NCBI RefSeq assembly: GCF_001618865.1
Contig: NZ_CP015136.1
Coordinates: 3,011,001 to 3,075,000, forward strand
DNA: 64,000 nucleotides
DNA from: Luteitalea pratensis
GTDB taxonomy: Bacteria; Acidobacteriota; Vicinamibacteria; Vicinamibacterales; Vicinamibacteraceae
Direction: 5' to 3'
Part shown: positions 1-64,000 of the stretch, one piece after another
Layout of the letters: each line of letters begins with the position of its first letter
Position numbering within the stretch: the first letter of the stretch is position 1
Notes under the pieces: model-generated
What the model was told of the DNA's origin: nothing
Database searches by the model: none
Seen by the model: only the letters and a program-made list of their open reading frames with translations
Position numbers and translations under genes: made by a program

Positions 1-563
1 TACACGGCCGTCAGCTTCGACTTTTGCTGAACGATTCACGCCGGGTACAGACGAGGTACGATGGCTCACAAAATCGCTTGACCTCGAGCGCGTGGAGTCC
101 GATCATCCCCCCTTGATATCAATGCTGCGGACTGTGTAGGTCTTCAGTGCCAGCCAAAGCGACGGTGCTGTTGGAACCGTTCGCGGCATCGTTGTGTCCG
201 TGGCGCATGCTCCGACCGCGGTGAGAAGCCGCGGCCCCGGAAGGGGGCGTTCTATGCACTGGCCACACCGCCGGCTGGATCCCTGACCCGCGCGACCCGC
301 GAGACTCTGCGGTCGTCTACGCGATCGTGCGCCGCCTCATGGATCGCGGGGGTTGCGGACGCGCGCCGCACTGCCGCCTCCGTCGAACGCTCGCCCGGCT
401 TGTTCGCGCGCATCCGCACGAATCTCGCCGCGCAGCTGCGGTAACCCTCCGTCCCCTCTGGCCTGACATCGGATTGTGGTCGCTCGTCATGCGGATTCCG
501 TGGTTAACGGGCAGTTCGGGCTTCGATCGAGTCGCACCAACGCAGCACTGACAAGGAGGTCGA
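1..563. other. No gene recognised in the first 563 bases
   Basis: Short frames run on both strands but none looks like a protein: they are arginine-rich, lack family motifs and overlap each other. The only clear signal is a strong ribosome-binding site (AAGGAGG, about 553-559) that serves the gene starting at 564. No RNA gene or repeat was recognised. Confidence 0.45.
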
Positions 564-1418
564 ATGGCTGAAACACCAAGGAAGAACGACACGAGATCGT
601 TGGCGGACCGTCTCGTCCCGGATCCGAAGAATCCTCCCGATTTGACGATGCTCCAGGGCTGGCTGGGGGCCTCGTCGGAGGAGAGGCACCGCCGTCTTTA
701 TCTGGACCCGGAAATGTCGCGATCGCTGGAGATCCCCGGCGACGCGATCGTGCACACGCAGGACATTCCTCCTGACGTCAATCCGCTCGGCGGCAGCTGG
801 GTGTGGATCAAGGCTGACGCAGCCATCAAGCAAGGCCCAGGACTGGAGCGCTTGTACGCCCGCTTCCTTCGCGGGCAGATTCAGCAGGACTTCCTTGCGG
901 GCGGGGGCGCAGGAGTCGGTGCGGGAACTGTCGGCGCACCTGGTGGCGGAGCGGCTACGAGCCCCTTGATCTGTCCGCCTCAGACGGTCTTCACCTGTCC
1001 GACGCGGACGGCCTGGTGCCGACCATCGGTGTTCACGATCTGTCCGTCGCAACTGACGATCTGTGCGACTCGTCAGGTCATCTGTCAGGTGACGGCGCCG
1101 GTGCAATGCGCGCCGTCGCTCTCGTTCCAGTGCCCGACGCGGATCTGTCCGTCGGCGGTGGACGCGTGTCCGAGCGCGCCCGGCGGCTGCTGGGACCCGA
1201 CGATCGTGCAGGGAACGATCGTTCAGCAACCGGGTCTCGGACAGGTGGGATTGCAGGGCGGCTTCGGCTTCGATCCGTCAGGTGGGATGGGATTCGGGCC
1301 GGCCGGAGGTGGTTTGGTCGGCGCGGCAGCCTTCGCGACCGGTTGGGCAGCGTGCCGGACCCGTGTGTTCCCCTTGTGCGACCCGTTCACGCGTACGCCG
1401 CTTCTCTGCCCGGTGTAG
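564..1418 (+). CDS. Cys-rich repeat protein with a conserved LxGWLG-type N-terminal domain
   Basis: This is a 284-residue protein with a strong AAGGAGG site about 5 bases before the ATG. Residues about 28-110 (QGWLGASSEE, RLYLDPE, NPLGGSWVWIK) resemble a family of small bacterial hypothetical proteins that I recall but cannot name. Residues 137-209 hold eleven cysteines at a regular spacing of mostly 7 or 8 residues (137, 145, 152, 160, 167, 174, 182, 190, 195, 202, 209), with Thr, Ile, Val, Phe and Pro between them. A Gly-rich stretch follows, then three more cysteines at 264, 272 and 282. No signal peptide is visible. The regular spacing suggests a disulfide- or metal-staked solenoid. A leader-plus-core modified peptide is an alternative, although the N-terminal part is long for a leader. 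No maturation enzyme lies beside it. Function is unknown. Confidence 0.8.
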   Translation: MAETPRKNDTRSLADRLVPDPKNPPDLTMLQGWLGASSEERHRRLYLDPEMSRSLEIPGDAIVHTQDIPPDVNPLGGSWVWIKADAAIKQGPGLERLYARFLRGQIQQDFLAGGGAGVGAGTVGAPGGGAATSPLICPPQTVFTCPTRTAWCRPSVFTICPSQLTICATRQVICQVTAPVQCAPSLSFQCPTRICPSAVDACPSAPGGCWDPTIVQGTIVQQPGLGQVGLQGGFGFDPSGGMGFGPAGGGLVGAAAFATGWAACRTRVFPLCDPFTRTPLLCPV

Positions 1419-1452
1419 GTGGGGCGCGTCACGGGTAAGGTAGTGATCCAGC

Positions 1453-1480
1453 GGCGGCCTGTCGACACTGGCAGGCCGCC
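1453..1480 (+). terminator. Hairpin after the Cys-rich protein gene
   Basis: There is a perfect 9-bp inverted repeat, GGCGGCCTG and CAGGCCGCC, with a 10-base loop, 35 bases after the stop codon of the gene at 564. No T-tract follows, so it is a hairpin of terminator type rather than a canonical intrinsic terminator. Confidence 0.5.
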
Positions 1481-1654
1481 AAGCTGGGCTCACCGACATT
1501 CTGTGCGTTCTCGCGCGAGTTGCCGCCACGCCTACGCCGGCCCGTATGGCCTTTGAGGCGTCGAGCGTCCGTGACAGCCGATATGATCCGCATGACGACC
1601 ACGTCCCGTTCGCAGCGCGATGACCATCGGCTACGGGCTCTCGTTCACGCACGC

Positions 1655-1927
1655 TTACGGTCGTCTGTCCCAATCGCCGACTTGAACGAGAGCCGCCAAC
1701 CCGCTGACGGTGATGGTGCCGGACACCAGATCCCCCGCGGCGATCGTCAATCCATACTCGTGAACCTCACCCGAACGCACGCCGCGCGCAACCGGCGCCC
1801 CGAAGGAGAGCGCGCTGGCCTGGCCGGACGTGCCTCGGCCAGCTGGCGGGGCCTGACCAGTCAGGCCTTGGACGTGCGCGAGTAACCCGACAAGCAAGGC
1901 CAACGTCAGACGGGATACGAGCTTCAC
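1655..1927 (-). pseudogene. Secreted protein, N-terminal fragment
   Basis: A GTG start at 1927 lies 7 bases after a GGAGG site. It opens a signal peptide (LTLALLVGLLAHVQG) followed by ARGVRSGEVHEYGLTIAAGD. That pattern resembles the start of the small beta-sandwich found at the N-terminus of acidobacterial CHAT, hydrolase and TPR proteins. The frame stops after about 90 residues, just as the domain begins, and no good continuation appears in the other frames. I read it as a truncated exported protein. The good start signals say it could still be translated. Confidence 0.45.
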
Positions 1928-1948
1928 GCAGTACCTCCGGATCGGCAC

Positions 1949-2298
1949 GACAACTGCTGCAACGAAATTGCAGATGCCGGCAATAGAATCAGCTCCGGCG
2001 CTGCGGGCTGGTCATTCCATGTTGTCTGCCTAGGACGCCTTCATTGCGGCTCGATAGGCGAGTCGGGCGAGCCGATCATGATCCCGTGTCACCGTACATA
2101 CCTCATCGAACACCATCAGGCGCACGACATGTGGCGTCGGAACTCGAGCGCGCACTCGAGTGACCTGGACGACCACACCTTGCTAGGCTCCACTCCTGCG
2201 CCGGCTGTCGTTCTCCTGGTACCAAAGCGACGAGAACTCGCGAGAACATGCAGAATGTCCTTGGACGTAGCAGCGATACTTTCACCATATACGGGCTG
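1949..2298. other. Intergenic stretch without a recognisable gene
   Basis: About 350 bases lie between the truncated secreted gene and the C-terminal end of the kinase-propeller gene. Short frames on both strands show no family motif, signal peptide or ribosome-binding site that I trust. Confidence 0.4.
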
Positions 2299-4446
2299 CT
2301 AGGGTAGGCGTCGTCTCAGCTCATCAAACCAGCCTTCCACAACAACGGCTTCAAGAGGAGTGCCTCGATCTTCAGCTGCCGGCTTCAGCAACACGAACTG
2401 ATTGCCATCCGGCATCACGTCGAAGCGCCGATAACCCCACAGCGGAGCCATGTAGTCTCCCTGGACTCGTAACCGCGGCTTAGAAACCGTGAGTGCCGGT
2501 CCCTGTCGTGAGGACACTTGCACTTCGAATACCTGTCGGCCATCGTTCGACATGTAGAACAACCGCTTGCCGTCGATCGACCAGACCGGAGACGCGCCGC
2601 CCGTCGTGGACACGGGTTGCCGCTCGGTCATCTGAGGAAAGCGTTCGAGCCACACTTCGTAGCGTCCGGTTCGATCCGACTCGTACGCAATCCACTCGCC
2701 GTTCGGTGACACCGCTCCATTTGCCTCATTGGCAGTGGAGGCCAGTAGTGGCGTTGCCGCCGGATTCCCCGGCGTCGCCAGTAGCAGATCCTGTTCACGG
2801 TAGATGCCATACGAACCAAGGCGCGCCCTCGAAACAATGAGACGTCCATCCGGCAATCGCGCATTTGGCGCATACGTCCATCCGCCGGCGCTCGGTGTCC
2901 ACACCAGCGTCGCCTGACCGGTGCCGTCGGCGCGTTGCGAGTACACCGCAGCCGCGCCACCGCGGATCTGCTCGAACACCAGGGTCTCTCGATCTGCCCA
3001 GAGTGGACGCCCGCTTCGTGTATCAGCTGTGATCGGTGTCATGACACTGCGGCGCGTGTCGTACACCTTTACGCGCGCTGCCGCCCCCGGGTTGGTGCCA
3101 ACCGCGATCTTGTCTCCGGTCGGCGAGATGCGAACAAACGCGTACGGGCCCGGCGGAATGTTGGGGAGTGGCGATTCACGTCCTGCTGCTGTGTCAACGA
3201 GCATCAACGACGATTCGCGCGTAGCGCGACCAGTCACTGCCGCCCCAACCATGTACACAAGCCTTCCGTCGTCCGAAACGCTCATGCGCGCCGGTCCACC
3301 AGGAAAAACAAATGACACTGCCTCGGCGAGCGGCGAAGCATCGCCGATGGGCTGCAAGGCATTCACGTCAAACTTCACCACCCACAACGTGCCGTCCCGG
3401 AGGAAGAGCAAATGCCCGTTCGCCACGTATTGCGCGAAAGGTGCTGGCATCACCGAACGAACTTCTCGGGTATCGGTACTGGCGACAAAAAGTCCACCTT
3501 GAGCCCGAATGCCCGTGAACAATACCCGTTTGCCGTCCGGTAGAAACTGTGGTCGCCCGTGAACGTCGCCTTCGGCGGCCTTGGTGAGCCGTTGCGCAAC
3601 TCCACCGGTGTCGCGCACGATCATCAGCCCCGGCTCAGGCTCCATGGCAAAGACGATGTTGCCGCCGCGGCCCCACGACGCGCCTCTCACAACCCCGAGT
3701 GTGGCGCCCGGCAGTTGGCAAATCGATTCCGCTGTTCCGCCATCGATCGGCACTTTCTTCAGCGTCCGGTTGCGCAGATCGAACGCAAGCAGCGATCGCC
3801 CATCCGGCGAGAGTGTTACGCGCGGATCGATGCCTTCGGTGCCTGGAATGAGCTGTGCGTCAAGACTGTCCAACGATCTGACGTAGAACTGCCTGACGCC
3901 ATTCTTCTCACCGACAAAAACGATTCGACGGCCATCCGGCGTAATTGCCAGTGGATATGGCACGTCCGCAAACTGCACGCCGGACGGCGGCACGAGCGCC
4001 AGGCGGGTCACAGGCGCGTGTAAGGTGGCGCTGCCATCCGGTCGAAGCCACAACCAGACGCCGACGCCCGACGCAAGTGCTGCGGCAAGACTCGCCGCCG
4101 CGACGAGCCACCGCGTTCGTCCTCTGCGCGGAGCCGCTGTTGCTTGTGTCGTTGGCCACGCCGTCGCCAGCTCGGACAGCTCGAACAGCGCGACGGCGAT
4201 ATCAGGAACGCGCGCGCTGACATTCTTTTCCAGGCATCGCTGCACAAGGCGGCGCGCAAGGGGCGGCATGTCGGCGGGCAGTGCGCTCCAGTCGGGTTCG
4301 GTCTTGAGCACCGCCGCGAGCGCTTCCGCGACGTCATCGGCGGGAAACGCGCGTTCACCCGTGAGCATCTCGAATAGTACGCAGCCGAACGCCCAGATAT
4401 CCGATCGTTTGTCTGTCGGACGTCCTTTCGCCTGTTCGGGGCTCAT
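2299..4446 (-). CDS. Ser/Thr kinase-propeller protein, C-terminal part (frameshifted gene)
   Basis: This 715-residue frame opens inside a protein kinase at the APE-like motif MSPEQAKG (SDIWAFGCVLFEML follows). It then has one membrane segment (WLVAAASLAAALASGVGVWLW) and a long TolB/PD40-like beta-propeller with repeated blades of the type SPDGRSLLAF and TPDGRRIVFV. It is the continuation of the frame at 4482-5030. The missing link TSPALTASGVILGTAAYM is readable in this frame upstream of the annotated ATG, so the two halves are one gene separated by a one-base shift. The intact protein would have a cytoplasmic kinase and an extracytoplasmic propeller. Whether the shift is real or a sequencing error cannot be told from here. 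Confidence 0.85.
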   Translation of the reverse strand: MSPEQAKGRPTDKRSDIWAFGCVLFEMLTGERAFPADDVAEALAAVLKTEPDWSALPADMPPLARRLVQRCLEKNVSARVPDIAVALFELSELATAWPTTQATAAPRRGRTRWLVAAASLAAALASGVGVWLWLRPDGSATLHAPVTRLALVPPSGVQFADVPYPLAITPDGRRIVFVGEKNGVRQFYVRSLDSLDAQLIPGTEGIDPRVTLSPDGRSLLAFDLRNRTLKKVPIDGGTAESICQLPGATLGVVRGASWGRGGNIVFAMEPEPGLMIVRDTGGVAQRLTKAAEGDVHGRPQFLPDGKRVLFTGIRAQGGLFVASTDTREVRSVMPAPFAQYVANGHLLFLRDGTLWVVKFDVNALQPIGDASPLAEAVSFVFPGGPARMSVSDDGRLVYMVGAAVTGRATRESSLMLVDTAAGRESPLPNIPPGPYAFVRISPTGDKIAVGTNPGAAARVKVYDTRRSVMTPITADTRSGRPLWADRETLVFEQIRGGAAAVYSQRADGTGQATLVWTPSAGGWTYAPNARLPDGRLIVSRARLGSYGIYREQDLLLATPGNPAATPLLASTANEANGAVSPNGEWIAYESDRTGRYEVWLERFPQMTERQPVSTTGGASPVWSIDGKRLFYMSNDGRQVFEVQVSSRQGPALTVSKPRLRVQGDYMAPLWGYRRFDVMPDGNQFVLLKPAAEDRGTPLEAVVVEGWFDELRRRLP

Positions 4447-4481
4447 GTAGGCGGCCGTGCCGAGAATGACGCCGCTCGCCG

Positions 4482-5030
4482 TCAGCGCAGGACTGGTAAT
4501 CGTCGTCGCACTGGCGACCGAACGCTTGGCGGTGGCGCATCAACTTTGGCCAAACCAAAGTCGAGCACCTTGACGACGCCATCGGCACGAATCTTGATAT
4601 TCGCAGGTTTGAGATCGCGATGGACGATTCCGACGGCGTGCGCCGCGGCGAGCGCGTCGGCGATCTGGCGGGCAATCGGTACCGTCTCGTCAAACGGAAT
4701 CGGGGCGCGCGCAATGCGATCAGCGAGCGTTTCCCCCTCGACCAGCTCGATCACGAGCGCACGGCCGCTGGTGTCTGAAGACGGGTGCCGCTCGACGACG
4801 CCGTAGATTTGCGCGATTGAAGGATGATTGAGTGCAGCGAGTGTCTGAGCCTCGCGGACAAAACGCGCGATCCGATCACTATCGGTCGCGAACGCCTCCG
4901 GCAGGATCTTCAGCGCGACCGAACGACCGAGGTGTGTATCGCGCGCGCGATAGACCTCGCCCATGCCGCCGGACCCGAGGAGCGCCACCACTTCGTAGCA
5001 TCCGAACCGGACGCCAGCGGACAACGTCAT
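4482..5030 (-). CDS. Ser/Thr kinase catalytic N-terminal part (frameshifted gene)
   Basis: I chose the ATG at 5030 (MTLSAGVRFGCYEVV) because the kinase fold starts there; the frame is open further upstream without motif support. The Gly-rich loop LGSGGMGEVYRARD, the lysine in VALKILPE, the catalytic loop HRDLKPAN and the DFG in VLDFGLAK are all present. After FGLAKVDAPP the frame runs out through an Arg-rich nonsense tail (about 4482-4545). The following kinase residues continue one base out of phase in the gene ending at 2299. The gene is divergent from the PEP-mutase/LuxR chimera. Confidence 0.85.
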   Translation of the reverse strand: MTLSAGVRFGCYEVVALLGSGGMGEVYRARDTHLGRSVALKILPEAFATDSDRIARFVREAQTLAALNHPSIAQIYGVVERHPSSDTSGRALVIELVEGETLADRIARAPIPFDETVPIARQIADALAAAHAVGIVHRDLKPANIKIRADGVVKVLDFGLAKVDAPPPSVRSPVRRRLPVLR

Positions 5031-5285
5031 GTTGCGACCGATTCTATGTCTATGTGAGTGGTTCGCCAGACGCTGGGAGTGCAGTCGAGCTGGCGTACTT
5101 AGTCTCAATCGACGAAATCGTCACAGCAGTTCTCGCCGTGCCGCGATCCGGCGACGTCGGGGCATAGGAAGCGTTCGCCGTCGCCGTCGAGAGTCGCTCC
5201 GGAAACTATACATCAGCGATCGACAACGATGGACGTGAGGTTTCTGGAGAAGATTCCCGGCAGGCCGGAGTCGTCTGCGATCGGT

Positions 5286-5345
5286 CGGTGACGCGGCCTT
5301 GGGTTGGGCGGACTACGAGTCCCGATCGAGGTATGCACCAACGCC
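5286..5345 (-). repeat. Dispersed intergenic repeat, copy 1
   Basis: The plus strand reads CGGTGAC at 5286, GGGTTGGGC, a small hairpin GGACT-ACG-AGTCC, and GCACCAACGCC at 5335-5345. The same order of blocks occurs at 38049-38107, and the end blocks recur at 58261-58307. GTTGG and CCAAC can pair, so the whole unit may fold. It lies just upstream of the gene at 5472. Confidence 0.6.
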
Positions 5346-5471
5346 TCGATGAGCGCTGGCGTAGGCGCCGAGCCGCGTCAGGCACGACATGTCGTGACCG
5401 CCGACACATCATGGTCGCGCTGTCACAGATCGACATCGCGTCCGGTCTATGCGGTGAACTGCCCTCACAGC

Positions 5472-6143
5472 ATGGAGCCTCCGAAGAACAATCTCGACCA
5501 GGCGTTACCGCCGACGACCATTGCAACAAAGGCCGTGCCGTCCCGGGCCGCTCTCGACGCGCGAAGAGGCGCTGTCCGAGCCCTGCACGCCGCCGGTTGC
5601 TTCGTGATCCCCAATCCATGGGACGCCGGGTCGGCGCGGTACCTGCGGCAGCTCGGATTCCCCGCGCTGGCCACGACTAGCGCAGGCTTTGCCTTCTCTC
5701 AGGGGTTGCTTGACTCCGAGACCGCGGTTGTCCGCGATCGCACCCTGCGCCACATCGCCGACATCGTGTCTGCAGTCGACGTACCGGTCAGCGCCGACTT
5801 TACGTCCGGATACGGGCTCGAGCCGCGCGACGTCGCGGAAAGCGTGTCGCGCTGCGTCGCGACGGGTCGCGGTGCCATCGAGCGGAGTCGCGCCGCGCTC
5901 CGTCTCGACTCGGAGGTTCAAGTCTTGAGGAACTGCTATACGTCATTGACGCCCCGCGAACGCGAGGTGATGGCATTGGTCGTGTCCGGGCTGTTGAACA
6001 AGCAGGTCGGTGGCGAACTCGGCATCAGCGAGATCACCGTGAAGGCGCACAGAGGTCAGGTGATGCGGAAGATGAAGGCCGACTCGCTCCCACACCTGGT
6101 AACGATGGCCGGACGCCTCGGCCCCCGGTCCGCCGAGCACTGA
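5472..6143 (+). CDS. PEP mutase/isocitrate lyase N-terminal part fused to a LuxR/FixJ-type DNA-binding domain
   Basis: This 223-residue protein reads from the ATG at 5472; the frame is open upstream but crosses the repeat. Residues about 35-132 match the first half of the PEP-mutase/isocitrate-lyase superfamily (FVIPNPWDAGSARYL, ALATTSAGFAFS, VPVSADFTSGYG). The C-terminal half of that barrel is missing. From about residue 133 (RGAIERSRAALRLDSE) the sequence is the linker and HTH of a FixJ/NarL response regulator: LTPREREVMALVVSGLLNKQ, then EITVKAHRGQVMRKM. Neither half is complete: the barrel lacks the later strands and the regulator lacks its receiver domain. It looks like an in-frame deletion fusion of two genes. 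The DNA-binding domain could still fold, while catalysis is unlikely. Confidence 0.75.
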   Translation: MEPPKNNLDQALPPTTIATKAVPSRAALDARRGAVRALHAAGCFVIPNPWDAGSARYLRQLGFPALATTSAGFAFSQGLLDSETAVVRDRTLRHIADIVSAVDVPVSADFTSGYGLEPRDVAESVSRCVATGRGAIERSRAALRLDSEVQVLRNCYTSLTPREREVMALVVSGLLNKQVGGELGISEITVKAHRGQVMRKMKADSLPHLVTMAGRLGPRSAEH

Positions 6144-6158
6144 CCGAGGCCGACGCGC

Positions 6159-6907
6159 TCAGGAATCTGTGCCGTCCTCGGAACAGTCGGGCTCACGGCC
6201 CTCTTCTGCGACTGACCGGGGATGCACCTCGCGGTCGTGGACGTGCAGAGCCGGCGTTCGGTCGATGAGCAGGCTGAGGAGTTCGGGCCGGCTGTAGTGA
6301 CCGCGCGAGTCCATCAGCTGCTTGCGCCTTTCGATGAGCGTGAAGTCGAGGTCGGCGACGAGCACGCCTTCGCCCGAACGGATTGGCTCGCCGAGCAGCG
6401 TGCCATCGGGCGCCACGATGGCCGTGAAGCACCCGCCGGAGATCGGGCCGATGCTGCTCTCCGTGTCCGTCGCAATCTGCGCCTGCTGATCGGGATCGAG
6501 CCAGGCGGTTGCGCAGACCACGAAGCACGCGGACTCGAGCGCATGCTGCCGGATGTTGATCTCCGTCTGCTCGGCGAACCGAGGGCCGAAGATCGAGCCG
6601 GGGTACATGGCCGAGTGTATCTGCTCCCCGTCCGCCATCATGGCGTAGCGCGCCAATGGGTTGTAGTGCTCCCAGCACGCCAGTTGGCCGATCCTGCCGA
6701 CCTTGCTGTCGACGGCGCGCAGGCCCGAACCATCTCCTGGATGAACGAAAAATACGGGTAGTACGGGACCACCGTCTCCGGGAAGGTGGCAAAGTGCACG
6801 CCACGTCGTCCGAGGTCGGCGATGGTGCGCACCACCTTGTCGATGGTGCCCTCACGGCTGTAGAGCACGGGGCTCAACTGGACGGCCGCTGCCCTTACTC
6901 GCGTCAT
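6159..6907 (-). pseudogene. Nitrilase with internal deletion and frameshift
   Basis: The N-terminal part starts at 6907 ([15 protein letters not shown]) and carries the first catalytic Glu in [14 protein letters not shown]. After SFIQ the frame jumps at about 6740. The continuation, [14 protein letters not shown] then [15 protein letters not shown] with the nucleophile Cys, is in another frame and runs to 6159. In intact nitrilases roughly 80-90 residues lie between these points, including the catalytic Lys (KRRK..PT.HER region). That block is gone. The protein therefore lacks one of the Glu-Lys-Cys triad and is out of frame, so I call it a pseudogene. It is last in a minus-strand cluster with the redoxin, cupin and VOC genes. 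Confidence 0.75.
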
Positions 6908-6942
6908 TGTTCGACTCCTGGCCTCGTAGCCCGCGAACGCCG

Positions 6943-7782
6943 TCAGCCGAACGTGAATGCGAACGCCTCTACGCCGCCGTCGAGGAACTCGATCTCGAAG
7001 GTCCGATCGACGATGAGCCCGGGTTGCCGGACCAGTTGATACAAGCGCTGCTCGATGACCGTGCCGGCGCCGCGGTCGTCGACGTCCACGCCGCGCGCAG
7101 GACCTGGCGGCTGACCGTCGACCGAGACGCGAAAGCGCACCCGGCCATCGCGATGCAGCGGCCCCATGACCAGGTGGACGTCGCGCGCGTGAAATTGGCA
7201 GACGATCCGTCCAGGGGCGCTGCCGAGGATCGTCGGCTGGCTTTCCATCGTCCACTCGCCGTCGAGGGCCCAACGATTGAGATCCAGCCGCGCCGGGACC
7301 TTGTAGGCGCGGCGCTTTGCCAACGACGCGCCGCCCGGCGATGCGAAGCCCTCGCTGCGGTCATGCCCGAGGTAGATCTCGGGAGATTTCAGGCTCGGCC
7401 AATCGGCGGCCAGCTCGAATCCCGTCGCCATGACCGACACGATGCCGCGGTCGTCGCCCGTGGCGCCGGAGGCTCCGAGCAGTCGCTGCATGGCCTTCTC
7501 CGACCGCTCGTACTCGCCCTCGCCGAAGTGGCGGTAGCGGACGCGTCCGCCCGCGTCGAGGAGGTAGAGCGCGGGCCAGTGGTGGTTGTCGAACGCCCGC
7601 CAGAGGACGTAGTGGTTGTCGAGCGCGATCGGGAAGCCGATGTTCATGTGCTGCATCGCGCGACGCACGTTGTCGAGGTCCTTCTCGAAGGCGAACTCGG
7701 GTGTGTGCACGCCGATCACGGCCAGCGTCATCACCGCCGAGCCAAGAAATGTGCGTCGGCCGAAGACGCGTGTCGCTGGCAT
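6943..7782 (-). CDS. DipZ-like thioredoxin-fold protein lacking the CxxC motif
   Basis: This 279-residue protein has a GGAG site 9 bases before the start. From [18 protein letters not shown] (residue about 22) onward it follows the redoxin domain and C-terminal beta domain of DipZ-like thiol-disulfide proteins: [34 protein letters not shown], and [10 protein letters not shown] near the end. The preceding part, which should hold FWTYSCINC-like residues with the CxxC, is replaced by [19 protein letters not shown], a Tat/Sec-like leader. The redox centre is absent, so disulfide exchange is unlikely. It looks like a leader joined to the domain by deletion. It lies 15 bases downstream of the cupin gene in the same direction. 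Confidence 0.75.
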
Positions 7783-7797
7783 GACATCACGCTCCGG

Positions 7798-8226
7798 CTA
7801 CCTGGCCATGACGAGCAGCGGCTTGCCCTTCTCGACGATGTACGTGGCGAGTTCCACGCCGCTGCCGCTGCCGACGTTTTTCGCCGCGTGGACCATACCT
7901 GCAGGAATGAACAGGACGCCGCCGGCCTTGAGGGTCACTGGCGGCTTGCCGTCGATCTGGTACTCCAACGAGCCTTCCAGGACATTGACAATCTCTTCGC
8001 CGGGATGCGAATGCCGGCCAAACGCCACGCCGGCATCCAGCTCGACGCGCACTTGCACGACTTCGCGTCCGGGGACGCCCAGATCGTGCCGTTGAAGGTC
8101 GATTCGCCGGATTCCCTGCTGCGGTGCCTGCGCCACGGACACCGTCACGGCGCTGCCGACGACCACGCCAACCGCGGCAAGGATCGCCACCGCCCAGATG
8201 CGCGCTGTTGTCCCAGGAACGAGCAT
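7798..8226 (-). CDS. Exported cupin-domain protein
   Basis: The ATG at 8226 lies 6 bases after a GGAGGT site; a longer frame runs upstream without such a signal. A signal peptide or anchor (AVAILAAVGVVVGSAVTVSVAQA) is followed by a single small cupin barrel. Motif 1 is visible as GVAFGRHSHPGEEIVNVLEG and motif 2 as VLFIPAGMVHAAKN. The histidines and glutamate expected for metal binding are present. The substrate cannot be told. It is the second gene of the VOC-cupin-redoxin-nitrilase cluster, 58 bases after the VOC gene. Confidence 0.85.
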   Translation of the reverse strand: MLVPGTTARIWAVAILAAVGVVVGSAVTVSVAQAPQQGIRRIDLQRHDLGVPGREVVQVRVELDAGVAFGRHSHPGEEIVNVLEGSLEYQIDGKPPVTLKAGGVLFIPAGMVHAAKNVGSGSGVELATYIVEKGKPLLVMAR

Positions 8227-8284
8227 GGCCTTACCTCCGTGATCCGACTTCAACCTGGCGCGAATCAGGGTGCTCATGACGGCG

Positions 8285-8959
8285 TCACCGCAGGACGGCG
8301 TCGATGTGGCGAGTGCCGGCCGCGGCCGCTTCCTCGGACGTCTTGCCTTCGCCACGCGCGACGATGTAGGCGGCGTACCAATCCGACCAGTGGTGCTTCG
8401 GCGCGGTCGGTTCGAACTGGCCGTGCCCGTTCTCGGCGTCCTTCAGCAGTTCAGTCAGGGTCGCGACGTCGAGGCTGCTGAATCCCCGGCCGGGAAGCCG
8501 TGTCGTGATCTCCTGGAGCAGCCAGCTGTTGCCGTCGGGATCGCTGAACGTTGCATAGGTGTTGTAGGAGTGTGCGTCTGGGTCGCGCCCGGGCAGGCGC
8601 GGGCCCCCGATGCTGGCGAAGTGGAACGGCTCGCTCACGTCGGCGCCACGGCCGATGAGTTCCGTCCGGGCCATCTCCATGTTGGACACGATCAGGTACG
8701 GGTTCTTGCTCGAGCCCGGTTCCGCCGCCGTGATGCCCTTGCCGAAGTGAATCGAGCACGGTGATCCGGGAGGCGTCATCTGCACCCCGCGCCAGTCAGG
8801 CCCGTTGGTGAAGTCGCCATCCATCCGCCACCCCAGGCTCTCGTAGAAACGCTTGGACCGATCGACGTCGGACACCGGAATGACGACGACCTCGAGTTTC
8901 AGATCGACCGTCGCGGCGGTCGGGGCGGCGTCGCCCTTGACCAATTCTGGGCTGCTCAT
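8285..8959 (-). CDS. VOC (glyoxalase/bleomycin-resistance-like) family protein
   Basis: This 224-residue protein has a GGAGAG site before the ATG. The first 150 residues form a vicinal-oxygen-chelate domain (LEVVVIPVSDVDRSKRFYES, TFSDPDGNSWLLQEI). A C-terminal extension (HHWSDWYAAYIVARGEGKTSE) is common in acidobacterial and actinobacterial members and has no assigned role. It is the first gene of a four-gene minus-strand cluster. The substrate is unknown. Confidence 0.85.
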   Translation of the reverse strand: MSSPELVKGDAAPTAATVDLKLEVVVIPVSDVDRSKRFYESLGWRMDGDFTNGPDWRGVQMTPPGSPCSIHFGKGITAAEPGSSKNPYLIVSNMEMARTELIGRGADVSEPFHFASIGGPRLPGRDPDAHSYNTYATFSDPDGNSWLLQEITTRLPGRGFSSLDVATLTELLKDAENGHGQFEPTAPKHHWSDWYAAYIVARGEGKTSEEAAAAGTRHIDAVLR

Positions 8960-9412
8960 CGTGACTCTCCTGCTTTTTTTGCCTGGTGGGTGATCAGGAT
9001 CACTCGGCGCACGTGCCGCACCACCTTCTCAGCGGGCTCGCGCAGGCTACCTGCGGAGCACGCGGCTGAAGGCGGGAAACCGATGGTTGACGGCGGGTAG
9101 CGCCTCCAGGGTGTACGGAGCGTCATCGCCCGCATCATCGCGCCGCGCGCGGCTACATCCACGGCTCTTTCCAGTCAGATTACGGCCGCACCCGCCGTGA
9201 CGCCAGTTCACAATTGCACTCGCTGCGGCGGAGCGGTGCAGATCCGGCGCTTGCCGGAGTCGCTCACGGGCATCATTTGGCCTTGGGGCGCCTGGCGGAG
9301 TAAAACCGCTGCCGAGTAGAGCGACGCGATGGACGGCGGCTACGCCCTGCGTTCGGCGGGTGCGCGGGCACCGGCCGACTGGCGTACCGGCGCGTGCGGT
9401 AGGCTGCTGGGC
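8960..9412. other. Non-coding stretch with possible gene debris
   Basis: About 450 bases lie between divergent genes. Two short protein-like snippets are readable: DAPYTLEALPAVNHRF ending in a stop on the minus strand near 9050-9130, and CTRCGGAVQIRRLPES on the plus strand near 9215-9262, which resembles a zinc-ribbon start. Neither has a usable start or length. They may be remnants. Confidence 0.3.
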
Positions 9413-9952
9413 GTGCGCATCGTCCGCCTGTACGACGCGTCGCGACAGCCACGGGACTGGATGGACATTATCCGGCCAGGGCAGTTCGCGGTGTTCGCGT
9501 CGTTGCTCGATGGCGGCGAGCCGTGCGACATCGACGGCGTACCGACCGGTCATGGCGCCGCGAGCTGCGTGATCGTCGATGCGCTCGCCGAGGCCGAGGC
9601 GCTCTGTCGCGAGCGCGCCGAACGCCATCCCTCGGTGCGGTTGGACGTGTTCGACATCGCGGGGCGGAGCCAGCCACCGCTACTGACCGTCGTTCACCCC
9701 TCACGCATCCGCAGTCTCGAAGGCGACGCCGCGGTGAGGCGACGCAACACCGCCATCGCCGTCACTTTGGTCGTCGCGGCGCCGATCCTGTGCTGGATCG
9801 ACTGGCAGGCAGGGGGCGTACTCGTCCTGCCGACCCTCTTCGCCATCAACGGCCTCTTCTTCGCACTCCGGCTGTTGCAGCTCAATGCATCTTACGCGGC
9901 GGCCGAACGCCGACGCCTCGAGCGGATGACCGGTCGTCAAGACGCCGAATGA
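9413..9952 (+). CDS. Membrane protein of unknown function, two transmembrane segments
   Basis: I prefer the GTG at 9413 (MRIVRLYDASRQPRDW) because this wording matches the start of a family I recall from other acidobacteria; an ATG 84 bases upstream is also in frame. About 120 soluble residues (FDIAGRSQPPLLTVVHPSR) are followed by two membrane helices, TAIAVTLVVAAPILCWIDW and GVLVLPTLFAINGLFFALR, and a charged tail. No catalytic motif is seen. Confidence 0.75.
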   Translation: MRIVRLYDASRQPRDWMDIIRPGQFAVFASLLDGGEPCDIDGVPTGHGAASCVIVDALAEAEALCRERAERHPSVRLDVFDIAGRSQPPLLTVVHPSRIRSLEGDAAVRRRNTAIAVTLVVAAPILCWIDWQAGGVLVLPTLFAINGLFFALRLLQLNASYAAAERRRLERMTGRQDAE

Positions 9953-10105
9953 CTGTGCCGGACGCACCAAGCGCATGGCGAGGGACAGCTGCCGGAAGGC
10001 CCCAACGCGTTGCAGCCCGCGGGGAGCCCAGTTCCCTCCACCGGAGGTTCCAATCCTAGTCTCGCACCCATCGGTCCGCCTCGCCGCGCGGCGGTTCGCC
10101 GCCGC

Positions 10106-10711
10106 TCACGCTCGCTGTTTCGTTTGTCGCGAGAGCTCACGCAGCAGCCAAGTCTTCGCGAATTTCCAATCCCGCATGACGGTCTCGGCGGAGACCTGCA
10201 GTACCGCGCCTGTCTCCTGGACGGAGAGTCCGCCGAAGTACCGAAGCTCGACCACGCGTGCTTTCCGTTCGTGAACCAACGCCAGCGCTTCGAGCGCACC
10301 GTCGAGCGCGACGACATCGGGAGACGCACCAGACGGAGTCATCACGTCCTCGTCGAAGGTCACATGCGCGGCACCGCCGCCGCGCTTCTGAAAACCGCGT
10401 GCGCGGGCGTGCTCGACCAGAATCCGACGCATCAGCCGCGCTGCCATTGCGAAAAAGTGCGCCCGATTCCTCCATCGGACCTGGTGAATGTCGACCAGCC
10501 GGAGGAACGCCTCGTTCACCAGAGCCGTTGGCTGAAGGACGTGCCGCTTGTGCTCACCCGCCATCTGCCGTCGAGCCAGGCGGCGCAATTCGTCGTAGAC
10601 GAGTGACAGCAGTTCGTCCATCGCGGCGCTATCGCCCTCCATCCCGTTCACCAGGAGCGTGGTGAGATGGCGACGCCGCTCCGCAGCAGTGTGAACTCCA
10701 TCTGGGGTCAT
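10106..10711 (-). CDS. ECF-type RNA polymerase sigma factor, TIGR02999 family
   Basis: This 201-residue protein has region 2 (VYDELRRLARRQM, LQPTALVNEAFLRL, RAHFFAMAARLMRRILVEHAR) and a region 4 helix-turn-helix (VVELRYFGGLSVQETGAVLQ, ETVMRDWKFAKTWLLREL), as in the acidobacterial sigma family linked to Ser/Thr kinases. It is divergent from the haloperoxidase gene; the nearest kinase gene (12262-15189) is on the same strand beyond it. The length is normal and it appears intact. Confidence 0.9.
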   Translation of the reverse strand: MTPDGVHTAAERRRHLTTLLVNGMEGDSAAMDELLSLVYDELRRLARRQMAGEHKRHVLQPTALVNEAFLRLVDIHQVRWRNRAHFFAMAARLMRRILVEHARARGFQKRGGGAAHVTFDEDVMTPSGASPDVVALDGALEALALVHERKARVVELRYFGGLSVQETGAVLQVSAETVMRDWKFAKTWLLRELSRQTKQRA

Positions 10712-10883
10712 GACGCTTTCAGATCGACGACGCGACGTGACAGTTCGGCGCCCAGTTTATCGCCTCTAGGAGTGCGCCGGGCCGACCTGCGCCGACCACG
10801 TGTCAACACGCACATCACGTGAACGAGCGCACGACCAACGGAACACAGGTGCGCGGGCCCGTGCGCGATAAGGAGCCATACCC

Positions 10884-12230
10884 ATGAGATGCGTACTCAC
10901 ACATTGCCGTCTGCTGTCGTGGCTTCCGCGCAGCATCGTGGCCGTCTCGGTCCTCACCACGACCTGTCTCGACGCTCGCGCAGCGCTCCCGCCAGGAAAT
11001 GCCGTCCAGCAGTGGAATCAGATTGCGGAGGACACGGTGGTGAGCGCCGGCACATTTCAAAACGAAGGTCTGGTCTACATGGCCTACGTTTCGGCAGCCG
11101 TCTACAACGCCGTGACGGCGATCGACGGCTCGTACGAGACGTATCACTTCGACATCGTTGCCGATCCGCGCGCGTCGATCGAAGCGGCGGTCGTGGAGGC
11201 CGCCTACCTCACCCTGCGACATCACTTCCCGGCGCAGGCGGCATCGCTCGATGCCTTGCACGGAGAAGCGCTCGCGCTGATTCCCGAGGATGGCGCCAAA
11301 GACCACGGCCGGGCGATCGGAGCCGCCGCGGCGCAGGCGATCGTCGTGCTTCGTGCCGACGATGGACGGATCACGCCGATAGGCGTGACGTCAGCATTCC
11401 CGACCAAGGAGCCCGGTCCAGGCGTTTGGCGTCTCACGCCGCCAGCGTTCGCCGCGCCTCAGACGCCATGGGTGGGCCAGGTGCAGCCGTTCCTGCTGAG
11501 CAATCCGCGCCAGTTCCGGCCGGCGTCACCGCCTCCACTCGCCGGTCAGCGATGGGTGAAAGAGTTCGAGGAGATCAGGTGGCTCGGGTCGGCCACGAGC
11601 AGTGTTCGAAGCGCCGACGAGACGGCAGTTGCGCGATTCTGGACCGCCAACGTGATCAGGCAGTACAACCGGCTCGGGCGGGAGCTTTCGACGGCCCGAT
11701 CCTTGAGCCTGCTGCAGACTGCACGGCTCCTGGCGATGATCAATGTCGTCGGCGCAGACGCGCAGATCGCCGTGATGCACTGGAAGTACGAATTCCTGTT
11801 CTGGCGACCGGTCACCGCGGTGGATCCCTCGTCGGTGGTCACAGACGGCTTCGGTCCAGTACCGGGCTTTGACGACGGGAACGACCGGACGATCGAGGAA
11901 TTCGGTTGGCGTCCGCTGATCGCCACGCCGAATCATCCTGAGTACCCTGGTGCACACGGGTCGATTACGTCCGCCGTCGCCGAAGTCCTCACTGAATTTC
12001 TTGGGACCGAGCAGATCGAGATCGATATCCGCGGCTTCGACCCGGGCGGGCCACCAGGAAACCTGAATGCCACGCGTCACTTTGTCAGCAGCGATGAGTT
12101 GCGCGACGAGATCGTCGGCGCCCGACTCTGGGCAGGGCTGCACTATCGCGGATCGAGCGAAGCCGGCGTGGACCTCGGACGCCGGGTCGCGCATTACGAT
12201 CTCAATCATGCATTCGGGCCGACGCGATAG
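10884..12230 (+). CDS. Vanadium-dependent haloperoxidase / PAP2 superfamily protein
   Basis: This 448-residue exported protein has an AAGGAG site 9-10 bases before the ATG and a signal peptide ending near ALP. The all-helical PAP2 fold is recognised by the lysine motif in MHWKYEFLFWRPVTAV, the HPEYPGAHGSITSA motif (phosphate/vanadate pocket), and the C-terminal GARLWAGLHYRGSSEAG with Arg and His. These correspond to the vanadate-binding Lys, Gly-His and Arg-His residues of bacterial haloperoxidases. Its role may be halide oxidation or phosphatase-like; the sequence does not decide. Confidence 0.88.
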   Translation: MRCVLTHCRLLSWLPRSIVAVSVLTTTCLDARAALPPGNAVQQWNQIAEDTVVSAGTFQNEGLVYMAYVSAAVYNAVTAIDGSYETYHFDIVADPRASIEAAVVEAAYLTLRHHFPAQAASLDALHGEALALIPEDGAKDHGRAIGAAAAQAIVVLRADDGRITPIGVTSAFPTKEPGPGVWRLTPPAFAAPQTPWVGQVQPFLLSNPRQFRPASPPPLAGQRWVKEFEEIRWLGSATSSVRSADETAVARFWTANVIRQYNRLGRELSTARSLSLLQTARLLAMINVVGADAQIAVMHWKYEFLFWRPVTAVDPSSVVTDGFGPVPGFDDGNDRTIEEFGWRPLIATPNHPEYPGAHGSITSAVAEVLTEFLGTEQIEIDIRGFDPGGPPGNLNATRHFVSSDELRDEIVGARLWAGLHYRGSSEAGVDLGRRVAHYDLNHAFGPTR

Positions 12231-12261
12231 CGAGCACGAAGGGTTAGCGCAAATGCACGCG

Positions 12262-15189
12262 TCAGTGAGCAGGCGAGGGCGAGTCACTACGTCCAGCCGC
12301 GTCGAGGAAGTCGGTCCACAGCGTGATGACGTGCCGCGATTGGTCGGCGGACACGGCATCGGGTACCAGGGCGGCCACGCGCGTGCCATCGCGTGAGACG
12401 GAGAACACGCTCGGCCCCGCATGGTCAACCATCCGCAACGCCGACCAACGACGTGGTGTGCCCGGGACGAAGGCTGCGCTCGTGACGCGGGGCGGCGCCA
12501 GCATGAGCACGTGACTGTCGGCCTGAAAGAAGACGTACGGCGGGCGCCATGCCCACTGGGACGCCGACCCGCCGCCGTCCGACACCTTCCATCGACGTCC
12601 GTCATCGGGAAACGCCCGTACGTAGATCTCCAGTCGGCCTCCAGACTCGTCAGAAGCGTAGGTCACCCATCGTCCATCGTGCGAGAACCGTAGCTGACGC
12701 TCATCGTGGGACGTCTTCAGGAACGGTTCTGGCTCTGACGCACGCAATCCCGAACCGTCCACCTGTAGGGGCACAGTCCAGAGATCCCAGCGGTCGTGCC
12801 CTCCGACATCGAGTTGCATGAACGCCAACCGGCGGGTCCCTGCCGTCTCGCCGATGGATGTCGGATAGCGCAGTACCGCGCGCCTTGGTGGAAGCAGCTC
12901 ATGGCGGGCCGCGCCCCCGTCGGCTGAAACCCAGGCGATGGTGTCAATCGTGCTGAACACGATGAAGCGATCATCGGATGTCCAGACGGGGCCGCCGGTG
13001 GGTATGCCCGTCGTTACCTGGGTCCGGATTCGACGCTGCCAGTCGTACACCCACACATCGTTTCCCAGGGTGAAGGCGATGCGGTTGCCGTCCGACGAGA
13101 GCGCCGGAGCCCGGTAGTCGCCTGGCTCGGGCAGCAAGGCCCTGGTCGAGCCCGAACTCTCCAACCAGTCCAGCCGCGTCTCGAGTTCGCGGCGGTACAG
13201 CAGGATGCCCGTCCTGGATATGTCCATCTCGGCGGACCCCACGGTCCTGTTGTAGGCGATGCCTTCAACCACGCGAACCGGCGAGCCACGGAGTTCGAGT
13301 CGACTCGGATCGAACGGGACAGCAAACAGGGTTCCGGCCCGGATGAACGTGAGGTACCCGTTGCCGTCTGGACCGACCGCGAAGCGCCCGAACGTTGCGC
13401 CCGTCACCAGGGTCTTGCGCTGGCCGTTCGCAAGCGAGAGCACGTCGATGCGGGCGCGATCGAACCAGTCGGGATGCCGATGGCTGGTGAAGATCACGGC
13501 CTTCGCCCCGGGGAGCACCTGCGGCCACCGTTGCGTGTACTCGCCCTCGAGTCGCCCCAGCGGCACGACCGTTCCGCCGCCGGCCGGTACGCGCCCCAGC
13601 GTGCCTGTGGATGTCGCAAGGACGATGGCGTTGTCTTCTCCCCAGCTTCCGCCGCGCAGGCCTCCCGGCGCAGGACCCGGCGGCAACTCACATAACGTCG
13701 TGACCGACCCTCCGTCGAGCGCCACGCGTTTGAGCCGGCCATCCGCCTCGAATGCGACGAACTGGCTGTCCGGCGAGAAGAAGAACGCGGAAGCGCCCTC
13801 GGTGCCTGCAAGTGTGGCCGCCTCGGAGTCTCGCAGTCGACGTGTGAGCAAACGGCGATTGGAGATGACCACCAGACGTTCCCCATTCGGCGAAATCCCC
13901 GCTGAGGGATTGATGGCGAGTTCCATCGACACGTCGGGCCCGAGATCGACGTTCACACGCATGACGGGCGGGCTGGCCAGGACCCGTGCGGATGATTGCC
14001 ACAGCCACCACGTCCCGCCGGTGAGCATCAGCGCAGCGATCACCGCGGCCCAGATCGGCAGATCGGCGCCGAGGCGGCGTTGGCGGAAGGTGCTGTCCGA
14101 TTGGCTGGCAGACAGGCTCTCGTCGAGCTCGAGAATCGCGTCACGGAGGTCACGAGACCGGCGCCCGGGATCCTGCTGAAGGCATCGTCGAAGCAGTTTG
14201 CGGACCGGGTCCGGGACGGCCGCCGGCAACGCCGACCAGTCCGGCCCCCGTTCGAACACGTGTGCCATCGTGTCCGTGGTTGTCTCCGCGTCGAATGGCG
14301 GCGCTCCTGACAGCATCTCGAACACCACGCATCCGAACGCCCACACGTCGGTCCGCCTGTCCACAGCCAGCCCGAGCGCCTGCTCGGGGCTCATATACGC
14401 AGGCGTGCCGAGAATTCGCCCCGCCGCCGTGTCCGTCACCGAGTCGAGGTCAGTCGACACCAACTGACTGTCCGGCTCGGACGCCGTCGATTTCGCTATG
14501 CCGAAGTCAAGGACCTTCGCGCACACCGGCTCGGTGGCGCCGCCTTGCAGGACGATGTTCGCCGGTTTGAGGTCCCGATGGACGATGCCCTTCGCGTGCG
14601 CGGCGTCGAGCGCGTCGGCAATCTGGCGCGCAACCAGCAACGCCCGGGCGACTGGCAACGGGCCTCGCTTGAGCTGCTGGGCGAGTGTGGGTCCTTCCAC
14701 CAGTTCGAGCGCCAGGGCGGTCAGGCCTTCAGTCTCCTCGACACCATAGATCGCACCGATGTGGGGATGATTGAGAGTGGCGAGCAGGCGCGCTTCGCGG
14801 ATCAGCCGAGCGCGACGATCCGGGTCGCCCGTGAAGCGTGGCGGCAGGATCTTGATGGCCGCCTCACGATTCAGTTTGCTGTCCCGGGCGCGATAGACCT
14901 CACCCATGCCGCCTCTGCCGAGCAGGGAGACGATGCGATAGGCGCCAACGGCGCGTTCGAGCATGTGCGATGTGTCGTCCACCGCCGGCGTCGCTGTGGT
15001 GAAGACGGCTGGCGGTATTTCAAGAAAAGCTGCGGACTCCGACGCATACTGCAGCAGCGAGTCCAGCTCGCTTCGCAGGTTCGGTTCGCCAGCGCACGCC
15101 TCTTCCAGGAACGCCTCGCGGTCTCCGGGCGCCCGAGCCAGTGCGGCGTGATACAGGTCCGAGATCTCGTACCGTCGGTCTGGGCCCAT
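12262..15189 (-). CDS. Ser/Thr protein kinase with TolB/PD40-like propeller
   Basis: This is an intact 975-residue protein. An N-terminal helical segment (YHAALARAPGDREAFLEE) is typical of the acidobacterial class. The kinase follows: LGRGGMGEVYRA (about 90-101), Lys113 in AAIKILPP, HRDLKPAN (204-211), DFG (228-230) and TPAYMSPEQA. A membrane helix (LPIWAAVIAALMLTGGTWWLW) leads to about 560 residues of propeller blades such as SPDSQFVAFEADG. The likely arrangement is a cytoplasmic kinase with an outer sensor or scaffold. It is convergent with the haloperoxidase gene, with about 30 bases between their stops. Confidence 0.93.
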   Translation of the reverse strand: MGPDRRYEISDLYHAALARAPGDREAFLEEACAGEPNLRSELDSLLQYASESAAFLEIPPAVFTTATPAVDDTSHMLERAVGAYRIVSLLGRGGMGEVYRARDSKLNREAAIKILPPRFTGDPDRRARLIREARLLATLNHPHIGAIYGVEETEGLTALALELVEGPTLAQQLKRGPLPVARALLVARQIADALDAAHAKGIVHRDLKPANIVLQGGATEPVCAKVLDFGIAKSTASEPDSQLVSTDLDSVTDTAAGRILGTPAYMSPEQALGLAVDRRTDVWAFGCVVFEMLSGAPPFDAETTTDTMAHVFERGPDWSALPAAVPDPVRKLLRRCLQQDPGRRSRDLRDAILELDESLSASQSDSTFRQRRLGADLPIWAAVIAALMLTGGTWWLWQSSARVLASPPVMRVNVDLGPDVSMELAINPSAGISPNGERLVVISNRRLLTRRLRDSEAATLAGTEGASAFFFSPDSQFVAFEADGRLKRVALDGGSVTTLCELPPGPAPGGLRGGSWGEDNAIVLATSTGTLGRVPAGGGTVVPLGRLEGEYTQRWPQVLPGAKAVIFTSHRHPDWFDRARIDVLSLANGQRKTLVTGATFGRFAVGPDGNGYLTFIRAGTLFAVPFDPSRLELRGSPVRVVEGIAYNRTVGSAEMDISRTGILLYRRELETRLDWLESSGSTRALLPEPGDYRAPALSSDGNRIAFTLGNDVWVYDWQRRIRTQVTTGIPTGGPVWTSDDRFIVFSTIDTIAWVSADGGAARHELLPPRRAVLRYPTSIGETAGTRRLAFMQLDVGGHDRWDLWTVPLQVDGSGLRASEPEPFLKTSHDERQLRFSHDGRWVTYASDESGGRLEIYVRAFPDDGRRWKVSDGGGSASQWAWRPPYVFFQADSHVLMLAPPRVTSAAFVPGTPRRWSALRMVDHAGPSVFSVSRDGTRVAALVPDAVSADQSRHVITLWTDFLDAAGRSDSPSPAH

Positions 15190-15319
15190 CGGCGTACAGA
15201 CTCGTCAATGGCACAAGGAAACCGCGGGAGTGCCCGTGCCGAGTACTACTCTAGCCGAGTCGCCCGATACGACGCATCAAAGGTCGGCTCCCGGTGGTCT
15301 AGCGGTGCTGTGCTCGAGT

Positions 15320-15760
15320 ACATTCGGCACGTGCTTGCGCGAGTAGTCGTCAGCCTGCCCGACGCCGCGCGTGCTTGGGCATGGCCCCCTGCCCAATCCG
15401 CGAGATGGATCGATCCGTTGTCGCAAAATGTACGAACATGCTTACCTGTGGCGGCATCGATCGCGTACAGCCCGTGCCGGCCGAGGTGAACAGCCGCCGA
15501 TCCGCGCCGTCGGCCCAGTACGCAAGGCCACGCCGCCGGTTGCCGACGATGTCGTCGCGCTCGGTGCGGCGAGCGAACCGCCAGCGTTCCTTGCCCGTCG
15601 CTGCATCGAGCGCAATCAGCTGACGCGCCGGCGATGCGGTGTAGTAGAGCACGCCAGCGACAATCAGGTTGTTGGTCTGGAACTCGCGCCCGCCGACGCC
15701 CCCGATGCCGCCAGGAGGCGCGGGGTCAGGTGAGTTGGCGTGCCTGTCGGTCGCACAGGC
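15320..15760 (-). pseudogene. Quinoprotein (PQQ) dehydrogenase fragment
   Basis: REFQTNNLIVAGVLYYTASP, LIALDAATGKERWRF and GLAYWADGADRRLF match the beginning of the propeller of membrane or soluble quinoprotein glucose/alcohol dehydrogenases. After RLFTSAGTG the sense continues in another frame (GLYAIDAATGKHVRTF and ADWAGGHAQ), so there is a frameshift near 15480. Neither the start of the enzyme nor the remaining blades are present. It is about 20% of a normal enzyme. Confidence 0.65.
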
Positions 15761-15896
15761 AGCCGCGATCGCCAACTCACGAGCAGGCAACGTGCAGAGT
15801 CCTCGGGGCGGTCGTTGATAGCGCGAACATTACCGGACCAGCTCCGCAGAGTGCGGCCCTTGGGCAGCGGAGCGGCCGGGCGCACATAATCAGGTG

Positions 15897-16880
15897 ATGC
15901 GCACACGTCTTGTCGGACTCCAGCTCGTCATTGTTGTGGCGTTGCTCGGTGTGAGCGGCGCTGCCCGGCAGCGATCCGCGGCGGTCGAGACTATCGACCT
16001 GATGCCTCTGTACTGGCAGTTCTGGGACAAGGCACAGTCGCTGCGGGAGGCCGAGCAGATCCGGCTGTTCCGGGAAATGGTCGTGGAGCGTCGGCCGGAG
16101 GTCTACAACGCTGCGGTGATGAGCGTCCCGGGCGGCAAGTCGTTCGCCGATGCGCTGCCCGAGATCTATCCCCAGGCGGTCCAATGGACCTTGCCGCACC
16201 AGGCCGTCATCCGCAAGCTGTCCAACGAGATCACCACGACGCTGCCGCAGCACGAGCAGTCGTTCCGGAAGGAGTTTCCCGACTTCAAGTACCAGGGACG
16301 CGTGTACTTCCTGTATGCCCTGGGCGCATTCGACGGCGCGGCGCGGACCGTCGAAGGACGGCCGGCGTTGCTCTTCGGTCTCGATGCGATTGCCGCGATT
16401 CACGGTGACACGGCCAGCGTGGGCCCGCTCTTCCACCACGAGCTGTTCCATGCGTACCACGGGCCCCGGATCGGCGACACGGGCCGCGGTTTCCCGCTGT
16501 ACCTGTCGGTCTGGAGCGAAGGCCTGGCCACGCTTGTGGCGCGCCGCTTGAACCCGTCGGCGAGTGACATGGCCATCTACGGGCTGCCGTCCAACACCCC
16601 GCAGCGTGTGCGCGACGACTTGCCGAAGCTGGCGGCGCTGCTACGCGCCAGGATGGACTCCACGTTGTCGGAGGACTACGACGAGTTCTTCGTCGGCAAC
16701 GATCCGAAGGCGTCGAGACCGCGGCGCAGCGGTTATTACCTCGGGTACCTGGTGGCGGCGCGACTCAACGAGGACATGCCCCTGAAGGATCTCGCGCGGC
16801 TGAAGGGGCAGCAGTTGCGCCGCGCGATCGATCAGGCCCTCGCCGATCCCGCGGGCCTTGCCGCCGCCGAAAAACGCTGA
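15897..16880 (+). CDS. Exported putative Zn-dependent protease (HELFH)
   Basis: The ATG at 15897 directly follows an in-frame GTG. A signal peptide (LQLVIVVALLGVSGAA) is followed by a 300-residue domain with HHELFHAYH at 181-189. This is a gluzincin-type HExxH, with a glutamate 22 residues later in WSEGLATLVARR as the likely third ligand. This resembles the DUF2268 group of predicted peptidases. The substrate is unknown. It stands alone on the plus strand. Confidence 0.8.
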   Translation: MRTRLVGLQLVIVVALLGVSGAARQRSAAVETIDLMPLYWQFWDKAQSLREAEQIRLFREMVVERRPEVYNAAVMSVPGGKSFADALPEIYPQAVQWTLPHQAVIRKLSNEITTTLPQHEQSFRKEFPDFKYQGRVYFLYALGAFDGAARTVEGRPALLFGLDAIAAIHGDTASVGPLFHHELFHAYHGPRIGDTGRGFPLYLSVWSEGLATLVARRLNPSASDMAIYGLPSNTPQRVRDDLPKLAALLRARMDSTLSEDYDEFFVGNDPKASRPRRSGYYLGYLVAARLNEDMPLKDLARLKGQQLRRAIDQALADPAGLAAAEKR

Positions 16881-17041
16881 GCACCAAGTCGAGATCACGG
16901 CGTCTTTGGCCGGCCAGTGAACCCAGCCGCCTTGCGCAGCGCGTCGGTCTCCATCACCTTGCAGGTCGGAACATGGAGCGCTCCCTCGGATCTGTGTTCC
17001 GGCAGTGTAGTGCGACGTACCGCGCTGCTCGTTCCACGTCT

Positions 17042-17701
17042 TCATTGCTGCGACGGACTGGGACGCGCTCCCGCGGCCGACGCGCGCAACCGTTCCTCGC
17101 CTGCCAACACGGCTGCGATCCGCATCCTGCCCGCTTCCGCCGGGCTGAAGCGCAGCGTCCCCCTTCTGAGTGCGATCATGTCGTCGGATTCCAGACTTGC
17201 ACGCATCAGGCCTGACGGCGCATGCCTGATGCCAAGCAGGTGACCGATCTCATGCGCCACGATTGCTCCGACGAGGTCGTCATGCCTCGGCATCGCGAGC
17301 AGTGGGTTGGTGCCGGTTCCAGCGCGTCGCGTCAGTCGAAAGGCGACGCCGGCCAGGCAGGGAACCGAGACGATCACCGTGCCCGCCGAGTCGCGTGCGC
17401 CGTGAGCGGCAACACCGCAGTTCTCGCGCGGCCGATCACGGGACGAAAGGATGACGATGATCGCCGGCACCGGCGTGTCCCCGACCGGGCACGCTTGCTC
17501 CGTATCACAAACGCGCCATGCCACGCCGAGCCCGGCCGACGCCAGCAGGTGCTCAGCCACCTCCAACGCGGGCCGTACCGTAGCCTCGTCGACGTGCCTG
17601 TCGGCGTAGACCCGCACACGCAGTGCGACCAATTCCGGATCCGCCCCGCTCATCACCGGAGTCGAACCCGCTATCAATATTGCAGAGATGAACCCGATCA
17701 T
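17042..17701 (-). CDS. Putative metzincin-type metalloprotease
   Basis: This 219-residue protein has a short signal-like N-terminus (FISAILIAGSTPVMSG). Residues 150-160 read HEIGHLLGIRH, the full metzincin zinc site HExxHxxGxxH. SGLM at 163-166 is a good Met-turn. Cysteines at 65, 71, 95 and 115 could form disulfides. The protein is shorter than most metzincins but has all the key residues. It is transcribed away from the CadC-like regulator. Confidence 0.8.
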   Translation of the reverse strand: MIGFISAILIAGSTPVMSGADPELVALRVRVYADRHVDEATVRPALEVAEHLLASAGLGVAWRVCDTEQACPVGDTPVPAIIVILSSRDRPRENCGVAAHGARDSAGTVIVSVPCLAGVAFRLTRRAGTGTNPLLAMPRHDDLVGAIVAHEIGHLLGIRHAPSGLMRASLESDDMIALRRGTLRFSPAEAGRMRIAAVLAGEERLRASAAGARPSPSQQ

Positions 17702-17793
17702 GTCGTCCCCCGTAGCTCACGTCGGCGCGTTAGAATTCGCGGTGCCCGCTCGCCGAGCGCGCGAACCCGATTCGGTGTGGGGGGAAGCTAGAC

Positions 17794-18771
17794 GTGTCGA
17801 ACCACGCAAGTCCTCAGCGGCAGGCTCAGAAACCCTCAGCGTTTCTCAGCGCCGCTGAGCGTGCGTCTAACCCGGTTCGTTTCTACGAGTTCGACCGATT
17901 CCGCATCGATACGAGACGCCACCTGCTGATGCGGGACGGCGGGCCCATCGGCATCAAGGCCAAGGCGCTCGATACGCTGGTGCTGCTGGTCCAGCACGCT
18001 GGCCGGCTCCTCGAGAAGGAGGAGCTGATGAACGGGCTGTGGCCCGACACGGCCGTCGAGGAGGCGAACCTCACGCAGAACATCTTCGAGGTGCGGAAAG
18101 CCCTGGGCGAGGTACCGGGCGAGCAACGGTTCATCGCGACGGTCGCCCGGCGGGGCTATCGCTTCGTCGCGGAGGTCCGTGCGATTGGAGACGAGCCCAC
18201 TGCGCGCGATGACGTTGCAGCTGAGGATGGGCAGTCCAAGCCGTCGCTCGTCGGGCCTGAGCGCTTCGCGCGACGGATGGTCATCTACTCAGGCGTGGCG
18301 GCGGCGATTGTGCTGTCGCTCGTCGGTACAGGACTCTACGTTGCGTCCGGGCGCTCGGCACCGGTCATCTCGGGCACTCCCTCGTCGCCCCTGCGCAACC
18401 TGACGCGACTGACCTACGGCGCGGGTCTGCAGACCGACGTGAGCTGGTCACCTGACGGCCGGCGGATAGCCTTTGCGTGGAACAGAGACGGGAACTTCGA
18501 CATCTGGGTGCAGAGCATCGATGGATGGGCGGACGCTGTACTTCCTCTCACGGGGAGCAGATGGCTACTTCAACCTGTGGGGGGTGCCCATTGATCCGGC
18601 GCGCGGCGCGCAAGCCGGGCCGCAGTTTCAAATCACGCACTTCAGCTCGCCCGATTGGCGCATCGAGCCCGATATTGGCTATGCCGACTACGGCCTGCCA
18701 GCGGCACACTCGTGCTTCCCATGCAGAGCGTGAAGGGCAGCATCTGGCTCTTGTCGGGTGTGAGCCCGTGA
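17794..18771 (+). pseudogene. CadC-like winged-helix regulator with collapsed propeller
   Basis: A GTG start after GGGGGGAAG opens an OmpR-type winged helix (residues about 28-130: FYEFDRFRIDTRRHLLM, LWPDTAVEEANLTQNIFEVR, GYRFVAEV). A membrane helix (VIYSGVAAAIVLSLVGTGLYV) and the first TolB blade (WSPDGRRIAFAWNRDGNFDIW) follow. The text then jumps: SMDGRTLYFLSRGADGYF, a late blade, is in a second frame. The closing stretch (GTLVLPMQSVKGSIWLL) is back in the first frame and ends at 18771. Most of the propeller is missing. The DNA-binding half could still be made as part of a 266-residue product ending at 18594. Confidence 0.7.
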
Positions 18772-18795
18772 CCACGTAGCACGGCGAAACCCACC

Positions 18796-18955
18796 GTCGA
18801 GAGGCCCTGATGTCGCCTGTCGTCTTGATGCTCCGGATGTTGATGATGACGCCGCGCTGTTTGCGGAGCGACGCGATTGGGTGCCTCGGGAGGAGTGGCG
18901 CGCGGAGGTTGAGCGCGACGGTCCGGTCGACGACTTCGGGAGTTGCGTCGACAAC
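18796..18955 (-). pseudogene. Short-chain dehydrogenase fragment
   Basis: About 50 residues on the minus strand read TPEVVDRTVALNLRAP and then GVIINIRSIKTTGD. This is the NxxxP/IVNISS segment of an SDR enzyme. There is no start, nucleotide-binding motif or YxxxK nearby. It ends a few bases before the S41 protease start, which argues against the longer upstream start for that gene. Confidence 0.4.
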
Positions 18956-18959
18956 CGTC

Positions 18960-21260
18960 GTGCACCCCCGATGTCTCGTGGGCGGGACGCTCATTCTTGC
19001 GAGCCTCTGTCTCATTCCGGTCCACGCCCAGGTGGGACCCCAGACGCTCGAGCTCGCCCAGACCGAACGGCTCGCCGGCCTCGCGCGACTCTGGGGCGCC
19101 GTGAAGTTCTTCCACCCCTTCCTCGCCTACCGGGACATCGATTGGGATGGCGCGCTCCTCAAAGCTATTCCCGGCGTCAAGGCGGCGCGCACGCCGACCG
19201 AGTACCGCACGGCAATTGATGGCATGCTCGCGGCGCTTGGGGATCCGCTGACCACAGCCGAGGCGACGTCGACAGACGACCGTCCCGCACCGGCGTCGCC
19301 GGCCGAACCGGTCTATTTTCGTCTCGTCGATGGCCACGTGGTCGTCCACCCCGGAAGCTGGGCGCAGGCGATGGCTCGAGGCATCAGCCCGGCGTCGGCG
19401 GGCCAGCCACAGATGATGGCCGAAATTGCAGGCGCCAAGGGCATCGTTCTTGATTGCCGTGGCGACGACTCTCCGCCCGAGAGCATGCAGTGGTTCTATT
19501 TCAACAACTTCCTCAACGGGCTGCTGCCCGCGATCCTGCAGGGGCCTGTTTCGCTTGGCAGCGACCGGTACCGGCTCCACAACGGTTATGCGCCGCAGCA
19601 GGGCACGTCGTCGGGCGGCTACACTTCTGCGTTGCTCACGGAGACACCGGACGTCATTCTCGGGCAGGCAAAGGAGCGGAAGCCCGTCGCCGTGCTCATC
19701 GACGGGCGAACGCCAGAGCTCTCTGCGATCCTGAGCGGAGTTCAGGCGGCAGGCGGAGCCATCGTCCGCGTGGGAAGCGCCGGAGGCAGCGGGGGCGCAC
19801 GCACCCTGCAGCTGCCGTTGCCCGATGGTGTGGTCGCGACGGTCCGCCTGTCGGAGCCCGTCCACCCGGCAGGTGATCCGACGCTGCAGCCCGACGTCGT
19901 GCTGTCGAATGAGGCGGGCGCTGGCGAAGCCGGCATCCGGTCTGCGATCGATGCGTTGAATCGCCCCGCTCGTGAACGCAGAGCGGCGGCCTTGGCCCCC
20001 GTTCTGCTGGGACCGAAAGACAATCCTTACCCGGCGATGCCCTTTCCGACCGAAGAGTACCGGCTGCTGGCGCTCTTCCGCTACTGGAACGTCATCAACT
20101 ACTTCTTCCCCTACAAGCACCTGATCGACAAACCCTGGAACACCGTCCTTACGGAGTTCATTCCGCGCTTCGTGGCGAACACGTCCGAGCTCGACTACCA
20201 GATGACGATTGCCGAGATGGTCACCCGCATGCAGGACTCGCACGGGTCGGCCCGGAACCTACAGGCACTCAACGACCACCTCGGCGCATTCGCTCCGGCG
20301 GTACGGCTGGTCTCGGCGGGTGGAGAACTAACCGTTGCCGAAGTGACCGACGCGGAGCCCACGAACGCCGGTGGCGTGGCGCGCGGCGATGTGATCGTCT
20401 CGATCGATGGCCAGCCGGTTGCCGAGCGACTTGCCCAGTTGAGCAAGTACAGAGCGCTGTCCACGCCACAGTCGGCGTACGCCTACGTGTATCCCGCCAT
20501 GCTCCGTGGAACGAAGGACACGCAGGTCACGGTGCAGGCACGTGGAATCGACGGACGCGTCCGGGACGTGATGCTCTCGCGCACCATCCCGCTGGCCAGC
20601 GTGAGCGGCATGCTGCCGCGCAAGACGCCCATTTACGAGGTCCTGCCGAACGGCTACGGCTACATCGACCTCGCCCGTCTCCCGAATGCGGAAGCGCACA
20701 AGGCGCTCGACGCTGTATTGAAGACTCCCGCGATCGTCTTCGACATGCGCGGCTATCCGAATGGCACGGCGTGGCCTCTCGCGCCGCGTCTCAGTTCTCG
20801 CACGAACGTCACGGCCGCACTCTTCCGGCGGCCGCTCCAGTCCGCGCTGAACCTCGACAGCTCGGATTTGGGCAGTGGCGCTCCCGACTATGCCTTCGCG
20901 CAGAAACTCCCGCCGGCCGCGGGAGCGATCTATCAGGGCAAGGTCGTGATGCTCATCAACGAATTTGCGATCAGCCAGTCCGAGCACACGTGCCTGTTCT
21001 TTGAATCAGCGACCGATGTGACCTTCGTTGGCAGCCCCACCAACGGCGCCAATGGCGACGTGACGACGCTCGTCCTGCCCGGTGGCATCTATGTCGGCTT
21101 CACCGGCCACGACGTGCGCCACGCAGACGGACGGCAGCTCCAGCGCGTCGGGATCCAGCCCCACATCAAGGCCGACCCCACGCCGAAAGGCATCAGCGAG
21201 GGACGCGACGACGTGCTCGAGGCGGCCATCAAGCATCTGGACGGCGTTCTGAGGAAATAG
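18960..21260 (+). CDS. S41-family C-terminal processing peptidase-like protein, exported
   Basis: I chose the GTG at 18960 because it gives a clean signal peptide (LVGGTLILASLCLIPVHAQ). The frame is open to an ATG at 18810, but that part overlaps an SDR remnant on the other strand. The protein has about 766 residues: an N-terminal helical region (LARLWGAVKFFHPFLAYRD, repeated later as LFRYWNVINYFFPY), a PDZ-like domain (GGVARGDVIVSIDGQPV), and the S41 core with the likely nucleophile Ser in NEFAISQSEHTCLFF. It is a large two-lobed S41 protein of acidobacterial type. The lipocalin-like gene follows after 24 bases. Confidence 0.88.
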   Translation: MHPRCLVGGTLILASLCLIPVHAQVGPQTLELAQTERLAGLARLWGAVKFFHPFLAYRDIDWDGALLKAIPGVKAARTPTEYRTAIDGMLAALGDPLTTAEATSTDDRPAPASPAEPVYFRLVDGHVVVHPGSWAQAMARGISPASAGQPQMMAEIAGAKGIVLDCRGDDSPPESMQWFYFNNFLNGLLPAILQGPVSLGSDRYRLHNGYAPQQGTSSGGYTSALLTETPDVILGQAKERKPVAVLIDGRTPELSAILSGVQAAGGAIVRVGSAGGSGGARTLQLPLPDGVVATVRLSEPVHPAGDPTLQPDVVLSNEAGAGEAGIRSAIDALNRPARERRAAALAPVLLGPKDNPYPAMPFPTEEYRLLALFRYWNVINYFFPYKHLIDKPWNTVLTEFIPRFVANTSELDYQMTIAEMVTRMQDSHGSARNLQALNDHLGAFAPAVRLVSAGGELTVAEVTDAEPTNAGGVARGDVIVSIDGQPVAERLAQLSKYRALSTPQSAYAYVYPAMLRGTKDTQVTVQARGIDGRVRDVMLSRTIPLASVSGMLPRKTPIYEVLPNGYGYIDLARLPNAEAHKALDAVLKTPAIVFDMRGYPNGTAWPLAPRLSSRTNVTAALFRRPLQSALNLDSSDLGSGAPDYAFAQKLPPAAGAIYQGKVVMLINEFAISQSEHTCLFFESATDVTFVGSPTNGANGDVTTLVLPGGIYVGFTGHDVRHADGRQLQRVGIQPHIKADPTPKGISEGRDDVLEAAIKHLDGVLRK

Positions 21261-21284
21261 CCGACCGTTCTCATCGCCTCCACC

Positions 21285-21731
21285 GTGGACGTCGCTGCAC
21301 CATTGGGTCAATCCCCCACGTCAATCGTCGGGACGTGGAAGGTCGTGACGTATGAAGACCGTGCAGCGGACGGAACGATCACCCGTCCTTACGGCGAGCA
21401 TCCAGTCGGTTACTTCAGTTACGACCCCACGGGCCACTTATCCGTGCAAATCATGCGCACGCCCGCGCCAACGCCTTTTCCGGGAATGCGCGAGGGCACC
21501 GGCGACGGCGCCTCATACCGCGACGCCTTCCTGGCGTACGTGGCCTACTTCGGCACCTACACCGTGGACATCGCGAAAGGGACTGTGACGCACCACGTTG
21601 AGGGCAGCTTGCGCCCAGACTATACGGGAACCCATCAAGTGCGGCCGTTTCAGATCGTAAGAGATCAGTTGAGCATCGAGATCCGCCAGGATCAGCGGTA
21701 CTTGCGACGTGAGTTGATCCGTGTGAAATAG
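21285..21731 (+). CDS. Lipocalin-like domain protein
   Basis: This 148-residue product starts from GTG at 21285. IVGTWKVVTYEDRAADG, HPVGYFSYDPTGHLSVQIM and YVAYFGTYTVD match the small lipocalin-like family (Lipocalin_5 type), which begins with GTW. No signal peptide remains, and the poor start region suggests it may have lost its leader. The ligand is unknown. It probably shares a transcript with the S41 gene. Confidence 0.75.
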   Translation: MDVAAPLGQSPTSIVGTWKVVTYEDRAADGTITRPYGEHPVGYFSYDPTGHLSVQIMRTPAPTPFPGMREGTGDGASYRDAFLAYVAYFGTYTVDIAKGTVTHHVEGSLRPDYTGTHQVRPFQIVRDQLSIEIRQDQRYLRRELIRVK

Positions 21732-21766
21732 CCATCGCCGTCAGCGTCAGGGCCCGTCGACCTACG

Positions 21767-22043
21767 GTGTATTTCCAGCATCCCTCATGGGTCGCCCCGA
21801 CGCCCGGCGACACCTTGCGGATGCTGCAGGTGCTGGCCGACACCACGGGCGGCGAGTTCCTGCGCGTTCGCCGGGACGCCCGCCTCGCCGAGACGTTCGC
21901 CGCCATCCTCGCGCGGTACCGCCAGCGCCACCTGCTGTCGTTCACGCCGACCGGTGTCGGCAAGCGCGGAGGGCAGCGCCTCCACGTCCGCCTGCGTAGC
22001 CGGCCGGGGACGGTCGCCGCACGCGAGGGTGACCATGGCCAGG
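21767..22043 (+). pseudogene. Acidobacterial VWFA-related protein, C-terminal fragment
   Basis: TLRMLQVLADTTGGEFLRV and LARYRQRHLLSFTPTGV, followed by LHVRLRSRPGTVAAREG, match the end of the acidobacterial VWFA-related family (TIGR03436). The MIDAS-bearing N-terminal two thirds are absent. Beyond about 22045 the frame runs into the opposite-strand flavocytochrome gene and has no further homology. Confidence 0.6.
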
Positions 22044-22086
22044 AATCCCTGATGGGTACCGCGCTGGTCACGCGGAATGGGTGTGT

Positions 22087-23823
22087 TCACCTCGTTTGTG
22101 GTGTCACGTGGCACGTGACGCAGGTGTCGATCTGCGACATGCGGTCGATCCTGTGTGCCGCGGCCGTGAACGGTGCGAGTTCCTTGTGACAACGGGTGCA
22201 GGTCCAGGCACGGTCCAACACCACGCGATGCACCCGCTCGAAATGCCAGGTCACACATCTCTCGTTCGCGGCGGGGGAGTCCATCGTGGCCGCGGGAACG
22301 GAGGCGACACTTGCGAGTGGCCTCGCGATCGGAGACGGGGCCAGCAGCCTCCCGACCATGCGGCCCTGAAGCATCGAGGGAGCGATGAAGGTGCCCTCGA
22401 GGCCGGCCTTGCCGTTCAAGCCGCCGAAACCGGAGACTTCGCCCACCGCGAACAGGCCCGGTATTGGTTCACCGCGGGCCGTGAGGACGCGGCTCGACGC
22501 GTCGATGCGCACGCCACCCATGCTCTTGCGTGTCAGCACATACAGCGGCATGGCGTAGAAGGGACGCTGTCGGATCGCCTGCGGTGCCCGCCTCAGGGGT
22601 AACTGCCCGCGATCCCGTCCCGCGCCGAAGCGTCCGAAATCCTCATCGCGTCCGGATTCGACGTGCCGGTTGTAGCGCTCGACCGAGGCCACGAGCCTGT
22701 CCTCCGGGACGCCGATCGCGCGTGCCAGGTCCAGGAGCGCGGGTGCGGAGGTGACCAGCGGGCTGCCGAAGATCAAGTGCTCCACGCGCGCGGGGTCGGC
22801 CCAGTCGGTGCCGGCCGTGACAGTGGACGCCTTTCCCGGGGCATCGAAGATCGCCCAGTAGCGACCGCTCGGTTGACGCGCGATATCGGCCATCTGGAGC
22901 TTCGCGCTGGAGACCTCGTCCACGAACCGCTCGCCACGCTGGTTCACCCAGATCGCCGACATGATGCGGATGTACACGCCTCGCGTCCCGGTGCGATCTC
23001 GAGGGTCGGGAAACCCCCACGTGTAGTTCCACTGGCGGTCAAGGCCGGTCATGGCTGCCCCGGCCTTCGCGGCGAGGTCCAGCCCGGAACCGGTCGAGTG
23101 GACGCCGGACCCGAGCAGAATCCGGTCCGGTGCGGGGCCGCCAGGCCAGTGCTGCCGCACGAGGGCGGCATTGCTCTGGAAACCTCCCGTGGCCATCACG
23201 ACGGTCTGGGCCCGGAACTCCACGGCCGCGCCCGTGCGGAGCCGCACGCCCGTCGCGCCGATGACTCGCCCGTCGCGGACGGTGAGGTTCGTGATCCTGG
23301 TGTTCCACTCGAAGGTGATGCCCTCAGTGCGCAGGCACTCGCGGTAGATGGGTTTCACAACCCCATACCCGCGCTCCGGATTTTCGTGGTAGCGGGCCAC
23401 GCTATTGCCGGCAGGCGTCCGGAGGCTGGTGAACCGCACGCCCATGGCCGTCAGCCAATCGTGGATGTCGACGCGTGACCGCTCGGCGTACAGCTTTGCC
23501 CACGCGAGGTCGGGGTCGTCGCCCCACGTGACGAAGTCCTGGAACGCGAGATCAGGAGAGTCGTGAATCCCCTGTGATCGTTGTAGCGGCGTGTCGACAA
23601 GCGCGAGGGCGCCCTCGGATATGACGGCGGTCCCGCCGAACACCGAGCTCATGTCGACGACGGTCACCCGCAATCCGCGTTGTCCGGCCTCGAGCGCGGT
23701 GCTCAAGCCGCCTGGGCCAGCTCCGATGACGACGACGTCCGTCGTGATCGGGGAGACATGTGTCTGACCGGAGATGGCACAGCAGGCCCCGGCAACGATC
23801 GCGATCCGCGTGATCTGTCGCAT
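22087..23823 (-). CDS. Flavocytochrome c / FAD-dependent fumarate reductase-like protein with C-terminal haems
   Basis: The ATG at 23823 follows AAGGAC; the frame is open further upstream without a good signal. About 578 residues: a short leader, then the FAD site VVVIGAGPGGLSTALEAG and the flavoprotein domain of the fumarate/urocanate reductase superfamily (GEPIPGLFAVGEVSGFGGLNG near the end). The last 60 residues are a cytochrome tail with CTRCH (542) and CVTCH (568). A third site reads CVTWH (523), so a haem has been lost by substitution or a small deletion. It is probably periplasmic. The substrate cannot be read from sequence. Confidence 0.87.
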   Translation of the reverse strand: MRQITRIAIVAGACCAISGQTHVSPITTDVVVIGAGPGGLSTALEAGQRGLRVTVVDMSSVFGGTAVISEGALALVDTPLQRSQGIHDSPDLAFQDFVTWGDDPDLAWAKLYAERSRVDIHDWLTAMGVRFTSLRTPAGNSVARYHENPERGYGVVKPIYRECLRTEGITFEWNTRITNLTVRDGRVIGATGVRLRTGAAVEFRAQTVVMATGGFQSNAALVRQHWPGGPAPDRILLGSGVHSTGSGLDLAAKAGAAMTGLDRQWNYTWGFPDPRDRTGTRGVYIRIMSAIWVNQRGERFVDEVSSAKLQMADIARQPSGRYWAIFDAPGKASTVTAGTDWADPARVEHLIFGSPLVTSAPALLDLARAIGVPEDRLVASVERYNRHVESGRDEDFGRFGAGRDRGQLPLRRAPQAIRQRPFYAMPLYVLTRKSMGGVRIDASSRVLTARGEPIPGLFAVGEVSGFGGLNGKAGLEGTFIAPSMLQGRMVGRLLAPSPIARPLASVASVPAATMDSPAANERCVTWHFERVHRVVLDRAWTCTRCHKELAPFTAAAHRIDRMSQIDTCVTCHVTPQTR

Positions 23824-24180
23824 TGGGATGTCCTTGGCCACCGAGAAGCTCCGGGCCGCAGTGCGGTACGTCATCCGCAATCGCGCTGCAGTCGACCAGG
23901 GGTGCTCGGGAAGTGAGGCAAGCATACGCCGCCTGCCACCAACGACGCATTCTTCGGCCCCGGGCTTGCCAGGTCCTGCATCAATGACGGAGTGTGCGGA
24001 GTTTCACGTTTAGACCGAACACAGCATGACTTCGGCCCACGATGATGCCCCTTGACGCCCGCACAGTCAGAGCTCACCGTCGGCGCGATCATGTTGTCGG
24101 ACACCGCCTCGAGCCGCGTGGCGAGCGGTCGGAGCTACGGCGCCAGCCCCTGTCCCATCCCTCCAGCTATACTCCGCCGC
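23824..24180. other. Intergenic region between divergent genes
   Basis: About 350 bases with no convincing frame. TATACT at 24168-24173 lies only 7 bases before the ATG of the deacylase remnant and resembles a -10 box for a nearly leaderless message; no good -35 is visible. Confidence 0.35.
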
Positions 24181-24500
24181 ATGCGCGTCTCTCTGGCGTC
24201 AGTCGCCGCGGCGGCCGCATCGCTCGCATTCGCGATCGCGACACCGTGCGCACAAGATTCTGTCTTCGATCTCATGATCCGCAACGGCCGAATCGTCGAC
24301 GGTACCGGCAGTCGGTGGTACTGCGGCGACGTCGCGATCCGCGGCGACACGATCGTGCGCATGCCGCCGCGCATCGAGGCGCCAGCGACTCGGTCATCGA
24401 CGCGCTCCGCTCCCCATCAAGGCGTTCCTGAATCGCGTGGCCGCGACCCACGTCACGCCGAACGTCGGCATGATGTCGAGCCATTGGAAGTGTTGACAAA
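24181..24500 (+). pseudogene. N-acyl-D-amino-acid deacylase (amidohydrolase), collapsed
   Basis: A signal peptide (VSLASVAAAAASLAFAIA) and FDLMIRNGRIVDGTGSRWY match the start of exported D-aminoacylases. At about 24400 the sequence leaves that frame. It resumes as IKAFLNRVAATHVTPNVGMM, which belongs well downstream in the intact enzyme, then ends in SSHWKC and a stop. The metal-binding HxH segment and almost the whole barrel are gone. Confidence 0.65.
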
Positions 24501-24643
24501 GGGAATGTGTAATGGCAGAGCGCGGCCCTTCCAACGCTGACACATATCGGCGAGGGCATCGGAAACGCGGAGACGCGCGGCTGGTCTCGTCGGGCCAGCC
24601 GGTGCGTGCGACTGCTGTATAACGGGGTATCTGCAGGAGGGCG

Positions 24644-24913
24644 ATGACCCAGCCGCCGGATGTGACGGGCCTGCTCGTTGCGTGGAGCAACGGGGACGGG
24701 GATGCCAACGACCGCGTGACTGAAGCGGTCTACGCAGAGTTGCGTGCACTGGCGGGAGGCTGCCTGAGGCGGGAGTGTCCCGACCATTCACTGGGCGCCG
24801 TCGGCGCTCGTGCGCGAGATAGCCGTCCTCCCGGCGTGGCGCCGATCACGGTGAAGCGGGACTGGGCGCTGGCGAGAGCCTGTCTGTTCCGCGAGCGTCG
24901 TGGCGAGGCCTGA
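24644..24913 (+). pseudogene. ECF sigma factor (TIGR02999) reduced to 89 residues
   Basis: The start (VTGLLVAWSNGDGDANDRVTEAVYAELRALAGGCL) is that of the kinase-linked sigma family. The end (ITVKRDWALARACLFRERRGEA) is the recognition helix of region 4. About 100 residues between them, including the rest of region 2 and most of region 4, are missing and replaced by a short unrelated joint (GARARDSRPPGVAP). The frame is still open. The stop abuts the kinase ATG (TGA ATG), so the sigma-kinase operon layout is preserved. The product cannot be a working sigma factor. Confidence 0.7.
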
Positions 24914-27900
24914 ATGGAGAATCCGTCGAACCGGGAGCAGATTCGGGCACTGTTTCTTGCCGCGTTGGAACGCGCACCGGACGAGCGTGCCGCGTTCCTG
25001 CGTGCCCAGAACAGCGACGACGAGGTCCGCCGTGAGGTGGCCTCGCTGCTGGCCGCGCACGCAGATGCCGAAGCCCCCGGCGGTCACGAGACTGGCGTGT
25101 CAGATCGGGCGGCCCCCCGGGCGGGCGGGGCGAAGCGTCTGGATCGGTCTGCGACCCTGCAGTCCGGCGCCAAGCTCGGTCCGTATGTCGTCGTGTCCTT
25201 ACTGGGGGCGGGCGCGATGGGAGAGGTCTATCGCGCGCGCGACACGAATCTCCGTCGCGATGTGGCGCTGAAGATCCTGCCCGAGTCACTCGCCGCCGAT
25301 CGTGACCGCCTGGCGCGCTTCACCCGCGAGGCGCGGACGCTGGGCGTGCTCAATCATCCGCACATCGCCCAGGTGCACGGCTTCGAGGCGCTCGGCGGTG
25401 TGCGGGTGCTGGTCATGGAACTGGTGGAGGGCCAGGACCTCGCGCAGCACCTCGCGCGTGGGCCGATCCCGGCAGCGGAGGCGTTACGGATCGCGCGGCA
25501 GATCGCCGACGCGCTCGAGGCGGCGCACGTACGTGGCATCGTCCACCGGGATCTCAAGCCCGCCAACATCATGATCCGCGAGGACGGCACGGTGAAGGTC
25601 CTCGACTTCGGGCTGGCCAAGGCTTGCCTGGACGACCTCGGGTCGGCCACGCCGCCTGCTGATGCCCTGGCCGCGCCCCCGACGATGACGACGCAGCCAC
25701 TCGCCACCGAGGTCGGCGTCCTCGTCGGCACGGCCGCCTACATGTCGCCCGAGCAGGCCCGGGGCGGAGCCGTCGACAAAGGCAGTGACATCTGGGCGTT
25801 CGGCTGCGTGCTGTACGAGATGCTTACCGGCGCGCGCGCCTTTCACGGCGCGAGTGCCGCCGACACGTTGGCCGGCGTGCTGCAGCGGGACCCCGCGTGG
25901 GATCGACTCCCCGACACCACGCCCCCTTCTATCCGGGTGCTGCTGCGACGGTGTTTGCGCAAGGACAGGCGTGAGCGATTGCAGGACGCCGCAGGCGTGC
26001 GCATCGAGATCGACGACGTGCTGCACGACCCGAACGGTAGCGCGCGGAGCCCTGCAACCCCGGATCAGGCACGTCTCGACCAGTCGTCGCCCGTTGGAGC
26101 AACGAGCCGCCACCGCTGGTGGGTCGCTGCTGCGGCAATCGGCGCGTGCGGCGTTGCACTCGTTGCGTACGCGGTCGTCGGCAAGCGGCCCGTTGAGCCG
26201 CGCCGGGACCAACCGCGCCAGGCAACGCGGTTGACCGCGTCTGCGGGCACCGAGTCACCGTCGGCCGATCTCCGCTTCGAGCTGTGGCCGGAGCGGGGAA
26301 CGTCGTACGCCTCCAGCTTCGATGTGCCATTCGCACTCGCGCCAGACGGCCGCAGCCTCGCGTACGTCGCGGTTGGTCACGACGGCATCAAACGGCTGTG
26401 GATTCGGAGGCTCGATGCGACTGGCGAACCAGCGATCGAGATCGCCGGCACCGAGAACGCCAACACCCCGTTCTGGTCGCCCGACAGTGCGTGGATCGGC
26501 TTCTTCAATCGCCATGACCTCCTCAAGGTGCGCCCGACGGATCGGCGCGTCCGCACCATTACGACGCATGCCTCGGCGATGGCCGGCGCGACCTGGAACG
26601 CCGATGGCGTCATCGTGTTCGCTGGCGGAACGGGCGGACTGTCCCGGGTGTCTGCCGAGGGTGGTCCCGTCGCTCCTGTGACCGCGGGCGAGGGCAGCCA
26701 CTTCTGGCCGCAGTTCATCGGTGACGGCAGGCACTTTGTCTACGCGGCCTTGATCCCCCGCGAGATTCGCCTCGGCTCGCTCACCGGAGAACCATCCCGT
26801 GCGCTGATGAAGTTTCCCGTCGCCCCCTCGTCGCTCGTGTACGCGCGCGGCTATCTCTTTTTCGGGAGGGACTCGAGGCTGTTCGCGCGCGCGTTTGATG
26901 AAGCCACGCTTGAACTTGTCGGCGAACCGATCGAGCTGCTGAGGGGCATTCCAATCACGCAGCTCGGCCGCATGCCGTTCTCGGTGTCGGCGGACGGACC
27001 GCTTGCCGTGTGGCCGTACGTTGCTGGCGCGCCGGCCACATTACGGTGGCTCACGGAGACGGGCGCCACGGCGTCGGTTGTGGAGACACCCGCGAGGTAC
27101 TTGGGGCTGGCGCTGGCACCCGACGCCAGGCGGCTCGCCGTCTCACGACGCGACAGCAATAGCGGGGCCGACGTCTGGATCCGGGATCTCGCCCGATCGA
27201 CGGAGACGCAGCTGACGTTCGACGGAAACGGCTTCGCACCACGATGGTCCGCCGACGGCGGCCGTCTCGTCCTCACCACGACCACGACGGTGCCTCCCAG
27301 ACTGCTGGTCAAGAGCCTGCAGCGACCAACTCCCGACTTCGAGCTCGGCGGCTCGCTGCTGCCGGCGTTTGCGTCGAGCTGGTGCGGCGATGGCGTGCGG
27401 ATCGTGAGCGTTCGTATCGATCCGATTACACGCGATGACCTCTATGTCGACGATCTGCGGGGCGGTCGGGCTGAGCGGCTACCGATCAATTCCCCGGCTA
27501 ACGAGTATCAAGCCCTCGTCTCTCCTGACGATCGCTGGCTCGCCTATGTCACGGACGAATCAGGCCGCGATGAAGTGTGGGTCGCGAGCTTCCCATCAGG
27601 ACAGCTGAAGCGACAGGTCTCGATCGACGGGGGCACCTCACCGCAGTGGACCGACGGCGGCCGTGAACTCGCGTACATTTCCGGGCGCAGCTGGCTGACT
27701 GTCCGGTCCTTCGCCGGTACAGACATCGACATCGCGCTTGGCAAGCCGCGCGAGCTTTTCGATGCCGCCACATTCGTCGAGACGAGCCCCCTGGTCACGC
27801 CCACGACCAATTCGTACGTAGCCGCCGTCGATGGCCGGCGATTTCTTGCCGCGGTTCGCGCCAACGATCCGGACGTCCCCCCGATCCAGCTGATTGTGAA

Positions 27901-27928
27901 CTGGCGCACGCTGCCGCGCGACCGCTGA
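24914..27928 (+). CDS. Ser/Thr protein kinase with TolB/PD40-like propeller
   Basis: This intact 1004-residue protein starts right after the stop of the sigma remnant. The N-terminal helix pair (FLAALERAPDERAAFLRA) precedes the kinase: LGAGAMGEVYRARD (97-110), Lys120 in VALKILPE, HRDLKPAN (211-218), DFG (231-233), AYMSPEQARG. One membrane helix (WWVAAAAIGACGVALVAYAVV, near 400) and about 580 residues of propeller follow (SPDDRWLAYVTDESGRDEVW). Its gene partner, the sigma factor, is broken. Confidence 0.93.
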   Translation: MENPSNREQIRALFLAALERAPDERAAFLRAQNSDDEVRREVASLLAAHADAEAPGGHETGVSDRAAPRAGGAKRLDRSATLQSGAKLGPYVVVSLLGAGAMGEVYRARDTNLRRDVALKILPESLAADRDRLARFTREARTLGVLNHPHIAQVHGFEALGGVRVLVMELVEGQDLAQHLARGPIPAAEALRIARQIADALEAAHVRGIVHRDLKPANIMIREDGTVKVLDFGLAKACLDDLGSATPPADALAAPPTMTTQPLATEVGVLVGTAAYMSPEQARGGAVDKGSDIWAFGCVLYEMLTGARAFHGASAADTLAGVLQRDPAWDRLPDTTPPSIRVLLRRCLRKDRRERLQDAAGVRIEIDDVLHDPNGSARSPATPDQARLDQSSPVGATSRHRWWVAAAAIGACGVALVAYAVVGKRPVEPRRDQPRQATRLTASAGTESPSADLRFELWPERGTSYASSFDVPFALAPDGRSLAYVAVGHDGIKRLWIRRLDATGEPAIEIAGTENANTPFWSPDSAWIGFFNRHDLLKVRPTDRRVRTITTHASAMAGATWNADGVIVFAGGTGGLSRVSAEGGPVAPVTAGEGSHFWPQFIGDGRHFVYAALIPREIRLGSLTGEPSRALMKFPVAPSSLVYARGYLFFGRDSRLFARAFDEATLELVGEPIELLRGIPITQLGRMPFSVSADGPLAVWPYVAGAPATLRWLTETGATASVVETPARYLGLALAPDARRLAVSRRDSNSGADVWIRDLARSTETQLTFDGNGFAPRWSADGGRLVLTTTTTVPPRLLVKSLQRPTPDFELGGSLLPAFASSWCGDGVRIVSVRIDPITRDDLYVDDLRGGRAERLPINSPANEYQALVSPDDRWLAYVTDESGRDEVWVASFPSGQLKRQVSIDGGTSPQWTDGGRELAYISGRSWLTVRSFAGTDIDIALGKPRELFDAATFVETSPLVTPTTNSYVAAVDGRRFLAAVRANDPDVPPIQLIVNWRTLPRDR

Positions 27929-28098
27929 TCACGGATCGCGTCGTATCGCCTGGAGTGCCTTCCGACTCTCCGCGTCGAGTGGCGTGACCGGCGACGTGCC
28001 CCGACTCCAGACGAGTCGGACTGCTTGGGAATATCATGTACGGGGCTCACTTGGCACCACCGGGTGGCGCCCGAGAATCGGATCCAGGAGGCGTCGCA

Positions 28099-28563
28099 GT
28101 GAAATACTCAGTCCTCGTCAACGGGGAGCCGCGTGCGGTCGACGTGCCCGAGCGGATGCCCCTGCTCTGGGTGCTTCGGGACTCCTTGGACCTGAAGGGC
28201 ACCAAGTTCGGCTGCGGTGCGGCGCAGTGCGGCGCCTGCACGGTGCTGCTCGACGGCCAGCCCATTCGCTCGTGCATCACGCCGATCTCCGCGGTTGGCA
28301 AGGCCGCGGTCACCACCATCGAGAGCTTGCCGCGCGACGGATCGCATCCGCTGCAGCGCGCCTGGCTGGACCTCGACGTGCCGCAGTGCGGCTATTGCCA
28401 GGCGGGTCAGCTCATGGCCGCGTCGGCGCTGCTCAAGGCCACGCCGAACCCGACCGACGCGCAGATCGACGCGGCGATGAGCGGCAACGTCTGCCGCTGC
28501 GGTACCTACATGCGCATCAAGCAGGCGATCAAGTCGGCGGCCGGCGCCGGGGGGAGGGCCTAG
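28099..28563 (+). CDS. iorA: Isoquinoline 1-oxidoreductase-type alpha subunit, [2Fe-2S] protein
   Basis: The GTG at 28099 lies 8 bases after GGAGG; the ATG upstream has no such site. The product has 154 residues. The plant-type [2Fe-2S] cysteines are C39, C44, C47 and C59 ([17 protein letters not shown]). The second helical cluster has C97, C100, C132 and C134 ([17 protein letters not shown]). It is the small electron-transfer subunit of the molybdenum hydroxylase family and partners the next gene. The true substrate is unknown, since many IorAB pairs act on other aldehydes or heterocycles. Confidence 0.92.
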
Positions 28564-28565
28564 TC

Positions 28566-30848
28566 ATGGCGACAACCCTGAAGGATCAGGGCCTCGATCG
28601 GCGGGCGTTCCTGCAGATCTCGGCGGTGGCCGGCGGCGGACTGCTCATCGGCCTCTCTACGCCACACGTCGCCGCGCAGGGGCGCCCGGGTGGCCCCGGC
28701 GCGTCCGCGGAGTCGCTTGCGCCGAACACCTACATCACGGTGCACCCCGACAACACGTTCACCCTCATCGCGAAGAACCCGGAGACCGGGCAGGGCATCA
28801 GGACCGCGCTGCCGCAGGTCATCGCCGACGAGTTCGACGTGGACTGGGCGCAGGTCAAGATCCAGCAGGCCGACCTCGACCCGAAGTACGGCGCGCAGTT
28901 CGAGGGGGGCAGCCGCGCGATTCCCTCGAACTACCAGAACATGCGGCTGGTGGGCGCGGGCGGCCGGCTCGTGATGCTGGCTGCGGCCGCGCAGCAGTGG
29001 GGCGTCCCGACGAGCGAGTTGACGACCAAGGCTGGCGTCGTCACGCACACGGCGAGCAAGCGCACCGCAACCTACGCCTCGCTGTCGGCCCTGGCGGCGA
29101 CCCTGCCCGTGCCGGAGAAGGCCGCCATCGAGGCCGGGCTCAAGCACCCGCGCGATTTCACGATCATCGGCAAGCGAATCCGCGGCGTCGACAACCTGGA
29201 CATCGTGACGGGCCGTCCGGTGTTCAGCATCGACGTGGCGTTCCCCAACATGCTGCACGCGGTGCTGGTAAAGTGCGATGTGTTCGGTGGGAAGGCCATC
29301 AGCGCCAACCTGGACGAGATCAAGAAGCTGCCCGGCATCCGGCATGCCTTCATCGTCGAGCCTGCGACCGGACAGGGCAACAACTCGCTCGCCTCGGGCG
29401 TGGCGATCGTTGCCGACAGCTGGTGGCTGGCCCACGACGCGCGCAGCTCGCTGAAGGTCACCTGGGACGAAGGTGCGGTGGCGACGCAGAGCAGCACCGG
29501 CTACCTGGCGCAGGCGCGTGAACTGGCCGCGCGTGCAGCGACGGCCCCGCTACCCGCGCCGACTCCGGCACCGGCTCCGGGCGAGCGGCCGACCGGACCA
29601 CCCCGCGCCGTGATCGGCGATGTCGACGCGGCTTTCCGCGCTGCGGCGAAGACCATCGAAGCCGAGTACTTCTTCCCGCTGCTCTCGCACGCGCCACTCG
29701 AACCGCAGAACTCCACCGCCCACTTCCACGACGGGAAACTCGAGATCTGGTCGCCGAGCCAGATTCCGTCCAAGCAGCATCCGGCGCTCGGCGCCGGCAT
29801 TCCGCCTGAGAACGTCACGTTCCACCTCGTGCGGGCCGGTGGCGGCTTCGGCCGTCGTCTCGTCAGCGAGTACGACGTCGAGGTGGCACGGATTGCGCGC
29901 ACCGTCACCGAGGAGCGCGCCGCCGCGGGGCAGCCCAGCGTCCCGGTCAAGCTGCTCTGGTCGCGCGAGGACGATCTGGCGCACGATCAGTATCGCCCCA
30001 CGGGTTTCCACTTCTTCAAGGCGGGCCTGGACGCGAGCGGCAAGTTGATCGCCTACCGCGATTTCGTCGCCAGCACGAACTCCGTCGTGCCGGCCAACGA
30101 GTTCCCGCGGGGCTTCGTCGAGAACGTGCTGATCACGTCCGATAACGTGACACCGTTCGGCATTCCCGTCGGTGCATTGCGCGCGCCGCCCACCAACGGC
30201 ATCTCGTTCGTGAAGCAGGGCTTCATCGACGAGGTCGCCGTGGCCGCCGGCAAGGATCCGCTGCAGTACCGGGTCGACCTGCTGAACAACCCGGTCGGCG
30301 CCGGCGCCACGGGCGGATTCAATCCGGTGCGCGCGCGCGGCGTGCTCGAGGCCGTGCGTGCGATGTCGGAGTGGGACCGCCGCGGGTCGCTCCCGAAGGG
30401 CACCGGCAAGGGCGTGGCGTTCCAGTTCGCGCACGCCGGCTACGTGGCGTACGTCGTGGAGGTCTCGGTCGACGCGCAGAAGGCGATCAAGGTCAATCGC
30501 GTGTGGTGTGCCGTCGACATCGGCCGGCAGATCGTCAACCCGAGCCACTCGGAGAATCTTGTCCAGGGTGGCTTCATCGAAGGCATGAGCCATCTGATGT
30601 CGTGGGCGATCACGATCGAGAAGGGACGTGTGGTCCAGAAAAACCTCCACCAGTACCAGCCGGCGCGCATGCCGCACGCCCCGGCCAGCATCGAGATCAA
30701 GTTCCTCGAGACCGACTTCGATCCGACCGGGCTCGGAGAGCCGTCGCTGCCTCCGGCCGTTCCCGCGATCACCAACGCCATCTTCGCGGCGACTGGTGTG
30801 CGCATCCGGTCGTTGCCGCTGGAGGAGCAGGGCTACCGCTGGACGTAA
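28566..30848 (+). CDS. iorB: Isoquinoline 1-oxidoreductase-type beta subunit, molybdopterin-binding
   Basis: The start at 28566 lies 2 bases after the alpha-subunit stop, so the two are translationally linked. About 760 residues. A Tat-type leader (LDRRAFLQISAVAGGGLLIG) indicates export. Molybdenum-hydroxylase motifs include IRGVDNLDIVTGRPVFSIDV, RAGGGFGRRLVSEYDVE, GALRAPPTNGISF, and the final TGLGEPSLPPAVPAITNAIF with the catalytic Glu. A Pro/Ala linker at about residue 330 is typical. It needs the alpha subunit and a molybdenum cofactor. Confidence 0.92.
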   Translation: MATTLKDQGLDRRAFLQISAVAGGGLLIGLSTPHVAAQGRPGGPGASAESLAPNTYITVHPDNTFTLIAKNPETGQGIRTALPQVIADEFDVDWAQVKIQQADLDPKYGAQFEGGSRAIPSNYQNMRLVGAGGRLVMLAAAAQQWGVPTSELTTKAGVVTHTASKRTATYASLSALAATLPVPEKAAIEAGLKHPRDFTIIGKRIRGVDNLDIVTGRPVFSIDVAFPNMLHAVLVKCDVFGGKAISANLDEIKKLPGIRHAFIVEPATGQGNNSLASGVAIVADSWWLAHDARSSLKVTWDEGAVATQSSTGYLAQARELAARAATAPLPAPTPAPAPGERPTGPPRAVIGDVDAAFRAAAKTIEAEYFFPLLSHAPLEPQNSTAHFHDGKLEIWSPSQIPSKQHPALGAGIPPENVTFHLVRAGGGFGRRLVSEYDVEVARIARTVTEERAAAGQPSVPVKLLWSREDDLAHDQYRPTGFHFFKAGLDASGKLIAYRDFVASTNSVVPANEFPRGFVENVLITSDNVTPFGIPVGALRAPPTNGISFVKQGFIDEVAVAAGKDPLQYRVDLLNNPVGAGATGGFNPVRARGVLEAVRAMSEWDRRGSLPKGTGKGVAFQFAHAGYVAYVVEVSVDAQKAIKVNRVWCAVDIGRQIVNPSHSENLVQGGFIEGMSHLMSWAITIEKGRVVQKNLHQYQPARMPHAPASIEIKFLETDFDPTGLGEPSLPPAVPAITNAIFAATGVRIRSLPLEEQGYRWT

Positions 30849-30874
30849 CCCGCGATCGCCCGGGTGCCTTTTGA

Positions 30875-30908
30875 ATCCTGAACCGGTCGCCCAAGGTCGG
30901 TTCAGGAT
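30875..30908 (+). terminator. Hairpin terminator after iorAB
   Basis: A perfect 11-bp stem, ATCCTGAACCG and CGGTTCAGGAT, has a 12-base loop and is followed by a T-rich run (CTCCTGTTTCTCT). It starts 27 bases after the iorB stop codon. Confidence 0.75.
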
Positions 30909-30929
30909 CTCCTGTTTCTCTGCGCTTGC

Positions 30930-31538
30930 ATGCCTCCCACTCGATCGACCGCCATCGCCGCTGGCGTCCTCGCTTGCCTCCTCGGCGGCCGCGCGCCGCT
31001 GCGCTCGCAGGAACGCACGCTCATCGCCCATGATTTCGAAGGACCAACGCACGGATGGCTCGTGTCCGGAGACACGGGTGCCGCCGAGCCTCAGGTCCAC
31101 GCGTCAGACGGTCATCCAGGTGGCTATATCTCGTATGCCGACGAGGCATTGGGCGAGACGTGGTACTTCAGGGCGCCCGACTGCGTGCTGCGTGCGCTGT
31201 CGGCGGCCGAACACGGCACGCTCAGCTACAACCTCAAGCAGTCGGCGGATGTCGTGGGGATCGTCGAGGACGATGTCGTCATCGTCGGGCCGGCGGGCCG
31301 GCTCTCCTTCCGGTTCCCGACGTCGCCCGGCACAACGTGGACGCCCTTTTCGGTGACCCTTGCGGCGGGGAGTGGCTGGCGTTGGAACTGGAACAGGCCG
31401 GCCAGCGAGGAGCAGATCCACAGCGTGCTCGCCAACCCGACGAGCCTCGAGATTCGCGGCGAGTATCACACCGGACCCGACGAGGGCGGCCTCGACACGG
31501 TCGTGCTCACGGCCGGCGGGGTGAGCCCGCGACCATAG
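30930..31538 (+). CDS. Exported laminin-B-type domain protein
   Basis: This 202-residue protein has a signal peptide (AIAAGVLACLLGGRAPL). The rest is one beta-sandwich of the laminin IV/B type: FEGPTHGWLVSG, GGYISYADEALGETWYFRAP, LSYNLKQSADV, SPGTTWTPFSVTL, and GEYHTGPDEGGLDTVVL at the end. In bacteria such domains occur in secreted or surface proteins and may bind glycans. No membrane anchor or sorting signal is visible. It stands after the iorAB terminator. Confidence 0.8.
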   Translation: MPPTRSTAIAAGVLACLLGGRAPLRSQERTLIAHDFEGPTHGWLVSGDTGAAEPQVHASDGHPGGYISYADEALGETWYFRAPDCVLRALSAAEHGTLSYNLKQSADVVGIVEDDVVIVGPAGRLSFRFPTSPGTTWTPFSVTLAAGSGWRWNWNRPASEEQIHSVLANPTSLEIRGEYHTGPDEGGLDTVVLTAGGVSPRP

Positions 31539-31607
31539 TGTCCTGCGCCTCGCATCGTGCAGGTGAACATGACTGTGCAGCACTGAAAGCCATTCCGATC
31601 AGGACAC

Positions 31608-32366
31608 TCAGTGACCCGGGGCCTTCGTGTTCAGCGCTGCGATTTGATTCTCCAGCCGACCGGCAGTGTGGCAGTTCCTGCACGTCAGGTTGGTCGTCGC
31701 CGCGATTGCCGGGTCCGCCTTCCACTGCTTCGCCAGGGGCTCGTAGGGCGTGCCAGCAAGCACGGTCAGCATCCTGTCCAGGTGACGAGCGGCCTCGTCG
31801 GTGCGGCCCAGGCGTTGCGCCGACTGCGTCAGGCCAGACAGGATCTCGCCCTTGTGATGCACGGGCAGCTTCTCGATGTCGGCACCCTGTTGCTGCCAGA
31901 GGCGCGAGTAGTTGTCGTAGGCCAGCGCCCATGCGGCCGCGCGATGGGACTCGGGCAGTCGGTCGGCGAATACGGCCAGCGTGCCGCCGGTAATGGCCGC
32001 GACCCCACCGTTGCCCGACGTCGCCTTGGCGGCCTCGGCAAAGCCCGCCAGGGCGTCGGTGTAGAGGCGAGCGAACGCCTCGGGCTGGCCTGCTTCGTGC
32101 GCGAGCACGGCCCGGTAGACGGTGGCTCCCGATTTCCACGCAAGCAGGTCGCCCCGCTGCCCGGGCCGTTGTGTGAGCAGGATCTCGATGTGTCGTTCGG
32201 CCCGTTCCAGTCGCGGCAGGTTGTCGCTTCGAAAACCCGCGAAGATGTCCTCGCGCACGAGCGTGTGCACCGAGAGCCGCGTGTCCGCGAGCACGTCGCC
32301 GGGCGACTGCGCGGCAGGCGCGGCGATGACGACGAGGGCAACGAGCACGCCGGAGAGCAGTCTCAT
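31608..32366 (-). CDS. Exported monohaem cytochrome-like protein with helical repeats
   Basis: The ATG at 32366 follows AGGAGG; the frame is open much further upstream on arginine-rich nonsense. About 252 residues: signal peptide ([14 protein letters not shown]), a TPR-like helical body ([31 protein letters not shown]) and one C-terminal haem site, CRNCH, in [14 protein letters not shown] periplasmic electron-transfer or scaffold role is likely. It is divergent from the epoxide hydrolase gene. Confidence 0.82.
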
Positions 32367-32423
32367 GACAACCTCCTGTTGATGGGGCGAGGAAGATATC
32401 ATACGACTGCCGAGGTTACACTC

Positions 32424-33368
32424 ATGACGACACGTGTGGCCAGCCTGGTGCTGGCCCTCTTCCTGCTGTCCGCGCCCACCCTGCTCGCCCAGCCACCGGA
32501 TGTCTTCGAGCGGGTCGAGCACGGCTACGCGGTGTCCGAGAGCGGCGTGAAGATCCACTACGCAACGCTCGGCAGCGGCCCGCTGGTCGTGATGATTCAC
32601 GGCTTCCCGGACTTCTGGTATTCGTGGCGTCACCAGATGGCGGCACTGTCGGAGTCGTTTCAGGTCGTGGCCATCGATCAGCGTGGCTACAACCTGAGCG
32701 ACAAGCCGAAGGGTGTCGAGCAGTACGACATGCGGCTGCTCGTCGCCGATGTCGCTGCGGTCATCCGCCACCTCGGTCGCGACAAGGCCACCATCGTCGG
32801 TCACGACTGGGGTGGCATGGTCGCCTGGCAGTTCGCCATGCAGGTGCCGGCGATGACCGAGCGGCTCATCGTGCTGAACCTGCCGCATCCGCGTGGCCTC
32901 GTCCGTGAATTGCAGACGAACCCGGAGCAGATCAAGAACAGCGCGTACGCGCGCGCGTTCCAGGACGGGTCGCCGACCGACGCGGCCGTCTTCTTCGGGC
33001 AGGCGATGACCCCACAGACGTTGTCTGGGTGGGTCCGCGACCCCGAAGCGCGCAAGCGGTATATCGACGCCTTCGGACGCTCGGACTTCACGGCCATGCT
33101 GAACTACTACAAGGCCAACTACCCGAAGGCGTCGGGATCGGATCTTGCCCCCTTGCCGGACCTCCCGAAGGTCAAGGCCCCGGTGCTGATGTTCCACGGC
33201 CTGGACGACCGTGCGCTTCATGCCAACGGGCTGTCCGGCACGTGGGATTGGCTCGAGCAGGACCTGACGCTCGTCACCGTCCCGGGCGCAGGCCACTTCG
33301 TGCAGCAGGATGCGGCCGACCTGGTCACGTCGACCATGAAGTGGTGGCTGACCATGCGGAGGCGATGA
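32424..33368 (+). CDS. Epoxide hydrolase-like alpha/beta hydrolase, exported
   Basis: I chose the ATG at 32424, which opens a signal peptide ([17 protein letters not shown]); the frame is open far upstream. About 314 residues. The oxyanion motif [10 protein letters not shown] (59-68) and nucleophile motif GHDWGG with Asp128 are those of epoxide hydrolases and dehalogenases rather than serine esterases. The acid lies in FHGLDDRAL and the base is His in PGAGHFVQQ. The export signal is unusual for this family, which is usually cytoplasmic. Confidence 0.88.
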
Positions 33369-33687
33369 GCGGTCGCTTGATGCGTCTGTGTTTTCTATTT
33401 GTAACGCAGCGCTTCCGAATGGTCCACGATCAGCGCAGAAACCCCTCCCCGGGATCGCGCTGTGCATCAGCTTGTGGAATTCGCATCCACGGACCCTACG
33501 AACCGGCCGGTCCGCTCAAGACGGGCTCCTTCGCCGCGGCGACGCCGAGCGAGGCGGAGCACCGACGCCGGACAAAGATGGAAGCGGGCTCTTGGTGACG
33601 CCGCAGATATGCGGCCACACTGCTCGGCACCGGCAAGGCGCTGATCGCGCTCGATGAGAAGGGCAGTCGGATAGATCGGAGCGAGAG
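33369..33687. other. Intergenic stretch without a recognisable gene
   Basis: About 320 bases precede msrA. Several short frames overlap on both strands and none shows a family motif. GAGCGAGAG just before 33688 may serve as the msrA ribosome-binding site. Confidence 0.4.
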
Positions 33688-34407
33688 ATGTTCACGATGC
33701 GTCACTTCATTCGCTGGATGCCTGTGCTCCTGCTGGCACTGGCAGGCTTGGTCATGTTGGCGGGATCGCCTACCGCGCTCGGTCTGGCAGCCGAGAAGGC
33801 CATCGTGATTCCTCCCCCGGCCGCCGACGAAGCCGCGGGCCAGAAGTCATCCGACGTCGCCGTGTTGGCCGGCGGGTGCTTCTGGGGGGTGCAAGGCGTC
33901 TATCAGCACCTCAAAGGGGTAACCGCCGCGGTGTCGGGCTACGCGGGCGGCCAGAAGAACACCGCGGAGTATGAGACCGTCAGCCGCGGTGGCAGCGGCC
34001 ATGCAGAGGCCGTCCAGATTACGTTCGATCCCCGACAGGTGAGCTACGGACGGCTGCTGCAGGTCTTCTTCTCGGTCGCACACGATCCGACCCAGCTGAA
34101 TCGCCAGGGACCTGACGTCGGCACGCAGTACCGGTCCGCAATCTTCCCCGCCAATCCAGCACAGGACAGGATCGCTCGGGCGTACATCGGGCAGTTGAAT
34201 CAGGCCCGTGTGTTCAAGGCGCCGATCGTCACGACAATCGAGCCGGACCGCCTGTTCTTCCAAGCCGAGAGCTACCATCAGGATTTTCTGATGAAGAATC
34301 CGCGGCACCCGTACATCGTCATCAACGACCTCCCGAAGCTCGACGAGCTCAAGAAGGTGTTCCCGGATCTGTATCGATCGGCGCCCGTGCTCGTGAGCTC
34401 GCGTTAG
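33688..34407 (+). CDS. msrA: Peptide methionine-S-sulfoxide reductase, exported
   Basis: This 239-residue protein has a signal peptide or anchor (WMPVLLLALAGLVMLAG). The catalytic motif GGCFWGVQ has its nucleophile at Cys64. Other MsrA landmarks are SGYAGGQKNTAEYETVSRGG, HAEAVQITFDP, DPTQLNRQGPDVGTQYRSAI and ESYHQDF. It reduces the S form of methionine sulfoxide, here probably in the periplasm. No MsrB lies beside it. The C-terminal tail (PYIVINDLPKL) is also typical. Confidence 0.95.
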   Translation: MFTMRHFIRWMPVLLLALAGLVMLAGSPTALGLAAEKAIVIPPPAADEAAGQKSSDVAVLAGGCFWGVQGVYQHLKGVTAAVSGYAGGQKNTAEYETVSRGGSGHAEAVQITFDPRQVSYGRLLQVFFSVAHDPTQLNRQGPDVGTQYRSAIFPANPAQDRIARAYIGQLNQARVFKAPIVTTIEPDRLFFQAESYHQDFLMKNPRHPYIVINDLPKLDELKKVFPDLYRSAPVLVSSR

Positions 34408-34708
34408 CAGTCCATGGCCACTCCTGCACGCGCTGCGGAGGCTGAGGTGACAGTATGACGACGCCGGAGCAGGAACGGGAGGGGACCGCCTCTCGGAGGA
34501 TACACACCACGCGCCCGGCGATCGGGGAGGACTGGCTCTCGTGCTCCACGGGATCGGGTTGATCGCCCTGGTGCCGGTCGGCGTGCGGCTCGGCGTGCCG
34601 GACATACGGCACCAGGCGCTCGCCCATGGCCACGACACCGAGAGCCGACACGAAGCGCGCGACGCGCTCCTCGCCCGCGCCGCCTTTTCTGATTACCCGA
34701 CAACTGCC
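34408..34708. other. Region before the amidohydrolase, coding status unclear
   Basis: The frame of the following gene is open across this stretch (ALVLHGIGLIALVPVGVRLG and AFSDYPTTALL), but it does not resemble an amidohydrolase and has no convincing start. It may be read-through or the remnant of another gene. Confidence 0.3.
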
Positions 34709-36069
34709 TTGCTCACGGGAATCGCGGCTCGGTTGGCGCGACTATTGATCTTCGTGCCCCTGGGGTTGGCGTGCGCCAGCGTGGGTGCAGCTCAATCGAA
34801 GGTGATCGCCGTCACGAATGTGACTCTCATCGATGCCACGGGCGCCAGGCCTCGAGTTGTGTCCGTCATCGTACAAGGCGATCGCATCACGGCAATCACT
34901 CCAGGCGGCCGAGAACGGATCCCTACTGGCGCAACGATCGTCGATGGTCGCGGCAAGCATCTGATCCCCGGCCTGTGGATATGCACGTCCACATCGGTGG
35001 GCACGACGAAGGCACGAAGATCCTGCCTCGGCTGGTCGCATACGGCATCACTGGCGTACGGGATATGGCGTCGCCCGTCGACGAGATCCTTCGTCTTCGG
35101 CGCGAGACCACCGACGGCACCTTGGTTGGCCCCCAGATCGTCGCAGCCGGGCCAATCTTGCAGCGCCCATTGCCGTTCAGAACGCCGCCGCTCGTTCGAA
35201 CGGTGACCGATGCGGACGCTAAGCAAGTTGTAGATGACTTGCAGGCGAAAGGCGTCGATTTCATCAAGGTCGGGGACACGCTCACCCGCGATGCCTATTT
35301 CGCGGTCGCGAGTGAAGCGAAGCACCTCGCTTTGCCGTTTGCCGGCCATCTCCCGGTGTCGGTGACGGCTCTCGAAGCCACACAGGCTGGGCAGCGAAGC
35401 ATCGAGCACTTTGGAAGTGCTGGCTTCCGCAACGTGCTGATCGCCTGTTCCTCGGCCGAAGCGGGGTTGACGTCTGAGGTTCGGGACGCGCTCTCAAGGG
35501 CTCTGGCCGGCGGGCCCTCTCCGGACGAGACATTGTACCGGTCAGATTTTCTGACGAGACTTGTGCAGACCTACGACCGGCGCAAGGCAGCCGCGTTGTT
35601 CAGCGCGTTCAAGAAGAACGGCACGTGGCAGGTCCCAACGTTTGGCGCGCTCCGCAGCGTCTGGGATGCGCGCCGGGCTCAACTCAACCCCGACGCTGCC
35701 GCGGCCACGGACATCGCCGCGAAGAAGACGGTCGAGATGTTCGCCGATATGCGAAAGGCTGGAGTCAAGGTGTTGGCCGGAAGCGATCTGCCCGCCTCAA
35801 CCGGAGCACCACCTGCCCTCCACGACGAGCTGGTGGCGTTGGTGCACGCCGGCATGACGCCTCCGGAAGCGCTGCAGGCGGCAACCCGGAACGCCGCTGA
35901 ATTCACCGGGCGCCTTCCTGACGAGGGCACGGTTGAAGTGGGCAAGAAGGCCAACCTGGTCCTGCTCGAGGCGGACCCGTTGGCAAACATCGCCAACACG
36001 CGCCGCGTGGCGGCCGTCGTTCTGGGCGGACGGCTCATTTCGGGAGAGGAATTGCAGAAGCTCCGTTGA
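34709..36069 (+). CDS. Exported imidazolonepropionase-like amidohydrolase, frameshifted
   Basis: A TTG at 34709 would open a signal peptide (LARLLIFVPLGLACASVGAA). VIAVTNVTLIDATGARP and GKHLIPGLW follow in this frame. The next residues, DMHVHIGGHDEG with the metal-binding HxH, are one base out of phase, at about 34975; TGTGGATATG probably lost one G from TGTGGGATATG. From there the second frame is sound to 36069: SIEHFGSAG, VLAGSDLPASTG (catalytic Asp), GKKANLVLLEADPLANI. It is a paralogue of the intact gene at 51593-53032. A sequencing error would restore one gene; otherwise it is inactive. Confidence 0.8.
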
Positions 36070-36491
36070 ACTCCAGCAACGCAGCCGCGCCCTGCTGTAC
36101 GGCGGCGAGTTGTCCGCTGCTCGAGATCACGCTGATGTCACCAATCAGTTGCGAATTCCGGTCCCTGACACCAGCCACGAAGAACGTGAATACGATGATC
36201 TGAGGGTCCCATGCCGCCGGCGTTCGGAGCGGCGCGCTAGTAAGGAGTACGCGTTCGAGCGAGTTTCTACAGTATGCGTCGTTCTCGTGCGCTGGATTGT
36301 GATGAAGGACGAGGCGGTGCTCGTCTGCTCTGGCTGTCGACCGGTTCACCTCTCGTGCGCCTCGGCCACTCGCGATCGCTTCGGCTCGCTGGCTTCGGGC
36401 GGTGGGCCTCGTCCAGAGGTCGAGAAGCGCGTTGGCTTCGCCTGCGCCCTCACCGGCACCGAGGAGGTGGGGCGGTCCGTCCGTGCCCGAG
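36070..36491. other. Intergenic stretch without a recognisable gene
   Basis: About 420 bases. On the minus strand near 36070-36210 a protein-like run (IIVFTFFVAGVRDRNSQLIG) is readable but overlaps the end of the amidohydrolase and matches nothing I know. No other signal was seen. Confidence 0.35.
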
Positions 36492-37415
36492 CTAGCGTCG
36501 CTGCAGGAACGCCAGGACAGTCTGATTGTAGAAGGTGGGATTGTCGCTGTGCATCCCATGTCCTGCCTCCGGCACCATCACGTGCGACTCACCTTCGAGG
36601 CAGCCTTCGAGTTCCGCCGTGATGAGGAGGAACATCGCCGGACTTCGCTCTCCCGTCACCAGGAGCGTCGGGAGCTTCAACTTCCCCAGATCCCCACAGT
36701 CGAAGGGAGGCATGAGGGCGGACATCTCGGTCAGGTGCAATCGGAGCGCTGGCGCCTGCTTTTCCACCAACTCCTTTCGTACGGATGGTGGGAAGTTGTC
36801 GAAGGAGCCAGGTCCGGCGAATAGTCGCAGACCTTCCTCGCGATTCCCGCTCTCCAACGCTTTCCGCGCTGGCTCGATGACCTGTCTGAGCGCCGACTGC
36901 CTCGTGGCTTCTCCCACGGCCGTGCGAGAGAGGAGAGAGAGGACGGGCGGCTCGCCGAGAACGAGGCTGCGGACGAGTTCGGGATGTTCCACTGCCAGCG
37001 CGAGCGCGACGGACGCGCCGTGGGAGTGCGCAACGAGATGTGCTGGAGTGGCCTTCAGTTCCTTTACCAGCGCTCCAAGGTCGGCCGCTTGAGCGCTCAG
37101 CGCATCGACATCGTGAGCCTGAGGTGGAGCGTTGGGCGGGTGATATCGCCGGCTGTAGGAGATGACCCGGAAGCGAGTTGCGAAGGTTTGCGCCTGTGTT
37201 CGGAACACGTTCAGATCCCCGAGGGTGCCGTGAACGAACACGATCGGCTCACCCTCGCCGCACTCGAAGTAGTGGAGCGTGGTCTGATTGACCTCGATAG
37301 GGCGGATATCGGAGCCACACGCTTGACCTCGTGCGGCCGTGAGGGAAGGGCCGAGCGCGACGAGCGTCGTCAGGATCAGCGTGAGACGGGAGGGTGCGAG
37401 TGTCGTCGGAAACAT
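36492..37415 (-). CDS. Exported alpha/beta hydrolase
   Basis: This 307-residue protein has a signal peptide (LTLILTTLVALGPSLTAARG). Motifs: oxyanion VHGTLGDLNVF, nucleophile elbow VAHSHGASVAL with the catalytic Ser, acid region LVTGERSPAMF, and base His in PEAGHGMHSDNP. It is a serine hydrolase of the general alpha/beta family. The substrate is unknown. It is followed downstream (lower coordinates) by a non-coding stretch. Confidence 0.87.
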   Translation of the reverse strand: MFPTTLAPSRLTLILTTLVALGPSLTAARGQACGSDIRPIEVNQTTLHYFECGEGEPIVFVHGTLGDLNVFRTQAQTFATRFRVISYSRRYHPPNAPPQAHDVDALSAQAADLGALVKELKATPAHLVAHSHGASVALALAVEHPELVRSLVLGEPPVLSLLSRTAVGEATRQSALRQVIEPARKALESGNREEGLRLFAGPGSFDNFPPSVRKELVEKQAPALRLHLTEMSALMPPFDCGDLGKLKLPTLLVTGERSPAMFLLITAELEGCLEGESHVMVPEAGHGMHSDNPTFYNQTVLAFLQRR

Positions 37416-37460
37416 TCAGGCCTCCAGGATGATTGCGCGGCCAATCGGGCCGCAATGGCG

Positions 37461-37895
37461 CTACCGTGATGCCGCCATTCTCTGCGCGATCCTTCGTAAC
37501 CCTGACTCCAGGTTCGGCTCGAATAGCGACTTGATTTCGTCGACGTAGGCGGCGGCATTCTCACCGAGCAATTCGATCCGTTGTGTGAGTCGTGCCGTGC
37601 GCTCCGACAGCGGATCGAACCGCCAGTGGGCAAGGAGCACCGCTCGTTCCAAGAAGGAGCCGCCTTCAATCGTGTAGCCACGGCCAGGTTCTACGTCACG
37701 AATGGTCCAGGAGGCCAGTGGCCGTCCCGGCATCTGGGTCGTGCCTCGCGTGCCCTCAACGAATTGGCCCTCCAAAGCAAACTCCGCGGGTGGGTCGTTC
37801 CAGTTGCTGATGTCTGTCATGAACGCCCAAGCGACCGACGCTGGCACTTCAGCTTCGACGGAACGGTGACATTCCCATGCTGGTGCGATGCTCAT
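37461..37895 (-). CDS. SRPBCC-family (polyketide cyclase/START-like) protein
   Basis: The start at 37895 (MSIAPAWECHRSVEAEVPAS) follows GAGGTGAG. About 144 residues with the typical opening of the family (VPASVAWAFMTDISNWNDPP), a middle TWTIRDVEPGRGYTIEG-like segment, and a C-terminal helix (YVDEIKSLFEPNLESGLRRI). The fold is a ligand-binding helix-grip. Neither ligand nor activity can be inferred. Confidence 0.8.
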   Translation of the reverse strand: MSIAPAWECHRSVEAEVPASVAWAFMTDISNWNDPPAEFALEGQFVEGTRGTTQMPGRPLASWTIRDVEPGRGYTIEGGSFLERAVLLAHWRFDPLSERTARLTQRIELLGENAAAYVDEIKSLFEPNLESGLRRIAQRMAASR

Positions 37896-38048
37896 GCTCA
37901 CCTCACAGCTTGCTGAGAGAACCCGAAGATGCGACCGAAAGGTCCGCGCCGTCAAACCTTACTTGTGGGCGGTTCGTGCGGTAGAATAGATGTGCAAGCC
38001 GAACTTCTGCCGCCTGGCCCGTGTGTCCACCCCGAGGGTGCGATCACT

Positions 38049-38107
38049 CGGTGACAAGCCGTGGGTTGGGGGAGTGCGATCTCCAGATCGCGTCATGCAC
38101 CAACGCC
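38049..38107 (-). repeat. Dispersed intergenic repeat, copy 2
   Basis: CGGTGAC (38049), GGGTTGGG, a hairpin GCGATC-TCCA-GATCGC (38076-38091) and GCACCAACGCC (38097-38107) occur in the same order and spacing as at 5286-5345. The hairpin sequence differs but its position is kept. It lies 80 bases beyond the stop of a hydrolase fragment. Confidence 0.65.
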
Positions 38108-38187
38108 CCGGGCCGCCGGTGCCGTTGGTCACCTCTAAGGCCTGCCAGCGCCTGTCACAGCCATGCGAAATGGCGACTGGCGTCGCG

Positions 38188-38305
38188 TCATCGAGCCAGG
38201 AACGCCTTCACGGATTCGAGATACAAGGCTGGATTCCTCGCCTGAAGGTTGTGGTTGGCATCGGGGAAGGGGCGCCACTCCTCGACTTGGCACCCCTTCT
38301 CCGCG
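38188..38305 (-). pseudogene. Alpha/beta hydrolase, C-terminal fragment
   Basis: About 35 residues are readable: VEEWRPFPDANHNLQARNPA, then LYLESVKAFLAR and a stop at 38188. They resemble the last helix and the His loop (GHNL-type) of an alpha/beta hydrolase. Nothing else of the gene is present. Confidence 0.4.
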
Positions 38306-38316
38306 CGGGCTGCCCG

Positions 38317-38865
38317 TCAGCGACTTGCGCCGCGGAACGTGATGGTCCCGTGGAACGAGCCGAACACGTCGTGCGCTTGGACGCCATCGATGACACTACT
38401 GGGTTCGAAGCGATGGAACAGCTCCACCGTGAAGATCCCCTCGGCTCCGGTGAGTCGGCCGGTGCCGCCCACGATGGTGTGTTTTTCGGTGACAAATAGG
38501 TACCCGCCGGGCAAATCCGAGACGTATGCGTGCCCGTCGACCGTCGTCTCGATGCTGTCGCCGTTGGCCGCGACCCAGCGAGCCGACCCTGCCGCGCCGA
38601 AGGTCACGAGATCGCCGGTGACTTCGCGGACCAATGAGAATCGCCCCAGCCGACTCCCAACGCCGGTCGCTGTCGTAGTGATCACCACCGATGTGGCGCC
38701 CTCGGGCACGACCTCATGGGTGTCCTGTCCCAGGAAGCTGCCCTTGAAGCAGCCGGGCGCCAGGCCTTCGCAGGAGGCCTGCGCCGCCGCTGGAGCGGCA
38801 ATCGCCGCCGTCACCATCATCGCTGCGGCCGACACGTAGAGCTGGCATCTGGTTCTTGTTGTCAT
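38317..38865 (-). CDS. Exported beta-barrel-like protein of unknown function
   Basis: The start at 38865 (MTTRTRCQLY) follows GAGGTGAC. About 182 residues with a signal peptide (VSAAAMMVTAAIAAPAAAQA). Repeated strands and the motif TIVGGTGRLTGAEGIFTVEL, with a closing GSFHGTITFRG, are like the allene-oxide-cyclase/dirigent-type barrels seen in bacterial secreted proteins. Two cysteines near the mature N-terminus (ASCEGLAPGCF) may pair. It is divergent from the sigma factor gene. Confidence 0.7.
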   Translation of the reverse strand: MTTRTRCQLYVSAAAMMVTAAIAAPAAAQASCEGLAPGCFKGSFLGQDTHEVVPEGATSVVITTTATGVGSRLGRFSLVREVTGDLVTFGAAGSARWVAANGDSIETTVDGHAYVSDLPGGYLFVTEKHTIVGGTGRLTGAEGIFTVELFHRFEPSSVIDGVQAHDVFGSFHGTITFRGASR

Positions 38866-39050
38866 GTGCGTCACCTCGAGCCGGTGGCCGGGTGCCCAGT
38901 TGGAATCGCCCTGGCATTTCGCCGCGCCAAAAGCGCCGGTGGTGCCAAACGCGTTGTTTTTGGAGGACACTCTGACCGCCGGTTCTTCCTTTCACCGGTA
39001 CAGGCGCAAACCCGCACCCAGAGCGGCCATGGCTCCAGGAGAGTTCCTTC

Positions 39051-39641
39051 GTGCCCGATCCTGACGACCGCCCAGCTATCGAGGAAGCCGCTGGAGACAT
39101 CACCAATCTCCTGAGGGCGTGGAGCGGCGGCGATCACGGGGCGCTCGATCGGCTGGCGGAGCAGGTCTATCCCGAACTGCGCCGGATCGCTCGCCGGTAC
39201 ATGAAGAACGAACGCCAGGCCAACACCCTGCAGTCCACCGCGTTGATCCACGAGGTGTACCTGCGGCTCGTCGACGTGCGCAGGTTCGACTGTCGCGAGC
39301 GCGCACAGTTCTACGCGATGGCGGCGCAGATGATGCGGCGCATCCTGGTGGACGCGGCGCGCGCCCGTGCTGCGAAGAAGCGAGGCGGTTCGGCAGTCCG
39401 AGTGAACATCGACGACACGGCGGTGTTGTCGCCGTCGCCCGACCGGTCGATCCTCGCGCTGGACGAGGCGCTCACAGCCTTCTCCCGCCTTGCGCCGCGG
39501 CAGGCCATGGTCGTCGAACTGCGTTATTTCGGCGGCTTGACCGAGGAGGAGATTGTCGCGGCGCTCGACATCTCACCACGCACCGTCAGACGCGACTGGG
39601 ATTTCGCCAAAGCCTGTCTGTCCCGCGAGCTGAACACGTAG
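39051..39641 (+). CDS. ECF-type RNA polymerase sigma factor, TIGR02999 family
   Basis: A GTG start at 39051. 196 residues with region 2 (EQVYPELRRIARRYMKNERQ, LQSTALIHEVYLRLVDV, RAQFYAMAAQMMRRILVDAA) and region 4 (VVELRYFGGLTEEEIVAAL, SPRTVRRDWDFAKACLSREL). It is intact and lies 21 bases upstream of a kinase-TPR gene, the standard acidobacterial arrangement. Confidence 0.92.
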   Translation: MPDPDDRPAIEEAAGDITNLLRAWSGGDHGALDRLAEQVYPELRRIARRYMKNERQANTLQSTALIHEVYLRLVDVRRFDCRERAQFYAMAAQMMRRILVDAARARAAKKRGGSAVRVNIDDTAVLSPSPDRSILALDEALTAFSRLAPRQAMVVELRYFGGLTEEEIVAALDISPRTVRRDWDFAKACLSRELNT

Positions 39642-39662
39642 AATCCGGTTCATTGCTGCCCC

Positions 39663-40382
39663 ATGAGTTCGGACTGGTTCCGCCTTGTCGAAGCGCTCTA
39701 TCACGCAGCGCATGAAGCACCGGCCGAGGAGCGGGCGGCGCTGCTGGCGCGAGCAGACCCCGAGTTGCGCCACCAGGTCGAGTCGCTTCTGTCGGATCGG
39801 ACCGGCGCCGAGTTCCTGGATCGTCCGGTCCTCGAGCACGCCCGCGACCTGCTGGAAGGTCCGGTGCCCGTTACCCTGGATGTGGGAGCGCGCCTCGGTC
39901 CCTACTCCATCGACCACAAGCTCGGCGAAGGTGGCATGGGCGAAGTCTTCCGCGCGATCGACACACGATTGGGTCGCGCTGTCGCGATCAAGATCACCAG
40001 GGAGGAGTTCAGCGCGCGGTTCGAGCGGGAAGCGCGGGCGATTGCCGCGCTGAACCATCCGAACATCTGTACGGTCCACGATGTCGGCGCGAACTATCTG
40101 GTGATGGAGCTGGTGGAGGGGGAAACGCTGGCGGCACGGCTCAAACGTGGAGCGTTGCCGCTGCACACGACGCTCCCGTACGCCTCCCAGATTGTAGCCG
40201 CTGGCCGAGGCGCATGCCAAGGGCATCGTTCACCGCGATCTCAAACCGGGCAACATCATGATCGCCAGGTCCGGCATCAAGGTGCTGGATTTCGGGCTGG
40301 CGAAATCGGGAGGCGACGAGACGGTGAGCGCCAGCCGGCCGGTGATGGGCACACCCGGCTACATGGCACCCGAGCAGCGTGA
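39663..40382 (+). CDS. Ser/Thr kinase of a kinase-TPR protein, N-terminal part, disrupted
   Basis: The kinase starts normally ([38 protein letters not shown]; Lys in [20 protein letters not shown]) up to ASQIVAA near 40200. There the frame is lost by one base. [33 protein letters not shown] and [10 protein letters not shown] are all present but in the next frame. That frame meets a TAG at 40387-40389, where family members continue (DRQSADARADLY). The gene therefore carries a frameshift and a nonsense codon. It continues as the frame at 40429. Confidence 0.75.
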
Positions 40383-40428
40383 TCGCTAGTCGGCCGATGC
40401 GCGCGCCGACCTGTATGCATTCGGCTGC

Positions 40429-42531
40429 GTGCTGTATGAGATGTTGACCGGCGCGCGAGTCGCCCTCCAGCGCAGGCGCATGCCGTCCCGGAAGCTGGAG
40501 CAGATCGTCAGCCGATGCCTCGAAGAAGACCCCGCCCGACGATGGCAATCGGCTGCGGAGTTGCAGCATCAACTGGCGTCGATCGCGCCCAGCAGGCGTG
40601 CGACACGTGTCGCCGTCGCCTCCGCGGCGGTGCTGGCCCTGTCGGCAGCGGCCGCCTACGTCGTCCTTCACCGTGCCCCGAAACTCACCGACAGGGACAC
40701 GATCGTGATCGCCGAATTCACCAACACGACCGGCGATCCCGTCTTCGACGACACGCTACGGCAGGGACTCGCGGTACAGCTCCAGCAATCGCCATTCCTC
40801 AGCCTGATCTCGGACGCCCGGATCCGGAAGACCATGGCATTGATGAATCTTCCAGGGGATGCCCGCCTGACATCCGACATCGCCCAGGGCGTCTGCGCTC
40901 GGACTGCAAGCGCCGCGATCCTGGAAGGATCCATCGCGAGTCTCGGCAGTCAGTACGTCCTCGGCCTGCGCGCGAAGAACTGCACGACCGGCGACGTCCT
41001 CGCCGACGAGCAGGCGCAGGCGGCGCGGAAGGAAGAAGTCCTGAGTGCGCTGAGTCACATTGCAGTCCGTTTTCGAACGCGAGTTGGAGAATCGCTCGCT
41101 ACCATCGAGAAACACTCGACGCCGCTCGAGGAGGCGACAACCCCGTCCCTCGAGGCGCTGAAGGCCTACAGCGCCGCATGGAGAGGGCTCATTTCGGAAG
41201 GCCCGGTAAGGGCCCAGCCGCTCTTCCAGCGTGCGACCGAGATCGATCCCGATTTTGCGATGGCCCATGCGCAGGTTGGATTCGGCTACAGCATCGTGGG
41301 AGAGTCGGCCCTGGCGCGCCCGAGCACACGCAAGGCCTTCGAGCTGCGCAAGCGGGCCAGCGACGTCGAGCGCTTCTACATCGACACGCTGTACGACCGC
41401 GATTTCACCGGCAATCTGGAACGCGAGCGACGGACCCTGGAATCGTGGGCCGAGAGCTACCCGCGCGATGCACGTCCTCACGGATTGGTCGGCGGTCTTG
41501 CCCTGACGAGCACCGGTCAATACGAGCTGTCAATCGCCGAAGCCGACAAGGCCATCGCGCTGGATCCCGAACTGACGCCTGCGTACGTCAATAAGGCCCT
41601 CAATCAGGTCTTCCTGAATCGTATCGACGAGGCCCTGCTGACGGTTGGTCGCGCGGCGGAGCGCAAGCTGCAGGGCGGCGAGTGGCTTGCCGTGATTCCG
41701 TATTTCGTTGCCTACCTGAAAGGCGCCGACGGCGAACTCAGACGTTCGGCGGCGATCGCCAGGAAGAACCCCGCCGCGGAAGACATCATGTCGCACCTGG
41801 AAGCGCTGGCGATGGCTCGCTCCGGCCGCTTGCACGAGGCGCGGTCGATGGCCGCCATGCCGGTCGAGATCGCACAGCGGTCGGGTCGACGTGAACGGGC
41901 CGGCTTGTTCGCAGCGGCCACGGCCGTATGGGAAGCGTTTTACGGAAACGCGGCCGCCGCGCGGCACAGCGCCACCAGGGCGCTCGATCTCGGAAGGGGC
42001 CGCGAAGTGGACTATGCCGCTGCGTTCGCGCTGGCCCTCGCAGGTGATCTGCCGCAATCGCGAGCCCTGGCCGAGGATCTCGCGCGCCAGTTCCCCGAGG
42101 ATACGTTTGTTCAATTCATGTACCTCCCGACGCTTCGGGCCCTGTTCGCATTGAGCACGCATGATTCGGCGGCGGCGATTCAAGCGCTGCAGACCGCCTC
42201 GCGCTACGACCTCGCACTGGGCGGCGTCGGCTTCACCGGACGCTTCGGCGGCCTGTACCCCGTCTACGTTCGCGGCCTGGCCTATCTTGCGGCGCAACAG
42301 CCCACGGCTGCAGCCGCGGAGTTCCGACGGATTCTCGATCACGGCAGCATCGTCCTCGTCGATCCGATGGACGCCATGGCGCGGCTGCAGCTGGCCAGAG
42401 CGCTCGTGCTCTCGGGCGAAACCGCGAAGGCGAAAAGCGCCTACGACGATCTCTTTACGCTGTGGAAAGACGCCGATCCCGGGATCCCGATGGTCAACGA
42501 AGCACGAGCGGAATACGCAAAACTACCGTGA
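40429..42531 (+). CDS. TPR-domain half of a Ser/Thr kinase-TPR protein (separated by lesions)
   Basis: From an in-frame GTG at 40429: the last kinase helices (LEQIVSRCLEEDPARRWQSA), a membrane segment (VAVASAAVLALSAAAAYVVL), an ATP-independent domain (TIVIAEFTNTTGDPVFDDTL, GSIASLGSQYVLGLRAKNC) and many TPR units (ALKAYSAAWRGLISEG, FAMAHAQVGFGYSIVGESAL) to residue 700. This is the C-terminal architecture of the acidobacterial kinase-TPR class. Without the nonsense codon and frameshift upstream it would form one protein of about 955 residues with the frame at 39663. Confidence 0.85.
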   Translation: MLYEMLTGARVALQRRRMPSRKLEQIVSRCLEEDPARRWQSAAELQHQLASIAPSRRATRVAVASAAVLALSAAAAYVVLHRAPKLTDRDTIVIAEFTNTTGDPVFDDTLRQGLAVQLQQSPFLSLISDARIRKTMALMNLPGDARLTSDIAQGVCARTASAAILEGSIASLGSQYVLGLRAKNCTTGDVLADEQAQAARKEEVLSALSHIAVRFRTRVGESLATIEKHSTPLEEATTPSLEALKAYSAAWRGLISEGPVRAQPLFQRATEIDPDFAMAHAQVGFGYSIVGESALARPSTRKAFELRKRASDVERFYIDTLYDRDFTGNLERERRTLESWAESYPRDARPHGLVGGLALTSTGQYELSIAEADKAIALDPELTPAYVNKALNQVFLNRIDEALLTVGRAAERKLQGGEWLAVIPYFVAYLKGADGELRRSAAIARKNPAAEDIMSHLEALAMARSGRLHEARSMAAMPVEIAQRSGRRERAGLFAAATAVWEAFYGNAAAARHSATRALDLGRGREVDYAAAFALALAGDLPQSRALAEDLARQFPEDTFVQFMYLPTLRALFALSTHDSAAAIQALQTASRYDLALGGVGFTGRFGGLYPVYVRGLAYLAAQQPTAAAAEFRRILDHGSIVLVDPMDAMARLQLARALVLSGETAKAKSAYDDLFTLWKDADPGIPMVNEARAEYAKLP

Positions 42532-42644
42532 GCCCGGACCGAGATAGGGCAGCCCAGACCACGTTTTTGCTGGTCGAGATCTCCGAGTCCTCGCTCATGC
42601 ACCTGGCGGCGCCCAGCATTGGGCTCGATCGCGGTACACCGCTG

Positions 42645-42673
42645 TTGACGTTGACGGTTGAACGGGATACAAA
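42645..42673 (+). promoter_or_regulatory. Putative promoter of the TIR-nSTAND operon
   Basis: TTGACG (42645-42650), a 17-base spacer and TACAAA (42668-42673) lie 40 bases before the ATG of the TIR gene. The -35 box matches 5 of 6 consensus bases and the -10 box 4 of 6. TTGAC is repeated once in the spacer. It suggests a housekeeping promoter independent of the upstream kinase gene. Confidence 0.45.
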
Positions 42674-42712
42674 CAAGCCCATCCTCGTCCGTTCGGTCGG
42701 TGCCACGCGCCC

Positions 42713-44176
42713 ATGTCCGAAGTGTTCATCAGTTACGCGCACGCCGATGACCTGCCATTCGCCGAAGACACTCCCGGCTGGGTCACTGCGCTTGCAGACA
42801 GGCTCGAGAAGTCGCTGATGATGCGCCGCGGCGGCAGCCGCGTCGCCGTGTGGATGGATCACCGTCTCGAGCCGGAGAAACAGGTCGATGGAGCATTGCG
42901 CGACCGCGTTCGACGTGCCGAGTGCTTCGTCGCCGTGCTCTCACCGCGCTACCTCGAATCGCCGTGGTGCAGAAAGGAGCTGGATGCCTTCATCGCGCAT
43001 GCCGGCGAGCAGGGCGAGCGCGTGTTCCTCCTGGAAATGTCGCCAACGTCGCGGGAGGAGTGGCCGCGGGGGATCCGCAACCTCTCGGCGCGCAAGTTCT
43101 GGGCACAGGGGTTCGATGACCCGACGGCGATGCCGCTCGGCTGGCCCGTGGCCGATCCCGCGCAGGATCGCCCCTACTGGCGCGCGCTGAACGAGCTCTC
43201 GCACTTCGTGTCCGCCCGGCTTCAGGCAGCCGGCGCTGTCACCCGCGACGACGACGCGCGCTGTGTCTGGATCGCCGACCCCACCGACCATGTGCTCGAG
43301 TCGTGGGAGCGACTCGCAGGTGCGCTGCGCCAGCAGGGGTACACCGTCAGGCCCTCGGCGCCCGGCGAGTATCCCACGGCGCGGGAGGACGACTATCGCG
43401 CTGCTCTCGAGGCCGATCTCACGGCGGCCGACACGTTCGTCCAGCTGCTCGGACCGCATCCGGGACGCAGGCCGTCCTGGAGCGAATTGCCATACACGAT
43501 GCTCCAGGCGGCCGCCGCGCGAGCCACGAGTACCAACCGCTCGCAGGCGTTTTCGTTGTGGCGATCGCCGGACGTCCAGCTCGGGACCATCACGAATCCC
43601 GAGTACGCGCAGCTGTTGACCGGCGCCGCCGCTGGCGGCCTCGAGGACTTCCAGAGGCACGTGCTGTCGCGACTGGCGCCCAAGCCGTTCGTCGACACCT
43701 TGAGCCGTCCCATCGCCGCCCCGGAAAGCGCCACGATGGGAGCGCTCTCGATCTGTGTGAGCGCGGACGGGCCGGACCGTGAGCTCGGGCAGCGGGTGCG
43801 CGACGTGCTTTTCACGCTGGGCGCCGATGTCAGCCTGACCCCGGAACCCGCGCCCGATCAGCCGCCAGCGCAGTGGCGGCAGGACTACGAGACGATCCTT
43901 GGCGCGAGTCACGGCGTCGTGATCATCTATGGCTCCACGCCGCCCAGCTGGGTGCAGGCACAGGTCCAGGCGGCGCGCAAACTGCTGGCGCGCACGAGAC
44001 GCGGCGTGTGGGGCGCACTGCTCGATGGGCCGCCAGGCGGACAGCCCGATCACGGCGTGCGCAGCCACAACGTGGTCCTGCTCGACTGCCGCAACGGCGT
44101 CGCGCCGGAACCACTGAAACTTTTCCTCGATACGCTGCGGAGCGGCGGCACGGAAGCAAGCGCAGCCCATGCATGA
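42713..44176 (+). CDS. TIR-domain protein with two further TIR-like domains
   Basis: This 487-residue protein lacks a signal peptide. Residues 1-140 are a TIR domain: EVFISYAHADD, VAVWMDHRLEPE, CFVAVLSPRYLESPWCRKEL with Glu89 at the catalytic position of NAD-cleaving TIR enzymes. Two more segments have a similar alternating strand-helix pattern, about 182-330 (RCVWIADPTDHVLESWERLA) and 343-475 (LSICVSADGPDRELGQRVRD, SHGVVIIYGSTPPSW). They have no obvious catalytic Glu. The last 8 bases overlap the start of the nSTAND-GH19 gene (44169), so the two are translationally coupled. TIR proteins beside STAND ATPases act in immunity or programmed death. A role here as NADase effector or adaptor is inference. 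Confidence 0.9.
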   Translation: MSEVFISYAHADDLPFAEDTPGWVTALADRLEKSLMMRRGGSRVAVWMDHRLEPEKQVDGALRDRVRRAECFVAVLSPRYLESPWCRKELDAFIAHAGEQGERVFLLEMSPTSREEWPRGIRNLSARKFWAQGFDDPTAMPLGWPVADPAQDRPYWRALNELSHFVSARLQAAGAVTRDDDARCVWIADPTDHVLESWERLAGALRQQGYTVRPSAPGEYPTAREDDYRAALEADLTAADTFVQLLGPHPGRRPSWSELPYTMLQAAAARATSTNRSQAFSLWRSPDVQLGTITNPEYAQLLTGAAAGGLEDFQRHVLSRLAPKPFVDTLSRPIAAPESATMGALSICVSADGPDRELGQRVRDVLFTLGADVSLTPEPAPDQPPAQWRQDYETILGASHGVVIIYGSTPPSWVQAQVQAARKLLARTRRGVWGALLDGPPGGQPDHGVRSHNVVLLDCRNGVAPEPLKLFLDTLRSGGTEASAAHA

Positions 44177-46823
44177 CACCGGGCGCCACGCCTCGCCTTA
44201 TCCGGGGTTGCGGCCGTTTGCGTCGCACGAAGCCGATCTCTTCTTCGGCCGCGAGACGCATACAGATCGTCTCCTCGAGATTCTCAAGCGGGAGCACTTC
44301 CTGGCCATCGTCGGCCCTTCAGGTTCGGGCAAGAGCAGTCTCATGCGCGCGGGCCTGTTGCCCGCCCTGGAGATGGGTAACCTCGGATCGGGCACCGACT
44401 GGCGTATCGCTGTGCTGCGTCCCGGCAGTGAGCCGATGCGCAGCCTGGCGAGCGCGCTGCTTCGACCTGGCGTGTTCGGCGCCTCACTCGGATCGACGCC
44501 CTCTTCCGCCCCTGGCAGGACGACCGACCTCACGGCGATGGTCGAAGCGGAGTTGCGGCGCGGTCCGCTGGGCCTGCTGCACGCAAGCGCCGAGGCCCTC
44601 GCGCCGACGAACGCGGACGGCCCGCGCGCGAACCTGCTGGTCGTCGTCGATCAGTTCGAGGAAATCTTCACGTACGCAGAGGCTGACGAGGAACACGCCG
44701 ACGACTCCGACCTGTTCGTGAACCTGCTGCTCGAGGCGCGCGCGGTCAGCGACGCACACATCTACGTCGTACTGACGATGCGCACGGACTTCCTCGGCAA
44801 CTGCGTGCGCTTCCCCCTGTTGCCAGATGCAATCAACCGCGCCCAGTACCTCACGCCGCGGCTGACGCGTGCCGAGATGGAACTGGCCATCGAAGGACCG
44901 GCGCAGGTGTTCGGCGGCTCGGTGGATGTGGCGCTCATGACCGAGTTGATCAACGCCACCCGCACGAACTCCGATCAGCTGCCGGTGCTCCAGCATGCGC
45001 TCTCACGCATGTGGGCGATTGCGGCCGGACGCAACCCGCAGGCGCCACACGTCGGATGGGATGAGGCGCACGAGGTGGGCGGGCTCTCTGGCGCGCTCGA
45101 TCAGCACGCGGAAGCCGTGCTGCGCGACGTGCTGGGCGTCATCGGCGAGGAACGCATCGGACTGGTCGAATCGCTCTTCGCGGCGATCACCGAACGGCGC
45201 GGCGCGGCCGACGGCGGGCAGGACGTGCGTCGCCCGCAGCGACTCGCGCGCATCGCACATGCCTGCGGATTGGGGGCGGACTGGCAGCCGCTCGTGCCCA
45301 TCGTCGGTGCCTTTTCCGCGCCAGGCGTGAGCCTGTTACAACATGGACCCGAGCTGAACAGCCACAGCGTCATCGATCTCGCGCACGAGGCGCTGATGCG
45401 GCAGTGGCACCGGCTCGCGCGCTGGGTGGATGCCGAGGCTCGCCGGCGCAACGATTATCTGCGCTGGCGTGACCGTGCGCTCGAGCACGAGCACGAGCGC
45501 GCCGGCCTGCTCGAGGGCGTGACGCTTGCGCGCGCCGTCGAATGGCTGAAGGGCGACCCGAAGCTGGGTGACCGCGGGTGGCGGCCCACGGCCGCATGGG
45601 CCTCTCGATATTCACCGGTGGCGCCGGAGACCGAGTTCCAGCGGACGACGTCGTTCATCGAGCTGAGCACCGAGGCGCAGCAGGCTCGCGAAGAGCAAAT
45701 GCGTGTTGCCGCCGAACAACAGCGCCGCGCCGTGATCCAGCGCGCGACGGCTGCCGAGGACTCGGCACGGCGGGCACGGCGGCAGTTGCTGGCGATGACG
45801 GCGTTCGCACTGCTGGTCGTGGCGCTCGCCTTCACGGCCACCTACTTTGCAGTGCGGGCACGTCGTTCCGCCGACCAGGCCGCCCAGGCCGAGGCACGTG
45901 CGCAGCTCGCCCAGGCGCAGGCAGAAGAGTCGGCGCGGCGGCTCGACGAGCAGCTGGCGCGACGCGAGACCGCATCTCCTGTCACGCCGACCGCTGGCGG
46001 CGCGGCCCCCGCGGCCGCGGCCACACCCAGCGACCCTCGCCCGGTTCCGCCGCCGCCTCCGCCATCGCCCACCGCCTCAAGGCCGGTACTGGTGCCGGAC
46101 GCGACGACGGCTGCCGCGGCTCCCACGCCCGTGCCGGGCGTCGAAGCGGAGCCGGCGGGAGCAGCACCGCCGGGCGCAGTGGCGACCGCGCCACCAGGGA
46201 CCGCTCCTGCGACGGACGTGACCAAGCCGCCCGGTCCACGCGCGGGCAACGAGTCCGCGGTCGCGCGCCTGACGCTCGCGGATCTCGAGAAGATCATGCC
46301 CGCGAGCACGGTGGCCTCACGGAGCGCATTCCTGGCCCCGCTGAACGACGCCATGGTGGAGTTCGACATCAACACGCAACTTCGCGTCGGGCATTTCCTC
46401 GGGCAGGTGTCGTTCGAGAGCGGCGACCTGCGCTATCTGCAGGAGCAATGGGGACCGACGTCGGCACAGCGGCGTTACGAGCCGCCTGCCGCACTCGCCA
46501 GCAGCCTTGGCAACACCGAGCCGGGCGACGGCAAGAAGTATCTCGGGCGCGGCATCTTCCAGATCGTCGGCCGGCGCAATTACACGCAGCTTGGTCAGTT
46601 GCTGAAGCTGAACCTCGTGGACAACCCGGAGCTCGCGGCGCGGCCGGACGTCGCGGCGCGAACCGCCGCCGCGTTCTGGGTGCAGCGTGGTCTCAGCAAG
46701 CTCGCGGATGCCGACGACGTCACCGGCATCACGCGACGGATCTCGGGCGGGATGCTCGGCCTCGAGACGCGCAGGCGCGCCGTCGATCGCGCCAAGGCGG
46801 TGCTGTTGCCGGCAGCGCCATGA
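44169..46823 (+). CDS. nSTAND ATPase fused through a membrane helix to a GH19-type cell-wall hydrolase domain
   Basis: This 884-residue protein overlaps the TIR gene by 8 bases. Residues 9-60 give the nSTAND1 start (SPYPGLRPFASHEADLFFGR) and Walker A (GPSGSGKSS, 49-57); Walker B is LLVVVDQFEE (156-165). The ATPase and winged-helix region runs to about 420 and a helical/coiled-coil part to 540. One membrane helix spans 540-562 and a short coiled coil follows to 600. A Pro/Ala/Thr-rich linker runs 600-690. Residues about 697-880 match GH19 chitinase/endolysin enzymes: VGHFLGQVSFESGDLRYLQE (Glu750 at the catalytic position), YLGRGIFQIVGRRNYTQLGQ, AARTAAAFW. The usual C-terminal WD40 or TPR sensor is absent. 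The topology implies a cytoplasmic switch and a periplasmic peptidoglycan hydrolase. Confidence 0.92.
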   Translation: MHDTGRHASPYPGLRPFASHEADLFFGRETHTDRLLEILKREHFLAIVGPSGSGKSSLMRAGLLPALEMGNLGSGTDWRIAVLRPGSEPMRSLASALLRPGVFGASLGSTPSSAPGRTTDLTAMVEAELRRGPLGLLHASAEALAPTNADGPRANLLVVVDQFEEIFTYAEADEEHADDSDLFVNLLLEARAVSDAHIYVVLTMRTDFLGNCVRFPLLPDAINRAQYLTPRLTRAEMELAIEGPAQVFGGSVDVALMTELINATRTNSDQLPVLQHALSRMWAIAAGRNPQAPHVGWDEAHEVGGLSGALDQHAEAVLRDVLGVIGEERIGLVESLFAAITERRGAADGGQDVRRPQRLARIAHACGLGADWQPLVPIVGAFSAPGVSLLQHGPELNSHSVIDLAHEALMRQWHRLARWVDAEARRRNDYLRWRDRALEHEHERAGLLEGVTLARAVEWLKGDPKLGDRGWRPTAAWASRYSPVAPETEFQRTTSFIELSTEAQQAREEQMRVAAEQQRRAVIQRATAAEDSARRARRQLLAMTAFALLVVALAFTATYFAVRARRSADQAAQAEARAQLAQAQAEESARRLDEQLARRETASPVTPTAGGAAPAAAATPSDPRPVPPPPPPSPTASRPVLVPDATTAAAAPTPVPGVEAEPAGAAPPGAVATAPPGTAPATDVTKPPGPRAGNESAVARLTLADLEKIMPASTVASRSAFLAPLNDAMVEFDINTQLRVGHFLGQVSFESGDLRYLQEQWGPTSAQRRYEPPAALASSLGNTEPGDGKKYLGRGIFQIVGRRNYTQLGQLLKLNLVDNPELAARPDVAARTAAAFWVQRGLSKLADADDVTGITRRISGGMLGLETRRRAVDRAKAVLLPAAP

Positions 46824-46826
46824 GGG

Positions 46827-46950
46827 GGCGTTGGTGCACGGCTGCTGAGCCCTCCGGTCGGCAAACGGCGTGCGTCCGTTGGCGTGCAGGCGGCCCCCCG
46901 GGCATGATCGTGGAATGAAGTCGAGGGTTCACCCGATGTACAAGACGCGG
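46827..46950 (+). repeat. Dispersed intergenic repeat, copy 3
   Basis: It starts 3 bases after the stop of the nSTAND-GH19 gene with GGCGTTGGTGCACGGCT, then a hairpin GGCT-GCTG-AGCC. It aligns over about 85 bases with the copy at 61690. Its far end (CCGATGTACAAGACG) matches the end of the copy at 51391. The hairpin may double as a transcription stop for the operon. Confidence 0.65.
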
Positions 46951-46988
46951 TATCGGGTGAGCAATTGGCGGGCTGATACACGCCCCGC

Positions 46989-48110
46989 TCAACATCCCTC
47001 CGCATTCACAGCCGCAATCAGCGCCTTGATGTACCCGAACGCGAAGGCGAAGCCCTGCACCTGTCCGGTGTCGCCTTCGACGTGCGGCACGTGGTCGGGC
47101 ATCATCATGCCGTCGTAGCCGACCTCCTTGTACACGCGCATGGCCTCGAGCATGTTCACGTCGCCGTCGTCGATGAACGTCTCGCGGAAGTTCAGGAAAC
47201 CTCCCGCGATGTTCCTGAAGTGGACGCTGAAGATCTTCTTGCGCGTTCCGAAGTAACGGATGACGTCGAAGATCTCTTCGCCAGGTTTCTCCAGCATCTC
47301 GGACACCGTGCCCTGGCAGAAGTTCAGGCCGTGATACGGGCTTTCCTTGATGGAGACGAAGCGCTTCAGACCGTCCACCGACCCGAGTACGGTTTCGACG
47401 CCGCGCCAGCCCTTTCCGCGTGGCATCCCCGGGTCCTGCGGATGACAACCGATTCGCACCTTGTATTGCTCGGCGACGGGAACCACACGCTCGAGGAAGT
47501 AGGTGATCCGCTCCCAATAGAGATCCGCATTGACCGATCCGGCAATCGTCAGCGGTGGGTCCTGCGTGCCCTCGGCGTACACGAACGTGCTGTAGGTCGA
47601 CGGTCCCCGGCCTCTGGCCGGCGTGGTTCGCGGAATGCCGATGAACGTCAGGTTGTATTTCGCCTGCATGATGCCGGCCCGCGCGGCATTGCGGATCATC
47701 TGGCAGATGTCGTCGATTTGCCGATCCCGATCGGGACCACCCAGGAGAACCGCGGGGCTCTCGGAACGCGAGATCTCGTACGAGCTCAGCGGCAGGGGCA
47801 CCATGTCGAGCGAAATACCGAACGACTCGACGCGCTCCTTGAGCCGGCTCAGCGAATCCACGGTCCAGGCGTTATCGAGTTTCGGCGATGGCAGGCTGCT
47901 GCAGATGTTGTTCACACCGAAGCCGGCACAGGCACGCAGAATCGCATCCGTGTGTCCATGCTGGGTGCCAGCTTTCATGAGCGCCTTGCCGACCGACGGC
48001 GGACCCGCCGGACGTGAAGACGTCGCGATTTGAGCGCAGACGGTGGCTTCTGTCAGCGCAGTGGTACCGGCAGCGGTGGCGGTCAGGCGGACGAAATCAC
48101 GTCGGTTCAT
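46989..48110 (-). CDS. Exported mannonate dehydratase-like TIM-barrel protein
   Basis: The ATG at 48110 overlaps the stop of the upstream HAF gene (ATGA), which supports this start ([15 protein letters not shown], a Tat leader); an ATG 15 bases earlier is possible. About 373 residues resemble mannonate dehydratase (UxuA): [55 protein letters not shown], with His, Cys and Asp of the metal site. True UxuA enzymes are cytoplasmic, so an exported relative may act on other sugar acids. Confidence 0.85.
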
Positions 48111-48880
48111 GGCTGAATGCCCCATACATGGCCCGGCCTTCGGAAAGCGGCGCGGTGGTAAGAAATGTGCGTGCGGCGACGCCTGCGTGCGCCGTGCCGG
48201 CGCACATCGGCTACGCCCAACCAGTCGGCGCAGTGGTGCGCGACGCTGTCATCATTGAGGAACGGGCGGCCGTACACAAGATGGTCGCGAACATGCCGCA
48301 CGGGCCGCTCGTCTCCGCGTACATCCGGCCAAGCCGAAACGTCACCCCTTGCATTGATCCCGGCAAGTGAGCCCGCCGTCCCGGTTCCGAGCGTTCCGAG
48401 CGTTCCTGGCACGTCGATGGTTGTGAAGACGCCCGACGAGAGGAGATACAGGCGCGTCGTTCCGTTCGCCCCGACATAAGGCCCGACGATGTCGCCACGC
48501 TCGTTGATGTCGAACGCGGTGGAGCGGACCGCGCCTGGGACGTTGATCGCCACGAAACCCTGGCGATTCAGAAAGTAGCCATGCTGCGGGATGCCGGGCG
48601 TATCGTTATATTGACCCACGATCTCTCCGCGGGCATTGATCCCGTTGGCGAAATCCAGGACGGTCCCCGGCAAGGCGATGTCGGAGAACGTGCCGCGTCG
48701 CCACAAGAACCCTCGACCCGCGCCGGATGAGTCGACATAGAACCCGACAATCTCTCCCTGGGGATTGATCCTCAAGGCGTTCGTCCCGATGGCGCCGGGG
48801 ACATCGAAGGTCTCCACAAGCATCAGGCCGTTCTTTTCGGCCCATCCCTTCAGACACGCTCGAGCCGCGTCACGTGTCAT
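48107..48880 (-). CDS. HAF-repeat beta-propeller-like protein
   Basis: At least four units of the extracellular HAF-type repeat are visible: [46 protein letters not shown] and [12 protein letters not shown], each joined by FTTIDVPG-like strands. The last 60 residues ([16 protein letters not shown]) no longer resemble the repeat and are Arg-rich, so the end is probably read-through after a small lesion. There is no signal peptide, so the N-terminus may be truncated too. Stop and next start overlap by ATGA. Confidence 0.65.
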
Positions 48881-48908
48881 GGACTCAGGATAGCGGGTCA
48901 GAATCAGC

Positions 48909-49112
48909 TCATTGCGCCGTGAAGATCGACTTCGCGAGGATCGCGTGAATGCCCTTGGTGGCGTCCACCGCCTGCGTCACTCGCAGGCTGGTGGCCAGCG
49001 AGCACAGCATGTAGGCATCCTCGCGCGAGAGCTTCTTCTCCGACATCAGAAACTCGACCAACTCGCGCACGGCAAGGCGCGAGGCTTCGTCGAGATCCTC
49101 GACCAGTGGGTG
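48909..49112 (-). pseudogene. Acetamidase/formamidase, C-terminal fragment
   Basis: DLDEASRLAVRELVEFLMSE, KLSREDAYMLCSLATSLRVT and TKGIHAILAKSIF match the last 60 residues of acetamidase/formamidase enzymes, ending in a stop at 48909. The rest of the roughly 300-400-residue enzyme is missing. Upstream the frame runs into a TPR fragment encoded on the other strand. Confidence 0.65.
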
Positions 49113-49129
49113 CCCCTCTTCGACGCGTG

Positions 49130-49753
49130 CGACGCGTGGGAACGTCGGGACGTGTCGTCCGTTGCGGCGGCAGCGGACACGATGCGCCGCAATATCATGT
49201 CCGACCAACGCACCGCTTCATATCGGTACTACCGCTTGGGCCTGTTGTACCTCGATCTCGGGATGACTCGACGCGCAGAAGAGGTGTTTGGCGTTCCTAC
49301 CACGACGGACCGTCACCAGTTCCTGGCCAGGGCCGCGGCGGCACGAAACGACTGGCCACTTGTCCGTGAGCGGTTGATCGCGTTCTCGAGACACTTCGAC
49401 CGGGCCCACCCCGCCACCGGCTCGTTGCTGGTCGAAGCGAACCTCCTGCCACAAGCGGGTCGCTTGAAGGCCACCTGGGACCGCAACCAGTATTGGCCGG
49501 AGTACGTCATCGCGCCCTTTCAGGCGGCGCTCCATGTGGCACATGGCAGACCGCGCGATGCGCGGCGCGTGCTCGATGCGGCGCTGCCGCAGCTGGCGGG
49601 CTCACACTTCGCGCGGAACTGGCGGCGCTTTATCGTCAACAAGGCAAGGTCGATTCAGCCGCGGCCATCGAGGTTGACTTGACCGAACGTCTTGCACTGG
49701 CCGATCGCGATCACGCCGTGCTTACCGCGCTCACTTCCGCGACGAAACGGTAA
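49130..49753 (+). pseudogene. TPR-like protein fragment, frameshifted
   Basis: RYYRLGLLYLDLGMTRRAEE, LVRERLIAFSRHFDRAHP and LPQAGRLKATWDRNQYWPEY form helical repeats without a start; the frame is open back to 48912 over the acetamidase fragment. After RRVLDAALPQLA (about 49600) the sense moves to another frame (LRAELAALYRQQGKVDSAAA, ERLALADRDHAVLTALTSAT) and stops at 49753. It is the C-terminal half of a TPR protein that lost its beginning. Confidence 0.55.
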
Positions 49754-49901
49754 CACAGCCCGGATTATTCACCAGGGCACTGACCTTGGGCGCTGAGGTG
49801 GCGCGAAGCGTGTCTCCGACGCTGGCGGACCCGTGTGAGGCGCAGTGGCGGGTGTGTGGCTCGAGGTTGCTCAGCGCCCCGGAACGTGGCACCCCTTGTC
49901 C

Positions 49902-49907
49902 TATAAT
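49902..49907 (+). promoter_or_regulatory. Possible -10 box upstream of the YVTN propeller gene
   Basis: A perfect TATAAT lies 65 bases before the ATG at 49973. No convincing -35 box is found at 16-18 bases; GGAAC occurs at 49881-49885. It is an unusual A/T island in this GC-rich stretch. Confidence 0.3.
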
Positions 49908-49972
49908 CTCGGCAATCCGGATGGCTCTCCTGGCTGGCACTCGCCTCGGAATTTCCTTCAGCGGGAGCTCAG

Positions 49973-51265
49973 ATGGCTGAAGCGGTCGGAAAGTGTCGAC
50001 ACCACGGACGGCGGATCGTCGCCAGCATCCTCGTCTCACTGAGCTGGCCTGCGGCGTCGTGCGCGAGTTCCTCGTCGCACATCAACGCGGCTGCGTGCGC
50101 GCAGCCTGCGTCGAGACCGGTGGCGATCATCGAGCTCCCCGGGAATCCATTCCAGGCCGTTCCCACATCCGACGGATGTCACGTGTTCGTTTCATTGGCC
50201 GGTCCGACCGAACCAAGCGACCCCCGCAGGCCGCCTCGGCCCGGTGCTCCGGTGGGCGGGGTCGCGGTGGTCAGCCGGGTGGGTGGTGAGCCTTTGCTGA
50301 CCCGAATGCTTCAACTCGAGGGCAGTCCGTGGGGCATGGCGCTGACGCGCGACGATGGACTGCTGATCGTCGCCAGCGACGATCGCGTCGCCTTCATCGA
50401 TTCCGCTCGCCTGATCGCCGGTTCCGCCGACGCCATCCTCGGTTACCTGCATGACGCTCCGACGGCTGGTCGCTTCTATGCGAACGTCACTCCGGACGAT
50501 CGGTGGCTCTTTCTGAGTGACGAGTCCGCGCAGGCTATCAGTGTTGTGGACCTGGCCAAGGCGCGCGCATCGGGTTTCGACAACAGTGCTGTCATTGGAC
50601 AGATCCCGACGGGCCGAGCACCCATCGCGCTGACCTTCTCAATGGATCATCGACACATGTACACCACGAGCCAGGTCGCGCCTGCGGTCTATGGGTGGCC
50701 AGCAGTGTGCAGCGCGCCCGGGTCTGAGGCGGCGCGACAGACAGCCAAGTACGCCGAGGGCGCCATCCTGGTGGTCGACGTGTCGCGCGCGACGCACGAT
50801 CCCGCCAACGCGGTGGTCAGTGCGGCGCCGGCCGGATGCAACCCGGTTCGACTGGCGACGTCTGCCAGTGGGGACGTCGCCTATGTGAGCGCACGCACTG
50901 ACAACGCGCTGCTCGCGTTCGATACGCGACGATTGTTGATCGACCCGAGTCACGCATTGATCGGACGAGTGCCAGTTGGTGATGCGCCTGTCGGGGTGGC
51001 CGTGCTTGACGGCGGAGCGCGGATTGCCGTGACCAACTCGAACCGCTTTGGCGGCAGCAGCGCGACCCAGAATCTGACCATCATCGATGCGCGGAAGATC
51101 ACGAGTGGGGCGGCTGCCGTCCTGGGCACGGTGCCTGCTGGAGTATTTCCACGAGAGCTGCGGTTGACCAACGACGGGAAGACCCTGCTTCTGACCAACT
51201 TCGGCTCGAAGAATCTGGCCATGATTGATATGGCGCGTCTTCCACTCGCGCGGCGTGAAGAGTGA
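49973..51265 (+). CDS. Exported YVTN-type beta-propeller protein
   Basis: This 430-residue protein has a GGGAG site 6 bases before the ATG and a signal region (ILVSLSWPAASCASS), possibly a lipoprotein at the cysteine. Seven-bladed lactonase/YVTN signatures repeat: VTPDDRWLFLSDESAQAISV, ATSASGDVAYVSARTDNALL, LTNDGKTLLLTNFGSKNLAM. The role is usually binding or sensing; no enzymatic residues are evident. It stands alone, with gene fragments on either side. Confidence 0.85.
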   Translation: MAEAVGKCRHHGRRIVASILVSLSWPAASCASSSSHINAAACAQPASRPVAIIELPGNPFQAVPTSDGCHVFVSLAGPTEPSDPRRPPRPGAPVGGVAVVSRVGGEPLLTRMLQLEGSPWGMALTRDDGLLIVASDDRVAFIDSARLIAGSADAILGYLHDAPTAGRFYANVTPDDRWLFLSDESAQAISVVDLAKARASGFDNSAVIGQIPTGRAPIALTFSMDHRHMYTTSQVAPAVYGWPAVCSAPGSEAARQTAKYAEGAILVVDVSRATHDPANAVVSAAPAGCNPVRLATSASGDVAYVSARTDNALLAFDTRRLLIDPSHALIGRVPVGDAPVGVAVLDGGARIAVTNSNRFGGSSATQNLTIIDARKITSGAAAVLGTVPAGVFPRELRLTNDGKTLLLTNFGSKNLAMIDMARLPLARREE

Positions 51266-51289
51266 GAAGTGGCAGGAGTTTAGGCGGCG

Positions 51290-51380
51290 TCACGAGACAG
51301 GTACGTCGTCGGCGTATGGCAGACCTCCATCAACGGACAAGCGTTGGCCGGTGGCGACGACAATCGACGGGCGCCGCAGC
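51290..51380 (-). pseudogene. Short-chain dehydrogenase, C-terminal fragment
   Basis: IVVATGQRLSVDGGLPYADD and a stop match the TGQxLxVDGG end of SDR enzymes. Only about 25 residues are left. The copy of the dispersed repeat at 51391 lies immediately upstream of the fragment. Confidence 0.4.
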
Positions 51381-51390
51381 GGGCGGCGGG

Positions 51391-51459
51391 GATGTTGGTA
51401 CACGGCTCCTGAGCCCTCCGCTCGGCAGGCCGTCGAAGGTACATCCGATCGACAAGACG
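51391..51459 (+). repeat. Dispersed intergenic repeat, copy 4
   Basis: GATGTTGGTACACGGCT followed by CCTGAGCCCTCCGCTCGGC matches the copy at 46827 with few changes. GGTACATCCGATCGACAAGACG matches its far end. The middle is about 50 bases shorter than in the other copy. Confidence 0.6.
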
Positions 51460-51592
51460 TCACGCGCCAACGCTGCGCGCCGCGCACGCCTGCAGGCGAA
51501 CCGATCAGCGTCGCGCGCGACCTACTCGCCCCTCACTCTGGGCGTCTGACCGACCACTGGCCGTCGTTCCACGACGTTGGAAGACTCCTGTT

Positions 51593-53032
51593 CTACTGGT
51601 TCGGCGCCGAGGCTTCCAGGCGGCTCAGAATTTCGTCGAGTGCCTTCCGGTCCAGCAACCTGCCGTTCAGCATGACCGCCTGGATCTTCTGGGTATTGCG
51701 AATATCGGCCAACGGATCGGCGTCGAGCAACACCAGGTCCGCAACCTTGCCTCGTTCGACCGTGCCGAAGTCCTTTTCCCGTCCGAGGAACTGGGCCGGT
51801 GCGAGCGTCGCCGCCCGCAGCGCCTGCGCGGGCGTGTATCCCGCCTCCACGAACAACCTCAGCTCCTCGTGCAAGCTGATGCCAGGAATCAGTGAGGGGA
51901 AGGGGCCGTTGGCGTCCGTCCCCACCATCAACTTCAGCCCCGCGCGCCGCATCGGGGCGACGATCTCGATCGCCGTCCGGAGGTCGTTGTTACCGTCGAC
52001 CAGGTCCTGCGCGCTCGGATTGATGAACCCGGGCGCGTTCTTCCACTCGCCGGTGAAGCTCCGCGGCATGTAGCGCATCCAGCCGGGGTATGGCACTGTG
52101 CCGTCGGCCAGGTACTGCCATGCCAGGCCTTGCACGAGCGTGGGCACCAGCCAGGTATCGTTGGCGCGGAACTTCGCGAAGAGTGGTTGCGCCGTCTGCT
52201 CGTCGAACTTCGCCCTGGCTCGACGCCGCAGGTTCTGGATCATGAAGCCGACGCCCGGATCCGGCGTCGCCGCTCTGTTCGCCTTCCGCAACTCCGCCGC
52301 GTCGGGCGACGAGGACATGTGCACGCCGGTGTTGTGCTCGATGCTCCGCAACCCGGCGTCGGATGCCTCTTCGGGTGTGCCAGGCGCGTGGCCCACGAGC
52401 GGAAGATCCTGGCGCCTGGCTTCGTCGGCAATCGCGAGCAGCAGCTCTCGCGACAGGCCGCCGTGTACCTTGATGAAGTCCACACCCATCGACTTGCGCG
52501 CGACGACGGCAGCGCGGGCCTCGGCCGGCGTGGCGACGATGCATTGCGGAGGGAACCGCCCTTCCCCCACCGGCCCGGCAATCAGCGGCCCGGCGACGGC
52601 AATCAGCCGCGGCCCGATCAGCGTGCCTGCGGCCAGCCTCTGGCGGTGCGCCTCGATCTCCACCATCGGCACGGCGGTGTTCATGTCGCGGACTGCTGTC
52701 ACTCCAGCGACGGCGTACAGCGGGAAGAACGCGTCGCGGCCGTGCCTGAAGATATGCGCGTGCATGTCCCACAGCCCCGGGATCATGTACTGGCGCGTGG
52801 CGTCGACCACTCGCGCACCCGGCGGGATGCGCACGTCGCCCGTACTGCCGATCTCGCTGATCCGATCGCCGGTCACGACGACGGTCGTGTCGCGTTGCGT
52901 GGCGGTCCCGCCGGGATCCACGACGGCCACATGCGTAAAGGCCACGACCTCCGGTGCGGGTTGGAGACGAGCGCCCAAGGTCGACGAGAACAGCGCGGTG
53001 GCGAGCAGCGAGATCCGGAACGGCTTGGTCAT
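51593..53032 (-). CDS. Exported imidazolonepropionase-like amidohydrolase
   Basis: This intact 479-residue protein follows an AGGAG site. Signal peptide (RISLLATALFSSTLGA). Metal-binding MHAHIF after GLWD, carboxylated-Lys region VDFIKVHGG, His in VGHAPGTPEEA and SIEHNTG, and the catalytic Asp in LMVGTDANGPF. GKVADLVLLDADPLADI closes the barrel. The substrate is probably a dipeptide or cyclic amide, but this cannot be read. It is a paralogue of the frameshifted gene at 34709. The peptidase gene at 53055 lies upstream on the same strand, 22 bases away. Confidence 0.9.
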   Translation of the reverse strand: MTKPFRISLLATALFSSTLGARLQPAPEVVAFTHVAVVDPGGTATQRDTTVVVTGDRISEIGSTGDVRIPPGARVVDATRQYMIPGLWDMHAHIFRHGRDAFFPLYAVAGVTAVRDMNTAVPMVEIEAHRQRLAAGTLIGPRLIAVAGPLIAGPVGEGRFPPQCIVATPAEARAAVVARKSMGVDFIKVHGGLSRELLLAIADEARRQDLPLVGHAPGTPEEASDAGLRSIEHNTGVHMSSSPDAAELRKANRAATPDPGVGFMIQNLRRRARAKFDEQTAQPLFAKFRANDTWLVPTLVQGLAWQYLADGTVPYPGWMRYMPRSFTGEWKNAPGFINPSAQDLVDGNNDLRTAIEIVAPMRRAGLKLMVGTDANGPFPSLIPGISLHEELRLFVEAGYTPAQALRAATLAPAQFLGREKDFGTVERGKVADLVLLDADPLADIRNTQKIQAVMLNGRLLDRKALDEILSRLEASAPNQ

Positions 53033-53054
53033 ACGTGCTCCTGGTGTCGGCCGA

Positions 53055-54029
53055 CTATTTCACGACCTCCGCGTCCTTCGGATACTCGCCGCGAAGAAAC
53101 GTGTCCGCGGCCGCGACGAACTCGTCGGGCTTTTCCGCCCAGAATTCGTGGCCAGCGTCGGGGATCAAGAGGAGCCGTGCATGAGGAAGCGCGGAGACCC
53201 ATTCGCGGGTGGAATTCAGCGGCACGTTCGTTTTCGCTCCTTCGAAGACGAGCGCGGGCATCGTCAGGCGCGTCAACAGCGGCCGGAAATCCCAATCACC
53301 GAGCGAGGCCATCCCTGCGCGAGCGACGTTCGGACGATTGCGAATCGCTGCCGGCGGCATCTGCTTGCAACGATCGGCGACTCGGGCAACGTGGCGCTGG
53401 TCCACGAGGTACGCGCTCATACCTATGCTGAGCTGTTCCCGGCACAGCGCGAGTACGTCGTCATCGCTGGCGGTCGGTATCCTCCTGGCGACTTCGTCCC
53501 GACGCACGATCATCGACCTTCCGAGGACGGCATCGATCTTCTCCCGGCGCTCTGGGCCGAACGGGAATCGGGCGACGGGCATGGGGCTGACCAGCAACAA
53601 GCGAGAGACTCTTGCCGGATGCTCCGCGGTGTACAGCGCCGCCAGGCCGGATCCCCATGAAATGCCCAGCAGCGACACCTGCTCCAGCCGAAAGTACTGG
53701 CGCAAGGCCTCGAGGTCGCGAACGTGATGATTCGCTGTGAGCAGTGTGGGATCCGACACCAGATCCGACCGGCCTCCGCCCCGTTGATCGTAGAAGATCA
53801 GCGTTCGCCCCTTCGCGAGTGGCGCCATCTCCTCACCGTTGTTCGTCGTGCCGCCAGGGCCGCCGTGAAGCATCACGACGACATCCTTGCCGGTGCCGAG
53901 CTTGCGGTAGAACAGGCGCACATCATCAGCGCCAGTGAAGTGCCCATCTTCCTGCGCGTCAGGGTAGCGCTGAGCTGCCAGTGGCCACGCTGCAAGTACA
54001 ACGAGGAATGTCGTGAGCAGACGGTGCAT
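53055..54029 (-). CDS. Exported proline iminopeptidase-like alpha/beta hydrolase
   Basis: The ATG at 54029 (MHRLLTTFLVVLAAWPLAAQ) follows GGGAGG and opens a signal peptide; an in-frame start 51 bases earlier is less likely. About 324 residues. HGGPGGTTNNGE is the proline-iminopeptidase oxyanion motif, GISWGSGLAALY holds the nucleophile Ser, and His lies in PDAGHEFWAEKP. It may release N-terminal residues from peptides. It is followed by the amidohydrolase gene, which would suit a peptide-degrading operon. Confidence 0.87.
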   Translation of the reverse strand: MHRLLTTFLVVLAAWPLAAQRYPDAQEDGHFTGADDVRLFYRKLGTGKDVVVMLHGGPGGTTNNGEEMAPLAKGRTLIFYDQRGGGRSDLVSDPTLLTANHHVRDLEALRQYFRLEQVSLLGISWGSGLAALYTAEHPARVSRLLLVSPMPVARFPFGPERREKIDAVLGRSMIVRRDEVARRIPTASDDDVLALCREQLSIGMSAYLVDQRHVARVADRCKQMPPAAIRNRPNVARAGMASLGDWDFRPLLTRLTMPALVFEGAKTNVPLNSTREWVSALPHARLLLIPDAGHEFWAEKPDEFVAAADTFLRGEYPKDAEVVK

Positions 54030-54252
54030 GAGTCCTCCCGATCTGATCAGCGTCGGAGAAAATATCAGCCGCACCCACAATGGGGGACGCAGCCCAGGAT
54101 TCCGCCGAACGCCGGCTTCTTGAACCGAGTGTAGCCCCAGATAGATAGGCGGAAGTCGATGGAAAACAGGGGCACTAGCCGTCCAGCGATGCGCCGCGTA
54201 TGAGCGAGCCTACGCTGGTCGCCATCGGCCAGCGTCCGTCGCGTCGCGCACG

Positions 54253-55074
54253 CTATCGGAGGTGCACCCTGTTGGCTGTGATCAGTCGTGCCTCTTCTGA
54301 CACCAGGTAGGTGATGACGCGCGCGACATCATCGGGAGTCGCGATGTGAAGCAAGTCCGGGCGTTCGCCGACGTGGCGGCGCACCGCATCGGTCACCCAT
54401 CCCGTATCGGTCACGGGTGGATGGACGATGTTGGCCGTGATCCCCAGTGCCGCCAGTTCGAAGGCAGCAGACATGGTGTAGTTCTCCAGGGCGGCCTTCG
54501 CCGCTCCGTAGGAGACCTCGCCTGGAAAGCCAGTAGGCGCGCCGGAGGTCAGTCCGAGGATCCGGCCCCAGGTGGCCCCTCTCGCCACGTGTCGGCGAGC
54601 AAACTCGGCAATCAGCAGGGCCGCCGCACGTGTGTCCACGGCGAATTGTTGGTCGATTGTCGCGGCGGAGACCCTTTCATGTTCGTGACCGAACCTGCGC
54701 TCGCGCGTTGGTAGAAACGTATCGGCGATCCACCCGGTGGCATTGTTGATGAGGATGTCGACCTGGCCGAACGCAGTCTCAGCCGCATCGAACAGGGTCG
54801 TGGCCACGCCCGTGTCGGCCAGGTCGGCCTCAATCGCGATGGCTCGGCCGCCTTGGCGTTCGATGACGGACAATACTTCCGCCGCGCCCGTCGCGCGGTT
54901 GCGGCGATAGGTCTCCGGAACCTCCGGCTCGCCGCTATCGGGAATGCGCAAGTACGAGACGACCACGGCCGCGCCGCATGAGGCAAGAGCACGGGCTGTC
55001 GCCGCGCCGATGCCATGGTTCGCTCCCGTGACGAGTGCCACGTGTCCATGCAAGTCGAAGGGAAGTGGGTCCAT
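54253..55074 (-). CDS. Short-chain dehydrogenase/reductase
   Basis: This 273-residue protein is complete. The nucleotide site TGANHGIG, the ILINNATGW motif and the active site S-(x)-YGAAK (LTSGAPTGFPGEVSYGAAK) are present. An insertion with PETYRRNRATGAAEVL after the second strand is seen in some SDRs. It is cytoplasmic. The cofactor and substrate are not evident. It is separated by about 220 bases from the peptidase gene. Confidence 0.9.
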   Translation of the reverse strand: MDPLPFDLHGHVALVTGANHGIGAATARALASCGAAVVVSYLRIPDSGEPEVPETYRRNRATGAAEVLSVIERQGGRAIAIEADLADTGVATTLFDAAETAFGQVDILINNATGWIADTFLPTRERRFGHEHERVSAATIDQQFAVDTRAAALLIAEFARRHVARGATWGRILGLTSGAPTGFPGEVSYGAAKAALENYTMSAAFELAALGITANIVHPPVTDTGWVTDAVRRHVGERPDLLHIATPDDVARVITYLVSEEARLITANRVHLR

Positions 55075-55299
55075 CGCGTTTCCGCTTGCCTACATCTCCG
55101 GGCCGTTGTCAACGCGGCATGCGGCTGTCCCCATCATGCGCGGTTGTTTCCCAGCGTGCGTCTTCGCATCCCCTGGTACAGATGGGCTCGCTGTGGCTCA
55201 TAGAAGTCAACGCTCTCCTATTGGCGCGCTCAGCTACAGCGGGACATCGGAGTGCGGCGGTAGGCCGCATTACCTGCTACCACCACCGAAAGCCCCGCG

Positions 55300-55530
55300 T
55301 CCGGCGGGGGGCGCCCGTCGTCGCCGCCACCGTGACGCTGCAGGGCAGGACGGTTGTCACCAGCGTCACCGTTTACTACGGCTTCGATTCCAACATGACC
55401 GCGGGTCTCTTCCAAGTCAAGGTGACGCACCCCAACTACGTCGACTACGAACGCACCGCCGAGGCCAACCGTGCTGTGCACAAGTACATTTCGTACATCG
55501 CAGCGCGAGTTGTCGTCACTCGACAGCACA
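55300..55530 (+). pseudogene. Possible carboxypeptidase-regulatory-like domain fragment
   Basis: In a region of about 560 bases without a full gene (55075-55637), the frame around 55315-55490 reads ATVTLQGRTVVTSVTV and FDSNMTAGLFQVKVTHPNYV. That resembles one strand-rich regulatory-like (transthyretin-type) domain of outer-surface proteins. There is no start or signal peptide. The rest of the region shows nothing. Confidence 0.3.
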
Positions 55531-55637
55531 GGTCTGACAGTGTGGGCGAAGAGGATGGGCCGCGGCAGAACACGGCGGACGGGGCACGGGTGCGGCTCCC
55601 CAGACACGGATGGGCGGGCAGATGTTAGTGTGGCGGC

Positions 55638-58211
55638 ATGCGTCCTTCGCTCATGGCTATTTGCCTTTGCCTGGCTTCTGCGCCGGCGGTTGCGCAGCGA
55701 CTGCCCAGCACGGTTACGCCCCTGCACTATTCCCTGTGGTTGGCGCCAGACCTCGAACGCGAGACGTTCCGCGGCCGCGAGTCGATTGACGTCACACTGG
55801 CCGCGCCCTCCACGTCGATCACACTCCATGCGGCCGAGATCACGTTTGGCGACGTCACGATCGAAGACGGCGGCGGATCGCAACCGGCGAGCGTGAGCCT
55901 CAACGCGACCGCCGAGACCGCCACGCTCACTGTGCCGCGCGCGATCGCCGGAGGGACCGCGACGATTCGTCTCACCTATACCGGCATCCTCAACGACAAG
56001 CTGCGAGGGTTCTATCTGAGCACGGCCAACGGCCGCAGGTACGCGGTAAGCCAGATGGAGGCCACCGACGCGCGCCGCGCGTTCCCTTCATTCGACGAGC
56101 CCGCCTACAAGGCAACCTTCGACATCTCGCTGATGATCGATGGCGCCGACACCGCGATCTCAAACGGCCGCCAGGTGTCGGACTCGCCGGGGCCCGAACC
56201 AGGCAAGCACACGATCGTGTTCGCGCCAACGCCGAAGATGTCCACCTACCTCGTCGCGCTGCTCGTGGGGGATTTCATCTGTCGTGCCGGGGCCGCGGGC
56301 GCCACGCCGATTCGCATCTGTGCCACGCCCGACAAGGAAGGCCTCACCGCCTTTGCGCTGTCGGCGGCCGAACAGCAAGTGGCGTTCTTCAACAGGTACT
56401 TCGGCATCCCATATCCCTACGCGAAGCTGGACATCATCGGTGTGCCAGACTTCGCGGCCGGCGCCATGGAGAACGCCGGCGCGATCACCTTCCGCGAGCA
56501 GTTGCTGCTGGCCGCCGAGGCGACGGCGTCAGTCGATGTGCGCAGGGCGGTGGCGTCGGTGATTTCGCACGAGATCGCGCATCAGTGGTTCGGGAATCTC
56601 GTGACGATGCAATGGTGGGACGACATCTGGCTGAACGAAGGGTTCGCGACGTGGGCGGCGAACAAGCCCCTGGCGGCGTGGAAGCCAGAGTGGCAGATGG
56701 ATGTCAAGGCCGCCGCGGAAACGCAGATCGCGCTGAACCTGGATGCGCTCCGCACAACGCGCGCCATCCATACGCAGGTGGAGACTCCCGCGCAGATCAA
56801 CGAGGTATTCGACCCCATCGCCTACGAGAAGACCGCTGGCGTGCTTGGCATGATCGAGGCCTACGTGGGGCCGGAGGCGTTCCGGAAGGGTGTGTCGTCA
56901 TACCTCGCGAAGTATGCGCTCGGCAACGCCACTGGCGACCAGTTCTGGAGCGAGATGACGCGCGTCACAGGCAAGCCCGTCAACCGCATCATGAAGAGTT
57001 TCGTGGACCAGCCTGGCGCGCCGGTCCTGTCCGTGCAGGCACGCTGCGAAGGCCGTAACACGGAGGTCTTACTGAGACAGGAACGCTTAGTGGTCGAAGG
57101 CGGGGCGGCGGCCGCGCAGACGTGGACGTTGCCCGTCTGCGTCAAGACGGCGTCCGGATCCGCGACCTGCACGATGGTCACCGCACGCGAGCAGACCATT
57201 CGCGCTGCAGGGTGCGGCGCGGCTATGGTCAACGCCGATGCGCACGGCTACTACTACACCGAGTATGAGCCGGCAGTTGTAGCGGCGCTGGCCAGCCGCA
57301 CACCGTCATTGACGGCTGCCGAACGTCTCAGCCTGCTGGGCGACGAGTGGCGGATGGTGCAGTCAGGGAGGCACGACGTCGGCACGTATCTCGATCTGGT
57401 CGCCGCGCTCGCGCGCGACGAGACATCGGCCGTGGTCGCCGAGATGGCGAACCGCCTCGGCGAAGTCGGCAGTGACATCGCCAGTGCGAGCCAGCGCGCC
57501 GCATGGCAAACCTGGGTACACGCCACCTTTCGCCCCACGCTCGACGCGATGGGATTGACCAACGGTCTTGGCGATAGCGACGACACCAACAGCCGCCGCG
57601 GCACGCTGCTGACGCTGTTGAGCAGCGACGCAGCAGTCCAGACGCGCGCTCGCGATCTGGCGCTCGCCTACATGGCTCGACCCGCGTCGCTCTCCCCGAC
57701 GCTGGTGGCGCCGGTGCTGAAGGTCGCGGTGTCGGACGGAGACGCGGCGCTTTACGAGCAATTCGTCGCGCGCATGACCGCGTCGTCGGCGGCGCCGGAA
57801 GAGTACTACCGCTACTTCTACACCCTCGCGTCGTTCCGCGATCCGGCGCTGATCACGCGCACGCAGCAGTCCTCCATCTCGCCCGACGTGCGGTCGCAAG
57901 ATGCGGGGATGCTCTTGCACCAACTTCTGAGTTTGTCCGCGACACAAGATTCGACGTGGGCCTTCGTGAAAGCGGAATGGCCGGCGATCACCGCCAAGCT
58001 CGGCACCTTCCAAGGCGTTCCCGCCATCGTCCACGGGCTCGGCGCGTTTTGTTCGGCGGAACGCGCCGCCGAGATCAAGGCGTTCTTCGATGCGCACCCG
58101 GTGCCCGAAGCCGCACGGCTGTTGCAGCAGTCGCTCGAGCGGATCGCGACCTGCACGGCGGTGAAGGCGCGGCAGGCGCCGGCGTTTGGGCGGTGGCTGC
58201 AAGATCGGTAA
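55638..58211 (+). CDS. M1-family aminopeptidase, exported
   Basis: This 857-residue protein starts with a signal peptide (LMAICLCLASAPAVAQ). The N-terminal saddle domain is followed by GAMENAG (275-281) and HEIAHQWFGN (311-320), with zinc ligands His311, His315 and Glu334 and catalytic Glu312. WLNEGFATW follows. The C-terminal part is the helical ERAP1-like domain (PEEYYRYFYTLASFRDPALI). It removes N-terminal residues from peptides in the periplasm. It is intact and at full family length. Confidence 0.93.
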   Translation: MRPSLMAICLCLASAPAVAQRLPSTVTPLHYSLWLAPDLERETFRGRESIDVTLAAPSTSITLHAAEITFGDVTIEDGGGSQPASVSLNATAETATLTVPRAIAGGTATIRLTYTGILNDKLRGFYLSTANGRRYAVSQMEATDARRAFPSFDEPAYKATFDISLMIDGADTAISNGRQVSDSPGPEPGKHTIVFAPTPKMSTYLVALLVGDFICRAGAAGATPIRICATPDKEGLTAFALSAAEQQVAFFNRYFGIPYPYAKLDIIGVPDFAAGAMENAGAITFREQLLLAAEATASVDVRRAVASVISHEIAHQWFGNLVTMQWWDDIWLNEGFATWAANKPLAAWKPEWQMDVKAAAETQIALNLDALRTTRAIHTQVETPAQINEVFDPIAYEKTAGVLGMIEAYVGPEAFRKGVSSYLAKYALGNATGDQFWSEMTRVTGKPVNRIMKSFVDQPGAPVLSVQARCEGRNTEVLLRQERLVVEGGAAAAQTWTLPVCVKTASGSATCTMVTAREQTIRAAGCGAAMVNADAHGYYYTEYEPAVVAALASRTPSLTAAERLSLLGDEWRMVQSGRHDVGTYLDLVAALARDETSAVVAEMANRLGEVGSDIASASQRAAWQTWVHATFRPTLDAMGLTNGLGDSDDTNSRRGTLLTLLSSDAAVQTRARDLALAYMARPASLSPTLVAPVLKVAVSDGDAALYEQFVARMTASSAAPEEYYRYFYTLASFRDPALITRTQQSSISPDVRSQDAGMLLHQLLSLSATQDSTWAFVKAEWPAITAKLGTFQGVPAIVHGLGAFCSAERAAEIKAFFDAHPVPEAARLLQQSLERIATCTAVKARQAPAFGRWLQDR

Positions 58212-58260
58212 GCGACGTGCAATGTCTGTTCACCGGATCGATTGGGCGACGCTCCCCAGT

Positions 58261-58307
58261 CGGTGACGGGGGGCTGCGAGTCCAGGTGTGAGCCGCGCAC
58301 CAACGCC
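58261..58307 (-). repeat. Dispersed intergenic repeat, copy 5
   Basis: CGGTGAC (58261) and GCACCAACGCC (58297-58307) flank a shorter middle than in the copies at 5286 and 38049. The reverse strand reads GGCGTTGGTGCGCGGCT, matching the starts of the copies at 46827 and 61690. It lies between the convergent aminopeptidase and GMC oxidoreductase genes. Confidence 0.55.
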
Positions 58308-58340
58308 GCTGCACGCGATGCAGCGTGTCACGTCGAGTCG

Positions 58341-60224
58341 TCAGATCCGCGCTCGCAGGTGGTCGGCCAGTCTGAGCGACAGGGCAACCAGCGTGAGGGA
58401 CGGATTCGCGGCTGGGATGAAGGGCCAGACGGCGGGATCAGCGCAGTACAGATTGTCGTACGCTTCGAACTTGAGGTTCGTATCGACGACCCCGCTGGCG
58501 TTGCCGCTCATCCGCATCGTGCCGCCGGCGTGGTGCACGGTTCCTTCATTGCCGTAGCCCATTCCTTCGTTGGCGGTGAAGGGGATGCCGAGCGAGTCCA
58601 GGATCGTGTTGCGTGTCGCGCGGGCGGCGTCGAAGTGCGCGACTCCAGCCTGATTGCGCCGGACGTTCACGGACAGTTTCCTGCCGACACCTGGTGAAGA
58701 TAGCCGGTTCGCGTTATCAAGCAAGCTCGCGAACGAGAACGTCATCTTGATCTTCGAGGGATCCGGCACGGGAACCAGATCGTCGTCCGAGTTGCGCACC
58801 TGCCACAGTTCGGGATTGACCACCAGTTCAACGTTGAACGGATGATCCTGGAAGGTCGCCGTCTTCTTGAACAGAAAGACTTTCGCATGTCGCTTCGAGC
58901 CGCCGAAGGGACTGCCATTCGGGATGGTGTACAGCGCCGAGAAGAACGCCGGGTGATCTGTCAGGCCAACACCCAGCAGGCCGTTGGGATTGCTCAGACT
59001 GCTGTTCAGGGCGATTCGGGCACTCTCCAACGAACCGGCGGCGAGCACGATAAACTTGCCGCGATATCGGCGCGTGGTGTTGCCGAGCAGATCCTCGCAC
59101 ACGACGTCGGTGGCCCTTGTGCCTTCCGTGGCGATGCGAGTCACCAGATGGCCGAGATTGATCGTCAGGTTGTTTCGCCCTGCCGCTTCCGCATACCCCA
59201 TCGAACTGAGTAGCAAATCGGCGGTGGAAAACATGCCGGTCGAATCTTGAACGACGCTCTCAAGCTCCCCGGCTTCATTGAGGAACGGCTGGTGCCCTGA
59301 GCGAGGAAGATCCTCGACATGCCATTCTGGCAAATCGGCCTTCAGTTGGGCGACGACCTGATCCTGAAATGGCCCGAGACGCTTCGTCTTTCGCAGCAGC
59401 TGTTCCGCCGGCTCATAGCCGCCTTGTGTCAGGAAGTTCCGGACTGGGTCTGGCCAGAACGACAGTTCCCAATCGTGCATCCTGGGAATCAGCCCGGACC
59501 AGTAGACGGATCGTCCACCGAAACTCAGGTGAACGCCCGGAAGGAAATCGGAACCAGGTTCGTTCACGAAGTGGCCTACCCTGTGATGGTTGGCCGTCCG
59601 CGACCAGTCGCCGGGTAGGTTCGTCATGTGCGTCGGCAGAGTCAGGCCACCTGCTTCGAGCACCAGTGTCTTGATGCCGGCGTCGGACAGGGCGTCAGCC
59701 AGCGAGCCACCTCCCATGCCAGAGCCGATGATGATCACGTCGTAGAAGATGTCTTCGCGAGTGTTGCGGGGAACGCCGTCCTGAGCGAGCTTCGTACGGT
59801 CGATTTGGAAATTGTCGTAGCCGTGCTGGAACCGACTCGTTGCGGAGGGGAATTGGACCGTACTCTCGTCGAATGAATGATCGACGTTCGTGGCGACGTT
59901 CAGATCGGCGCCCTGCATCCAGTGCTCGCAATCGAGCATGAACTTGAAGGCCATCGCCGGCGGGAGGCTGGGAATTTCGAAGAAGAACTCCCACGCGCCG
60001 TCCCGGTACGCGCCGAACGTGTCGTTTGCCCAACCCTCGCTGCTGCTGCGAATTGTAACAACGTGGTTGGGAGCGTATCGCGAGGTCTCGAACCGAATCT
60101 TCCGCAGTGGCTGTGGGGCCGCTACGAAGGCACGAACAATGGGCCGCGCCAGGTCTGGCGCGGGCCGCGCACCTATAAACGTGTCGCCGCTACCACTGCG
60201 ATAGTTGAAGTCGTAGTCCGGCAT
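58341..60224 (-). CDS. GMC-type oxidoreductase with N-terminal beta-sandwich domain
   Basis: The ATG at 60224 (MPDYDFNYRSGSGD) follows GGAAGGAAG; the frame is open further upstream over a transposase remnant on the other strand. About 627 residues. Residues about 25-115 form a beta domain (HVVTIRSSSEGWANDTFGAY, EFFFEIPSLPPAMAFKFML) that resembles a starch-binding or immunoglobulin-like module. The FAD site is VIIIGSGMGGGSLAD (163-177). The C-terminal GMC domain has HHAGGTMRMS with the catalytic His and PAANPSLTLVALSLRLAD. It likely oxidises an alcohol or sugar. No signal peptide is visible. Confidence 0.88.
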   Translation of the reverse strand: MPDYDFNYRSGSGDTFIGARPAPDLARPIVRAFVAAPQPLRKIRFETSRYAPNHVVTIRSSSEGWANDTFGAYRDGAWEFFFEIPSLPPAMAFKFMLDCEHWMQGADLNVATNVDHSFDESTVQFPSATSRFQHGYDNFQIDRTKLAQDGVPRNTREDIFYDVIIIGSGMGGGSLADALSDAGIKTLVLEAGGLTLPTHMTNLPGDWSRTANHHRVGHFVNEPGSDFLPGVHLSFGGRSVYWSGLIPRMHDWELSFWPDPVRNFLTQGGYEPAEQLLRKTKRLGPFQDQVVAQLKADLPEWHVEDLPRSGHQPFLNEAGELESVVQDSTGMFSTADLLLSSMGYAEAAGRNNLTINLGHLVTRIATEGTRATDVVCEDLLGNTTRRYRGKFIVLAAGSLESARIALNSSLSNPNGLLGVGLTDHPAFFSALYTIPNGSPFGGSKRHAKVFLFKKTATFQDHPFNVELVVNPELWQVRNSDDDLVPVPDPSKIKMTFSFASLLDNANRLSSPGVGRKLSVNVRRNQAGVAHFDAARATRNTILDSLGIPFTANEGMGYGNEGTVHHAGGTMRMSGNASGVVDTNLKFEAYDNLYCADPAVWPFIPAANPSLTLVALSLRLADHLRARI

Positions 60225-60324
60225 GGCGGGCTTCCTTCCGAGTCTACTGTGGTGGCGTTCTACGTGGACGAACACAATCGCGTGCTGCCGCATTCGGGCC
60301 GGCACGGAGCGCACGACCCAGCTC

Positions 60325-60570
60325 CGGCTCGCGCTCGCTCTGCTCCACAGTTCCGGGTTCAGGCTCGCACGAGAGCGCCTGCCGGGCGGTGGGGCCAAGT
60401 CGCGCATCCTGCGCGCGGTCGATCGGGCCCGCGAGTACATCCCATGGCGAGGCGTCCTGCGGTTCCTTCAGGTGTCGCCGAGTCGGCTTCAGGCCTGGCG
60501 GCGACGGACCGCCCTCGGCGTTTCGCGGACAGACGCCGGACGAGATGTACTGGCCTTCGAGGAGGACGGT
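60325..60570 (+). mobile_element. Transposase remnant with its catalytic core deleted
   Basis: LRLALALLHSSGFRLARERL, SRILRAVDRAREYIPWRGVL and FLQVSPSRLQAWRRR match the N-terminal helical/HTH part of IS3-like integrase-core transposases. A few bases later, in another frame, FRGQTPDEMYWPS resembles the C-terminal end of the same family (TPDEMY). The whole DDE integrase core between them is missing. No terminal inverted repeats were identified. It lies between the start of the GMC gene and the stop of the PD40 gene. Confidence 0.5.
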
Positions 60571-60628
60571 CTGCCGGGAGTGCGTCGCCGTTGCCGACGG
60601 GGCAGGGAGCCCGGCTCGTCGTCATGAA

Positions 60629-61258
60629 TTACCGTTTCGTCCGCCTCGTCACCCAGATATCTTGACCTCCTACGCCGCCGGGACGAGCCGAGCCGAAGTA
60701 CAGCGTCTCCCGGTCTGATGCGATGTAGGGTTGGAAGTCCCCCGCGACAGAATTCACGATCGCTCCCAGGTTCGTCGGCGCTGACCAGGCATCGAGGATC
60801 GTGGCGCGCGTCGACGCCCACAGGTCGACGGCTCCAAATCCGCCAGGCCGATCCGAGAAGAAGAACATCTCCAGCCCGTCGAACCTGATCGATGGACCGG
60901 GGCGATCGCTCGAGAAGAACAGCCAGTGCTCATCGCGTGACAGCGCGGCGACAGCCTCGATGAACAGGGTATTCACGGTCGTCCCGATGTTGGCCGGTGG
61001 GCCCCACGGCTCATCCTCGCCAGCGCGTTGCGACACCCAAATGTCTGTCGAGCCCTGCCCGCCGGGGCGCTCGGAATGGAAGTACAGACTCAATCCCTCT
61101 TTGGATACTGCGGGACCGGCATCGGCAAAGGTCGAATTGACAGGAGCCCCGAGGTTGACCGGTGCGGTCCATGCCGAGTACTTGGGCGCGGCAGTCGGAT
61201 ATGACGATGCGATGGCGAGCAGCGCGGTCGCAGTCAGCGCAGTTCTGAGCAAAGCCAT
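60629..61258 (-). CDS. Exported PD40/WD40-like propeller protein, probably shortened
   Basis: This 209-residue protein has a signal peptide (LTATALLAIASSYPTAA). PD40 blades: NLGAPVNSTFADAGPAVSKE, LSLYFHSERPGGQGSTDIWV, WLFFSSDRPG, EMFFFSDRPGGFGAVDLW, LYFGSARPGGVGGQDIWV. At SSDRPGPSIRFDGLEMFF two blade parts are joined without the usual DIWVSYR and next NLG segment. An in-frame deletion of about 35 residues is therefore likely. The frame is intact and the product is plausible but has fewer blades than usual. Confidence 0.75.
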   Translation of the reverse strand: MALLRTALTATALLAIASSYPTAAPKYSAWTAPVNLGAPVNSTFADAGPAVSKEGLSLYFHSERPGGQGSTDIWVSQRAGEDEPWGPPANIGTTVNTLFIEAVAALSRDEHWLFFSSDRPGPSIRFDGLEMFFFSDRPGGFGAVDLWASTRATILDAWSAPTNLGAIVNSVAGDFQPYIASDRETLYFGSARPGGVGGQDIWVTRRTKR

Positions 61259-61355
61259 GAAGGGGACGATAGCACTGTCTGAAGATTTCCCTCACACCGC
61301 AGGTTCGATGGCTTCGAGTGTGACGTTTTAGCCAGGGCGCTCGAGCTCTGAACGC

Positions 61356-61650
61356 CTAGCCTTCAGCGCCGAGCAGCGCTTCTCCACCTGCGTTCACGAA
61401 GTCCGCGCGGGCTTGGAGGTGGCGATGTTCCGCATTCTCCAGAATGGCGTTGAAGTCCTGACGCTTGCGTAGTGGGTCGAGCCACGTGTGGCGCCTGAAC
61501 GTTTCGTAGGGATAGAAACCCCGGCCCACGGCCTCCGCCAGGATTTCGACGGCGCGATCGAGGTCCCCGGCGTGCGCCAGCTTGATGGTTTGGTAGAACA
61601 GGCCTTCGGGATCGCGAAAGCCTGATGCGATCGGCGGCCGGCCGGAATGT
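61356..61650 (-). pseudogene. TPR-protein C-terminal fragment
   Basis: A frame ending at 61356 reads ASGFRDPEGLFYQTIKLAHA, GDLDRAVEILAEAVGRGFYP and RKRQDFNAILENAEHRHLQA. This is the end of a TPR protein such as a kinase-TPR or cyclase-TPR signalling protein. It has no start. A copy of the dispersed repeat begins about 40 bases beyond its upstream edge. Confidence 0.55.
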
Positions 61651-61689
61651 TCGCGATAACTTCAACGAGCGAGCATTCCGGCCTCACAA

Positions 61690-61785
61690 GGGCGTTGGTG
61701 CACGGCTCTTGGCGCTCCGCTCGTCCGACAGCGTGTGTCCGGTGGCGTGCCGGCGGCCTCCGCGTCATGGTGATGGCGTGCCAGC
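61690..61785 (+). repeat. Dispersed intergenic repeat, copy 6
   Basis: GGCGTTGGTGCACGGCT at its start and TGGCGTGCCGGCGGCC further on align with the copy at 46827 over about 85 bases at roughly 75-80% identity by eye. About 25 bases further on, CCGAC and GTCGG (61809-61833) form another small inverted repeat. Confidence 0.6.
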
Positions 61786-61900
61786 CAAAGCTGACGAGCA
61801 AGGAGGCCCGACTTCGCCAAGCTACGTCGGTCGACCGCCCCTGCGTGATCGTCGCGCATACGGGGGCCGGGTGAACGGCCAAGTCTCGGAAGCGGCAGGT

Positions 61901-63748
61901 TCATTCGGGCGCGAAGGCCAGCAGCACGTTGCCGGCTATCCCGCCAAAACGCGGATAGCCGGAGGTCACCAGCACCATCCCGTTCACGACGATGGGCCCT
62001 GCACCATCGATGGCGCCGCCACTGCCTTTCACGCCGTTCACGGTTTGATAGTCGCGGACGGAATCGAAGTCCCAGAGCATCTTGCCGTCGATTGCCGAGT
62101 ACGCCCGCAGGTGCCCGTCCAACGATCCAGCGAACACGGCACCGGGAATCGCCGTCACTGCCGCCGACTGCGCGGGGCTGCAGTTCGCGCGCCCGGCGCA
62201 CGGCGGTGGCTCGGCGTGCCACTCGACGCTGCCATCGGAGATGCGCAGCGCGGTCACTCCGCCGCCGGCGCTCGGATCGAGCACGCGCGCCGTTGCAGTG
62301 CGCGTCACGGCGGCGTCCGACGTCGCCGCATACACGCGCGTGCCATCACTGGCCATGCCCCATTGCACGCCGCCGTTGATTCCGCCCTTGGCGACGCGCG
62401 ACTGCCACACGACTGTCCCGCTGTTGTCCGGGTCGAACGCCCAGACGATTCCGGCTTTCTGTCCGGCCAGGAGCAGTTCGCGCCCACCGGTCGTCGTCAC
62501 CAGGATCGCCGGCGAGCCGAAGTCGTAGTCCGGTCCGTTGCCTTCCGGACAGCCTGCGGCTTTGGGCGTCAGCGAGCACGCCGAGTTGTAGACGTCGTTC
62601 GGCAGCGCCTGCCGCGACCAGACGATGTTGCCGGTGTCGAGATCGAGCGCGACAATCGCGTCGCTCATCGCGGTGGCCGGCAGCGAATAGTTGTTCCCTG
62701 TCGTGACGTAGAGCCGTCGCCGCTTCAGGTCGAGCGTGACCGCGCCCCAGATGGCGACGCCGGATGGCCCGAACGTCTCCGCACCCGTGGGGGGCTTCCC
62801 GGTGTGCATCGCCGCGTCGGGAATCATGTAGCGTTTCCACGCCAGGCCGCCGTCGCGCAACCGCAGCGCGACGACGCTGCCGCGGAACGTGCAGCACGGG
62901 TAGTCTGCGTTCAACGCACGCGATTCTTCCCACGAGGCAACCGGCACGAAGATCAATCCTTCATGGAGGACCGGCGCAGCGCTGAGACGAACGGCTTCAT
63001 GCGCTTCGGGCCGCACGCGCCAGACCTGTTGCCCGGTGGCGGCGTCGAGCGCGTAAAGCCACCCGGTGAGATCGCCGAACACCAGCAGGTGGCGTCCCTC
63101 GAACGGCGTGGCGACGATCGCCGAGCGGATCGGGCCGTTGGCCTGGAACGTCCACTGCAGGCATCCGGTGTCGGCGCGCATCGCGTGCACGACGCCGCTG
63201 GCGCTACCGATGAAGATCTGATTGCCGATCACCGTCGGCTCGGCAAACGCCGCGATGTCCCCTTCGAAACCGAACGCCCATTTCAGCTTCAGGCGCGAGA
63301 CCTGCTCGATTGTCAGCCGGGCGCGAACGCCGGGAACGAAGCGCGTGTTGTCTCGCTCGGGACTCCATCCATTCCACGAGGGCACCGTCATGTCGCCGAG
63401 CGTCACGCGGCGATCGGCGCAGTACGCCTGCGGCCGCGGACCGGGCTCGCCGCCGGGCTTGCCGAGGTAGGCCGCAATGGCCTCGCGCTCGTCACGCCGC
63501 AGCGCGAAGGCAATCGTCATCATGGCGCCGAAGTCGAGCGTCCGCATGATGCGCGTCGAGGTCATCGCCCGCAGGGTGGCCTTCGAGGGCGTACGGCCGT
63601 CCGCGTTGTCGTGGCAGGCGGCGCAACGCGTCTTGTAGAGCGCTTCACCGGATGGCGGTCTCGATGCACTCTGCGCCGCTGCGGCAGAGGGAAGCATCGC
63701 GAGTGCGAGGACGCACGCCAGACGGCCTGCGCGCGATCGGCGGTCCAT
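61901..63748 (-). CDS. PQQ-binding propeller dehydrogenase with N-terminal cytochrome c domain
   Basis: About 615 residues; starts at 63748 (ATG), 63760 (ATG) or 63766 (GTG, overlapping the upstream stop) are all in frame. Signal peptide (LACVLALAMLPSAAAAQ). Haem site CAACH at 42-46. Then a PQQ-type propeller: WSPERDNTRFVPG, GWLYALDAATGQQVWRV, RRLYVTTGNNYSLPATAMSD and DAIVALDLDTGNIVWSRQ. The layout, with haem before propeller, resembles polyvinyl-alcohol dehydrogenase-type quinoproteins. Electrons would pass from PQQ to the haem. Confidence 0.88.
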   Translation of the reverse strand: MDRRSRAGRLACVLALAMLPSAAAAQSASRPPSGEALYKTRCAACHDNADGRTPSKATLRAMTSTRIMRTLDFGAMMTIAFALRRDEREAIAAYLGKPGGEPGPRPQAYCADRRVTLGDMTVPSWNGWSPERDNTRFVPGVRARLTIEQVSRLKLKWAFGFEGDIAAFAEPTVIGNQIFIGSASGVVHAMRADTGCLQWTFQANGPIRSAIVATPFEGRHLLVFGDLTGWLYALDAATGQQVWRVRPEAHEAVRLSAAPVLHEGLIFVPVASWEESRALNADYPCCTFRGSVVALRLRDGGLAWKRYMIPDAAMHTGKPPTGAETFGPSGVAIWGAVTLDLKRRRLYVTTGNNYSLPATAMSDAIVALDLDTGNIVWSRQALPNDVYNSACSLTPKAAGCPEGNGPDYDFGSPAILVTTTGGRELLLAGQKAGIVWAFDPDNSGTVVWQSRVAKGGINGGVQWGMASDGTRVYAATSDAAVTRTATARVLDPSAGGGVTALRISDGSVEWHAEPPPCAGRANCSPAQSAAVTAIPGAVFAGSLDGHLRAYSAIDGKMLWDFDSVRDYQTVNGVKGSGGAIDGAGPIVVNGMVLVTSGYPRFGGIAGNVLLAFAPE

Positions 63749-63762
63749 TGTTCCGTGCATCG

Positions 63763-64000
63763 TCACGTGAGGTCGTTGGTCCAGCGGGTCTTGATGCCAC
63801 CCGTGTTCAGGGCAAGCACTGCGAGGCTGCCTGTCAGCTCACTGTCCAGCGTCGCGGGGGATGACAGCCCGGAGGACATCGCTCCGTAGCCGGCTGCGCG
63901 AAGACCGCTCGGGTCGATCGTGTAGATGGCGACGTTGGCAAGTGCGGCGTTGCGAATGACCTCGAGATATTCGTCGTACCCGTTGTGTGCGTCCCGCCTG
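63763..64000 (-). pseudogene. Acidobacterial VWFA-related protein, internal fragment running off the window
   Basis: The minus-strand frame reads HNGYDEYLEVIRNAALANVA, IYTIDPSGLRAAGYG, LDSELTGSLAVLALNTGG, then TRWTNDLT and a stop at 63763. These match the middle of VWFA-related proteins (TIGR03436), in which about 100 more residues normally follow NDL. The gene is therefore truncated at its 3' end; its 5' part lies outside the window. The stop overlaps a possible GTG start of the PQQ dehydrogenase. Confidence 0.65.

What the first reader, a model, noticed from the sequence alone, without database searches (positions are those of the whole stretch)
564..1418. Protein with eleven cysteines at a 7-8-residue rhythm
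Cysteines at 137, 145, 152, 160, 167, 174, 182, 190, 195, 202 and 209 recur with little variation, separated by beta-prone residues (VFTIC, LTIC, QVIC). The N-terminal 110 residues resemble a conserved family. The tail may be a disulfide-staked solenoid, a metal-binding spiral, or a modified-peptide core.
Basis: partly seen in the sequence, partly recalled or inferred. Interest (0 to 1): 0.6.

Follow-up and report, generated by a model that had tools for sequence, protein, structure and literature searches.

The report
Giant lanthionine-ladder precursor protein
This bacterium carries a protein whose tail looks built to be stitched, cysteine by cysteine, into a long chain of small sulphur-bridged rings by antibiotic-style enzymes encoded next door; relatives elsewhere have up to 96 such cysteines, far larger than the peptides of this kind that I could find described.

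Summary
The gene is the second precursor of a lanthipeptide-type cluster just upstream of the window: papain-like peptidase, 37-Cys paralogous precursor, LxmK-like kinase, HopA1/LanY lyase, zinc LanC cyclase. Every short inter-Cys gap in this protein (12/12) and the paralogue (34/34) contains Ser/Thr, mostly S/T-x4-5-C. The same precursor-kinase-lyase-cyclase order occurs in Acidobacteriota, Proteobacteria, Chloroflexi and Deinococcus, with active sites conserved. Precursors share a ~110-residue N-terminal domain (predicted small beta barrel) ending in an [FY][LFM]xGx[ILVM] helix; tails differ wildly, up to 1005 aa and 96 Cys. The barrel also occurs beside a LanB and beside a TOMM leader-binding protein; both those precursors lack the helix motif, and the TOMM-linked core is nearly free of Ser/Thr. 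Best reading: a class Vb-type (LanK/LanY/LanC) lanthipeptide system outside Actinobacteria making giant thioether ladders. The chemistry is inferred, not shown; the product's role is unknown. New variant of a known kind.

The parts
270..438 (+). Relic of a papain-like (C1) peptidase gene: two matching fragments in different frames (270-353 and 400-438), a decayed copy of the peptidase that precedes the paralogous precursor upstream of the window
   Evidence: tblastn 50% over 28 aa, E 1e-7, and 85% over 13 aa, E 4e-4, to the intact peptidase L006:8607-9614
553..559 (+). Shine-Dalgarno AAGGAGG, 4 nt before the ATG
   Evidence: direct reading
564..1418 (+). Precursor gene (284 aa): leader domain plus Cys/Ser/Thr ladder core; second precursor of the cluster
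   Evidence: dN/dS against paralogue
642..836 (+). Leader beta-barrel domain, residues 27-91, shared by precursors of several phyla and of at least three RiPP enzyme types
   Evidence: AlphaFold2 on 11 aligned homologues, pLDDT about 90 across residues 31-90; alignment A5
864..887 (+). End-of-leader helix motif FLRGQIQQ ([FY][LFM]xGx[ILVM]), residues 101-108, proposed docking element for the kinase/lyase/cyclase set
   Evidence: present in all 19 LanKYC-linked precursors that carry the long or a short leader, absent in the LanB- and TOMM-linked ones; chance 1.9% per shuffled sequence
900..956 (+). Gly/Ala-rich spacer between leader and core, residues 113-131; plausible leader cleavage region (inferred)
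   Evidence: sequence
972..1190 (+). Ladder core, Cys137-Cys209: 11 Cys in 10 consecutive units with Ser/Thr 2-4 residues after each Cys; predicted string of (methyl)lanthionine rings
   Evidence: 12/12 short inter-Cys segments of the protein hold Ser/Thr against 8.4 expected (p 0.005); first S/T is 5 residues before the next Cys in 8 of 12
1191..1334 (+). Gly-rich linker between core blocks, residues 210-257, conserved with the first inter-block linker of the paralogue (CWDPTIV...FDP)
   Evidence: BLASTP alignment
1335..1415 (+). Second short core block, residues 258-284, Cys 264, 272, 282, each preceded by Thr
   Evidence: sequence

Best explanation
The protein is a lanthipeptide-type precursor: a folded leader (beta barrel plus FLxGxI helix) carrying a long ladder core. 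In trans, the LxmK-like kinase phosphorylates core Ser/Thr, the HopA1-like lyase (LanY) eliminates phosphate to give Dha/Dhb, and the zinc LanC-like cyclase adds each Cys to a dehydro-residue about 5 positions upstream. The result would be some 10-11 consecutive non-overlapping (methyl)lanthionine rings, plus up to 3 in the second block. A papain-like peptidase in the same operon probably cuts at the Gly-rich spacers. SHOWN by sequence: gene neighbourhood and order across phyla, active-site conservation, S/T-Cys interleaving, leader homology, purifying selection. INFERRED: phosphorylation, elimination, ring pattern, cleavage, and that this second precursor uses the same enzymes. GUESSED: the product acts as a tough, protease-resistant thioether-stapled polypeptide (structural or surface role; about 40%) rather than as a set of small peptides.
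For: Own cluster: PF00112 peptidase, PF01636/NF038156 kinase (E 9e-31), PF17914 lyase (8e-40), PF05147 LanC (1e-59); kinase and lyase hit the solved LxmK-LxmY dehydratase 9dk1 (6e-7, 2.5e-4). The same precursor-K-Y-C order recurs in loci of four phyla. In 15/15 kinases HGDxxxxN and the DWE Asp are kept; in 15/15 lyases the residues equivalent to CaoY R187, K219 and R229 (PMC9486802) are kept; in 13/13 full-length cluster cyclases both zinc Cys and the CHG His are kept. S/T in 12/12, 34/34 and 85/88 short inter-Cys gaps for this protein, its paralogue and the 96-Cys relative. Natural contrast: the same leader beside a TOMM leader-binding protein (TIGR03882, above cut-off) has a 15-Cys core with S/T in only 2/13 gaps. 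Peptidase-precursor-K-Y-C order is repeated in L059 with a 53%-identical peptidase.
Against: No chemistry was observed. The kinase scores 107 bits against a 315-bit equivalog cut-off, so it is not an orthologue of LxmK. The lyase of this genome has Phe where the others have the catalytic-type Tyr. L027 and L060 do not show S/T in more gaps than shuffling gives (p 0.998 and 0.50), though their Cys come in S/T-containing paired units. This precursor sits 781 bp behind the cyclase gene, after a dead peptidase, so co-expression is not shown. Some relatives with the same leader have only a few Cys.
Confidence: 0.85

Rival explanations
1. Multi-core precursor: same enzymes and rings, but the ladder is cut into many small one-, two- or few-ring peptides, so the great length is only a way to encode many copies.
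For: A dedicated papain-like peptidase lies in two clusters, C39-ABC in L023 and an S8 peptidase in L049. The paralogue has three blocks joined by Gly-rich linkers. L027 consists of discrete CPTVVTANPTDC-type units with linkers.
Against: Within a block of the window protein the units abut without spacer or a constant cleavage motif. Most loci (L020, L021, L022, L026, L031) show no obvious peptidase or exporter among their large flanking ORFs, which look like housekeeping genes (read by eye, not all scanned).
Confidence: 0.3
2. Unmodified Cys-rich repeat protein: disulfide-staked solenoid or metal-binding spiral, the neighbouring Lan genes acting on something else.
For: Regular 7-8 spacing could suit a beta-solenoid; the structure of the tail is undetermined.
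Against: The precursor gene directly precedes LanK-LanY-LanC in about fifteen loci. S/T lies in every short gap. Tails share no sequence beyond C/T/S/P repeats, unlike a fold-constrained solenoid.
Confidence: 0.06
3. The window gene is a decaying spare copy made by duplication of a peptidase-precursor unit and is no longer used.
For: The adjacent duplicated peptidase is a relic; the gene is separated from the enzyme genes by 781 bp.
Against: Intact frame, good ribosome-binding site, dN/dS about 0.10 (leader) and 0.20 (core) at near-saturating dS, and all short Cys gaps retain Ser/Thr.
Confidence: 0.1
4. The Cys are turned into thiazoles or another non-lanthionine modification.
For: The same leader family occurs beside a TOMM leader-binding protein in L018.
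Against: No such enzyme among the ORFs of this cluster scanned here; LanK, LanY and LanC are present instead.
Confidence: 0.03

Closest known systems
Class Vb lanthipeptides (SmoA with cyclase SmoC; LanK/LanY/LanC type)
   Same: Separate APH-like kinase, HopA1-like lyase and LanC cyclase acting on a leader-bearing precursor (class definition in PMC12291118, PMC12328550).
   Different: Class V was reported only from Actinobacteria in a 2025 review (PMC12328550) and its described members are small peptides; here other phyla, folded ~110-residue leader, cores with up to 96 Cys, cyclase closest to the LanM C-terminal domain.
Class Va lanthipeptides (lexapeptide, cacaoidin) and thioamitides
   Same: Homologous kinase and lyase; lyase residues R187/K219/R229 of CaoY kept (PMC9486802); matches to LxmK-LxmY structure 9dk1.
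   Different: No LanX or cysteine decarboxylase recognised in this cluster; a LanC is present.
Acidobacteriota lanthipeptides aci (class III) and tha (class II) from coral microbiomes (PMC13083261)
   Same: Acidobacteriota; the Tha precursor has a leader and Cys-rich core.
   Different: LanKC or LanM enzymes; two rings (tha) or seven dehydrations (aci), not a long ladder.
Proteusin-type (NHLP) RiPP precursors
   Same: Very long, folded-looking leader (from general knowledge).
   Different: No Pfam or NCBIfam leader family matches this leader; predicted small beta barrel without a clear PDB match.

Membership tests
Class Vb lanthipeptide system | Standalone LanK kinase (PF01636) with catalytic motifs | tested here: met
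   PF01636 E 1.6e-9; NF038156 E 9e-31; HGDxxxxN and DWE conserved in 15/15
Class Vb lanthipeptide system | Standalone LanY lyase (PF17914) with R/K/R active site | tested here: met
   PF17914 E 8e-40; residues 15/15; Tyr replaced by Phe in this genome only
Class Vb lanthipeptide system | LanC cyclase with zinc ligands Cys, Cys-His | tested here: met
   PF05147 E 1e-59; ligands in 13/13 full-length cluster copies
Class Vb lanthipeptide system | Precursor with leader and Ser/Thr/Cys core beside the enzymes | tested here: met
Class Vb lanthipeptide system | (Methyl)lanthionine in the product | not testable with these tools
   needs expression and mass spectrometry
LxmK equivalog (NCBIfam NF038156) | Score above the curated cut-off of 315 bits | tested here: not met
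   107.2 bits here, 83-100 bits in three relatives: homologous, but not filed as LxmK
Class Va lanthipeptides | LanX and flavin Cys decarboxylase (LanD) in the cluster, no LanC | tested here: not met
   LanC present; no such ORF recognised among the operon's scanned genes
NHLP/proteusin leader families | Match to a known leader-peptide family | tested here: not met
   0 families in Pfam and NCBIfam up to E 1
TOMM (azole) peptides | Leader-binding/cyclodehydratase protein beside the precursor | tested here: not met
   absent from the own cluster's scanned ORFs; seen only in L018
Disulfide or metal-binding Cys solenoid | Confident repeat-solenoid fold of the tail | tested here: inconclusive
   single-sequence model pLDDT 34.8, uninformative

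The most novel reading that the evidence does not exclude
There is a class of genetically encoded thioether-ladder proteins, hundreds of residues long with tens of lanthionine rings, that serve as tough structural or surface material rather than as small antibiotics. They are built on a portable beta-barrel leader that bacteria plug into different RiPP machineries (LanK/LanY/LanC, LanB, TOMM) by changing only the short helix and the core.
Probability: 0.35. Interest if true: 0.85.

Novelty: new variant of a known kind. Interest (0 to 1): 0.67.

Why it matters
If true, it extends lanthionine chemistry from small peptides to protein-sized, ring-stapled polymers (14, 37, 55 and 96 Cys in different precursors) and takes the LanK/LanY/LanC enzyme set out of Actinobacteria. 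It also gives an unusually clean handle on leader recognition: one leader fold is used by three modification systems, with a short helix motif that tracks the LanK/LanY/LanC set. Iterative enzymes able to make tens of rings on one chain would be useful for stapled protein materials.

Tried and rejected
Direct protein search of the finding in genome contigs found nothing and in 60 relatives nothing convincing; a two-sequence leader profile opened the family. Pfam, NCBIfam and PHROGs give no name to the precursor. Foldseek and VIA-align found no clear PDB neighbour for the leader barrel (best E 0.93; best Z 3.7), which does not show that the fold is new. The full-length structure prediction was single-sequence and is uninformative even for the leader, so it cannot be used for or against a solenoid. 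The shuffle p-values for repeat-rich cores overstate significance because repeat units are not independent; the window protein, whose units are not copies of each other, is the fair case (p 0.005). Literature searches found no description of such ladder precursors in the held open-access library; the key class Vb paper (Pei 2022) is not held, so absence from the literature is not proven. Promoter and terminator scan of the gene: nothing decisive.

Full report
Observation. The frame at 564-1418 (+) encodes 284 aa with Cys at exactly the positions listed, plus three more at 264, 272 and 282. None of 400,000 random placements of 11 Cys over the same 73 residues kept all gaps within 5-8. A Shine-Dalgarno AAGGAGG precedes the ATG by 4 nt.

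Where it sits. The window starts in the middle of the story. The complete 7.48-Mb genome contains one paralogue, 5 kb upstream of the window. In L006 (window position = L006 position minus 15000) the order is: papain-like C1 peptidase 8607-9614, paralogous precursor ending 11233 with 37 Cys, APH-type kinase 11361-12467 that matches NCBIfam LxmK at E 9e-31 but below its cut-off, HopA1 lyase 12464-13507, LanC-like cyclase 13428-14783, then the finding gene at 15564. Between the cyclase and the finding gene lies a relic of the peptidase, in two frames at window 270-438. A peptidase-precursor unit was therefore probably duplicated; the second peptidase died while the second precursor stayed under purifying selection (dN/dS about 0.10 in the leader, 0.20 in the alignable core, dS near 1.75). 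PF17914 occurs only once in the genome.

Relatives. A two-sequence leader profile found homologues in Acidobacteriota G371 and G283. G371:C81 and G283:C158 lie in front of kinase-lyase-cyclase genes. A scan of 85,000 species genomes with the lyase returned 13 loci, two of which are these same loci again: Acidobacteriota, Bradyrhizobium, Sphingomonas, Magnetococcales, Limnobacter, a Thermomicrobiaceae MAG and other Proteobacteria. All 13 carry kinase, lyase and LanC (L027 and L030 with the cyclase cut by the contig end), and a precursor upstream carries the same leader in nine. Further loci: G424 (L047, 55 Cys), G1134 (L060), G1085 (L059), G1165 (L061) and a Deinococcus plasmid. L059 repeats the order peptidase-precursor-kinase-lyase-cyclase: its peptidase is 53% identical to ours, and its precursor is 1005 aa with 96 Cys.

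Tails. They look unrelated between most loci but are built alike: (CPPHTPLHG)n in L020, (CTPTSALGCPSTST)n in L025, (CGGPTQCGGIHTCGATC)n in L023, (CKDVMWTAGCTF)n in L026, (CHPTLPPA)n in L031/L032, (CPTVVTANPTDC)n in L027. In the window protein 12 of 12 short inter-Cys segments hold Ser or Thr (8.4 expected by shuffling, p 0.005); in the paralogue 34 of 34 (23.5 expected); L022 20/20, L026 31/31, L047 50/51; L059 85/88 against 56 expected. L027 and L060 do not exceed shuffling; their Cys come in groups with Ser/Thr inside each group. In the window protein the first Ser/Thr of a gap lies 5 residues before the next Cys in 8 of 12 cases, a spacing suited to a lanthionine ring.

Enzymes. In 15 kinases HGDxxxxN and the DWE aspartate are invariant. 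In 15 lyases the residues equivalent to CaoY R187, K219 and R229, shown by mutagenesis to matter (PMC9486802), are invariant; the Y236 equivalent is Tyr in 14 and Phe here. In all 13 full-length cluster cyclases both zinc Cys and the CHG His are present. By sequence the kinase and lyase match the solved LxmK-LxmY dehydratase (9dk1), and the cyclase matches a LanM, LANCL proteins and NisC.

Leader. Eleven leaders align. AlphaFold2 gives a confident small beta barrel (about 90 pLDDT over residues 31-90) followed by a helix of lower confidence. No PDB sequence or clear fold match was found. The helix carries [FY][LFM]xGx[ILVM], present in all 19 LanK/LanY/LanC-linked precursors that carry the leader or a short form of it, including L023 and L026, which keep the motif but lack the barrel. 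It is absent from the LanB-linked precursor L048 and the TOMM-linked precursor L018; chance is about 1.9% per sequence. Leaderless precursors of the system (L025 second frame, L028, L050) have neither. L048 sits by Lant_dehydr_N/C and has a Cys/Thr core; L018 sits by TIGR03882 and has CPCVCPYP repeats nearly free of Ser/Thr (2/13 gaps). So the barrel is shared across enzyme types, while the helix motif and the core composition follow the enzyme. That is the strongest indirect evidence that these cores are enzyme substrates, though it rests on one LanB and one TOMM case.

Rarity and mobility. Leader hits: 3 of 396 Acidobacteriota genomes sampled, none in two sampled congeners, and the protein search of four congeners gave no credible match; 1 of 251 in the phylum of L030; 2 of 398 in the phylum of L031; 5 of 149 in the class of G424. 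These samples were centred on carriers, so they are not unbiased rates. Most cassettes (L020, L021, L022, L031) are short units between what look like housekeeping genes, without an obvious exporter; L023 has a C39-ABC transporter, L049 an S8 peptidase. This patchiness suggests horizontal spread (inference).

Mechanism. Phosphorylation by the kinase and beta-elimination by the lyase are established for homologues (PMC9486802), LanC cyclisation for class Vb (PMC12291118, PMC12328550); all are inferred here. What the product does is open. The scarcity of dedicated exporters and the protein-sized ladders make a classical lantibiotic less likely; a protease-resistant stapled polymer or a multi-core precursor are the two live readings.

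Known or new. Class V is split into Va (LanX/LanD) and Vb (LanC) (PMC12291118); a 2025 review states class V was known only from Actinobacteria (PMC12328550), although co-occurrence of the kinase and lyase families in diverse contexts had been noted (PMC9486802). Acidobacteriota class II and III lanthipeptides have been characterised (PMC13083261). I found no report of ladder precursors of this size, but the library is open-access only and the defining class Vb paper was not held. I file the system as a new variant: class Vb-type by gene content, outside the LxmK equivalog, with an unnamed leader family and giant cores.

Noticed in passing
L059:4521-7874: Precursor of 1005 aa with 96 Cys in G1085, preceded by a C1 peptidase and followed by kinase, HopA1 and LanC; the largest lanthipeptide-type precursor in this set.
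   Followed up: partly
L048:8045-8917 and 9587-13510: The same leader family with a 32-Cys, Thr-rich core beside a LanB-type dehydratase (Lant_dehydr_N and C), in the same genome (G424) as two LanK/LanY/LanC loci.
   Followed up: partly
L018:1-1578 (minus strand): The same leader family with a CPCVCPYP-repeat core nearly free of Ser/Thr, beside a TOMM leader-binding protein (TIGR03882); the contig ends before a cyclodehydratase could be seen.
   Followed up: partly
L023:9932-12283; also frames in L029, L061 and L049: HopA1 lyase and LanC cyclase in one open frame (fusion; both Pfam domains confirmed in L023 only).
   Followed up: partly
L025:6564-7193 and 7289-8668: Magnetococcales locus where the leader protein and a 47-Cys leaderless ladder protein are separate open frames: leader in trans, or an assembly break.
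   Followed up: no
L050:4401-4643: Aliiroseovarius crassostreae plasmid: 80-aa precursor without leader, three repeats of type CVSVAFTAGCTF, directly before kinase-HopA1-LanC.
   Followed up: no
L052:1240-4925: Nostoc plasmid: four near-identical 65-aa proteins without Cys in tandem before a hypothetical gene and a HopA1 protein, with no LanC among the annotated genes shown.
   Followed up: no
window 2299-5108 (minus strand): A serine/threonine kinase-beta-propeller gene appears split near the activation segment into two frames (4482-5108 and 2299-4446): pseudogene or frameshift.
   Followed up: no
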